Source: Oscillospiraceae bacterium (lineage in GTDB: Bacteria > Bacillota > Clostridia > Oscillospirales > Oscillospiraceae). From it: DNA of 37,514 bases. The stretch lies in NCBI GenBank assembly GCA_015067975.1, contig SVLK01000016.1, positions 1-37,514 on the forward strand, read 5' to 3'. Below, piece by piece: positions 1 to 37,514 of the stretch. The stretch's first letter is position 1. Each line of letters begins with the position of its first letter. A model generated the notes under the pieces. That model did no database searches and was not told the origin of the DNA. It worked only from the letters and a program-made list of their open reading frames with translations. A program made the translations under genes and the position numbers.

Positions 1-1
1 C

Positions 2-790
2 TTACTTCATGCCGCGCTTGACCATCTCGGTCACAGCGAAGCTGGCCACGTCGTCACCGTACTTACCGGCGCCGAAGCCGGCATCATAGCCCAGCTCCTT
101 AGCCAGCTCGTGGGTGATACGGGGACCACCGCAGACCACCACGAACTTGTCGCGCAGGCCCTCGGCCTCCAGCAGTTCGATCAGGTTGGTCAGGTTCTGG
201 ATGTGGACATCCTTCTGGGTAACGGTCTGGGAGACCAGCAGCACGTCAGCCTTCAGCTCCAGTGCCTTCTGGATGAACTCCTCGTTGGGGACCTGAGAAC
301 CCAGGTTGTAGGCCTCGATCATCTCGTAGCGCTCCACGCCGTAGTGACCGGCGAAGCCCTTACGGTTCATGATAGCATCGATACCGACGGTATGAGCGTC
401 CGTACCGGTGGAGGCACCGACCATGACGACCTTACGGCCGATGTTCTCACGGATGTAGTCGTTGGTCTCTTCCATGCCCATCACGTCAGACTCAACGGTG
501 ATGACGTGGATGTCCTCATAGTTGACGCTGTGCACACAGCTGCCGTACACCACGTAGAAGGTAAACTCCTTGTCCAGAGCGGTGTGGTAAGCCACGTTGG
601 GCTCTTCCAGACCCATCTTCTTGGCGATCTGACGGGCAGCTTCTTCGCCGCGCTCGTCATCCTTGACGGGCAGGGTGAAGCTGGTCTGCACCTTACCGTC
701 GTTCATGGTGTCGCCATAGGGCTTCAGACGGGTCAGGTCCAGCGTGGTATCGAAATCGATTTTGTGAGTGTTATACAGTCCGCTGCTCAT
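2..790 (-). CDS. kamE: Lysine 5,6-aminomutase beta subunit
   Basis: This is the B12-binding subunit of the PLP- and adenosylcobalamin-dependent mutase that moves the terminal amino group of beta-lysine from C6 to C5, giving 3,5-diaminohexanoate. The 262-residue protein has the cobalamin-binding GTDAHTVG motif with His133 as the expected lower axial cobalt ligand, and Lys144 (NRKG), which forms the PLP Schiff base in the characterised Clostridium enzyme; both residue numbers match that family exactly. The N-terminal 100 residues form the dimerisation part and the C-terminal half is a Rossmann-like B12 domain. Its ATG overlaps the kamD stop by four bases (ATGA), so translation is probably coupled. 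It is the last gene of the operon inside the window, and the stop codon lies at the window edge. Confidence 0.96.
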   Translation of the reverse strand: MSSGLYNTHKIDFDTTLDLTRLKPYGDTMNDGKVQTSFTLPVKDDERGEEAARQIAKKMGLEEPNVAYHTALDKEFTFYVVYGSCVHSVNYEDIHVITVESDVMGMEETNDYIRENIGRKVVMVGASTGTDAHTVGIDAIMNRKGFAGHYGVERYEMIEAYNLGSQVPNEEFIQKALELKADVLLVSQTVTQKDVHIQNLTNLIELLEAEGLRDKFVVVCGGPRITHELAKELGYDAGFGAGKYGDDVASFAVTEMVKRGMK

Positions 791-2349
791 TCTGCTGCCA
801 CCTTACCTTTCATTTCCTCAATGAAGGGATTGAAATGCTTTTCATCCTTCACCACGACGCCTGCCAGGCCCTTGCCGCCGTCCTTAGGACGCTTAACATC
901 AGCGAAGATACCCTTCTCGATGGTGGTGAACAGACCCAGCTTCTCAATCTCGACCAGCAGGTCGGTAGCCTTGGTCAGAACCTCATTGGCGCGGTTGCGG
1001 ATGATGCCGTTCTCCTTGTAGATCAGCTCGCCGCCCAGATCCTTCATGGTACGGAAGATGTACTGAGCGTTCTCGATAGCCAGAGCACGGTCAGACAGGA
1101 AAGGCGTGTGGATCGCTTCGGTCATCATGCCCAGCAGCTGCAGCTTCTGGCCGGTCAGGATGCAGACCATATTGAACAGGGCATCCTGGATGTGGCCGCG
1201 GAAGATGTTACCGGTCATGAACTTCGTGGGAGGCATGTACTTCAGAGGAGCCTTGGGGAAGATCTCGCGGGCCATCTGAGCCTGTGCCAGTTCCATGACG
1301 AAAGCGTTCTCCACATCGGGATCCATCTCAAATGCGTGGCCCAGACCCATCTGCTCCTCGCGCATGCCTGCGCTCTTAGCGAAGGCTTCGTTCAGGAACT
1401 GGGAAGCCAGAACAGTGTGAGCGGAAGTGACGGCATCGTCGGTGGTCAGATAGTTATCCTCACCGGTGTTGATGATGACGCCGGTATAGCCGTTGATCAC
1501 GCGGGAGAAGTACTGGTCAACGATGGTACGCTGCATGTTGATATCGCGGAACAGGATGCCGTACAGAGCGTCGTTCAGCATCACGTCCAGACGCTCCAGA
1601 GCGCCCATGGCAGCGATTTCGGGCATGCACAGACCGGAGCAGTAGTTGCACAGACGGATGTAGCGCTTCTGCTCACGACCCACTTCGTCCAGAGCTTCAC
1701 GCATCAGGCGGAAGTTCTCCTGGGTGGCGTAGGTACCGCCGAAGCCCTCGGTGGTTGCACCGTAAGGCACATAGTCCAGCAGGGACTGACCGGTGGTACG
1801 GATCACGGCGATGATGTCGGCACCCTGCTTGGCGCCGGCCTTGGCCTGAACGATATCCTCATAGATATTGCCGGTAGCCACGATGATGTACAGATAGGGG
1901 CCTTCCTTGTCGCCGAACTCATTCAAGAATGCGTTGCGGTCAGCAACGTTCTTGTTGATACGAGCCAGAGTGGCATCCACATAAGGCTTCACGGCAGCGC
2001 GGATCTCAGCGTCAGCGTGAGCGGGAACCTTGCTCAGGTCCAGCTCGCCGGCAGCGATCTTCTCAGCCACACCCTGAGGATCCAGACCGGTTTCCAGCAT
2101 GGCGTTACCCAGATTCCAGGCAGCGCCCATGGGCAGCAGGGAATTTTCCACCAGATGATCCACCACCACGTTGGGCATAGGAACATCCATCTCATTCACA
2201 CCGTCGATGCCCAGCAGGCGGCAGACGGCGCGCTCCACGGTAACCGTGGTATGCTGGTCAATGAAAGCCTGGGTGTCAGCTGCCACACGGGCGGCGGACG
2301 CACGGGCCTGGTTGACCAGTTCCAGATTCAAACCGAGTTTGCTTTCCAT
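787..2349 (-). CDS. kamD: Lysine 5,6-aminomutase alpha subunit
   Basis: This is the large catalytic subunit of lysine 5,6-aminomutase. It forms the TIM barrel that binds PLP and substrate and faces the cobalamin carried by KamE. The 520-residue length is normal for the family. The sequence is continuous with no frameshift and contains the long conserved central block of KamD proteins (for example RLCNYCSGLCMPEIA near residue 240 and KYMPPTKFMTGNIFRG near 375). The start at 2349 is preceded by a GAGG-type ribosome binding site, and the gene lies 20 bp after kamA and overlaps kamE by 4 bp. The assignment rests on overall family resemblance and on its neighbours, all of which belong to the same pathway. 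Confidence 0.96.
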   Translation of the reverse strand: MESKLGLNLELVNQARASAARVAADTQAFIDQHTTVTVERAVCRLLGIDGVNEMDVPMPNVVVDHLVENSLLPMGAAWNLGNAMLETGLDPQGVAEKIAAGELDLSKVPAHADAEIRAAVKPYVDATLARINKNVADRNAFLNEFGDKEGPYLYIIVATGNIYEDIVQAKAGAKQGADIIAVIRTTGQSLLDYVPYGATTEGFGGTYATQENFRLMREALDEVGREQKRYIRLCNYCSGLCMPEIAAMGALERLDVMLNDALYGILFRDINMQRTIVDQYFSRVINGYTGVIINTGEDNYLTTDDAVTSAHTVLASQFLNEAFAKSAGMREEQMGLGHAFEMDPDVENAFVMELAQAQMAREIFPKAPLKYMPPTKFMTGNIFRGHIQDALFNMVCILTGQKLQLLGMMTEAIHTPFLSDRALAIENAQYIFRTMKDLGGELIYKENGIIRNRANEVLTKATDLLVEIEKLGLFTTIEKGIFADVKRPKDGGKGLAGVVVKDEKHFNPFIEEMKGKVAAE

Positions 2350-2369
2350 ATTCTCAATTACCTCTTCAA

Positions 2370-3617
2370 TTACTTCACGTGACGCTCGTTACGCAGCAGC
2401 TTGGTGGGCTCCAGATAGCGCTGAGGAGTGCCCTGAGCAACCCAAGCAACACCGGTCTTCTCCCAGGTCTTCTTGCCGGTGCAGACATCGCACTTGCAGT
2501 TCTGGACATAGTGCTCGGGCTCGGTGTAAGAGGTGATGACACCCTCGAAGTTACGCAGGATAACCTTGCGAGGAGTCTGGGAAATCAGATAGTTGGGCAT
2601 GACAGGAGTCTTGCCGCCGCCGCCGGGAGCGTCGACCACGAAGGTGGGGATGCAGTAGCCGGAAGTATGGCCGCGCAGAGCTTCCATGATCTCGATGCCC
2701 TTGGACACGGGAGTACGGAAGTGGCTCAGACCCAGAGAAGGATCGCAGGCATAGATGTAGTAGGGGCGGACACGCATCTTGACCAGACCGTGAACCAGCT
2801 CCATCATGACGTGGCTGCAGTCATTGACGCCGGCCAGCAGCACGCTCTGGTTGCCCAGGGGGATACCGGCATCAGTCAGCATAGCGCAGGCCTTGGCGGC
2901 TTCGGGAGAGAACTCCTTGGGGGTGTTGAAGTGGGTGTTCAGCCACACGGGATGATACTTCTTCAGCATAGCGCACAGCTCGGGAGTGATACGCTGGGGG
3001 CACACAACGGGAGTACGGGAACCCAGACGGACGATCTCCACGTGAGGAATGGCGCGGACGCGGGAGATGATGTACTCCAGATTCTCGTCGGAGACCATCA
3101 GGGAGTCGCCGCCGGACAGCAGAACATCGCGGACCTCGGGGTGAGCAGCCACGTAATCGATGCACTTGTCGATCTGAGCCATGGGCACTTCGCAGTCATT
3201 CTGACCGGCGAAACGACGACGGGTGCAGTGACGGCAGTACATAGAGCACTGGTCGGTGATCAGCAGCAGCACGCGGTCGGGATAACGATGGGTCAGGCCG
3301 GGGACGGGAGAGTCGGTGTCCTCGTGCAGAGGATCGGCGTCCTCATAGTCAGCGTGGAACAGCTCAGCCTCGGTGGGGATAGCCATCTTGCGGATGGGAT
3401 CAAAGGGATCATCCAGATCGATCAGGGACAGATAGTAAGGAGTGATAGCCATGCGCAGGATGCCCAGGGTCTTGGCAGCGCTGGACTCTTCCTCGGGGGT
3501 CAGGGTCATGTACTTCTTCAGATCTTCAACCGTCTCAGCGCGGTTTTCCACCTGCCAATGCCAGTCATTCCACAGCTGCTCGGGGACGTCAGCGAACAGA
3601 CCATTGCGAGTTACCAT
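2370..3617 (-). CDS. kamA: Lysine 2,3-aminomutase (radical SAM)
   Basis: This enzyme catalyses the first step of lysine fermentation, moving the alpha amino group of L-lysine to C3 to make beta-lysine, using SAM, a 4Fe-4S cluster and PLP. The 415-residue protein has the radical-SAM motif CSMYCRHC (Cys124, Cys128, Cys131), followed by the TRRR stretch typical of this enzyme. It also has PGGGGKTP, whose lysine is the PLP lysine, and a C-terminal cysteine group (CKCDVCTG) of the zinc-binding type. Length and order are normal for the clostridial enzyme. The AAGGAG site before 3617 supports this start. The gene follows kdd after a gap holding a hairpin and precedes kamD, so it is expressed from the riboswitch-controlled operon. 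Confidence 0.97.
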   Translation of the reverse strand: MVTRNGLFADVPEQLWNDWHWQVENRAETVEDLKKYMTLTPEEESSAAKTLGILRMAITPYYLSLIDLDDPFDPIRKMAIPTEAELFHADYEDADPLHEDTDSPVPGLTHRYPDRVLLLITDQCSMYCRHCTRRRFAGQNDCEVPMAQIDKCIDYVAAHPEVRDVLLSGGDSLMVSDENLEYIISRVRAIPHVEIVRLGSRTPVVCPQRITPELCAMLKKYHPVWLNTHFNTPKEFSPEAAKACAMLTDAGIPLGNQSVLLAGVNDCSHVMMELVHGLVKMRVRPYYIYACDPSLGLSHFRTPVSKGIEIMEALRGHTSGYCIPTFVVDAPGGGGKTPVMPNYLISQTPRKVILRNFEGVITSYTEPEHYVQNCKCDVCTGKKTWEKTGVAWVAQGTPQRYLEPTKLLRNERHVK

Positions 3618-3662
3618 ATTCGTTGTTCTCCTTTATCAATTAAAATAAAATTAGGTGTGGCC

Positions 3663-3698
3663 GATGGCAGGGCGGCCGCCGCGGGACGCCCTGCCATC
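3663..3698 (-). other. Intercistronic hairpin between kdd and kamA
   Basis: A perfect 12-bp inverted repeat (3663-3674 with 3687-3698, 12-nt GC-rich loop) lies in the 94-bp gap between kdd and kamA. No T tract follows on either strand, so it is not a standard intrinsic terminator. A role in mRNA processing or in setting the ratio of the upstream and downstream halves of the operon is inference. Confidence 0.55.
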
Positions 3699-3711
3699 AA
3701 GCAGTATTCTT

Positions 3712-4764
3712 TTAGCAGTACTTCTCGTCGAACAGCTTGCGCAGCTTGGCATTCTCGCGCAGCACGTCCAGAGTGATGTTGGCGTGGTTCTTGGTGTAGC
3801 CGTTACCAACGATCATCTCCACGTCCTTACCGATACCCTCGGCGCCCAGAGCAGCCTTGGTGAAGGAAGTAGCCATGGAGAAGAAGTAAACCTTACCGTC
3901 ATCGCGGACGGGCAGGATGGCGGACATCTCGCAGGACTCGATGTTCACGCAGCAGATGGACAGGTCATACTCCTTGCCGCCGGTGACAGCCAGAGCAGCT
4001 TCCATAACCTCAACGGGCTTGGTGCAGTCGGCGACGATCACGTCGGTGTACACGCCCAGCTCCATCAGATCGGCAACCTGCTTGGGGTTACGGACGACGC
4101 CGACAACCTTACCGTTGGGGCCGACCTTCTTCATAGCTTCCCAACCGCACAGAACGCCGGACTTGCCGTTGGCGCCCAGGATCAGGACGTTGTCGCCTTC
4201 GTGGGGCAGCTTGCGGGCCTGGGCAGGAGCACCGGCCACGTCCAGAGCGGCCAGGGCCAGAGGCTCGGACATATCCTCGGGCATCTTGGCATACAGAGCG
4301 GACTCGAACAGGATGGCCTTACCAACGATGTCAACGCGGTCGATATCCTTGTGGATAGCCAGGATCTTCTCGATCTTCAGGGGGGTCATGGACAGGGAGA
4401 CCAGGGAGACGATCTTGTCGCCAACCTTCAGGTCAAAGCCGGGCTTGGCCAGCAGGTCCTCACCGATGTGAGCAACAACGCCCTTGAACATACCGCCGGA
4501 ACCGGTCACGGGGTTCTGCTGCTTGCCGCGCTCAGCGACAATACCCATGATCATCTCGCCGATCTTCTGCTCATCGCCGCCGCAAGCCTCTTCGATCTGG
4601 GTGAAGGAAGCGGAGTCAATGTTCAGAGAGGTGACGTCGCAGACGATCTCGTTGGAGTAGACCTTGGACATATCGTTGTCGATCTTCCAAGCAGCCTGGG
4701 TCAGAACGCCCTGGGGTTCGATAACGCGATGAATACCGTACTTGTTGCCTTTCAGTTCAGCCAT
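3712..4764 (-). CDS. kdd: L-erythro-3,5-diaminohexanoate dehydrogenase
   Basis: This NAD-dependent enzyme oxidatively deaminates 3,5-diaminohexanoate to 3-keto-5-aminohexanoate. The 350-residue protein begins with the family-typical stretch MAELKGNKYGIHRVIEP. It has a dinucleotide-binding segment around residues 190-215 (VLILGANGKSGVLCGWEA) in a medium-chain-dehydrogenase-like C-terminal Rossmann domain. It sits between kce and kamA, its usual position in lysine-fermentation clusters. The start at 4764 has an AGGAGG site about 8 bases upstream. Substrate assignment comes from family and context; no separate catalytic motif was checked. Confidence 0.95.
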   Translation of the reverse strand: MAELKGNKYGIHRVIEPQGVLTQAAWKIDNDMSKVYSNEIVCDVTSLNIDSASFTQIEEACGGDEQKIGEMIMGIVAERGKQQNPVTGSGGMFKGVVAHIGEDLLAKPGFDLKVGDKIVSLVSLSMTPLKIEKILAIHKDIDRVDIVGKAILFESALYAKMPEDMSEPLALAALDVAGAPAQARKLPHEGDNVLILGANGKSGVLCGWEAMKKVGPNGKVVGVVRNPKQVADLMELGVYTDVIVADCTKPVEVMEAALAVTGGKEYDLSICCVNIESCEMSAILPVRDDGKVYFFSMATSFTKAALGAEGIGKDVEMIVGNGYTKNHANITLDVLRENAKLRKLFDEKYC

Positions 4765-4814
4765 GATAAAATTCCTCCTAAAATTTGTTTGTTTTTTATA
4801 TGTAAATTTGTTCC

Positions 4815-5636
4815 TTACTTCTTCAGGCCCAGGATTTCACGGGCCTCAGCGGGGGTAGCGATCTCGCGGCCCAGCAGCTTAGCGAAGGCCTTGACCTTCT
4901 CCACCAGTTCGCCGTTGGACTTGGCCTTCACGCCGCGCTCCAGATAGATGTTGTCCTCGAAACCAACGCGGACGTGACCACCCATGATGATACCGGTAGC
5001 GACCATGGGCCATGCGCCGCGGCCAACGCCGGTGACAGTCCAAGTGGAGCCAGCGGGAATCTTGTTGACCAGGAAGGCCAGATTCTCGGGGGTAGCGGGA
5101 GTGCAGCCATTGACGCCCAGCACGAAGTTGAACTGCATGGGAGCGCCGGGAACCAGACCCTTATTGGCCATGTTGACCACGGTATCCAGATGACCGATCT
5201 CAAAGCACTCATACTCGGGCTTGATGTTGTTCTCCAGCATACGCTTACCGAAAGCGCGCATGGTGGGCATGTCGTTGACGAAGATGTCATCACCGAAGTT
5301 GCAGGTACCGCAGTCCAGAGTAGCCATCTCGGGGAACAGCTCGGTGGGCTGCAGACGCTCTTCGGGAGTCATGCCGGTGGCACCGCCGGTGGAGGGGATC
5401 AGAATAGCATCGGGGCAAGCGGCCTGGATGGCGGGCAGGATCTCAGCGAAACGCTCGCGATCCTGAGTGGGCTTGCCATCGTCAGTACGGACGTGAACAT
5501 GGATGACAGCAGCGCCGGCATCATAGGCAGACTTGGCCTCGCGGACCATTTCTTCCTTGGTGTAGGGTACAGCAGCGTTGTGCTCCTTAGTAACTTCAGC
5601 ACCGCAGATCGCAGCAGTAATAATCAGCTTTTCCAT
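4815..5636 (-). CDS. kce: 3-keto-5-aminohexanoate cleavage enzyme
   Basis: This zinc enzyme of the BKACE family exchanges acyl groups between 3-keto-5-aminohexanoate and acetyl-CoA, yielding acetoacetate and 3-aminobutyryl-CoA. The 273-residue protein carries the zinc ligands His46 and His48 (VIHVHVRTDDG) and the C-terminal VRVGFED segment, whose Glu227, Asp228 and Arg223 match the third zinc ligand and the catalytic acid/arginine of the characterised enzyme at a constant offset of three residues. Length is normal. The start at 5636 has a GAGGGAG ribosome binding site. It lies 16 bp after kal and about 50 bp before kdd in the same operon. Confidence 0.95.
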   Translation of the reverse strand: MEKLIITAAICGAEVTKEHNAAVPYTKEEMVREAKSAYDAGAAVIHVHVRTDDGKPTQDRERFAEILPAIQAACPDAILIPSTGGATGMTPEERLQPTELFPEMATLDCGTCNFGDDIFVNDMPTMRAFGKRMLENNIKPEYECFEIGHLDTVVNMANKGLVPGAPMQFNFVLGVNGCTPATPENLAFLVNKIPAGSTWTVTGVGRGAWPMVATGIIMGGHVRVGFEDNIYLERGVKAKSNGELVEKVKAFAKLLGREIATPAEAREILGLKK

Positions 5637-5652
5637 CGTTATTCTCCCTCTC

Positions 5653-6051
5653 TTACTTCTTGGTGGTACGCTGGCAATCCTTGGGGGTCACGCAGGTACC
5701 GTGAGCGCGGCAGACCACGATGGGCTCGGCCAAAACTTCGGCGGCAGAAGCGCTGATGTCGGGGCGGGAAACGATCACCTTGCGGGCTTCGAAATTCATG
5801 ACGCGGGAGGTGTTGCCGATCTTTTCCATCTCGCCGTAAGCCTCGATATAGTCGCCGGCATACACAGGAGCCAGGAACTCGATCTTGTCGTAAGCGCAGA
5901 ACAGACCTTCGTCGCCATCGCACAGGATCAGCAGCTCGGTGGCAACATCACCAAACAGGTGCACCATGTGGGCGCCATCCACCAGATTGCCGCCGTAGTG
6001 GGCATCCTTGGCGCTCATTCTCAGACGCAGGGTAGAAGTGTACTTTTCCAT
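5653..6051 (-). CDS. kal: 3-aminobutyryl-CoA ammonia-lyase
   Basis: Kal removes ammonia from 3-aminobutyryl-CoA to give crotonyl-CoA, which enters the butyrate pathway. It is a 132-residue single hotdog-fold protein, the usual size for Kal, with the family-like [20 protein letters not shown] region around residues 20-40 (helix and substrate-binding loop). The frame stays open further upstream to 6207, but the ATG at 6051 is chosen because a perfect AGGAGGAG site lies 7 bases before it and upstream sequence is the riboswitch terminator. It is the first gene of the operon, so it directly receives the riboswitch decision. Confidence 0.93.
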
Positions 6052-6144
6052 GATAAAACTCCTCCTAAAAATAATTTTTCTTTTTCTTTCGGGGCTGCTC
6101 ACAGAATTCCGCCCGTTTTTCCTCAGCACTGCCTTTTCTGCACG

Positions 6145-6186
6145 AAAAAAAGCGCTATCGGTCAAGTGTTGTTGACCAATAGCGCT
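6145..6186 (-). terminator. Intrinsic terminator in the kal leader (riboswitch expression platform)
   Basis: A 15-bp inverted repeat with one mismatch (arms 6172-6186 and 6151-6165, 6-nt loop) is followed on the minus strand by a run of Ts (plus-strand A run 6145-6151). It ends 93 bases before the kal start. Its 5' arm contains the six bases (6177-6182) that also form the 3' strand of riboswitch stem P1, so the two structures exclude each other. Confidence 0.9.
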
Positions 6187-6351
6187 CCATGTCTTACAAG
6201 AAAACATGACAGTATCGCCGCTTACACGACGAAACCAAGGACAAAAGCGCAGGCCGACTCCGTCCTTTCGGCGAAAAACCCCTTCCTAATCTGCTTTTTC
6301 AAGTGCCTGAACTCATTGCAGACCAGTACCCTGTTTTTCGCACCTCTATTG
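6177..6351 (-). promoter_or_regulatory. Lysine riboswitch (L box) upstream of the lysine-fermentation operon
   Basis: Read on the minus strand, the leader holds the conserved L-box blocks in order: AGAGGTGCGAA (5' side of P1/P2), AAGGGG then CGCCGAAAGG, GTCGGCCTGCG, ACTGTCATG and CATGGAGCGCTAT (3' side of P1). These match the order and spacing of the Bacillus subtilis lysC aptamer as I remember it. P1 closes by pairing 6346-6351 with 6177-6182 (CAATAG with CTATTG). Because the P1 3' strand lies inside the 5' arm of the terminator, lysine binding should block the terminator and turn the operon on. The sequence motifs are seen directly; the ON polarity is inferred from the geometry. Confidence 0.9.
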
Positions 6352-6376
6352 ACATTATACGGAATTCACTGGTTAA

Positions 6377-6404
6377 ATTATACGACTTTTGTGGCTTTTG
6401 TCAA
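6377..6404 (-). promoter_or_regulatory. Promoter of the kal-kce-kdd-kamADE operon
   Basis: The minus strand shows a consensus sigma-A promoter: TTGACA (6399-6404), a 16-bp spacer and TATAAT (6377-6382). The predicted start near 6369 leaves about 18 bases before the riboswitch and a leader of about 320 nt before kal. Confidence 0.9.
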
Positions 6405-6483
6405 GTGACTTTATGAGAAAATAGACAACAATTTTTTATCTGTTTGATAAACTTTTATCAGTCTCTGTCTTTTCTCTTTCTTA

Positions 6484-7944
6484 TCAATAAGACTGTTCGA
6501 TTTCCGCCAAAATCTCCTGTTTCAGTGACAGCATGCGGCAGATATTCAGCGCATCGCGGGGGCAGTCAGACCGGCCTTCTACGCGATAAAGACCATAGTT
6601 CATGTGGCGGGCGATGACCTGAATACCGTCATCACCGGTCACGGCCAGTTCGCGCCGGATCTGCTCAGGATCTACGTCACGCAGTCCGATGATCTGATAG
6701 TGAGCGTTGGCATTTTCCGCTACCTTGTCGTAGTGGGTCGTCAGCAGAGAAATGGCATCCACCTTGTTGAGGTAGCGCGTCACAGCCTGCACAATTACCG
6801 CACCCTCGTCGGGGTTGGTACCGCGGGCAAACTCATCCAGCAGAAACAGAGAGTATCCCTCTTCCACCTCTTCCAGTGCTTTCTGAAAATGCACGATTTC
6901 CGAGCCAAAACCGCTCAGACCGCTTTGGATAGACTGCAAATCGTCAAACAGCATGTTGACACTGTGGAACAGAGGCATTCTGGCGCTTTTGGCGCACACC
7001 AAAAAACCGGCCTGCAGCAGCAGCACGTTCAGTGCCACCGTCTTCATAGCTACAGATTTACCGCCCATGTTGGCACCGGTAATCACCGTAGCGCCGCGGT
7101 TCAGCTGAATGGACACCGGCACAAAGGAGCGCCCCTTATCCTGCAGCAGGTCGCACAGTTCCGGATTGACCATGTCCACCAGCTCCAGCTCCCCATCGGT
7201 GATCTCGGGACGCACACCGCCGTAACGCACAGCAAAGCGTGCTTTCTGGATGATAAAGTCCAGCCGGCCTACCGTATCAGCGTCGGTCAGCAGGTCATCT
7301 GCCAAAGGTGCCAGCTGTGCCCCCATATCCTTGCGGACTTTCATCTCTTCACTGTCCTCTTCGGCGCAAATGCGGGTGCGCTTGGTACGCAGTTCGTCCT
7401 TCTCTGCGTCGCTGGCAGCGTGGTAGAGCTGCTCTTCCACCTGCTTTTTGGCCTGACGGATCTCACGCAGTTTCTGCGTTGCACTGTCGGGGATGTAGAA
7501 ACCGCGGCTGCGGGTACGCTCAGGATCCAGTATTGCCAGTGCAGAGGAAGGATCGTGGAACGCCAGATCCTCGAAATGAGTCACCTCATCCACCTGCTGC
7601 AGCAGAGGGATCAGCGTTTCCAGACGCTGCAGATAGTTCTTCAGTTCGAACAGCTCCACATGGTCGGGGCACTCGCCGTTCTTAATACGGCGCAGTGTAC
7701 CGCGGATCTCCTTCATCTGGCAAAACAGCATGCACATTTTATCGTACACGCTCTTGAGCTCCTCCGCAGCTTTGGCAGCCTGCTCCACGTTGTAAAGTTC
7801 CGTTTCCAGCTCGGCGCGCTCTTCGGGACTGTAAAAGCGCAGGCGGCGGATTTTCTCAATACCAAAGGGGCTGCAGCCATGCAGCGACTCCAGCGCATAT
7901 TGCAAGCCGATCTTTTCTCTCTCTTCAAAACGAATGGCGATCAT
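6484..7944 (-). CDS. kamC: MutS-like ATPase, predicted lysine 5,6-aminomutase reactivase subunit KamC
   Basis: This 486-residue protein has the MutS/DNA-repair ABC-type ATPase domain in its C-terminal half: Walker A GANMGGKS (residues 290-297), Walker B SLFLLDEFARGTN (around 366-377) and a conserved LTTHYD H-loop. The N-terminal 280 residues are helical and lack the MutS mismatch-recognition domain. MutS-like proteins of this size travel with the aminomutase genes of lysine and ornithine fermenters and are annotated as KamC, thought to restore the B12 mutase after cofactor damage. It overlaps kamB by four bases (ATGA) and ends 80 bp before the operon promoter. The reactivase role is known from family annotation and context, not shown by the sequence itself. 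Confidence 0.85.
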   Translation of the reverse strand: MIAIRFEEREKIGLQYALESLHGCSPFGIEKIRRLRFYSPEERAELETELYNVEQAAKAAEELKSVYDKMCMLFCQMKEIRGTLRRIKNGECPDHVELFELKNYLQRLETLIPLLQQVDEVTHFEDLAFHDPSSALAILDPERTRSRGFYIPDSATQKLREIRQAKKQVEEQLYHAASDAEKDELRTKRTRICAEEDSEEMKVRKDMGAQLAPLADDLLTDADTVGRLDFIIQKARFAVRYGGVRPEITDGELELVDMVNPELCDLLQDKGRSFVPVSIQLNRGATVITGANMGGKSVAMKTVALNVLLLQAGFLVCAKSARMPLFHSVNMLFDDLQSIQSGLSGFGSEIVHFQKALEEVEEGYSLFLLDEFARGTNPDEGAVIVQAVTRYLNKVDAISLLTTHYDKVAENANAHYQIIGLRDVDPEQIRRELAVTGDDGIQVIARHMNYGLYRVEGRSDCPRDALNICRMLSLKQEILAEIEQSY

Positions 7945-8873
7945 GCCAGTTCCTCCTTTACATTGATCACAGGCACATCCACGGCCTCGCTCATCTTATG
8001 CTTGAACTCATCCTTGTCAAACTTCCAACCGTAGGCAGATACAGGATTGATGGTAACGCACAGCGTGCGCGCCGCCTCTACCGCCTCCAGCTTCACCTGC
8101 CGCTGCTGCAGTTTGTCCAACGTGTCGGGCTTAAGCAGCACCTTGCTGGGATCGCGCACCACCAAACGGCCGTTTCTCAGCACGCCGCTGCGCAGCAGGG
8201 GTACCACCATGGTGTCGGTCAGCGCGCCATTGATCAGCGCTTCGCCGTGCTCTTTCAGGCAGGCCGCCAGACCCTCCTCCGGCTCGGGAGGCAGCGTCTC
8301 CGCCTTGGGCAGGTTCATGATGCGGTAGATGTTCAACGTATCCTCGATCACTTTGTCCATATTCATGTGATAGCTGGCACCGGTGCATAGAATAATGCCC
8401 TCAGCCACAGCGCGGGCACCCAGCGATTTGCGGCCCAACGCACCGTCGATGATGGATTGGTGTGCACCCATTTCAAAAAACAGGCGGGACACGTCCTTGA
8501 GCTGCGTGGTGATGGACGGGCCGGCGATCTGCACATAGCCGGCGCTGCGAGCGCGCATGATCACCACCTCGCCCAACGGCGTGGGGATACCGGTGGTGGC
8601 CATGATTTCTTTGGTCACATCGCCCAGACGCAGCATATCCTTAGCCGTAGCGACCAGCGTTCCTTCAGGTACAAAGATGCTGGGTTTTTCTGTACCGGTG
8701 ACCACGTCAGTGGACTCACCGTCACGTCCAATGGAGGTCAACCCCAGGATCCGGTCATTGCGGCTGTTGGCCAACAGCCAGTTGAGCACCGTGGTTTTTC
8801 CCGCGTTTTTGCACATGCCCACGATGGACATGGTCTGTACGCTTGTCAGTGCTTTTTCCAGTTCCGGCGTCAT
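7941..8873 (-). CDS. kamB: Predicted lysine 5,6-aminomutase reactivase subunit KamB
   Basis: This 310-residue protein is coupled to kamC by a 4-bp overlap. It has a P-loop-like N-terminus, GMCKNAGKTT (residues 19-28), in which the first glycine is one residue further from GKT than the standard Walker A spacing. A mid-protein block (residues 130-155, DGALGRKSLGARAVAEG) looks like an actin/MutL-type or NTPase core element, but I cannot place it firmly. The start at 8873 is chosen over a GTG at 8903 because a GAGAGGAG site precedes it. Family annotation and location make it the partner of KamC in maintaining the B12 aminomutase; nucleotide binding is inference. Confidence 0.78.
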   Translation of the reverse strand: MTPELEKALTSVQTMSIVGMCKNAGKTTVLNWLLANSRNDRILGLTSIGRDGESTDVVTGTEKPSIFVPEGTLVATAKDMLRLGDVTKEIMATTGIPTPLGEVVIMRARSAGYVQIAGPSITTQLKDVSRLFFEMGAHQSIIDGALGRKSLGARAVAEGIILCTGASYHMNMDKVIEDTLNIYRIMNLPKAETLPPEPEEGLAACLKEHGEALINGALTDTMVVPLLRSGVLRNGRLVVRDPSKVLLKPDTLDKLQQRQVKLEAVEAARTLCVTINPVSAYGWKFDKDEFKHKMSEAVDVPVINVKEELA

Positions 8874-8913
8874 AAAGCACACTCCTCTCGCAAATTTTAT
8901 CACATTGTATTTT

Positions 8914-8919
8914 ATTATA
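8914..8919 (-). promoter_or_regulatory. Possible -10 element of the kamB-kamC promoter
   Basis: TATAAT on the minus strand 40 bp before the kamB start. No good -35 hexamer sits at the right distance, so this is only a candidate. Confidence 0.35.
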
Positions 8920-9041
8920 CCTTACACAGCAGCAAAAAGAAAGAGCCGTTTTAGGGAAAAGCCGGAATTCCCGCACTGCTCACAGACTTATAATTTCCTT
9001 TTTACGGCAGATACTACTCCCGTAGAAAGGAGTGATTTCAT

Positions 9042-9725
9042 ATGATCACCGCATTGCTGCGCACCGTGATTCTCTACATTGTACTCATCACCGGCCTGCG
9101 GCTCACCGGAAAGCGGCAAATTGGCGAGCTGGAGCCTAACGAGCTGGTGCTGACCATGCTGCTGAGCGATCTGGCCGCTGTTCCTATGCAGGATTTTGGC
9201 ATTCCGTTGATCAACGGGGTGTTGCCCATTATCACGATCCTGTGCCTTTCCATGCTGCTCAGTTATGTCAGTTTACGCAGTGTGCGCTTTCGCACACTGG
9301 TGTGCGGCGAACCTGCAGTCCTGATCCGCAGCGGAAAAATCCAGCAGGAAGCCATGCGTCACAACCGGCTGACACTGGACGAACTGCTGGAGGAGCTTCG
9401 CTGTCAAGGTGTCACCGATTTGGAGAGTGTCAAATATGCCATTCTGGAAACCAGCGGACAAATCTCCCTTCTTCTGCGCAGCGATCATCAGCCATTGACA
9501 GCAAGGCAGACCGGCACAGAAGTAACAGACGACGTCTTTCTACCCACAATCCTTATCAATGACGGACGGGTGCTGCACGGCGCACTGCGTACCGTCGGGC
9601 GGGATGAACGCTGGCTGGAAAAACAACTGCACGCCGAGGGTCTCTCCTCCCCCGCACAAGTTTTTTTACTGACACTGGATGAGAGCGGAAAATGCGTATG
9701 CATCAAAAAGGAGGAGCGTAAGTGA
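9042..9725 (+). CDS. DUF421 / YetF-family membrane protein
   Basis: The 227-residue protein has two to three N-terminal membrane segments (residues 1-20, 35-50 and 57-75) with the family signature around TGKRQIGELEPNELVLTMLL. These are followed by a cytoplasmic YetF domain of mixed alpha/beta character (residues 85-220). DUF421 proteins are common in spore-forming Bacillota and have no firmly known molecular function. AAAGGAG precedes the start, and a TATAAT-like -10 (8989-8994) lies upstream. It overlaps the following DUF4363 gene by four bases (GTGA), so the two products probably work together. Confidence 0.88.
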   Translation: MITALLRTVILYIVLITGLRLTGKRQIGELEPNELVLTMLLSDLAAVPMQDFGIPLINGVLPIITILCLSMLLSYVSLRSVRFRTLVCGEPAVLIRSGKIQQEAMRHNRLTLDELLEELRCQGVTDLESVKYAILETSGQISLLLRSDHQPLTARQTGTEVTDDVFLPTILINDGRVLHGALRTVGRDERWLEKQLHAEGLSSPAQVFLLTLDESGKCVCIKKEERK

Positions 9726-10102
9726 AAGTATTCCGTATCCCCTTTTTTATCATGCTGTCGTTACTGTTGCTGGCACTGGTCAACAGCATTTGTCTATCCC
9801 GCTGCTGCAATGACTGGCTCTCCGCTTTAGAAAGCGCGGACACGGCTGCACGGCAAGATGATTGGGAAAGCGCACGGCAGCAGCTGGCTGTTCTGTACGA
9901 TGATTGGGAAGGTGTACAGACATGGCTGCACATTACCATTGAGCATGAAGCACTGAACACGACGCAAAGTCTCTTTCGCCGCACGCTGGTACTGGGCGAA
10001 GAGGAGGACAGCGTAGAGTTCCGCGCTCATCTGGCCGATCTGCACTCGCAGATGCAGCTTTTAGCGGAGCTGGAGCGCATCAGCATTAAAAACGTATTAT
10101 AA
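9722..10102 (+). CDS. DUF4363-family small membrane-anchored protein
   Basis: This 126-residue protein starts at a GTG that overlaps the stop of the DUF421 gene. It has one N-terminal hydrophobic segment (residues 5-25, FFIMLSLLLLALVNSICLS), which anchors it to the membrane or acts as a signal, followed by a helical, charged, probably extracytoplasmic part with heptad-like leucines. DUF4363 proteins are regularly encoded next to DUF421 genes in Clostridia. Function is unknown. The pair is closed by a strong terminator right after the stop. Confidence 0.75.
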   Translation: MKVFRIPFFIMLSLLLLALVNSICLSRCCNDWLSALESADTAARQDDWESARQQLAVLYDDWEGVQTWLHITIEHEALNTTQSLFRRTLVLGEEEDSVEFRAHLADLHSQMQLLAELERISIKNVL

Positions 10103-10104
10103 AT

Positions 10105-10135
10105 AAAAAAGTTCCGACGATGTCGGAACTTTTTT
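10105..10135. terminator. Bidirectional terminator between DUF4363 gene and nrdR
   Basis: A perfect 8-bp stem with flanking A/T extension (10111-10118 with 10122-10129, 3-nt loop), A run on the left and T run on the right. It can end transcription from both converging sides. Confidence 0.9.
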
Positions 10136-10139
10136 GTGC

Positions 10140-10595
10140 TTATTTCTCGTTGAGCAGCTTATTTAATTCACTCATGAATGTGTTGATGTCCTTAAACTGA
10201 CGGTAGACGGAAGCGAAACGGACATAGGCCACCTCGTCAGCCTTTTTCAGCTTTTCCATCACCTTTTCACCGATCACCTCGGTGCTGACCTCGCGCTCCA
10301 GCGAATTCTGGATCTCCTGCTCGATCTCGGAGGTCATACGCTCCATATCCGCCACAGAAACAGGGCGCTTTTCGCACGAACGCTGGATGCCGCGCAGCAG
10401 CTTGTTGCGGTCAAAGCTCTGGCGGCTGCCATCTTTCTTGATGACCACCATGGGCAGGCTTTCCACCGTTTCATAAGTGGTAAAACGCTTTTCGCACTGC
10501 AGACACTCACGGCGGCGGCGGATGCTGCTGCCCTCATCAGCAGGGCGGGAATCCACCACTTTACTCTCTTTATAACCACAGTAGGGGCATCTCAT
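10140..10595 (-). CDS. nrdR: Transcriptional repressor NrdR
   Basis: NrdR is the ATP/dATP-sensing repressor of ribonucleotide reductase genes. The 151-residue protein begins MRCPYCG and has the four zinc-ribbon cysteines (Cys3, Cys6, Cys31, Cys34), the [20 protein letters not shown] recognition region, and then the ATP-cone domain ([20 protein letters not shown] onward). The ATG at 10595 is preferred over an in-frame GTG twelve bases upstream because GGGAG lies 9 bases before it. No nrd gene or obvious NrdR box pair was noticed in the window. Confidence 0.96.
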
Positions 10596-10642
10596 CTCTC
10601 TGTACACTCCCTTTCGGCGTGTTGAACGCCTGATTTGGAAGT

Positions 10643-10651
10643 ATTATACCA
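10643..10651 (-). promoter_or_regulatory. Extended -10 promoter of nrdR
   Basis: On the minus strand TGGTATAAT (an extended -10 element, TGn plus TATAAT) lies about 48 bp before the nrdR start. The -35 region is weak, as expected for extended -10 promoters. Confidence 0.6.
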
Positions 10652-10718
10652 CACAAACACAAGATATGGTAGAGGAAATGTGAAACTTTCTCCATTTTCT
10701 TCCGTTTTTTCTGCGCAA

Positions 10719-10758
10719 AACGGTGCTGCAGCCCCACTTCGGGCGCTGCAGCACCGTT
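10719..10758 (-). terminator. Strong hairpin downstream of mazF, probable terminator
   Basis: A perfect 14-bp inverted repeat (10719-10732 with 10745-10758) lies about 50 bp after the mazF stop. Only four Ts follow on the minus strand, so termination may be incomplete. Nothing else is seen in the rest of this 214-bp gap apart from the nrdR promoter. Confidence 0.6.
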
Positions 10759-10809
10759 CCTTTGTCTGTCACGCCGACAACGGAAGGTATGTATGCCCTC
10801 CGCCCGGCA

Positions 10810-11184
10810 CTATACCAGCCGGCTGCGCGGCAGCCCGAAGCTGACCGCGATGGCCGCATCCACTTTCTCCATGACCGCACCGTCCACCCGGCCCATCCGC
10901 TCCCGCAGACGCCGTTTATCCAGCGTGCGGATCTGCTCCAGCAGAATCACCGAATCTTTTGGCAGCCCGCAGCATTGGGCCGCCAGTTCGATATGCGTAG
11001 GCAGCTTCGCCTTCCCTGTCTGGGAGGTGATGGCCGCCGCGATCACCGTAGGGCTGTGCCGGTTACCTGTATCATTCTGCACGATCAGCACCGGCCGCAC
11101 ACCACCCTGTTCACTGCCGACCACTGGACTGAGGTCAGCATAATAAATATCGCCGCGCTTTACATTTGTATCCACAAGGTTCAC
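10810..11184 (-). CDS. mazF: MazF/PemK-family endoribonuclease toxin
   Basis: This 124-residue protein is a sequence-specific mRNA interferase of the MazF (NdoA/EndoA) type. The core [21 protein letters not shown] near the N-terminus and the [15 protein letters not shown] and [10 protein letters not shown] segments are typical of the chromosomal Bacillota enzyme. The likely start is GTG at 11184, or GTG at 11175; the ribosome binding site GGCGGAG does not separate them clearly. No antitoxin gene is visible upstream: the 150 bp to alr hold only the alr terminator. In Bacillota mazF commonly follows alr, as it does here, although normally with mazE between. Confidence 0.93.
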
Positions 11185-11299
11185 ACTCCGCCGCCAAGAA
11201 GTACCTGCCTTTACTGCAGGTCACTTTCATTCTCCCACGCAGCCGCGGAATTTATACGCACCTTTGCGCTCCTCTCTTTCCGTTCCGGTCTATTCTATG

Positions 11300-11330
11300 A
11301 AAAAAGGATGCACTGTGTGCATCCTTTTTT
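11300..11330. terminator. Terminator after alr
   Basis: A perfect 8-bp stem (11306-11313 with 11317-11324, 3-nt loop) with A run before and T run after, so it works in either direction. It begins a few bases after the alr stop and separates alr from mazF. Confidence 0.88.
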
Positions 11331-11335
11331 GCTTG

Positions 11336-12505
11336 TTAAAATCGCAGCAGCAGTTCCCGCTCGATTTCTCTTCCATTTTGCAGGTATACGCGGGGAACAC
11401 GCTTACTGACAGCGCAGGTCAGTTCGTAGGGAATCGTCCCGGCCAGCGTTGCCAGTTCCTCCACAGCAGCACGCTTGCCGAAAATTTCCACCTCGTCACC
11501 CACATCTACCTGCGGCAGATCCGTTAAATCGACCATGCACATATCCATGCAGATACGTCCCCGCTGCGGCGCTGCACCGAAATCGGTCATCAGGCTGCAT
11601 TTGCCGGATAAACTGCGCATAAAGCCGTCGGCATAGCCGTAAGGCAGCACACCCATGCGGGTGGTTTTCGGCGTAGTATAGAGCCGCCCATAGCTGACGT
11701 CCGTTCCTTCATCATAGACTTTCACAGTGCTCACTGTGGTTTTCAGCGTCATCACGCCTTCCAACCCCAGCTTCTTGGCCTGTGTACCGTAACCGTACAA
11801 CAGCAGACCCGGGCGCACCATGTCCAAATGGGTCTCCGGCCAATCGGCGGTGGCCCCACTGTTGGCGCAGTGGTGCAGCGCGAAGGTCTGTCCCCACTGC
11901 TGCTCCACCGTTTCATACACACAGCGGAACAAATCAAACTGAGCACGGGTGTAAGCCGCACTCTCATCATCTTCTTCGTCTGCCACGGCAAAGTGAGTGA
12001 AAATACCCTCCGCTTTCAACCCCGGCAGGCGGCAGGCATCGCAGATGCCGTCCACACCGGTCTGAAAATGACGACCGGCACACAGATATCCCAAGCGGGA
12101 CATACCGGTATCCACCTTGATATGTACCGTCAGTTCGCCGCCGCAGCGCACCGCCTCTTCGCTGTACTCCAGCGCCTTGGCGCGGCAGGTCACTGCCTGT
12201 GCGATATGATGTTTGATCATCAACGCCACCTGCTCCCGGGGCGTGTGTCCCAAAATCAAAACAGGCAATGTGATACCATTTTGCCGCAGCTCCATAGCCT
12301 CGTCCATACTGGATACCGCCAGATAGTCGCACTGCAGCTGCTGCAGCAAACGCGATACCTGCACAGCACCGTGACCGTAAGCATCGGCTTTCACCACGCC
12401 CAGAAATTTCACCTGTGCACCAATATGGCGGCGCAGCTTCTCGTAGTTGCGTGCCAGTGCATCCAGATCGATCTCCGCCCATGTTCTTCTCAGTGTGGAT
12501 TCCAT
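11336..12505 (-). CDS. alr: Alanine racemase
   Basis: This PLP enzyme interconverts L- and D-alanine for peptidoglycan and, in spore formers, limits alanine-triggered germination. The 389-residue protein has the PLP lysine Lys39 in VVKADAYGHG, the catalytic tyrosine Tyr272 in VSYGRLYT, and the conserved HCANSG and RPGLLLYG segments. Length is normal. A GAGGG site precedes the ATG at 12505. It lies 13 bp downstream of a GerS-like lipoprotein gene, the same order as gerS-alr2 in Clostridioides difficile as I know it. Confidence 0.96.
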   Translation of the reverse strand: MESTLRRTWAEIDLDALARNYEKLRRHIGAQVKFLGVVKADAYGHGAVQVSRLLQQLQCDYLAVSSMDEAMELRQNGITLPVLILGHTPREQVALMIKHHIAQAVTCRAKALEYSEEAVRCGGELTVHIKVDTGMSRLGYLCAGRHFQTGVDGICDACRLPGLKAEGIFTHFAVADEEDDESAAYTRAQFDLFRCVYETVEQQWGQTFALHHCANSGATADWPETHLDMVRPGLLLYGYGTQAKKLGLEGVMTLKTTVSTVKVYDEGTDVSYGRLYTTPKTTRMGVLPYGYADGFMRSLSGKCSLMTDFGAAPQRGRICMDMCMVDLTDLPQVDVGDEVEIFGKRAAVEELATLAGTIPYELTCAVSKRVPRVYLQNGREIERELLLRF

Positions 12506-12518
12506 CGTATCCCTCTTT

Positions 12519-13079
12519 TCATCTCGTATCCAGCGACAGCGTTCGCATCGTCAGTACCACTACGCCGTCTGTAGAAAACTCCGCATAGCAGGGCGCAGAT
12601 GTCGCGCGCTCAAACCACACGGTGCAAAGTATTTTCATTTCATTTGCCGTGGTGTCAAAAGCCACGCGCAAACAGTCCATTCCGTCGATGGTTTCGCTGC
12701 CGCACTCCAGCAGATACCCTTCCGCCACAGCACGCAGCAGATACGGCACGCAGTTGGCCGCAGACACCTCCTGTATCCGACCTGCCAGCAGCGCAGCACC
12801 TTCGTAGCGCAGCAACAGTTCTTCGCCCGTCACAGTGGCAGACAATCCCGCCAGTTCCTCCGGTGCAGTGACGGTAGTTGTCGCCCCTTCTTTATCGCAG
12901 GTACTTACCACAGTGAAGCTGCGGCTCTCGCCGTCCAAATGGTAGGTTATTTCTGCCTCCATGGTCAGCATTTCTATTGCCCTATACGTTTCCTGCAGCG
13001 CCTTTGCTTCCTGCTCCAGCTTCCCACAGCCGGTGAGCAGCAGCGGCAGGCACAACAACCATGCTCCGATTTTCCTCAC
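12519..13079 (-). CDS. GerS-like lipoprotein upstream of alr
   Basis: The 186-residue protein has a lipoprotein signal peptide with positive start, hydrophobic core and lipobox LLTGC (lipidated Cys near residue 18). The rest is predicted to be a beta-rich LolA-like fold with alternating short strands (for example the AEITYHLDGESRSFTVV region). In C. difficile the germination lipoprotein GerS, which works with the amidase CwlD to make muramic-delta-lactam in cortex, is encoded directly upstream of alr2. Size, lipobox and synteny fit, but sequence identity could not be checked. The start is set at GTG 13079, 7 bases after GGAGGG, rather than at an upstream TTG (13094) that overlaps that site. 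Confidence 0.7.
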   Translation of the reverse strand: MRKIGAWLLCLPLLLTGCGKLEQEAKALQETYRAIEMLTMEAEITYHLDGESRSFTVVSTCDKEGATTTVTAPEELAGLSATVTGEELLLRYEGAALLAGRIQEVSAANCVPYLLRAVAEGYLLECGSETIDGMDCLRVAFDTTANEMKILCTVWFERATSAPCYAEFSTDGVVVLTMRTLSLDTR

Positions 13080-13127
13080 GGTCTGTCCCTCCAAATTCAG
13101 ATTTGGAAGGCTCTCCCGTATCCCTGT

Positions 13128-13985
13128 TTATTTCTCTGTTTTTACAAAAGCGTAGGGGATTCGCTCCAAAAGGTCGGTAGGCGTCATGCCCCGTTCCCCT
13201 TTTTTCTCCGCCGCCAGATCACCGGCCAAGCCATGAAGATACACAGCAGCACAGCAGGCATCCATCGCTTCCATCCCCTGCCCCAGCAGCGAAACGATCA
13301 TCCCTGCCAGTACATCGCCGCTGCCGCCTTTCGCCATGCCGGAGTTTCCGGTAGTATTGACACGCCAGCGTCCATCCGGCGCTGCCACCACCGTTTCATG
13401 ACCCTTGAGCACCAGATACACACCGTGCTTTTCGGCAAAATCCACCGCCGCGTCAATGCGACCGCGACGCAGATCTCCACCCACACGGAGAAACTCTCCT
13501 TCATGGGGTGTCAGCACGGTAATCCCATGGCGGCGCTCCAGTACATCCATATGCCCTGAGAGCGCGTTTATTCCGTCAGCATCCAGCACTACCGGCTGCG
13601 GAAGTGTCAGTACCTGCCGCACCAGTTCATTGAGTCCAGCGCTGCGCCCCAACCCGCAGCCATACAGCACCGCATCGCAGGCTTTGGCGCGCTCGGCCAG
13701 TGCGTTCCAGCATACGCCGTGCAGCCGTCCCGCATCGTCCTCCGGCATAGGAAACGGCATAGCCTCGTCGCTCTTTACCGCCACCACCTGCCAGATCCTC
13801 TCTGGAACGGCTAAAAACACAAGTCCCGATCCGGTACGCACCGCGGCACGGCTGGCAAATACCGGTGCGCCGGTGTAACCTACACTGCCGCACACGCACA
13901 GCACCTTACCGAATGTTCCCTTATGGCCGTATGGGTCGCGGACAGGCAGCACGCTTTTTACATATTCTTTGGTGATGCGCTCCAT
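13128..13985 (-). CDS. nnrD: ADP-dependent NAD(P)H-hydrate dehydratase
   Basis: This enzyme repairs the hydrated form of NAD(P)H using ADP or ATP. The 285-residue protein consists only of the ribokinase-like dehydratase domain (YjeF C-terminal/CARKD type): KGTFGKVLCVCGS near residue 22, the LTPHEGEF block and the NSGMAKGGSGDVLAG catalytic/ADP-binding block near residues 210-224. The N-terminal epimerase domain of the fused version is absent. The ATG at 13985 has a GGAGGGGAG site; an upstream in-frame start is less well placed. It heads a short operon with the GerS-like gene and alr. Confidence 0.92.
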   Translation of the reverse strand: MERITKEYVKSVLPVRDPYGHKGTFGKVLCVCGSVGYTGAPVFASRAAVRTGSGLVFLAVPERIWQVVAVKSDEAMPFPMPEDDAGRLHGVCWNALAERAKACDAVLYGCGLGRSAGLNELVRQVLTLPQPVVLDADGINALSGHMDVLERRHGITVLTPHEGEFLRVGGDLRRGRIDAAVDFAEKHGVYLVLKGHETVVAAPDGRWRVNTTGNSGMAKGGSGDVLAGMIVSLLGQGMEAMDACCAAVYLHGLAGDLAAEKKGERGMTPTDLLERIPYAFVKTEK

Positions 13986-14076
13986 CCGCTCCCCTCCTCT
14001 GCAGTAATTTTTCATAGTATACCATCTTTTCCCGTACGATGCGAGTGTTTTTCGGCGAAAATGCGAGAAAATCCCC

Positions 14077-14105
14077 TTGCAACTTGCCGCCGCCTATGTT
14101 ATAAA
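14077..14105 (+). promoter_or_regulatory. Promoter of pheST
   Basis: TTGCAA (14077-14082), 17-bp spacer and TATAAA (14100-14105), just upstream of the T-box leader. Confidence 0.7.
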
Positions 14106-14111
14106 TAGTAA

Positions 14112-14360
14112 CGTTGAGAAAAAAGGCGTTGAATGGGAAGTACAGCAAGGAAGCGTCCGCCAGAGAGGATCGGTCAGCGGCTGAAAGCCGGTCCGGGATC
14201 GTGATGCTGTGTTCGCCCGGGAGCTGCCGCGAGGAAATGCGCGGACGGGTCATCCTCCGTTATGGGGAAACGAGTGCGCAGGGAATGTCCTGCGAATTTG
14301 GGTGGTACCACGGAAGTATGTTGTCCTTTCGTCCCTTTGTTGGGAGGAAAGGGCTTTTTT
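14112..14360 (+). promoter_or_regulatory. T-box riboswitch (Phe) upstream of pheST
   Basis: The leader shows the T-box signature GGTGGTACCACGG at 14301-14313, the CAGAGAG and GGCTGAAAG type elements of stem I at 14161-14189, and a terminator (arms 14325-14335 and 14342-14352 with one mismatch, then six Ts). The codon TTC at 14212-14214, followed by the conserved GAGCTGC stretch, sits where the specifier codon is expected and reads phenylalanine. Uncharged tRNA-Phe should stabilise the antiterminator and allow pheST transcription. The specifier is assigned by position; no full fold was computed. Confidence 0.9.
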
Positions 14361-14407
14361 ATTGTCCAAAACTCCCGAAATACCGAAATAGGAGTGAATG
14401 TATCATC

Positions 14408-15433
14408 ATGAAACAGCAACTGGAGATCATCCGCGCAAGTGCGCTGGAGGCCATTGCCCAGACCACGGCTGCCGAAGAGCTGGAGGCTCTGCGTGTCAAG
14501 TATCTGGGTAAGAAAGGCGAACTGACCGCCGTTTTGAAGCAGATGGGTAAGCTGAGTGCTGAAGAGCGCCCCATCATGGGTCAGATAGCCAACGAAGTGC
14601 GTGCTGCACTGGAATCTGCCATTGACGAGGCCCGCATCCGTCTGGCCGCCGCTGCAATGGAACAGCGTCTGGTAGACGAGGCTTTGGACGTCACCATCCC
14701 CGGCAAGCCCATCCGTATCGGCCACAAGCATCCCATGTACAAGGCGTTGGACGAAATCAAGGACATCTTCGTGGGCATGGGCTTTACCGTACTGGACGGC
14801 CCCGAAGTGGAGCTGGCCACCTACAACTTTGATAAGCTGAACGCAGAAGAGGGTCACCCCTCCCGCGACTGGTCTGATACCTTCTATTTTGACGAGGACA
14901 GCCGCGTAATGCTGCGCTCTCAGACCAGCCCCATGCAGGTGCGCGCCATGGAAACCATGAAGCTGCCCATCCGCATCATCGCCCCCGGCCGCGTCTACCG
15001 TAAGGACGAAGTGGACGCTACCCACTCCCCCATGTTCCATCAGGTGGAAGGCATGGTCATCGACAAGGGCGTGACCATGGCTGACCTGAAAGGTACGCTG
15101 AACGCCGTGATGGAGCAGCTGTTCGGTGAGGGCACTGTCACCCGTTTCCGTCCCCACCACTTCCCCTTCACCGAGCCCAGCTGCGAGATGGACGTACAGT
15201 GCCACAAGTGCGGCGGTAAGGGTTGCCCCACCTGCAAGGGCGAAGGCTGGATCGAAGTGCTGGGCGCCGGCATGGTGCACCCCAAGGTGCTGGAGATGAG
15301 CGGCATTGACAGCGAGGAGTACACCGGTTGGGCATTCGGTATGGGTCTGGAGCGTCTGGCTATGCGCCGGTTCAAGATCGCCGATTTGCGTCTGATTTTC
15401 GAGAACGACGTGCGTTTCCTCGAGCAGTTCTGA
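14408..15433 (+). CDS. pheS: Phenylalanine--tRNA ligase alpha subunit
   Basis: The 341-residue alpha chain of the heterotetrameric PheRS carries the catalytic class II aminoacyl-tRNA synthetase core. Visible elements are the N-terminal coiled-coil region (residues 1-90), motif 2 (SPMQVRAMETMKLPIRIIAPGRVYR), and motif 3 in GWAFGMGLERLAMRR. The short Cys-rich insertion CHKCGGKGCPTCKGEGW before the active-site strand is common in clostridial PheS. The frame is open through the T-box leader, but the ATG at 14408 (MKQQLE) matches the family N-terminus and follows the terminator. It is 17 bp before pheT. Confidence 0.97.
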   Translation: MKQQLEIIRASALEAIAQTTAAEELEALRVKYLGKKGELTAVLKQMGKLSAEERPIMGQIANEVRAALESAIDEARIRLAAAAMEQRLVDEALDVTIPGKPIRIGHKHPMYKALDEIKDIFVGMGFTVLDGPEVELATYNFDKLNAEEGHPSRDWSDTFYFDEDSRVMLRSQTSPMQVRAMETMKLPIRIIAPGRVYRKDEVDATHSPMFHQVEGMVIDKGVTMADLKGTLNAVMEQLFGEGTVTRFRPHHFPFTEPSCEMDVQCHKCGGKGCPTCKGEGWIEVLGAGMVHPKVLEMSGIDSEEYTGWAFGMGLERLAMRRFKIADLRLIFENDVRFLEQF

Positions 15434-15450
15434 GATAGGAGGAAAAAGCT

Positions 15451-17844
15451 ATGAATTTAAGCAGAAAATGGCTCAATGAGTTTGTAAATGTAACAGCTGA
15501 TGACAGAACCTTCGCAGAGGCAATGACTCTGTCCGGCTCCAAGGTGGAAGTCACCGAAGATATGAGCGAATCCATCGAAAATGTGGTGGTTGGCAAAATC
15601 CTATCTCTGGCTCGCCACGAGAACAGCGACCACATGTGGGTCTGCATGGTGGACGTGGGCGGTGAAGCCCCTGTACAGATCGTCACCGGTGCCCAGAACG
15701 TCAAAGAAGGCGATCTGGTCCCCGTGGCTAAGGACGGCTCTAAGCTGCCCGGCGGCGTGGAGATCCACAGCGGCCAGCTGCGCGGCGTTCTGTCCGACGG
15801 TATGCTCTGTTCTTTCAAGGAGTTGGGTCTGGACCAGCGCGACTTCCCCACCGCTTATGAAAACGGCATCTGGATTCTCAGCGATGATGAGGAACTGACG
15901 GGTCTGGAGATTGGTCAGGACATTTGCTCTGCCGTGGGTCTGGACGACCATGTGGTGGAGTTTGAGATCACCCCCAACCGCCCCGACTGCCTGAGTGTCA
16001 TCGGTCTGGCCCGTGAAGCCAGCGCCACTTTCGACGCTCCCCTGACGCTGCACGAGCCTGTGGTCAAGGCCGGTGCCGATGGCAACCTTTTCGAGCTTCT
16101 GGATGTGGAAACGCCGGACGCCGATCTGGTGCCCCGTTACACCGCCCGTATGGTCCGCAATGTGAAGATTGCCCCCTCCCCCAAGTGGATGCGTGAGCGT
16201 CTGCGCGCTATGGGCGTGCGTCCCATCAACAACATTGTAGATATTACCAACTATGTGATGATGGAATACGGTCAGCCCATGCACGCCTTTGACTACCGTT
16301 ACGTCAACGGCGGCAAAATCATCGTGCGCCGCGCTGCCGACGGCGAAGAGCTGACCACGCTGGACGGCAACATTCGCAAGCTGAATGCCAATCATTTGGT
16401 CATCGCCGACGCCGACCGTGCCGTAGGTCTGGCCGGTATCATGGGCGGTATGAACAGCGAAATCGTGGAAGATACCGTGGACGTGGTGTTCGAGTCTGCC
16501 TGCTTTGACGGCACCTGCATCCGCAAAGGTGCCCTGGCGCTGGGTATGCGTACCGAAGCTTCCGCCAAATTCGAAAAGGGCCTCGATCCCATGAACACTC
16601 TGCCCGCTGTGAACCGCGCCTGCGAACTGGTTGAAATGCTGGGTGCCGGTGAAGTGCTGGACGGTGTCATCGACGTGCTGAACTTCGTACCTCAGCCCAC
16701 CGTGCTGCAGCTGCGCCCCGACAAGGTCAATGCCCTGCTGGGTACCGACGTATCCGTGGAAGAGATGCAGACTATCCTGAAGAAACTGGGCTTCGGCGTA
16801 GACGGCGAAACCATCACAGTTCCATCCTGGCGCGCTGACGTGGTGCATTACTCCGATCTGGCCGAGGAAGTGGCCCGCTTCCACGGCTACAACAACATCC
16901 CCTGCACGCTGGTACGTGGTGAGACCACCCGCGGCGGCTACAATGCCGAGCAGCTGATGGAGCAGCAGCTGGGTGCCATCTGCCGCAGCGTAGGTTATGA
17001 TGAGATCATCACTTATTCTTTCATCTCCCCCACCTATTACGACAAGATCCGTTGGGCCGCCGACGATGCACGCCGCGAGAGTTTCAAGATCCTCAACCCG
17101 CTGGGCGAGGACACCTCCATCATGCGTACCACCTCTCTGCCCTCCATGCTGGAGATCCTCAGCCGCAACTACAATTACCGCAATAAGGAAGTTCGCCTGT
17201 ACGAGATGGCCCGCACCTACGCATTGGGCGGCAAGGATGGCCTCGCTATTGAGCGCAAGGTGCTGACGCTGGGCGCTTTCGGTGATACTGATTTCTTCGC
17301 CATGAAGGGCATGGTGGAAGTGATCCTCGATACCCTGCGCGCCGAGGGTGTCCGCTTCGAAGCCTGCCGCGACAATCCTTCCTATCACCCCGGCCGCTGC
17401 GCCAAGGTGTATGCCGGTGAGATCTGCATCGGTGTCCTGGGCCAGATTCATCCTCTGGTGGCACAGAACTACGATGCTGACACGGAGCTTTACTGCGCTG
17501 AGCTGGCTTTGGAAGCACTGATGGCTGCCGAGGGCGGCGATCCCGTCTATACTCCCCTGCCCAAGTTCCCCGCCGTTACCCGCGATATCGCTGTAGTGTG
17601 CAAGAACGAAGTCACCGTAGGCCAGTTGACCGACTGCATCCGTCGCGGTGCCAAGGGTCTGCTGAAGAACGCCGCTCTGTTCGATATTTATCAGGGTACC
17701 GGTATCCCCGCAGGACATAAGTCCGTGGCCTTCAACCTGACACTGCGTAACGATGAGCGCAGCATCACCGGTGAAGAGGCCGACGAGGATATCCGCAGCA
17801 TCCTTGCTCTGCTGGAGAGCGAGCTGGGCGCCGTTCTGCGCTGA
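15451..17844 (+). CDS. pheT: Phenylalanine--tRNA ligase beta subunit
   Basis: The 797-residue beta chain supplies tRNA binding and editing. Domain order is normal: N-terminal core (NLSRKWLNEFV), EMAP/Myf-type tRNA-binding domain (residues 40-150), B3/B4 editing domain (roughly 200-380), B5 domain (about 405-475), the catalytic-like core, and the C-terminal FDX-ACB anticodon-binding domain (from about 705). AGGAGG precedes the ATG by 8 bases. It is cotranscribed with pheS under the T-box. Confidence 0.97.
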   Translation: MNLSRKWLNEFVNVTADDRTFAEAMTLSGSKVEVTEDMSESIENVVVGKILSLARHENSDHMWVCMVDVGGEAPVQIVTGAQNVKEGDLVPVAKDGSKLPGGVEIHSGQLRGVLSDGMLCSFKELGLDQRDFPTAYENGIWILSDDEELTGLEIGQDICSAVGLDDHVVEFEITPNRPDCLSVIGLAREASATFDAPLTLHEPVVKAGADGNLFELLDVETPDADLVPRYTARMVRNVKIAPSPKWMRERLRAMGVRPINNIVDITNYVMMEYGQPMHAFDYRYVNGGKIIVRRAADGEELTTLDGNIRKLNANHLVIADADRAVGLAGIMGGMNSEIVEDTVDVVFESACFDGTCIRKGALALGMRTEASAKFEKGLDPMNTLPAVNRACELVEMLGAGEVLDGVIDVLNFVPQPTVLQLRPDKVNALLGTDVSVEEMQTILKKLGFGVDGETITVPSWRADVVHYSDLAEEVARFHGYNNIPCTLVRGETTRGGYNAEQLMEQQLGAICRSVGYDEIITYSFISPTYYDKIRWAADDARRESFKILNPLGEDTSIMRTTSLPSMLEILSRNYNYRNKEVRLYEMARTYALGGKDGLAIERKVLTLGAFGDTDFFAMKGMVEVILDTLRAEGVRFEACRDNPSYHPGRCAKVYAGEICIGVLGQIHPLVAQNYDADTELYCAELALEALMAAEGGDPVYTPLPKFPAVTRDIAVVCKNEVTVGQLTDCIRRGAKGLLKNAALFDIYQGTGIPAGHKSVAFNLTLRNDERSITGEEADEDIRSILALLESELGAVLR

Positions 17845-17862
17845 TTTTCCCTAACTGCCCTC

Positions 17863-17891
17863 TTTACAGAAAGGAAAAAACAGGTTATACT
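17863..17891 (+). promoter_or_regulatory. Promoter of ireB
   Basis: TTTACA (17863-17868), a 17-bp spacer and TATACT (17886-17891), giving a leader of about 29 nt before ireB. Confidence 0.8.
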
Positions 17892-17926
17892 TGTGTGTAA
17901 TCTTACAAGGAAGGTGGTATGCCCGT

Positions 17927-18172
17927 ATGGATGATTTTACCCGTAAGTTCAACGCTGCCGAAGACAAGGACGAACAGATCCATCACATTCTGGTCTCCGT
18001 GTATGAAGCGCTGAAGGAAAAGGGCTACGACCCTATCAACCAGATCGTGGGATATATCCTCTCCGAGGATCCCACCTACATCACCAACTATAAGAGCGCC
18101 CGCACGCTGATCTGCAAGATCGACCGCGACGAGCTGCTGCAGGTGTTGGTGCGCCACTATTTGGGTCTGTAA
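17927..18172 (+). CDS. ireB: IreB family regulatory phosphoprotein (UPF0297)
   Basis: IreB is a small target of the Ser/Thr kinase IreK/PrkC-type pathway, known from Enterococcus for its effect on cephalosporin resistance. The 81-residue protein has the conserved block [29 protein letters not shown]. The start is placed at ATG 17927 (MDDFTRKF), which matches the family N-terminus and is spaced from AAGGTGG. A second ATG out of frame at 17919 is ignored. It is monocistronic between its own promoter and a terminator, although this family often sits with ruvX/yqgF. Confidence 0.93.
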
Positions 18173-18190
18173 AGAGTCTGTATGCACTTG

Positions 18191-18227
18191 AAAACGGCTG
18201 TGAGCAAAACGCTCACAGCCGTTTTTT
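18191..18227 (+). terminator. Terminator of ireB
   Basis: Perfect stem (AACGGCTGTGAGC type arms with a 5-nt loop) followed by six Ts. Confidence 0.92.
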
Positions 18228-18247
18228 GTCGATTTGCAAGGCGGGGT

Positions 18248-18276
18248 TTGACACCGCCGCCGCCTTGTGCTACAAT
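18248..18276 (+). promoter_or_regulatory. Promoter of the 98-residue unknown gene
   Basis: TTGACA (18248-18253), 17-bp GC-rich spacer and TACAAT (18271-18276), close to consensus. Confidence 0.85.
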
Positions 18277-18308
18277 TCTTTTAATAATGCATATAAAGGA
18301 GCAAAACT

Positions 18309-18605
18309 ATGGCAGATGTGAAGAAAGGCGAAGGTCTGGTTTATAGAAACCGTCCTCTGCGCCGCATTGATAACCTGATCTACTACGGCAGCATGGCCGA
18401 CAAATACATTGTGATGTTCCAGATCCTGGAGACCCGCAAAGAGCAGGATATGGACGTGGCTAAACGCGTATCCGTGCAGCTGCAGCTGACCGACCCCTCC
18501 ATCAAATCCCGCGACCGCGTGGTTAAGAAGTCGGAGAAGGATAGCCTGTATGCTGCCATGGACGTGGGCGCCATTTGGCTGGAGCGTGCACTCTCCGGCA
18601 AGTAA
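18309..18605 (+). CDS. Conserved-looking hypothetical protein, 98 residues
   Basis: I do not recognise this protein. It is soluble, slightly basic, with no signal peptide, membrane segment or cysteine pair. Residues 1-65 look beta-rich, with alternating hydrophobic strands such as DKYIVMFQILETR and RVSVQLQLTD, followed by a C-terminal helix (residues 80-96, SLYAAMDVGAIWLERAL). The gene has its own near-consensus promoter, an AAAGGAG ribosome binding site and its own terminator, and its codon choice resembles the highly expressed genes nearby. It is therefore a real, probably abundant, single-gene unit of unknown role. Confidence 0.8.
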   Translation: MADVKKGEGLVYRNRPLRRIDNLIYYGSMADKYIVMFQILETRKEQDMDVAKRVSVQLQLTDPSIKSRDRVVKKSEKDSLYAAMDVGAIWLERALSGK

Positions 18606-18619
18606 GCCGATTAGATCAA

Positions 18620-18651
18620 AAACGGAGATGCGTGACATCTCCGTTTTTTTA
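18620..18651 (+). terminator. Terminator of the 98-residue gene
   Basis: Stem 18624-18631 with 18637-18644, extended by A-T pairs, and a T run directly after. Confidence 0.9.
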
Positions 18652-18657
18652 TGCCTA

Positions 18658-18685
18658 TGGACAGCGACGGAAAAAGTGTTATAAT
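18658..18685 (+). promoter_or_regulatory. Promoter of the ion transporter gene
   Basis: TGGACA (18658-18663), 16-bp spacer and TATAAT (18680-18685), directly behind the preceding terminator. Confidence 0.75.
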
Positions 18686-18722
18686 GACAAATCGAACCAA
18701 AACCCAAGGAGGCTGCGTTCCC

Positions 18723-19823
18723 ATGCGCTTTACCGCTTTTTTGAAAAAACATGCCGTGCTGCTGATCGCTATGCTGGCCGCTGCGGTCACCGTGGCATTT
18801 GTCCCGCTGGACCGCGAATATCTCGGCTATTACGATGTAAAAACATTGACCTGTCTGTTCTGTGTTCTGGCAGTAGTACAAGCTTTCGCCAACATCGACT
18901 TGTTCTACATTCTGGCCCGCAAAGTCGTACAGTATTTCCGCAACACCCGTCTTGCGGTGCTGGCTCTGGTGTGGATCACCGCCATCGGCTCCATGTTCCT
19001 TACCAACGACACAGCACTACTGACCTTTTTGCCGCTGAGCTACTTTGTTCTGCACAGCACAAAGCAGGATAAGTATCTGGCACTGACCTTTGTGCTGCAA
19101 AACTGCGCAGCCAATCTGGGCGGTATGCTGACCCCCTTCGGTAATCCGCAGAATCTCTACCTTTACACAAAATTTTCCGTGGAAGGCGGCGAATTTCTCT
19201 CCATTATGCTGCCGCCGTTTCTTATTTCTTCTGTACTGTTCAGCGCTTGCTGTCTGCTCATCAAGCCAGAGCCGCTGACCGTACCGGAGGCCGCTGTCAA
19301 AACCGACACCAAGCGCGCTGTCATCTACGCAGCACTGTTCCTGCTTGCGCTGGCCGTGGTACTGCGATTTATCCACTTCGCCATAGGACTTATTGTGATT
19401 CCTGCCGTTCTTCTGCTCACTGACCGCAAAGCGTTGCGTCAAGTGGATTACGGCCTGCTATTAACGTTTGCAGCCTTCTTCACTTTTTCCGGTAACATGG
19501 CTCGCATTGAAGCAGTGCAAAATCTGTTTTCCGCTCTTCTGCAGCGCGATACACTGATCGTCAGTGCCCTTTTAAGCCAGATCATCAGCAACGTCCCTGC
19601 CGCCATTTTGCTCAGTCAGTTCACTGACAACTATGCTGCGCTGCTGCAAGGCGTGAATGTAGGCGGTGCCGGCACACTGATCGCCTCACTGGCCAGTTTG
19701 ATCACCTATCAGCAGTTTGTGCGCTATGCGCCTCGCGAGGGCGGGAAGTTTTTGAAGATCTTCTCTGTCATCAACGTTGCATTTCTTGTTATTCTGCTGG
19801 CAGCTATGAAGCTCCTGGGTTAA
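18723..19823 (+). CDS. ArsB/NhaD (YbiR-like) superfamily ion transporter
   Basis: The 366-residue protein is an integral membrane transporter with about ten hydrophobic segments. Family signatures are the TNDTALLTFLPL segment (residues 94-105) and GNPQNL (140-145), typical of the ArsB/NhaD/citrate-type anion permease group. The substrate is unknown; the sequence does not separate arsenite, sodium or carboxylate transport. It is shorter than full ArsB (about 420-430 residues). The start at 18723 follows AAGGAGG by ten bases. It is monocistronic, between its own promoter and a bidirectional terminator. Confidence 0.85.
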   Translation: MRFTAFLKKHAVLLIAMLAAAVTVAFVPLDREYLGYYDVKTLTCLFCVLAVVQAFANIDLFYILARKVVQYFRNTRLAVLALVWITAIGSMFLTNDTALLTFLPLSYFVLHSTKQDKYLALTFVLQNCAANLGGMLTPFGNPQNLYLYTKFSVEGGEFLSIMLPPFLISSVLFSACCLLIKPEPLTVPEAAVKTDTKRAVIYAALFLLALAVVLRFIHFAIGLIVIPAVLLLTDRKALRQVDYGLLLTFAAFFTFSGNMARIEAVQNLFSALLQRDTLIVSALLSQIISNVPAAILLSQFTDNYAALLQGVNVGGAGTLIASLASLITYQQFVRYAPREGGKFLKIFSVINVAFLVILLAAMKLLG

Positions 19824-19832
19824 GACATACAA

Positions 19833-19860
19833 AAAGACCGCATCTTGCGATGCGGTCTTT
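19833..19860. terminator. Bidirectional terminator between transporter and folD
   Basis: A perfect 12-bp stem (19833-19844 with 19849-19860, 4-nt loop) with A/T ends serves both converging genes. Confidence 0.9.
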
Positions 19861-19865
19861 CCTTT

Positions 19866-20711
19866 TCACTTGCTCTGCCGATATTTGGCAGCGGTTAATG
19901 TATTGGCCATCAGCATAGCACGGGTCATGGGTCCCACTCCACCGGGCACCGGCGTGATGTACGAAGCCTTTTCTGCCACGGCAGTATAATCCACATCACC
20001 GCAGAGTTTTCCCGCAGCATTGCGGTTCATCGCCACATCAATGACCACGGCGCCTTCTTTGACCATGTCGGCGGTGATCAGGTTCTCTTTACCTACGGCA
20101 GCCACCAGAATATCGGCGCGTAGGCACTCTGCCTTCAGGTCGGGCGTGCGGCTGTGGCAGACAGTAACGGTGGCATTTTGCTGCAGCAGCAGCAACGCCA
20201 TGGGCTTGCCCACGATATTGCTGCGGCCTACCACCACACAGTGCTTGCCGGCAGGGTCGATCCCCTGCTCGCGCAGCAGTTCCACAATACCGCCGGGGGT
20301 GCAGGGCAAATAGCGTGCATCACCTCGCAGTATCTTTCCCATATTCTCAGGGTGGAACGCATCTACATCCTTGTCCGGCGAAATGGCTTCCAGCACCGGT
20401 GTCTGGGGCAGATGGGCAGGCAGCGGTAGCTGGCACAAAATGCCGTCCACGTCATCCCGTCCGTTTAATTCCTCCACCAAAGTCAGCAACTGCTCCAAAG
20501 AGGTATCCGCAGGCAGATGGTAGTCAAAGCAGGCAATGCCGCAGTCGCTGCAGTCTTTCACTTTGTTGCGCACATAAACCTGCGATGCGCCGTTATCTCC
20601 CACAAGGATCACAGCCAAACCGGGCTGACGGGGCAGCTTTGCCGACTCAGCACGGATTTCCTCTTTCATCTTGGCCGCAAGCGCCTTGCCATCAAGAATT
20701 CCTGCACTCAT
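19866..20711 (-). CDS. folD: Bifunctional methylene-THF dehydrogenase/methenyl-THF cyclohydrolase
   Basis: FolD interconverts 5,10-methylene-THF, 5,10-methenyl-THF and 10-formyl-THF. The 281-residue protein has the catalytic lysine region VYVRNKVKDC (residues 45-54), the DGILCQLPLPAH motif, the DVDAFHPENMG block and the NADP-binding VVGRSNIVGKPMA segment, ending with the conserved TPVPGGVGPMT. Its ATG overlaps the lgt stop by four bases, and an AGGAGG lies inside lgt. It is the last gene of the M16-lgt-folD operon. Confidence 0.97.
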   Translation of the reverse strand: MSAGILDGKALAAKMKEEIRAESAKLPRQPGLAVILVGDNGASQVYVRNKVKDCSDCGIACFDYHLPADTSLEQLLTLVEELNGRDDVDGILCQLPLPAHLPQTPVLEAISPDKDVDAFHPENMGKILRGDARYLPCTPGGIVELLREQGIDPAGKHCVVVGRSNIVGKPMALLLLQQNATVTVCHSRTPDLKAECLRADILVAAVGKENLITADMVKEGAVVIDVAMNRNAAGKLCGDVDYTAVAEKASYITPVPGGVGPMTRAMLMANTLTAAKYRQSK

Positions 20712-21646
20712 GCCTGTTCCTCCTGTTCTGCTGTTTCGGCCTGTGCCTCTTCCTCTTTCAATTCTTGCGCAGCTTTCTGATATACGTACAGCTCCTCCCG
20801 CTGGTGGGGACGAACCTTCACGTTGTAAAACAGCAGCGCCAACGATACAACGATCATCACCAGCGACAGCGCCTGACTGACGCGAATCGGCTGACCAGCG
20901 ATGGTCCAGTTAAAGAGATACAGGCTGTCAGTACGCAGACCCTCGATCCAAAACCGTCCCACGCCGTACCACAGGAAATAGAAGCAGGTATTCTCACCGT
21001 CAAATCGACGAGCTTTGGACACGATAAAGAGGATCAGCAGCAAACCCACGACATTCCACAAACTCTCATACAGGAACGTAGGATGTACCTCTGCCACTCG
21101 GCCGGAAGTCAGTGTCAGCTGCATGCGCCAGGGCATGGTCGTTTCGCTGCCGAAAGCCTCGCGGTTCATGAAGTTGCCCCAGCGGCCAACAGCTTGACCG
21201 ATCAGCAATCCCATGACCACCAAATCCATCATCGCCCACAGCTTGAACTTACCGCGGCGGCTAAGGAAAAAGACCACCAGCACCACGGCAATGATGCCGC
21301 CATAAATAGCAAGGCCACCGTCCCAAATAGCGATAACCTCACGCAGGTCCAGCTTTCCCTCAGCGTTGCGGAAACTGTCCAGATAGAAAATCACATAGTA
21401 AAGACGGGCACCGATAACACCGCAGGGGATTCCCCAAAGCACACTGTCCAGCAGGTTATCCTCCGTAATGCCATATTTATGGCGCTGCTTCATACAGAAC
21501 CATACAGCGATCAGCAGGCCGGCTGCGATCAGGATTCCGTACCAGTAGATGCCGTTGCCGATGTCCAACGCTTTGGAACTGAGCGTAAATTCCCAATCCC
21601 CCAGCAAGCCGGGAAAACGGATGGGACTGTCAGTCATTGCACGCAT
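20708..21646 (-). CDS. lgt: Prolipoprotein diacylglyceryl transferase
   Basis: Lgt transfers diacylglycerol from phosphatidylglycerol to the lipobox cysteine of prolipoproteins at the membrane. The 312-residue protein has about seven membrane segments and the Lgt signature GRWGNFMNREAFG, plus GVIGARLYYVIF and DGGLAIYGGI. The frame is open far upstream, but the ATG at 21646 has an AAGGAGG site six bases before it. This start overlaps the end of the preceding peptidase gene by 17 bases. The C-terminal tail (last 25 residues) is unusually acidic and Glu/Gln-rich. Confidence 0.96.
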   Translation of the reverse strand: MRAMTDSPIRFPGLLGDWEFTLSSKALDIGNGIYWYGILIAAGLLIAVWFCMKQRHKYGITEDNLLDSVLWGIPCGVIGARLYYVIFYLDSFRNAEGKLDLREVIAIWDGGLAIYGGIIAVVLVVFFLSRRGKFKLWAMMDLVVMGLLIGQAVGRWGNFMNREAFGSETTMPWRMQLTLTSGRVAEVHPTFLYESLWNVVGLLLILFIVSKARRFDGENTCFYFLWYGVGRFWIEGLRTDSLYLFNWTIAGQPIRVSQALSLVMIVVSLALLFYNVKVRPHQREELYVYQKAAQELKEEEAQAETAEQEEQA

Positions 21647-22922
21647 ATTCTTCCTCCTTGGGTTCGATGACAGAGATAGCCATACGGCTCTCGCAGATGT
21701 TTTCACGGATAAAGTCCAGCAGGTCACGGGACGTAATTTCATCGTAGACCTCCGGGAAACGGAACGGATCGTATCCTTCAAAGCAGCCTTCCGCCGCAGA
21801 AACAGCAATAGCCTCAAAGGAATCGAGGGCCTTGAGTGCCGTACCGAAGTTGGCCCTGCGCAGACGCTGATAATAATCCTCGTCGATTCCTTCGCGCAGC
21901 AGACGCTGTGCTTCATCCAAAATCGCCTCTACCACAGCGCTGTGATCATTACTGTCGCCGCCGGCATAGACGTAAGCCGCGCCGGGCAAAATATCGTAGC
22001 TGCTGCCAAAGGTACTGTTGATCAATCCCTGTGCGTAAAGCTTCGCATACAGCGGGCTGGAATCACCCAGCAGCGCATCACAGGCCAGAGAACCGACAAT
22101 ATTTTGCCGCATGCGTTCCTCCCCTTCCGGCACCGGTGCACATTTAAATCCGGCCAAAAAGGTGGGCATGGCGATCTCCATCCGACTGCGCACCTCCTTT
22201 TGGAAGGGCAGCAGCGACTCTTCAGCGCCGTAATCACGTTCAATGCGCGGTGCACATTCATCGGGCAGGATCTCCTGCGCCAAACGCAGCACTTCCTGCT
22301 CATCCACATCGCCTACCACAGCCAAACACATATTGGATGGTGTATAGAAGGCCTTGTGGCAATCGTACAGGGTCTGGGCACTGATGTGGGAGATACTCTC
22401 CACACTGCCGGCCACCGACACGCGAGCGGGGCTGTTCTCATACAGCGCCTGCATCAGCTGCTTGTATACCTGCCACTCGGGATTATCCTCGATCATACCG
22501 ATCTCCTGACCAATGATCCCCTGTTCCTTGGCCACACTCTCCTCCGTAAAGTAAGGAACGGACACAAAGGAGAGCAAGATCTTCAGGTTCTCATAAAAAT
22601 GGTCGGTAGAGTCGAAATAGTACACAGTGATGGCATTGCTGGTAAAGGCATTGGGCTCGGCACCGTTCTGTGCCAATTCCTGCAATGCATTGCCCTCCGC
22701 CGTATCAAACATCTTGTGCTCGAGGAAATGGGCAATGCCGGCCGGTGTATCCAGCCACTGGCCACCCAGAGAAAAGCGCAGATCCATGCCGCCGTAGCGG
22801 GTAGCGAACAAAGCGTAACTGCGCTGGAAATCCTTGCGGGGCACGATGCTCACCTGCAGTCCGTTGGGCATGGTGCAGCGCAGCACCGTTTCACCAATGC
22901 GATGGTATACGGTCTTGTCCAT
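21630..22922 (-). CDS. M16-family zinc peptidase, active subunit (YmfH-like)
   Basis: The 430-residue protein is an M16 (pitrilysin-type) peptidase. The inverted zinc motif HFLEH (His65, Glu68, His69) is intact, and a downstream glutamate in the GIIGQEIGM block (about residue 140) is the expected third ligand. The two-domain M16 arrangement (about 200 residues each) is visible. It starts one base after the stop of the partner gene, with AAGGAGGAG before it. In Bacillus the homologous YmfF/YmfH pair lies near other housekeeping genes; the natural substrate is not well defined. Heterodimer formation is inference from the family and coupling. Confidence 0.9.
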   Translation of the reverse strand: MDKTVYHRIGETVLRCTMPNGLQVSIVPRKDFQRSYALFATRYGGMDLRFSLGGQWLDTPAGIAHFLEHKMFDTAEGNALQELAQNGAEPNAFTSNAITVYYFDSTDHFYENLKILLSFVSVPYFTEESVAKEQGIIGQEIGMIEDNPEWQVYKQLMQALYENSPARVSVAGSVESISHISAQTLYDCHKAFYTPSNMCLAVVGDVDEQEVLRLAQEILPDECAPRIERDYGAEESLLPFQKEVRSRMEIAMPTFLAGFKCAPVPEGEERMRQNIVGSLACDALLGDSSPLYAKLYAQGLINSTFGSSYDILPGAAYVYAGGDSNDHSAVVEAILDEAQRLLREGIDEDYYQRLRRANFGTALKALDSFEAIAVSAAEGCFEGYDPFRFPEVYDEITSRDLLDFIRENICESRMAISVIEPKEEEYACND

Positions 22923-22923
22923 C

Positions 22924-24186
22924 TCACTCCTCCTTCCCCTGCAGGAAATACACAGTATCCAATCGGATCGACTGGGCTGCGGCGCAAATGCGCTCCGGCG
23001 TCACTTCCTGCAGCTGACGTGCCAGTTCTTCCGGTGTTTCCCACTGGCCGGTAGCAATCTGGCCCAGATACCAGTTCTCCAGTGCGCGCTGACTATCGGG
23101 CAGTGCGCGCAGAGAGCTTAAAATTGTGTTGCGGGCACCGGGCAGTTCCCAGTCCTCCCACTGTCCCTGCTGCACCGCCTGCAGCTGGCGTAAAATCTCC
23201 TCCCGGGCACGGTCATAGTCCTTGGTCTCAATGCCGCTGGACACCGTAAGGATTCCCTTGGAACGGGCATACTGGCTGGACGCATAATAGCAAAGGGACA
23301 GCTTTTCACGCACATTCATGAAAAGCTTGGAGTTACTGTAACCACCGAACATCAGGTTGGCAAGGATCATGGCCGGTGCATCGGTACTCTCGCAGCGGAA
23401 GCCCATAGACAGTTTGCCTTGCGTCACATCCATCCGCTCGGTAATGATCCGCGGCTCGCTGGGAGCGGCAATGCGGCGGGGCAGTGGCAGTTCTTCCACA
23501 CGTCCGCGAGGCAATGCAGCAAAGGCGTGGAGCAGCGCATCAATAACACGCTCTTTCTCCGCGCTGCCGCAGTAGAACAGTTCCAGTCGGCTGGTAGACA
23601 TCAGGGTCTGACTGTGCTCGTACAGTTTACGGTTGTTGAGCTTACGGGCCGACTCCTCATCGCCCAAACGGCGCACACCGTAGGGTTCCCCGGCGCACAT
23701 CTCCTGCATCAAGCGCAGATCAGCCCATTCCCGCTTGTCGTTGCGTACAGCTCGGATATCATCAATGAGGTTTGCCTTTTCACTCTCCACATATTCACTG
23801 AGAAAACGGCCGTTGCGGGTCACCGGATCGAGCATCAGTTCACCCAGCAGTTCCGCCGCCGGCTCCAGCAGATGTTCGCCGCCGGGCACAAAGGCATCGT
23901 CGATCACGCTGGCCACAAAGCCGACGCACTGCGTTTCTCCTTTTTTACGTACAGTATCATCCATCTGCGCGCCGTACAGCCGGTCCATAGCGGCAGACAA
24001 CTGCACCATATCGGAACAGCGCATTGTGCCGCGATGCAATACCGCCGGCAGCAGCGCATTGGCGCTGGCCGTCTCGGTACATAACGGGGTAAGGAACTGG
24101 GCGCTAAGCGCACTGGTCTTAAATTTTTTGGCTCCCAGATAGGTCAGGTACACATCCTGCATGATCTGCGTCCGCTTTCGGTTCAT
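22924..24186 (-). CDS. M16-family peptidase-like partner without zinc motif (YmfF-like)
   Basis: The 420-residue protein has the M16 fold pattern, but the position of the zinc motif reads LHRGTMRCSDM, without HxxEH, so it should be catalytically inactive. Such inactive subunits pair with an active one, here the next gene. The family blocks SVIDDAFVPGG and ESEKANLIDDIRAVRNDKR are clear. The start at 24186 follows AGGAGG. It is the first gene of the M16-M16-lgt-folD operon. Confidence 0.9.
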   Translation of the reverse strand: MNRKRTQIMQDVYLTYLGAKKFKTSALSAQFLTPLCTETASANALLPAVLHRGTMRCSDMVQLSAAMDRLYGAQMDDTVRKKGETQCVGFVASVIDDAFVPGGEHLLEPAAELLGELMLDPVTRNGRFLSEYVESEKANLIDDIRAVRNDKREWADLRLMQEMCAGEPYGVRRLGDEESARKLNNRKLYEHSQTLMSTSRLELFYCGSAEKERVIDALLHAFAALPRGRVEELPLPRRIAAPSEPRIITERMDVTQGKLSMGFRCESTDAPAMILANLMFGGYSNSKLFMNVREKLSLCYYASSQYARSKGILTVSSGIETKDYDRAREEILRQLQAVQQGQWEDWELPGARNTILSSLRALPDSQRALENWYLGQIATGQWETPEELARQLQEVTPERICAAAQSIRLDTVYFLQGKEE

Positions 24187-24226
24187 CAGGCACTTCCTCC
24201 TGTCAGCTTATAACAATACAAATTAT

Positions 24227-24255
24227 ATTATATACCGATATTTCCGCAAAAGCAA
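24227..24255 (-). promoter_or_regulatory. Promoter of the M16-lgt-folD operon
   Basis: Minus strand TTGCTT (24250-24255), 17-bp spacer and TATAAT (24227-24232), about 40 bp before the first gene. Confidence 0.8.
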
Positions 24256-24280
24256 ACCTGTATTTATTTGAAAGAAAATC

Positions 24281-24310
24281 TTGCCATGAATTTACGTTTT
24301 GGTGTATGAT
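24281..24310 (+). promoter_or_regulatory. Promoter of niaR
   Basis: TTGCCA (24281-24286), 18-bp spacer and TATGAT (24305-24310), divergent from the peptidase operon promoter. Confidence 0.65.
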
Positions 24311-24321
24311 ATGTAAAGACA
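24311..24321 (+). promoter_or_regulatory. Candidate NiaR operator at the niaR promoter
   Basis: ATGTAAAGACA directly follows the -10 box. It matches 10 of 11 bases of ATGTCAAGACA at 24888-24898 in the next promoter. Autoregulation is inferred from this shared core and its position over the transcription start. Confidence 0.5.
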
Positions 24322-24341
24322 GTTATGGAAGGAGTCGTTTT

Positions 24342-24845
24342 ATGACCGCTGCCGAGCGCCGCGAGCGCATTTATACTCAGTTGACCACTGCCCCTGTCAG
24401 CGCAACCGCACTGGCCAAGCAGTTCTCTGTCAGCCGCCAAGTGATTGTGGGGGATATCGCCCTTCTTCGAGCCACAGGCTATAATATTATTGCTACTGCC
24501 CGCGGTTATATTATTCCCAGTGATGCCGGTCTGACGTACCGCATCGCCACCAGCCACACAGCGCAGCAGACCCGCGAAGAACTGTATCTCATGGTGGACT
24601 GCGGCTGCACCGTACAGGATGTGATCGTAGAACATCCCGTTTATGGTCAGCTCACCGCTGCGCTGCAGCTGAGCAGCCGGTTTGATGTGGATCAGTTTGT
24701 CGAAAAAATGACTACCAGCGATGCCCGCCCCCTGTCTTTGCTGACCGAAGGAATCCACCTGCATACCGTTTCCTGCCCCAGCGAAGAAGTTTTCCTCCAT
24801 TTGCAGAAGCAGCTGCGCCAAGCCGGCATGCTGTGGGAAAATTAA
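24342..24845 (+). CDS. niaR: Niacin-responsive repressor NiaR
   Basis: NiaR (YrxA/NadR) represses NAD synthesis and niacin uptake genes when nicotinic acid is present. The 167-residue protein has an N-terminal winged helix-turn-helix (residues 5-58, with ATALAKQFSVSRQVIVGDI) and a C-terminal 3H domain. His72, Glu80, His139 and His141 lie at a constant offset of seven from the four metal ligands (79, 87, 146, 148) of the Thermotoga NiaR structure as I know it, so the metal site is complete. The ATG at 24342 has AAGGAG in front. The neighbouring transporter-like gene is the obvious candidate target. Confidence 0.93.
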   Translation: MTAAERRERIYTQLTTAPVSATALAKQFSVSRQVIVGDIALLRATGYNIIATARGYIIPSDAGLTYRIATSHTAQQTREELYLMVDCGCTVQDVIVEHPVYGQLTAALQLSSRFDVDQFVEKMTTSDARPLSLLTEGIHLHTVSCPSEEVFLHLQKQLRQAGMLWEN

Positions 24846-24848
24846 GGA

Positions 24849-24876
24849 TTGACAAAATTCGTCTCTTGCCTATAAT
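24849..24876 (+). promoter_or_regulatory. Promoter of the EIIC-like gene
   Basis: Consensus TTGACA (24849-24854), 16-bp spacer, TATAAT (24871-24876), starting three bases after the niaR stop. Confidence 0.9.
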
Positions 24877-24910
24877 AGAGTACGCAGATGTCAAGACACC
24901 TGCGTACTCT
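24877..24910 (+). promoter_or_regulatory. Palindromic operator over the transcription start, NiaR-like core
   Basis: Two 14-base arms (24877-24890 and 24897-24910, one mismatch) are separated by six bases, directly after the -10 box. The centre, CAGATGTCAAGACACCTG, is an 18-base near-palindrome containing the TGTnAAGACA core also found before niaR. Because transcription should start inside the left arm, the repeat more likely acts as DNA than as an RNA hairpin. Binding by NiaR is inference. Confidence 0.65.
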
Positions 24911-24929
24911 GATTTTTATGAGGTGCGAA

Positions 24930-26009
24930 ATGGAAAAACTGCGCGCTTTCCTTCAGCGGAAAAACATTGTTTTCTCCGCCAAGCGGTACTTTATCGATGC
25001 CATGAGCGCTATGGCGCAAGGCCTGTTCTGCTCGTTGCTGATCGGTACCATCATCAAGACACTGGGGCAGCAGCTGCATCTTGACTTTTTGGTCGAAATG
25101 GGCGGCTTCGCCAGCGGTATGGCAGCCCCCGCCATGGCCATTGCCATCGGCTATGCGCTGCAGGCACCTCCGCTGGTGCTGTTCTCGCTGGCTGCGGTAG
25201 GACAAGCCGCCAACACCATGGGCGGCAGCGGCGGCCCGCTGGCTGTGTTCTTCATTGCCATCATTGCCGCCGAGATCGGTAAAGCCATCAGCAAGGAAAC
25301 GAAAATCGATATTCTAATCACACCCTTTGTCACCATTTTTGCCGGCGTGGCCGTTTCTTATGTCATCGCACCGCCTATCGGCGCTGCCGCCAATGCTTTT
25401 GGTACACTGATCAATAAAACCACTGAGCTGCAGCCCTTCTGGATGGGCATTGCCGTATCTGTACTGGTTGGCATTGCCCTGACTCTGCCCATCTCCTCTG
25501 CTGCTATCTGCCACACGCTGGGTCTGGTGGGTCTGGCCGGCGGCGCTGCTGTAGCAGGATGCTGTGCGCAGATGGTGGGCTTCGCCGTGATGAGTTTCAA
25601 AGAAAACCGTTGGGGCGGCATCGTATCCCAGGGGCTGGGCACCAGCATGCTGCAAATGGGCAATATTGTGCGCAATCCCCGCATCTGGATTCCGCCCACG
25701 CTGGCCTCCGCCATCACCGGTCCTATTGCTACCTGTGTCTTCCGCTTGCAGATGAACGGCGCGCCGGTGAACTCCGGTATGGGTACCTGCGGTCTGTGCG
25801 GCCCTATCGGTGTGTGGACCGGTTGGCTTGCTCCCAGTGAGAAAGCCGTAGAAATGGTGAATGCCGTGGCTGTTACCCCATCGGCGATGGATTGGGTCGG
25901 TATGCTGCTGATTTGCATCGTACTGCCCGCCGTACTGACGCCGCTGATTGCCCTGCCGCTGCGCAAGATTGGCTGGATCAAGGATGGCGATTTGAAACTG
26001 GATCTGTAA
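24930..26009 (+). CDS. EIIC-like PTS_EIIC_2/PfoR-type membrane protein
   Basis: The 359-residue protein has about nine to ten hydrophobic segments and resembles the PTS_EIIC_2 family (PfoR-like), with glycine-rich membrane motifs such as GQAANTMGGSGGPLAV (about residues 91-106) and the GMGTCGLCGPIGVWTG block near 290. No EIIA or EIIB gene adjoins it, so PTS-type phosphorylation is doubtful. The ATG at 24930 has a GAGGTG site; earlier in-frame ATGs lack one and lie in the operator. Location next to niaR and behind a NiaR-like palindrome suggests transport of niacin or a related compound, but this is unproven. Confidence 0.75.
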   Translation: MEKLRAFLQRKNIVFSAKRYFIDAMSAMAQGLFCSLLIGTIIKTLGQQLHLDFLVEMGGFASGMAAPAMAIAIGYALQAPPLVLFSLAAVGQAANTMGGSGGPLAVFFIAIIAAEIGKAISKETKIDILITPFVTIFAGVAVSYVIAPPIGAAANAFGTLINKTTELQPFWMGIAVSVLVGIALTLPISSAAICHTLGLVGLAGGAAVAGCCAQMVGFAVMSFKENRWGGIVSQGLGTSMLQMGNIVRNPRIWIPPTLASAITGPIATCVFRLQMNGAPVNSGMGTCGLCGPIGVWTGWLAPSEKAVEMVNAVAVTPSAMDWVGMLLICIVLPAVLTPLIALPLRKIGWIKDGDLKLDL

Positions 26010-26019
26010 AAAGCTACAT

Positions 26020-26064
26020 AGACGGAGCAGCGTAATTAAAAAATACGCTGCTCCGTCTTTTTTT
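26020..26064 (+). terminator. Terminator of the EIIC-like gene
   Basis: Perfect 15-bp stem (26020-26034 with 26044-26058, 9-nt A-rich loop), then a T run. Confidence 0.92.
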
Positions 26065-26110
26065 ACCGCATTTGTGGCAGACTACAGAAAAACAGTTGAG
26101 GTATCTGGAT

Positions 26111-26428
26111 ATGCCGGAACATGCGATCAGCCCTATTCTCGAAATTTTGATCCCCATATGTGAGTTGATGGGGATCACCGTGGTAGCCATTTCCACCTTG
26201 AGCGCTTTTGGCCGCTATATACGCATGCTGGTGACACGGGAAGTCAGCGACATCAAGTTTCGTCTTGCCAGTGGTCTGGCACTGAGTCTGGAGTTTAAAA
26301 TGGCGGCCGAGATTCTCAAAACAGTACAGGTGCGCAGTTTCGAAGAACTAACCGTGCTGGGCATCGTGATCGCGCTACGCGCGCTGCTGTCCTTCCTTAT
26401 CCATTTTGAAATGAAGTACAAAGAGTGA
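26111..26428 (+). CDS. DUF1622 family membrane protein
   Basis: The 105-residue protein has membrane segments at residues 9-30 and 80-97, separated by the basic, conserved stretch AFGRYIRMLVTREVSDIKFRLASGLALSLEFKMAAEILKT-type region that marks DUF1622. The function is unknown. The ATG at 26111 with GAGGT eight bases upstream is preferred to an earlier in-frame ATG at 26072 that has no site. It lies between two strong terminators; no clear promoter was found. Confidence 0.82.
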   Translation: MPEHAISPILEILIPICELMGITVVAISTLSAFGRYIRMLVTREVSDIKFRLASGLALSLEFKMAAEILKTVQVRSFEELTVLGIVIALRALLSFLIHFEMKYKE

Positions 26429-26429
26429 T

Positions 26430-26485
26430 CATATAAAACGAGTGGCCATTCCTTTTGGGAATGGCCACTCGTTTTATATGTTTTT
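26430..26485. terminator. Very strong bidirectional terminator
   Basis: A perfect 23-bp inverted repeat (26430-26452 with 26458-26480, 5-nt loop) with A/T-rich outer ends lies between the converging DUF1622 and SorC-family genes. Confidence 0.9.
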
Positions 26486-26505
26486 CAATGAAGCTCTATT
26501 GCAGC

Positions 26506-27453
26506 TTAGACTTCCTGATCTCCGCTGTCCAGTGCCAATAGTTGATTGGCGATCTTGGAACTGGTCACCAGCACATTGCACATACCGCTGCGGAGCACGC
26601 CCAAAATGGCTCGCGCCTTGAAGCGGTCACACGCAATGCAGATACGCGTATCCACCGTTTCGAACACTCGTCTGTCAGGAATGATCATGCGGTCATACAA
26701 CGGACTTTCAATAATGTTGCCATTGATGTCGAAGAAATAGCCCCACATACACCCCACAGCGCCTTGTTTCATCAAAACGTTGATTTCTTTTTCATTCAGA
26801 TGATCTGCCCAGTAAAGCAATGTGTCCACGCCGCTGATGAAAGTGTTTACCTCTCCGCTTTGCCGGATCACGTCCATTGTCATGGTACGTTTGCAAATCA
26901 GCCGCTTGCTCTCTTCATCGTCCATTAAGTAAGGAACCAGCAGTCTTTTCAGCTTACAGCCGTAGAGTGTCGCCACCCGCTGGGCAATGTACATCTCGTC
27001 AATATTGGGATTGCTGATACTCTCCAGCGAACCGGTCAGCTGCACTACCCGCATATCCGGATAAGTCCGAGGCGGCTTCAAGCTCTCTACAGAAGTAGCT
27101 ACCGTTTTACCCTTGGACACAGCCAAAACGCTGTTGTTGTCCAAAATGCTGGCCAAGTACGAAGCTCCCATACTGCACACACTCTGAAATTCTTCCTGAA
27201 TACCGGAGCTTTCCGAATAGGCCACCAGCACTTTCTTCAGGCCAAAGCGATCCATCAGCATTCTTTCCAGGCTGAAATGGTTTTCAAAAGACGGCTTAAT
27301 GATAATTTCCACCAGTCCCAGCGCCTTTGCCTTTTTGATCATGCGTGAAACGCGGGAGCGGGAAACATAGATTTTTTCGGCAATTTCCTGCTGGGTCATA
27401 TCCTGCTCATAATACATTCTGGCTACTTCCAGCAACAGTTCCAGATCCTGCAT
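26506..27453 (-). CDS. SorC/DeoR-family sugar-responsive transcriptional regulator
   Basis: The 315-residue protein has an N-terminal helix-turn-helix (residues 19-42, TQQEIAEKIYVSRSRVSRMIKKA) and a C-terminal SorC-type sugar-phosphate-binding domain of Rossmann-like fold (from about residue 58; LAVSKGKTVATSVESL near 108-123). Such regulators usually bind a phosphorylated sugar made by the pathway they control. It lies directly downstream of ptsI in the same direction but has its own promoter and is separated by a terminator. It is the best candidate regulator of the two divergent sugar operons. GGGGAGAGGG precedes the start. Confidence 0.9.
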   Translation of the reverse strand: MQDLELLLEVARMYYEQDMTQQEIAEKIYVSRSRVSRMIKKAKALGLVEIIIKPSFENHFSLERMLMDRFGLKKVLVAYSESSGIQEEFQSVCSMGASYLASILDNNSVLAVSKGKTVATSVESLKPPRTYPDMRVVQLTGSLESISNPNIDEMYIAQRVATLYGCKLKRLLVPYLMDDEESKRLICKRTMTMDVIRQSGEVNTFISGVDTLLYWADHLNEKEINVLMKQGAVGCMWGYFFDINGNIIESPLYDRMIIPDRRVFETVDTRICIACDRFKARAILGVLRSGMCNVLVTSSKIANQLLALDSGDQEV

Positions 27454-27494
27454 CGTTCCCTCTCCCCTTTCTTTACTCTTTTTCGCTTTATCTT

Positions 27495-27523
27495 AATATA
27501 TCAAAAATATCAGATTTTTTCAA
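27495..27523 (-). promoter_or_regulatory. Promoter of the SorC-family regulator
   Basis: Minus strand TTGAAA (27518-27523), 17-bp spacer and TATATT (27495-27500). The spacer and -10 include a direct repeat of TATC separated by five As on the plus strand, a possible autoregulatory site. Confidence 0.7.
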
Positions 27524-27561
27524 TAGCAACCGTATGTTTTACTTTTCCCCTTTTTTTACCA

Positions 27562-27593
27562 AAACAACCCTCCGCCACAGCGGAGGGTTGTTT
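27562..27593 (-). terminator. Terminator after ptsI
   Basis: Perfect 14-bp stem (27562-27575 with 27580-27593, 4-nt loop). The T tract is short on the minus strand. Confidence 0.75.
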
Positions 27594-27600
27594 CTTGCTT

Positions 27601-29235
27601 TTAAAGGGCAGACACATCCAGTTCCGTAATTGCCCTGCGTACCTCCAGAACCTTGTTAGGCACCACGGACAGCTCGTCAATTCCTACTTTGGCATAGAAC
27701 GGCAGCAGTTCCAAATCTCCGGCAGATTCGCCGCAGATACCGCACCAGATTCCGTTGTCGTGTGCGCTCTTCGCCGTCATAGCGATCAGTCGCAGCACCG
27801 CCTCATCACTATAGTCAAACAGCGGTTCTACGCGTTCATTCAAGCGGTCGGTCGCCAGTGTATACTGGGTCAGATCATTAGTGCCGATGGAGAAGAAGTC
27901 CACTTCCGGTGCAAACAAATCACTCAGCAGTGCCGCTGCAGGAATCTCCACCATCATGCCAACTTCCAGATCTTCACTTACCGTGACTCCTTCTGCTTCC
28001 AGCTGGGCGCGGCACTCTGCCAGGATTTCCTTGGCGCGGCGCAGCTCCTGCAGTTTGCTGATCATCGGGAACATGATCGCCAGTTTTCCGTATGCGGACG
28101 CACGGAGCAAGGCACGCAGCTGCGTACGCAGCACGTCTTCTTCCTGCAGGCACAGTCGGATGGCTCGGCAGCCCAATGCAGGGTTCTCTTCGTGGGGCAG
28201 ATCCAGATAGGTCGGCACTTTATCGGCGCCGATATCCAACGTGCGCACCACGACCCGCTTACCTTCCAACTTTGTCAGCACCGTACGGTAAGCATGGAAC
28301 TGCGTCTCCTCGTCAGGGAAGTCAGTTGCATCCATGTACAAAAACTCACTGCGCATCAATCCGATGCCCTCAGCGCCGTTCTCCACCGCAGCTTCCGCAT
28401 CCGCTGTGTACGCAATATTGGCACACACTTCGATGGAAACACCGTCGCGGGTAATGCTGGGACGATCTTTATAGGCATTCAGTAGTTCGCGCTCTTTTGC
28501 GTAGCTTTCCTGCTTTTCCCGATACTGACACAATGTTTCGTCATTGGGGGCAATGATCAGCTGACCGGTGCTGCCATCCACGATGACCGTTTCATTTTTA
28601 ATCAACGCATTACGCAAGCCGCGGATACCCACCACAGCAGGAATCCCCAAAGTACGGGCAAGAATGGCAGAATGAGATGCCTTGGAGCCTTGCTCCGTCA
28701 CAAAGGCCAGCAGCTTTGCCTTTTCCAGCTGCATTGTGTCGCTGGGGAACAGATCAACTGCACCCACCACAGACGCCGTCTGCAGTTGATGTGCCGCGCT
28801 ATCCGCACCGCTGAGGATCGTCAGCAAGCGATGAGAAATATCCTGCACGTCCGCACTGCGGGCACGCATGGTTTCGTCATCCATAGACAACAGCATCGCG
28901 GAAAACTCTTGCGCCGTTTCATTCACGGCATGCTCTGCCGTAAATCCATCATCAATCCCGGCAGCAATCGATTCCACGTAATCCAAATCATCCAGCATCA
29001 TCTTATGAATGTCAAAAATCTGTGCAGCCGCTTCATCAGCGTCGCGCACGGTCTTTTCGTACAGTTCATCCAACTGGGACTTGGCTTGTGCCACGGCATC
29101 CTCTACACGCCGGTGTTCCTGTTCCGGTGTAAGCGCGGATTTTTGCGCGAAATCTGTCACCGTCTTTTTCTGATAGACATACAGTGGCCCTATGGCAATA
29201 CCGCCGGAAGCCGGGATTCCTTTCAGAATAAGCAT
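27601..29235 (-). CDS. ptsI: PTS enzyme I (phosphoenolpyruvate-protein phosphotransferase)
   Basis: Enzyme I takes phosphate from PEP and passes it to HPr. The 544-residue protein has the phosphorylated histidine His188 in GSKASHSAILARTLG, the PEP-binding block LMRSEFLYMD with conserved GIGLMRSE, and the C-terminal signature DFFSIGTNDLTQYTLATDR and GICGE. It is slightly shorter than typical EI (about 570). It lies 13 bp after the HPr gene and ends the dedicated PTS operon, implying that this transporter brings its own phosphate relay. Confidence 0.95.
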   Translation of the reverse strand: MLILKGIPASGGIAIGPLYVYQKKTVTDFAQKSALTPEQEHRRVEDAVAQAKSQLDELYEKTVRDADEAAAQIFDIHKMMLDDLDYVESIAAGIDDGFTAEHAVNETAQEFSAMLLSMDDETMRARSADVQDISHRLLTILSGADSAAHQLQTASVVGAVDLFPSDTMQLEKAKLLAFVTEQGSKASHSAILARTLGIPAVVGIRGLRNALIKNETVIVDGSTGQLIIAPNDETLCQYREKQESYAKERELLNAYKDRPSITRDGVSIEVCANIAYTADAEAAVENGAEGIGLMRSEFLYMDATDFPDEETQFHAYRTVLTKLEGKRVVVRTLDIGADKVPTYLDLPHEENPALGCRAIRLCLQEEDVLRTQLRALLRASAYGKLAIMFPMISKLQELRRAKEILAECRAQLEAEGVTVSEDLEVGMMVEIPAAALLSDLFAPEVDFFSIGTNDLTQYTLATDRLNERVEPLFDYSDEAVLRLIAMTAKSAHDNGIWCGICGESAGDLELLPFYAKVGIDELSVVPNKVLEVRRAITELDVSAL

Positions 29236-29248
29236 TTACTCGCCTCTC

Positions 29249-29506
29249 TTACAGTTCTTTGGCACAGAATTCCTGCACCGCAGCAAAGGCCGCTTCTTCG
29301 TCTTCGCCTTCAACTTCCACGTGCAGCTCCTGACCGCACTTGGCAGCCAGCTTCATCACAGAAAACAGGCGTTTTGCATCAGCGGTCTTACCGTTGGCAT
29401 ACAGACGGATCGCACTGGTGTAGTTGGCAGCCAGCTTCACGATCAGTCCGGCAGGACGGGCATGCAGGCCCTCTGCATCCGTAATTACATAGTTGAATTC
29501 TTTCAT
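29249..29506 (-). CDS. HPr-family phosphocarrier with Arg at position 46
   Basis: The 85-residue protein aligns without gaps to Bacillus subtilis HPr. The catalytic His15 is present in EGLHARPAG. Position 46, where Bacillota HPr has the Ser phosphorylated by HprK, is Arg (ADAKRLFSVMKL), so this protein cannot be the Ser46-phosphorylated co-repressor of CcpA. It therefore looks like a dedicated carrier for the local PTS. It lies between EIIB and ptsI. Position numbering was counted by hand and the B. subtilis sequence recalled from memory. Confidence 0.93.
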   Translation of the reverse strand: MKEFNYVITDAEGLHARPAGLIVKLAANYTSAIRLYANGKTADAKRLFSVMKLAAKCGQELHVEVEGEDEEAAFAAVQEFCAKEL

Positions 29507-29526
29507 GGTTTATCCTCAATAGGGCC

Positions 29527-29844
29527 TTAGGCGTCTTTCAACGACTCCAGATAGGCCAGCGTCTTTTCTTCAATTTCAGGAATGGACATAATGTTCTTCA
29601 GAGGAATGATATAAGCGCCCTTCTTCTTTGCTTCGGCAAACTGTGCCTCCAGAGACAGGCTGCAGTACACCACATCGTACTTGGTTGCCAGCGCTTTACC
29701 CACAGACACGGTATTTGCTTCTACGTTGCACTTCAGGCCCAGCTTGGCATATACCTGCTTTACCTTCAGCATGACCAGCTGGCAGCAGCCGTTACCTGCA
29801 GCACAGCAAGTGAGAATGTTAAACTTTTTTGCCTTAATATCCAT
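29527..29844 (-). CDS. PTS EIIB component, ascorbate/galactitol (SgaB/GatB) type
   Basis: The 105-residue cytoplasmic EIIB receives phosphate from EIIA on a cysteine and passes it to the incoming sugar. The P-loop reads TCCAAGNGCCQ (residues 12-22), with Cys14 fitting the CxxGxG pattern of the phosphocysteine. Four cysteines in this loop are unusual. The remaining fold (VEANTVSVGKALATKYDVVYCS and PLKNIMSIPEIEE) is typical. The ATG at 29844 follows GAGAGGAG. Confidence 0.9.
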   Translation of the reverse strand: MDIKAKKFNILTCCAAGNGCCQLVMLKVKQVYAKLGLKCNVEANTVSVGKALATKYDVVYCSLSLEAQFAEAKKKGAYIIPLKNIMSIPEIEEKTLAYLESLKDA

Positions 29845-29943
29845 GTTTATTCTCCTCTCCATTCTATTTATTGCAGCCCGAAGGCTGTTGCAACAACGAC
29901 AGGTTGATTATTTTCAAGTTCAAATATGCGCGGATAAGTATGC

Positions 29944-29979
29944 GGAGTTCCCACGGCTCAGAAGAGCCGTGGGAACTCC
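29944..29979. other. Perfect 16-bp hairpin between EIIC and EIIB genes
   Basis: Arms 29944-29959 and 29964-29979 with a 4-nt loop, GC-rich centre and no T tract. The 206-bp gap also holds a smaller UUCG-loop hairpin near 29875-29895. A role in mRNA processing between EIIC and EIIB, or a leftover of a small mobile repeat, is inference. Confidence 0.6.
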
Positions 29980-30050
29980 CCTTCTGTTAGGGGGAAACTC
30001 ACATAGACGCAGTTGCGTTCATCAGAGCTTGTTCAAAGGGCACGCCAGGA

Positions 30051-31532
30051 TTACAGATCCTCGCCCATGACCTCCTTGTACTGCTCCCAATCTTCGGCAG
30101 CCAGGAAGTAGCCCTTCTTGTTCTTGAGGTACTGAATCTGGGGGATTGCCAGCATGACAATCAGCACCAGAGCGTAGCCGACCCAGCCCAGATACTTCCA
30201 GATGGGGCTGAAGATAGCCAGCGTGATGGCATTGTCGACCTGGAAGCCAACGCCGCCGTAGACGTCGAAGCCCATGACGCAGGCAGCAATACCGGCCAGG
30301 AAGACATCGGAGATAGCAACACCGATAACGGATACGACCAGAGCCTTGATACCGCCTCTGTGGTGGGCAAAGATACCAACCGTGGCAGAGTCGAACATCA
30401 TAGGAACGAAGCCGACCAAGCACACGAAGGGCAGACCCAGCAGCATGCCGATGGTGGTGAACAGGGTCATGGTGGCAGAGCCAATCAGGAAGCTGATGGT
30501 AATGACGGAGCCGTTGGTCACGAAGCCGTAGAAGGCGGCGCAGTCGATACCGGGCAGAGTGTTGGGCAGGATGCGCTCGGAAATACCGCTGAAAGCAACG
30601 GTCAGCTCAGCAACGAACATGCGCATACCGGTCAGCAGGATCACCAGGTAAACGGGGAACTTGCCGGCGGTGTGGAAGATGTACATCACCCAGGAAGAGC
30701 TCTCGGTCAGGCTGGAGTCAACAGCCATCATGCCTTCCTTGCCGATCAGGCTCAGCAGGATGCCGAAGTAAACCAGCATCACAACGAAGGAAGCAACATA
30801 CATGTCGTTGAAGATGGACAGGACGCCGGGCAGTTCCATGTTGTCGAACTTCTTGACTTCCTTGCCCTGCTTCTTAGCCTTGCGCTCCAGATGGCGTCCA
30901 TATTCATAGCCCAGACGGTCCAGAATCATCTGAGTGTGACCCACGCACATGTTGGCGCCGTCAGTCAGTTCCTGAGCGGGCTCAACAGTCAGGTTGGACA
31001 GCACGCACCACTTAACAGCCAGGTAAGCACCGACGACCAGAATGGTCACAGCGTCGTTCATCAGGGGGAACATCACCAGCAGGATAGGCACCATGTCGAT
31101 GGCCTGACCGGACAGGATGTGTGCCTGAATGATCAAGGTACGGCACTTGGTGTACTTCTTCATCCAAACCAGGATGCAGGCGATGGCAAAGCCGGCGGCC
31201 ATGGAAGCCATCTGCAGGGAGGTGGTACGACCAAAGCTTTCCAGAATGGCCGTCAGGGTACCGGCACCCAGAGAGTCATCGTTAACGATGATCTGCATGC
31301 CAAGCACGTTACGCATACCCATCATGATGGGCTGGAAGGTGCTGTACATGCCGCCGGTAGCGGTCTGGTAAACAATGTAGCCGATGTAGCCCTTCATAGC
31401 ACCCATCAGGGAATCCAGGAAGGTGCGCTTGCTCAGCAGCTGGCCGATAAACACCAGGCACATCATCATCATTGCTGCGCGGTCAAAGAAATAGATCCAA
31501 ATCCAGTTCAGTACAGATAAGATAGTATCCAT
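30051..31532 (-). CDS. PTS EIIC component, ascorbate (UlaA/SgaT) family
   Basis: The 493-residue permease has about ten to eleven membrane segments and clear UlaA-family blocks, including TGMRMFVAELTVAFSGIS, PGIDCAAFYGF and the VPMMFDSATVGIFAHHRGG stretch. Members of this family bring in L-ascorbate or related acidic or lactone sugars with phosphorylation. The substrate here is unknown; the catabolic genes nearby differ from the standard ascorbate set. It starts near 31532 with AGGAGG in front and lies 104 bp after the EIIA gene. Confidence 0.93.
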   Translation of the reverse strand: MDTILSVLNWIWIYFFDRAAMMMMCLVFIGQLLSKRTFLDSLMGAMKGYIGYIVYQTATGGMYSTFQPIMMGMRNVLGMQIIVNDDSLGAGTLTAILESFGRTTSLQMASMAAGFAIACILVWMKKYTKCRTLIIQAHILSGQAIDMVPILLVMFPLMNDAVTILVVGAYLAVKWCVLSNLTVEPAQELTDGANMCVGHTQMILDRLGYEYGRHLERKAKKQGKEVKKFDNMELPGVLSIFNDMYVASFVVMLVYFGILLSLIGKEGMMAVDSSLTESSSWVMYIFHTAGKFPVYLVILLTGMRMFVAELTVAFSGISERILPNTLPGIDCAAFYGFVTNGSVITISFLIGSATMTLFTTIGMLLGLPFVCLVGFVPMMFDSATVGIFAHHRGGIKALVVSVIGVAISDVFLAGIAACVMGFDVYGGVGFQVDNAITLAIFSPIWKYLGWVGYALVLIVMLAIPQIQYLKNKKGYFLAAEDWEQYKEVMGEDL

Positions 31533-31636
31533 TTTTTCTCCTCCTATTTTATTTTGCTTTTCTCTTTTTAGGAGATGCGAGGTTTCGCCTCTCCCTGTCC
31601 GGCTTGAATGTTTTGCTATAAAAACGCGGGTGTGGC

Positions 31637-32089
31637 TCAGCCCAGCAGTTTTTCCAAATCATCCATAGTTTTTGCGTTCAGCAGTGCTTCGACGGTTTCT
31701 TCATCATCAAACACTTCTGCCAGTTCCATAATGGCATCCAGATGTCCATTGAGTTCTTTAGGTGCGATGGCAAAGAAGAGTTCGGCACCCATCTCCGGGT
31801 CATTTTCGTCGTAGATCACCGGCTGATTGATCTTAACGAAGCAAACCGCGGCTTCATGTACCAGTTCCACATTTTTAGAATGTGGCATGCAAATATGGGG
31901 CGCCAGGAAAATATACGGGCCGTTCTCCTCTACATTGGCGATCACGCTGTCACCATAAGAAGGTTCTACGATGCCGGCCCGAACCAGCGGTGTCACCGCT
32001 GCTTTCACGGCTTCCTGCCATGAGTCAAACCCTTCGTATACGTCCACCAAACCCTTTTTATAAAGGTCTTTCAGATACGCAAGTTCCAT
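31637..32089 (-). CDS. PTS EIIA component (mannitol/fructose/ascorbate type)
   Basis: The 150-residue protein is the first gene of the PTS operon. The phosphorylated histidine is His70 in the CMPHSK motif, matching the AMPH-type site of UlaC/SgcA; His65 in APHIC is the second conserved histidine region. The ATG at 32089 has GGGAG nine bases upstream and is preferred to an upstream in-frame start at 32137. Its partner EIIB and EIIC genes follow. Confidence 0.92.
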   Translation of the reverse strand: MELAYLKDLYKKGLVDVYEGFDSWQEAVKAAVTPLVRAGIVEPSYGDSVIANVEENGPYIFLAPHICMPHSKNVELVHEAAVCFVKINQPVIYDENDPEMGAELFFAIAPKELNGHLDAIMELAEVFDDEETVEALLNAKTMDDLEKLLG

Positions 32090-32181
32090 CTGTTTCAACT
32101 CCCTTTCGATCCCACATAAATATATGCGTGAACCCAAGTTTTTTTATAATTTTGAAGTATTTTTAGCGCAAAGTCAACAAA

Positions 32182-32308
32182 TGCGCATTGATTCGCACAT
32201 CTTGTCACGGTGCACAAACGTGCATTAAATTTCCATAATTTTGCATCAATTTTTCGGTCTTTTCGATGTCGCGCACATTTGTTCTCTTTATTTTTGCACA
32301 ATTGTTCA
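32182..32308. promoter_or_regulatory. Cluster of palindromes in the divergent control region
   Basis: The 430-bp AT-rich gap between the two sugar operons holds three related inverted repeats: TGCGCATTGATTCGCA (32182-32197), TGCACAAACGTGCA (32211-32224, perfect 5-bp arms) and TGCACAATTGTTCA (32295-32308, one mismatch pair). Two share TGCACAAnnGTnCA. Their repetition and position suggest operator sites for the local SorC-family regulator. A minus-strand TTGACT lies at about 32170-32175, but no good -10 follows at normal spacing, so the PTS operon promoter is not assigned. Confidence 0.5.
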
Positions 32309-32397
32309 TTTTCTTCTGTCAAAAAATTTTTTTATTCGGCAAAAAAAGTGGTTCTAAAAAACACGTTGCGCTCGTTTGTGAAACTTTCTAAAAACAC

Positions 32398-32426
32398 TTG
32401 TTTGCCCCTCCCCTTTTTTGTATACT
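32398..32426 (+). promoter_or_regulatory. Promoter of the catabolic operon
   Basis: TTGTTT (32398-32403), 17-bp pyrimidine-rich spacer, TATACT (32421-32426), with start near 32433. Confidence 0.75.
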
Positions 32427-32433
32427 TGTTACC

Positions 32434-32488
32434 ATCCAAGGTGCGTCTGACAGAGAACCGGCTTGCTTTGCCAGAAACACCTTTGGAT
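32434..32488 (+). other. Structured 5' leader hairpin of the catabolic operon
   Basis: ATCCAAGGTG (32434-32443) pairs with CACCTTTGGAT (32478-32488) with one bulged T, closing nearly the whole leader from the predicted start to 33 bases before the first ATG. No terminator follows. Confidence 0.5.
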
Positions 32489-32520
32489 TGTGGCTAATTC
32501 TACTCATAGGAGGTTTTCTC

Positions 32521-33468
32521 ATGCCGAAAGTGAGAACTGTATTGGGTGATGTGGATGCTTCTGAGCTTGGGTTTACGATGGCCCACGAGCATGTGATCCA
32601 TTGCCCTCGTGGTCTGTTTGCTCCGGACAATGAATGGGCGCTGCGTGATTTCGGCATCCAGCTTCAGATGGTCAAGGATTACAAAGCCATCGGCGGCGGA
32701 ACCATCATCGACGCTATGTGCCGTCCTCAGGACGGCCGTGCTCCTGCTTTGCTGAAGGTCATTTCCGAGCAGACGGGTGTTCATATCGTGGCCGCCACGG
32801 GTATTCCTTTTGATTACCCCGGAGACCGCGAACCCAAAATGGATCTGTCCATCGTCTGGAAAAACACCGACGTGGACGAAATCACCGAACTCTATATTAA
32901 AGAGATTGAAGAAGGTATGGACGGTACCGATATCAAGGCCGGCTGGATCAAGGCCGGTACCCAGTACTGCTATGCCACCCCCGGCGAGATCAAGGGCCTG
33001 AAGGCCGGCGCTCGCGCTGCTAAGGCCACTGGTGTTGCTATGCACACCCATACCGATGGCGGCACCTTCGCTTTGGAACAGCTGGAGATCGTCACCAAGG
33101 AGGGCTTGCCCGCTTCCCAGTTCGGCGTAGCCCACATCGACCGTAACCCCGACTATTGGCTGCACAAGGAACTGTGCAAGGCCGGTGCCTATCTGATTTA
33201 CGACGGCCCCGGCAAGGTGAAGTACTATCCCGACTCCATGCGCGTGGAGTTGCTGCGTAAGCTGGTGGAAGACGGCTTCGGCAAGCAGATCATGCTGAGC
33301 AACGACATGGGCAAGAAGAGCCATCATCAGGCCTATGGCTATGGTCCCGGCTGGGGCTTCATCAAGCAGAAGTTTATCCCCCGCCTGCTGGCCGAAGGCT
33401 TTACGCAGGAAATGGTGGATGACTTCATGATTCACAATCCCGCCCGCTTCTACGCGCTGAGAAAGTAA
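32521..33468 (+). CDS. Phosphotriesterase-family (COG1735) metal hydrolase, probable phospho-sugar lactonase
   Basis: The 315-residue amidohydrolase-fold enzyme has the full binuclear metal site of the family: His22 and His24 (AHEHVIH), probable carbamylated Lys144 (GWIKAG), His175 in MHTHTDGG, His205 in VAHIDR and Asp262 in LSNDMG. Characterised Bacillota relatives such as Listeria Lmo2620 hydrolyse phosphorylated sugar lactones rather than phosphotriesters. Next to an ascorbate-type PTS, opening of a phosphorylated lactone is the most likely job. It is the first gene of the plus-strand operon, with AGGAGG before the ATG. Confidence 0.9.
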   Translation: MPKVRTVLGDVDASELGFTMAHEHVIHCPRGLFAPDNEWALRDFGIQLQMVKDYKAIGGGTIIDAMCRPQDGRAPALLKVISEQTGVHIVAATGIPFDYPGDREPKMDLSIVWKNTDVDEITELYIKEIEEGMDGTDIKAGWIKAGTQYCYATPGEIKGLKAGARAAKATGVAMHTHTDGGTFALEQLEIVTKEGLPASQFGVAHIDRNPDYWLHKELCKAGAYLIYDGPGKVKYYPDSMRVELLRKLVEDGFGKQIMLSNDMGKKSHHQAYGYGPGWGFIKQKFIPRLLAEGFTQEMVDDFMIHNPARFYALRK

Positions 33469-33479
33469 CGAGGTGTTTT

Positions 33480-33929
33480 ATGGGAATCAATCGTGATTAT
33501 CGCAAACGTCAGCATAAGGCCGCCGAACAGGAGGCCAAACGACGTGCGCCCACTTCTCCGGATGATCCCAACGCAAAGAATCTGGAGGTGTGGCAGCCGG
33601 AACGGCTGACGCTGAAAAACGGCATCAAGTCCGCTTCCTGGCTGCTGCGTATTCTCTATTTGCTGATCATTATCTCTACCGCCGTACTGAATGTGTATGC
33701 AGGAACGGTCTTTCCCGAGGAGTTTTCTATGCTCAACTGGTTCGGGTATAACTCTTTCATGGTCAACAGCATTTTTTACCTCTTCTTTTCTTTCTGTTTG
33801 ATTCTTTTTTTGATTTACCGTGATATTGTTAACCGTTCCGTATCGAGAAAAAAGGTGTTCATTCCCATGATTTTCTGTCTGGGTAACTACTACATCATTG
33901 CCGATCAGCTGCTGCTTCTGGCAGCATGA
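33480..33929 (+). CDS. Unknown small membrane protein in the sugar operon
   Basis: I do not recognise this 149-residue protein. The first 45 residues are very basic and charged (NRDYRKRQHKAAEQEAKRR). Three membrane segments follow, at about residues 52-75, 92-112 and 125-147. There is no signal peptide, enzymatic motif or transporter signature. It begins 12 bp after the lactonase gene with GAGGTG as ribosome binding site and is clearly part of the operon. Its codons are less biased than those of its neighbours. A structural or accessory role in uptake or in membrane attachment of the pathway is possible but not shown. Confidence 0.8.
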   Translation: MGINRDYRKRQHKAAEQEAKRRAPTSPDDPNAKNLEVWQPERLTLKNGIKSASWLLRILYLLIIISTAVLNVYAGTVFPEEFSMLNWFGYNSFMVNSIFYLFFSFCLILFLIYRDIVNRSVSRKKVFIPMIFCLGNYYIIADQLLLLAA

Positions 33930-33965
33930 GACGATAATCACATTGCTTTTCAATCAAATTCTGCT

Positions 33966-34004
33966 GCGGCCTGCCCGTCTGTTTCTTGCCGACCGGCAGG
34001 CCGC
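33966..34004 (+). other. Intercistronic hairpin before the UlaD-like gene
   Basis: Perfect 10-bp GC-rich stem (33966-33975 with 33995-34004, 19-nt loop) in the 120-bp gap. No T tract, so it is more likely an mRNA processing or stability element than a terminator. Confidence 0.5.
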
Positions 34005-34049
34005 TTCACCTCAAACACATTTTAAATTCAACAATTACAGGAGGCCATT

Positions 34050-34700
34050 ATGAAGGCACCTTATCTGCAAATTGCATTGGACAATACCTCTCTGGAAGAA
34101 GCCTGCAATACCCTGAAGGGTGGACTGGGCGAAGAGGTTGATATTATTGAATGCGGCACCATGCTGATCCTGATGGAAGGTATGAAAGCCGTGCGCTGCC
34201 TGCGCGCTCTGTATCCCGACAAAATCATGGTTGCCGACGCTCAGCTCTCTGTGGCCCACTTCGGTCCCAAGATCCTGGCCGGCGGCACCCAGTTCGTCAC
34301 CATGTTCTCCCCTGCCCGCAACGAAGTCAAAGCCGAGATCCAGGCCTATGCCAAGGAGCACGGCCAGGCAGTGCAGATCGAGCTGTACGGCGACTACGGT
34401 GACAGCTGGACCTTCGACGATCTGCGCGAGTGGAAGGAACTGGGCATCACCCAGATCATCTACGGCCGTCCCAGCTCTGCCAGCGGTCCCTGGACCAGCC
34501 AGGATGTAGACTTTGTCCGCCAGCTGTGTGACATGGGCTTTGAAGTAACTGCCACCGGCGGTGTCACCTATGACGATCTGGATATTCTGGCCGGACTGCC
34601 TCTCTACGCCGTGATTTGCGGCAGAAGCATCCGCAACGCGCCTAATCCCGCTGCGGAAGCCCGCCGCATCCGCAATCGCATCCATGAACTCTGGAAATAA
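34050..34700 (+). CDS. UlaD-like orotidine-decarboxylase-fold protein lacking the catalytic lysine
   Basis: The 216-residue protein is a close relative of 3-keto-L-gulonate-6-phosphate decarboxylase: LQIALDNT (Asp11), EEVDIIECGT (Glu34), IMVADAQ (Asp63), VQIEL, VTATGG and CGRSIR (phosphate-binding Arg). The invariant lysine two residues after Asp63 is Gln65 (codon CAG), and the YHRSR region of the known enzyme reads YGRPSS. Substrate phosphate binding and the metal aspartates are kept, while residues for decarboxylation and proton donation are changed, so it may catalyse another reaction on a related phosphorylated keto sugar. Strong AGGAGG precedes the ATG. Confidence 0.88.
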   Translation: MKAPYLQIALDNTSLEEACNTLKGGLGEEVDIIECGTMLILMEGMKAVRCLRALYPDKIMVADAQLSVAHFGPKILAGGTQFVTMFSPARNEVKAEIQAYAKEHGQAVQIELYGDYGDSWTFDDLREWKELGITQIIYGRPSSASGPWTSQDVDFVRQLCDMGFEVTATGGVTYDDLDILAGLPLYAVICGRSIRNAPNPAAEARRIRNRIHELWK

Positions 34701-34734
34701 AGCAACGATCACAGAACAAGGAGATTGATATACT

Positions 34735-35562
34735 ATGTGGACCGATGAAATGTTCGGCGTAAAAAAGCCGATTATCACTATGCTGCATCTGGATCCCCTG
34801 CCGGGCGATCCCCGTTTCCATTACGGCGACTGCATGGAGCGTGTCGTCGAGCATGCCCGTGCCGATCTGCATGCGCTGCAGGATGGCGGCGTGGACGGTA
34901 TTATGTTTTCCAACGAATTCAGCCTGCCGTATGAACGGCATATGAGTTTCGTCACTCCCGCTGCTATGGCCCGCATCATCGGCGAGCTGAAATCCGAGAT
35001 CCGTGTTCCCTACGGCGTGGACTGCATTTCTGACGGTCTGGCCGCCATTGAGCTGGCTGCCGCCGTGGATGCCAAGTTCATCCGCGGTACCTTCAGCGGT
35101 GTGTATGTAGGCGACGGCGGTCTTTACAACAATGACTTTTCTTATCTACTGCGCCGCAAGGCTGCGCTGCATCTGGACGATTTGAAGATGCTGTACTTCA
35201 TTAACCCCGAGTCCGACCGCAATCTGGATACCCGTCCTCTGGTAGAAATCGCCAAGTCCACCATCTTCAAGGCACATCCCGATGGACTGTGCATCTCCGC
35301 TAATGCTGCCGGTCAGGATGTGGATGACGCACTGATCGCCAGCGTGAAAGAAGGCGCTCCCGACGTGGTGGTGCTGTGTAATACAGGCTGCCGTCCCGAC
35401 ACCATCGAGCGCAAGCTGGCTACTGCTGATGCAGCTGTGGTGGGTACTTACTTCAAGGAAGGCGGCAAACTGGAGAACGAGAAGCTGGAGAACGTCCGCG
35501 TGGACGTCAACCGCGTCAAGGAATTCATGGCCGTGGTCAAGGCTCTGCGTGAGCGTCTGTAA
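34735..35562 (+). CDS. BtpA/SgcQ family protein
   Basis: The 275-residue protein belongs to the BtpA/SgcQ TIM-barrel family. The N-terminal block KKPIITMLHLDPLPGDPRF is diagnostic, followed by DGGVDGIMFSNEF near residue 50 and a C-terminal GTYFKEGGK phosphate-binding-like block near 242. SgcQ is encoded in the E. coli sgc PTS operon together with a ribulose-phosphate-epimerase-like SgcE, as here. The reaction is unknown. It lies 34 bp after the UlaD-like gene with AAGGAGA as ribosome binding site. Confidence 0.9.
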   Translation: MWTDEMFGVKKPIITMLHLDPLPGDPRFHYGDCMERVVEHARADLHALQDGGVDGIMFSNEFSLPYERHMSFVTPAAMARIIGELKSEIRVPYGVDCISDGLAAIELAAAVDAKFIRGTFSGVYVGDGGLYNNDFSYLLRRKAALHLDDLKMLYFINPESDRNLDTRPLVEIAKSTIFKAHPDGLCISANAAGQDVDDALIASVKEGAPDVVVLCNTGCRPDTIERKLATADAAVVGTYFKEGGKLENEKLENVRVDVNRVKEFMAVVKALRERL

Positions 35563-35583
35563 AGCAACGGAAAGGAGCGCTTT

Positions 35584-36291
35584 ATGAAACGGATCATTCC
35601 CTCCGTCGCTTCGGCGAACCAGCTCTATTTAGCTGACGAGCTAAAAGCTTTCCCCGAAGGCACCCCGCTGCACATGGATATTGAGGACGGTAATTTCGTC
35701 AACAACATTACCTTTGGTATGCGTGTTGTGCGTTCCATCGCCAATATGTTCCCCAAGAATCCGATGTGCTTCCATTTTATGGCCACCAATCCCAGTCAGT
35801 ACTTCGAAGAGATCGCCAAATGCGGCGCCCGTGAAGTGGCCGTTCACTTTGAAGAACTGCCTTATCCTTCCGAAGAACTGTGCGCCATCCGCAAACTGGG
35901 TATGAAAGCCGGTTTGGCCATCAATCTGCGCACTCCCATTGAACAGGTAGTGCCGTTCTTTGAATATCTGGATTTCCTGCTGGTCATGACCATGGACAGC
36001 GGCTACGGCGGCACTAACGGTCTGGGATTCTGCTTCTCCAATCACGAGCGCATCAAGAAAGCCCGCGCACTGCTGCCCGCAGACAAGGAACTGTGGGTCG
36101 ACGGTGCCATGGATGAAACCGAAATGGGCAACTGCTTTGCTCTGGGCGCGGATGTTGTCATCGCCGGCCGCATGATCTTCCCGGAAAAGCTGGCCACCGC
36201 CACAGAACCTCGTCGTGCCTATCTGCCCAGCGAGCGTGCGGTGAAATCCGAAGAACTGCTCCGGCAATATACCGAAAAGTACTGCAAGTGA
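35584..36291 (+). CDS. Ribulose-phosphate 3-epimerase-like protein (SgcE/AlsE-like)
   Basis: The 235-residue TIM-barrel protein keeps the metal ligands of the epimerase family: His30 and Asp32 (LHMDIEDGNFV), His64 (CFHFMATNP) and Asp173 (WVDGAM). Asp32 and Asp173 are also the acid/base pair. The phosphate loop is DSGYGGT instead of the usual NPGFGGQ, and VDGAM replaces VDGGI, so it is a divergent member, probably acting on a different phosphorylated keto sugar. AAAGGAG precedes the start, 21 bp after the SgcQ gene. Confidence 0.87.
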   Translation: MKRIIPSVASANQLYLADELKAFPEGTPLHMDIEDGNFVNNITFGMRVVRSIANMFPKNPMCFHFMATNPSQYFEEIAKCGAREVAVHFEELPYPSEELCAIRKLGMKAGLAINLRTPIEQVVPFFEYLDFLLVMTMDSGYGGTNGLGFCFSNHERIKKARALLPADKELWVDGAMDETEMGNCFALGADVVIAGRMIFPEKLATATEPRRAYLPSERAVKSEELLRQYTEKYCK

Positions 36292-36307
36292 ATTTGAGGT
36301 GACTACC

Positions 36308-36958
36308 GTGTACGAAAAAGAAAAACAATCCCTGATCGACTGTGCGCTGCAGATGAAGGAGTGCCGATTGATCACGCTGTGCGGCGGCAATGTCTGCATC
36401 CGTCTGGATGACGGCAATATTGCTGTGACTCCCTCCGGTCTTGACTATGAGATCATGACCACTGATGACATCTGCATCGTAGATATCGACGGCAACCGTG
36501 TAGAAGGTCATCGCCGCCCCACTTCCGATCTGGACGCGATTCTGCACATTTTCCGCGTCATGCCTTGGGTTAATGCCACCATTCACACCCATCAGCCTTA
36601 TGCCACCGCGCTGGGTCTGGTAACAGATGTTTTCCCCTCCTGCCTCGTTTCTCAGATCGATGCACTGCGCGGCGATGTGCCCGTTGCTCCCTTTACCCCT
36701 TCCTCTGACAAGGGCATGGGACTTCTGACCGAGGAGTATTTCAACGGCTCACTGGCTGTGATCCTGCGCGGTCATGGTGTCATGGCCTTTGGTCCTTCCC
36801 TGCAGGTCGCTCTGTACGCCGCAGCTTATCTGGAAGAAGCATCGCAGACCTATCTGGCCGCTTTGGCTACCGGCCGTCCTGTGGAACCGCTGGATCCCGA
36901 AATGGTGAAGGCTGAGTTGGGCGACGAGGATTCCTGGATCAAATACCTGCAAAAATAA
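36308..36958 (+). CDS. Class II aldolase/adducin family, ribulose-phosphate 4-epimerase-like
   Basis: The 216-residue zinc enzyme has ligands His93 and His95 (TIHTHQPYA) and His156 (LRGHGVMAFG). The diagnostic site TSD has Asp74, as in L-ribulose-5-phosphate 4-epimerases (AraD/UlaF); aldolases such as FucA have Glu there, so 4-epimerase activity is somewhat more likely than aldol cleavage. GTG at 36308 is chosen as start because GAGGTG lies six bases before it; an in-frame GTG at 36299 is part of that site. It probably ends the pathway at a pentulose phosphate. The last gene of the operon proper. Confidence 0.88.
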   Translation: MYEKEKQSLIDCALQMKECRLITLCGGNVCIRLDDGNIAVTPSGLDYEIMTTDDICIVDIDGNRVEGHRRPTSDLDAILHIFRVMPWVNATIHTHQPYATALGLVTDVFPSCLVSQIDALRGDVPVAPFTPSSDKGMGLLTEEYFNGSLAVILRGHGVMAFGPSLQVALYAAAYLEEASQTYLAALATGRPVEPLDPEMVKAELGDEDSWIKYLQK

Positions 36959-36959
36959 G

Positions 36960-36988
36960 TTGACGTATGCCGCATCTGCGGATACAAT
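36960..36988 (+). promoter_or_regulatory. Promoter of the 76-residue gene
   Basis: TTGACG (36960-36965), 17-bp spacer and TACAAT (36983-36988), starting directly after the stop of the aldolase-family gene. Confidence 0.8.
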
Positions 36989-37023
36989 ATGCCACAACTA
37001 ACATCAGGAAAGGGGTTTTCACT

Positions 37024-37254
37024 ATGGAATGGAAACTGGGCAAGCTGGTCAAGAATAACACTTACAAGCTTTGGGGTGTGAATATCTTCGATTACGAATG
37101 GACCGACACTGGCGAAACTGCCTATCTGAAAGATTACACTGACGGTATTCGCAAAGATTTCAAGGTTTACTCCATCGAGGTGGAAGGTGAAGTCCATTAC
37201 TTCGCCGCTATGCCGCGCGGATTGAACACTTATCTGTTCTTTGTTGGCCAATAA
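37024..37254 (+). CDS. Hypothetical protein, 76 residues
   Basis: I do not recognise this small soluble protein. It looks all-beta with many aromatic residues (for example YKLWGVNIFDYEWTD and FKVYSIEVEGEVHYFAAM) and one short turn region. No cysteine, signal or membrane segment is present. It has its own near-consensus promoter and an AAAGGGG ribosome binding site, and a strong terminator follows, so it can be expressed apart from the sugar operon while also receiving read-through. Its codon use is like that of the highly expressed genes nearby. Confidence 0.78.
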   Translation: MEWKLGKLVKNNTYKLWGVNIFDYEWTDTGETAYLKDYTDGIRKDFKVYSIEVEGEVHYFAAMPRGLNTYLFFVGQ

Positions 37255-37281
37255 GGACACTACTCTCCTTTCTTTTCTTAA

Positions 37282-37342
37282 AACAGGAAAATCTCCCCTG
37301 TGCCTCCGTTTGACACATGGGGAGATTTTCCTGTTCTTTGTT
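37282..37342 (+). terminator. Terminator after the 76-residue gene
   Basis: Perfect 17-bp stem (37282-37298 with 37319-37335), with extra inner pairs GTG/CAC across a bulge, followed by a T-rich stretch. Confidence 0.85.
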
Positions 37343-37391
37343 GATCACAAGTAAAAAACACCCCCGGAAAGTCTTGGAAACAAAGACTGAT

Positions 37392-37447
37392 ATGCTCCCT
37401 CTATAAGAGACAGTGAAAAATAAAACTGTCAATTATGGAGGGAGCAT
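37392..37447 (+). promoter_or_regulatory. Nested inverted repeat covering the transposase ribosome binding site
   Basis: ATGCTCCCTC (37392-37401) pairs with GAGGGAGCAT (37438-37447), and inside it GACAGT (37409-37414) pairs with ACTGTC (37425-37430). The right outer arm holds the GGAGGGAG ribosome binding site of the gene that starts at 37452, so in an mRNA starting upstream the site would be hidden. Confidence 0.65.
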
Positions 37448-37451
37448 TGTT

Positions 37452-37514
37452 ATGCCCAGAAAAATCGAGCCGGAAGAAAAAATACGGATTGTCCAACAAT
37501 GTTTGTATGAAGCA
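37452..37514 (+). CDS. Transposase N-terminus (helix-turn-helix type), cut by window end
   Basis: Only the first 21 codons are present. The start MPRKIEPEEKIRIVQQ resembles the helix-turn-helix N-terminus of IS3-type and related transposases, which begin with a basic stretch followed by EEK-IV-. GGAGGGAG lies 7 bases before the ATG. The element's left end must lie in the roughly 110 bp after the terminator at 37342, but no terminal repeat can be assigned without the right end. Confidence 0.6.
   Translation, partial: MPRKIEPEEKIRIVQQCLYEA

Follow-up and report, generated by a model that had tools for sequence, protein, structure and literature searches.

A lysine riboswitch (L box) encoded on the minus strand between kamC and kal in an Oscillospiraceae contig very probably acts as a transcriptional ON switch that induces the lysine-degradation operon kal-kce-kdd-kamADE, as a member of an L-box sub-lineage marked by the sequence GGUA in loop E of the aptamer. 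The well-studied lysine riboswitches, those of lysC and lysP, are of the OFF type. ON logic is ascribed to certain lysine riboswitches in the accessible text of PMC2258182, citing Rodionov 2003, and that of PMC5584792 holds the prediction that L boxes of C. sticklandii, F. nucleatum and Thermoanaerobacter act as positive regulators of the kal/kce genes that they precede, while 14 double lysine riboswitches are listed in the available part of PMC9481103. As far as these partly accessible sources go, ON polarity, catabolic targets and tandem arrangement were thus each already known, as predictions, and the statement in an earlier note on this DNA, that L boxes before lysine catabolic genes had been predicted, agrees with what is in print (PMC2258182, PMC5584792). 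In the literature searched, which covered few subscription papers, we found no experimental proof of a natural ON lysine riboswitch and no description of a loop E/L4 signature or of a catabolic sub-lineage.

Aptamer, promoter and terminator of the riboswitch

The window, i.e. the whole stretch of 37,514 nucleotides that was analysed, contains members of two RNA families at the Rfam gathering threshold, RF00168 and RF00230. The covariance-model search placed the lysine riboswitch aptamer RF00168 at 6172..6356 on the minus strand, as a full-length match (model positions 1-182) of 100 bits against a gathering score of 30 and with an E-value of 1.2e-25, by which the lysine riboswitch assignment of the earlier note is borne out. 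A second lysine riboswitch in the same genome was considered and rejected, the RF00168 search of this 84% complete genome giving only the copy at 6356-6172. The other RNA family is represented by a T-box leader at 14120-14339 (plus strand; 94.2 bits, barely above the cut-off of 93), which precedes pheS (within 14114-15430) and pheT (15451-17841).

The aptamer is preceded by a promoter at 6377..6404 (minus strand), composed of a -35 box TTGACA at 6404-6399, a 16-base spacer and a -10 box TATAAT at 6382-6377; its 12 out of 12 sigma-70 matches, which justify calling it a consensus promoter, compare with a scan threshold of 9-of-12 at which shuffled sequences gave 1.0 hit per region (terminator-like sites: 0.9 in shuffles). 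The promoter was free of mismatches in 21 of 22 genus leaders compared, the window counted and three near-copies among the 25 leaders left out, and had one mismatch in the remaining leader.

Downstream lies an intrinsic terminator at 6145..6187 (minus strand), located by site scanning and folding, with its 5' arm at 6187-6172, loop at 6171-6166, 3' arm at 6165-6150 and U tract at 6151-6145. The hairpin comprises 16 pairs and has a folding energy of -25.7 kcal/mol (z -7.2), a value that none of 200 shuffles equalled. According to the RF00168 alignment, the P1 helix is formed by the 5' strand CAAUAG (6346..6351, minus) and the 3' strand CUAUUG (6177..6182, minus), and hairpin folding places the latter strand, 6182-6177, entirely within the terminator 5' arm, as the earlier note had described. 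Since P1 and terminator share this strand, the two structures are mutually exclusive, which constitutes an ON geometry. The predicted folds agree: a transcript cut at 6172 forms P1, its 5' strand paired with its 3' strand, and in a transcript reaching 6150 the terminator has taken the place of P1.

Target operon and proposed mechanism

All six genes of the presumed target are on the minus strand and score above their curated NCBIfam cut-offs, in support of the kal-kce-kdd-kamADE annotation given earlier: kal, 3-aminobutyryl-CoA ammonia lyase (5653..6051; NF052388, 189.5 bits, cut-off 160), kce, 3-keto-5-aminohexanoate cleavage enzyme (4815..5636; NF052387, 412 bits, cut-off 382), kdd, 3,5-diaminohexanoate dehydrogenase (3712..4764; NF052381, 252 bits, cut-off 200), kamA, lysine 2,3-aminomutase (2370..3617; TIGR03820, 585.7 bits, cut-off 525.4), kamD, lysine 5,6-aminomutase alpha (787..2349; NF052384, 902 bits, cut-off 600) and kamE, lysine 5,6-aminomutase beta (2..790; NF052385, 406.7 bits, cut-off 280). 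Two further pathway genes, kamC, encoding the 5,6-aminomutase reactivase ATPase (6484..7944, minus; NF052383, 517.7 bits, cut-off 300), and kamB, encoding a reactivase subunit (7941..8903, minus; NF052386, 319 bits, cut-off 210), together occupy 6484-8903 upstream of the riboswitch and its promoter at 6404-6377, which consequently does not serve them. The end of kamC is 80 bp from the promoter and a scan of 5900-6700 found no terminator-like site between the two, so that read-through from kamBC would meet the same switch. As to gene order elsewhere, kamB-kamC is likewise located upstream of the riboswitch in the window's genus, in family f135 and in locus L089, and within the operon in families f64, f169, f225 and f90.

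We infer the ON polarity, lysine binding, effect size and start site of the window's switch from its sequence, and propose the following mechanism. RNA polymerase would start some 15-20 nt before P1, as judged from the -10 box. Without lysine, P1 would be weak and, once the 3' arm at 6165-6150 has been made, the strand 6182-6177 would join the 16-pair terminator, upon which transcription would halt at the U tract. Lysine bound in the five-way junction would hold P1 closed, depriving the terminator of its 5' arm and allowing transcription of the operon. As P1 and terminator share one strand, P1 could prevail only by being stabilised before the 3' arm emerges; the end of P1 and the end of the terminator are only 27 nt apart, for which reason the choice should be kinetic and should require high lysine. 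The Shine-Dalgarno sequence of kal, read as AGGAGGA at 6060..6066 (minus), lies about 80 nt past the terminator, so translational control is not needed. In the glycine and adenine ON switches, according to the accessible text of PMC2258182, the ligand-stabilised structure likewise takes part of the terminator and there is no separate antiterminator; aptamer and ligand differ from those considered here, making this a likeness of mechanism, not of descent.

Collection of kal-linked L boxes

KAL matches above cut-off were present in 23 of 391 class genomes and 78 of 398 phylum genomes, the window's genome being included in both sets. Among 106 genomes picked for a KAL-family match, eight of them on the basis of matches below cut-off, the RF00168 search identified a kal-linked L box in eight, a count that contig ends hiding L boxes may lower. 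These eight genomes belong to four families, namely f64 (G428, G154), f135 (G475, G516), f169 (G692, G817) and f225 (G748, G789), and their L boxes precede lysine-fermentation operons of differing gene order; in both f225 genomes tandem L boxes precede kdd, and in locus L223 there is 3.9 kb between L box and kal. We rejected the proposition that all kal operons carry an L box, as an upstream L box on the same contig was present in only 8 of the 106 genomes. For the best 80 named kal loci, an L box was located upstream of kal in nine, none of which is titled Bacteroidales, and a motif scan of these loci recovered eight of the nine at 0-1 mismatches and the ninth, L127, at 3 mismatches. The other 71 had no L box in the fetched stretch when searched with R1, a covariance model built from 19 kal-linked aptamers; they include many Bacteroidales MAGs, whose Kal shares about 80% identity with that of the window.

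The kal-linked set used for the comparisons below contains 40 L boxes, of which 25 come from the window's genus and 5 more accompany a Kal 82-89% identical to the window's, so that the counts do not represent independent events. For the comparison of terminators L013, whose leader is an identical copy, and L008, with only 44 nt of sequence downstream, were removed, near-identical leaders such as L012, L018 and L034 were retained, and L127 was excluded from the counts of 39, 40 and 66. An L box was taken as non-kal if its locus had no tblastn match of the window's genes (L001-L049) or if it lay away from the KAL match, the genes downstream being read by eye from the ORF start.

Several loci deserve separate description. 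In L225 (3313-3757) and L226 (14293-14704), a lysine-fermentation operon that begins with kdd is preceded by tandem lysine riboswitches, both of which have an ON-type hairpin of their own, and a third hairpin in L225 resembles the 3' tail of a lost third aptamer. Tandem riboswitches of the AGUA type precede an aspartokinase-like ORF (by eye) in L229 (G410:C18; loci L186, L187). The kal-linked L box L222 (14368-14542) scores only 64.8 bits with RF00168 and its P1 pairs in a shifted register, with the overlapping terminator intact; it is possibly a decaying switch.

A sequence signature in loop E and L4

In comparison with the Rfam consensus, the aptamer of the window has one position deleted in loop E of P2 and carries GGUA (6327..6330, minus) in place of the AGUA of ordinary L boxes. 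The earlier note had seen all conserved L-box blocks in order; this holds for the pocket motifs, whereas the departure in P2 loop E had been overlooked. The aptamer exceeds the RF00168 gathering score and has the conserved junction motifs, and lacks the AGUA sarcin-ricin loop E, which is usual rather than defining: AGUA was also absent from 8 of 54 other L boxes in the same check and its absence is no bar to membership of RF00168. Moreover, the opposite strand of the P2 internal loop reads GAAGGGG (6279..6285, minus; alignment) instead of the GAAAGG of most ordinary L boxes, and a scan of L4 loops identified a GUAA loop of the GNRA type (6222..6225, minus) where most ordinary L boxes have an NAANA pentaloop.

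These features recur in the relatives. GGUA is present in loop E of all 40 kal-linked L boxes against none of the 54 others, which have AGUA (46), another NGUA (3) or neither (5), and most kal-linked L boxes depart from GAAAGG on the opposite strand (GAAGG-like). With L4 loops chosen by a simple pairing score, the NAANA pentaloop was found in 1 of 40 kal-linked L boxes against 44 of 54 others, and a GNRA tetraloop in 25 of 40, all of them from the window's own genus or its closest relatives, and in none of the 54 others. Three genomes (G028, G154, G692) combine GGUA L boxes before the fermentation operon with AGUA L boxes at other sites. P4 was missed by RNAalifold on the aptamers.

According to the available text of PMC3764141, L4 is joined to P2 in the T. 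maritima structure by the triple A127-A23-G69 and this contact is crucial for organising the binding site; that of PMC6614840 states that the P2-L4 contact is assisted by the loop E motif, and that of PMC2258182 that the sarcin-ricin loop E of the lysine aptamer is more highly conserved than its K-turn. Since loop E and L4 touch in the T. maritima structure, it is two contacting parts that differ together. Such a change could in principle have turned the aptamer towards another ligand, e.g. beta-lysine, D-lysine or a pathway amine, while leaving an ON switch, and the alteration of loop E in 40 of 40 and of L4 in 39 of 40 kal-linked L boxes, in a contact called crucial for binding-site organisation (PMC3764141, accessible part), would fit this. 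We consider it improbable, since the motifs of the junction pocket are kept, GAGGNGC, GCCGA, UGG and UG[UC]C each in 40 of 40 kal-linked L boxes and the 3'-end RGNRCU-type motif in 39 of 40, all five checked as loose sequence patterns, and since the altered parts form long-range contacts and not the junction, as far as the accessible portions of PMC3764141 and PMC6614840 tell. With the pocket motifs kept, lysine would remain the most likely ligand, and we interpret the kal-linked L boxes as a sub-lineage of ON switches in which the P2-L4 contact was remodelled. The features proposed to delimit it, GGUA, a non-NAANA L4, terminator overlap and a lysine-degradation target, are all present in the window.

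Conservation within the genus

A lysine riboswitch was found in 26 of the 31 congeneric genomes searched and is located between kamC and kal in 24 of them. This bears on whether the hairpin could be a constitutive terminator of kamBC, or the remnant of a decayed switch, that the aptamer no longer controls. The terminator does outcompete P1 in equilibrium folding, kamC ends just 80 bp before the promoter, and 5900-6700 holds no other terminator-like site. Nevertheless, in 24 of the 31 genomes searched both aptamer and overlap recur between kamC and kal, which led us to reject an unlinked kamBC end, and in the genus leaders, where the P1 strand is constant, the 3' arm of the terminator varies by changes that mostly preserve its pairing with that strand (by eye), all of which makes loss of control by the aptamer very improbable.

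Overlap of P1 and terminator in kal-linked L boxes

The ON polarity proposed in the earlier note obtains comparative support from the terminators of other L boxes. Overlap was scored when the 5' arm of the best terminator covers at least 4 of the 6 bases of the P1 3' strand, and was found in 36 of the 39 distinct kal-linked L boxes; among 53 others, 50 of which had a terminator by the rule used, it occurred once (Fisher test p 7e-21, the rows being related and so lacking independence). By family, which is the fairer measure, the overlap occurs in f1, f135, f169 and f225, then in f90 and f97, and not in f64. In fourteen representatives, covering five different sequences of the shared strand, the terminator pairs at least 5 of the 6 shared bases. 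P1 itself is imperfect in some relatives, with 4 of 6 pairs in L221, L225a, L225b and L226a and 5 of 6 in L226b.

The single overlapping non-kal case, L037, appears by eye to be an antiterminator hairpin mistaken for a terminator. The kal-linked exceptions are L225b, where the direct hairpin was the second choice, and the f64 L boxes L178 and L183, whose terminator is separate from P1. In L224 (3195-3310) the overlapping hairpin is followed by another that looks like a terminator. By eye, L183 resembles the leader of L224 with the 3' arm of the first terminator eroded, and may represent an intermediate between ON platforms with one hairpin and those with several.

In an energy test, 38 of 39 kal-linked L boxes behaved as ON-like, L183 being OFF-like, though probably scored on a hairpin other than its terminator, and 50 other L boxes were OFF-like in 30 cases, undecided in 14 and ON-like in 6, several of them with wrong hairpins picked as judged by eye. 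A check of competing hairpins, which is a weak test, was ON-like for L178 and showed no difference for L183; on five OFF-type L boxes it came out clearly as expected for L048 and L022, slightly so for L042 and L161, and opposite for L040. An ordinary OFF riboswitch before catabolic genes, on which lysine would promote termination, has on its side the OFF type of the well-studied lysC and lysP L boxes and the 30 of 50 other L boxes that are OFF-like, but we rejected this simple reading as highly implausible, because the P1 3' strand is itself in the terminator arm, an overlap common to 36 of 39 kal-linked L boxes, no antiterminator apart from P1 is visible, and such control would make little metabolic sense.

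L boxes found after definition of the signature

The R1 model was run on the 398 phylum and 391 class genomes. Its bit scores alone fail to separate the classes, reaching 110.7 for AGUA L boxes as compared to 110.4 for one kal-linked L box and 78.7 for L127. In 49 further loci (22 + 27) from among the best-scoring matches, presumed to be non-kal, loop E was AGUA in 45, lacked NGUA in one, was mis-anchored in one (L271, TGUA) and was GGUA in two, L259 (G267) and L263 (G325). Both GGUA L boxes, which overlap directly with their terminators, are from class genomes without a KAL match. Downstream of L259 are a gene for a HemL-like aminotransferase, kce (459 bits), genes for two CoA-transferase subunits, kdd, kamA, kamB, kamC, kamD and kamE. 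L263 precedes an aminotransferase 83% identical to that of L259, with nearby genes otherwise unlike the operon, and lysine 5,6-aminomutase is encoded elsewhere in its genome. The two aminotransferases match glutamate-1-semialdehyde aminomutase models below the cut-offs. In a variant of lysine fermentation, as described in the accessible text of PMC3149608, Kal is replaced by Kat, a HemL-like 3-aminobutyryl-CoA aminotransferase encoded at the kal locus; judging by position and family, the aminotransferases of L259 and L263 are probably Kat.

A third GGUA L box, that of L127 (titled Lachnospiraceae), scores 57.9 bits and lies 70 nt before kal; its hairpin includes 5 of 6 P1 3' bases, the stretch having an energy of -16 kcal/mol (z -2.3). 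All three GGUA L boxes found later therefore precede lysine-fermentation genes and keep the overlap, of which only L259 and L263 test the signature against the target, as L127 was found next to kal.

Descent of the kal-linked aptamers

In a tree of 66 aptamers, comprising 21 of the 40 kal-linked ones and 45 others hand-picked for spread, with the P1 and loop E columns removed, all 21 kal-linked aptamers and L244 (non-kal, AGUA) were united on one branch with support 100/99, on short data and with the bootstrap not settled. The AU test does not reject a kal-linked clade without L244 (p 0.454), which is not proof of monophyly. A single origin of the kal-linked L boxes is likely rather than proven.

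Conclusions

With the OFF-type RF00168 riboswitches of biosynthesis and transport genes, the switch in the window shares the aptamer family, the pocket motifs and transcription control by an intrinsic terminator; it differs from them in its inverted platform, with the P1 3' strand in the terminator arm, in loop E (GGUA, not AGUA), in an L4 that is not NAANA and in its degradation target. It is a further member beside the catabolic L boxes of PMC5584792 (C. sticklandii kal-kce, F. nucleatum kal, Thermoanaerobacter), with which it has the kind of target and the predicted polarity in common, and for which we found neither a signature nor a single lineage described in the accessible literature. 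Taken alone, the window's switch would thus be a further case of the predicted catabolic ON L boxes; viewed alongside its relatives, it suggests that a structural variant of the lysine aptamer accompanies catabolic ON control. More tentatively, and with somewhat more doubt than conviction, we suggest that the catabolic ON L boxes may form one old lineage apart from the OFF L boxes of the same genomes, in which loop E and L4 changed together, giving an affinity, on-rate or ligand choice fit for a fast kinetic ON switch that answers surplus lysine only, and that GGUA may serve to find lysine-degradation operons, including those with kat for kal.

The locus and its relatives provide a clean comparative set, in which ligand class is constant, single genomes hold ON-type as well as ordinary versions, and the two parts that differ belong to a tertiary contact that is reported to be important for switching; whether polarity and target go along with a re-tuned aptamer thereby becomes testable. 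The GGUA sub-lineage precedes lysine-fermentation operons in several bacterial families. The host of the window's switch comes from a gut/rumen group, and the layout implies that its lysine-fermentation operon would be read only when lysine is plentiful. As the products of lysine fermentation are butyrate, acetate and ammonia (PMC3149608, accessible part), the switch is relevant to the timing of their production by gut and rumen bacteria.
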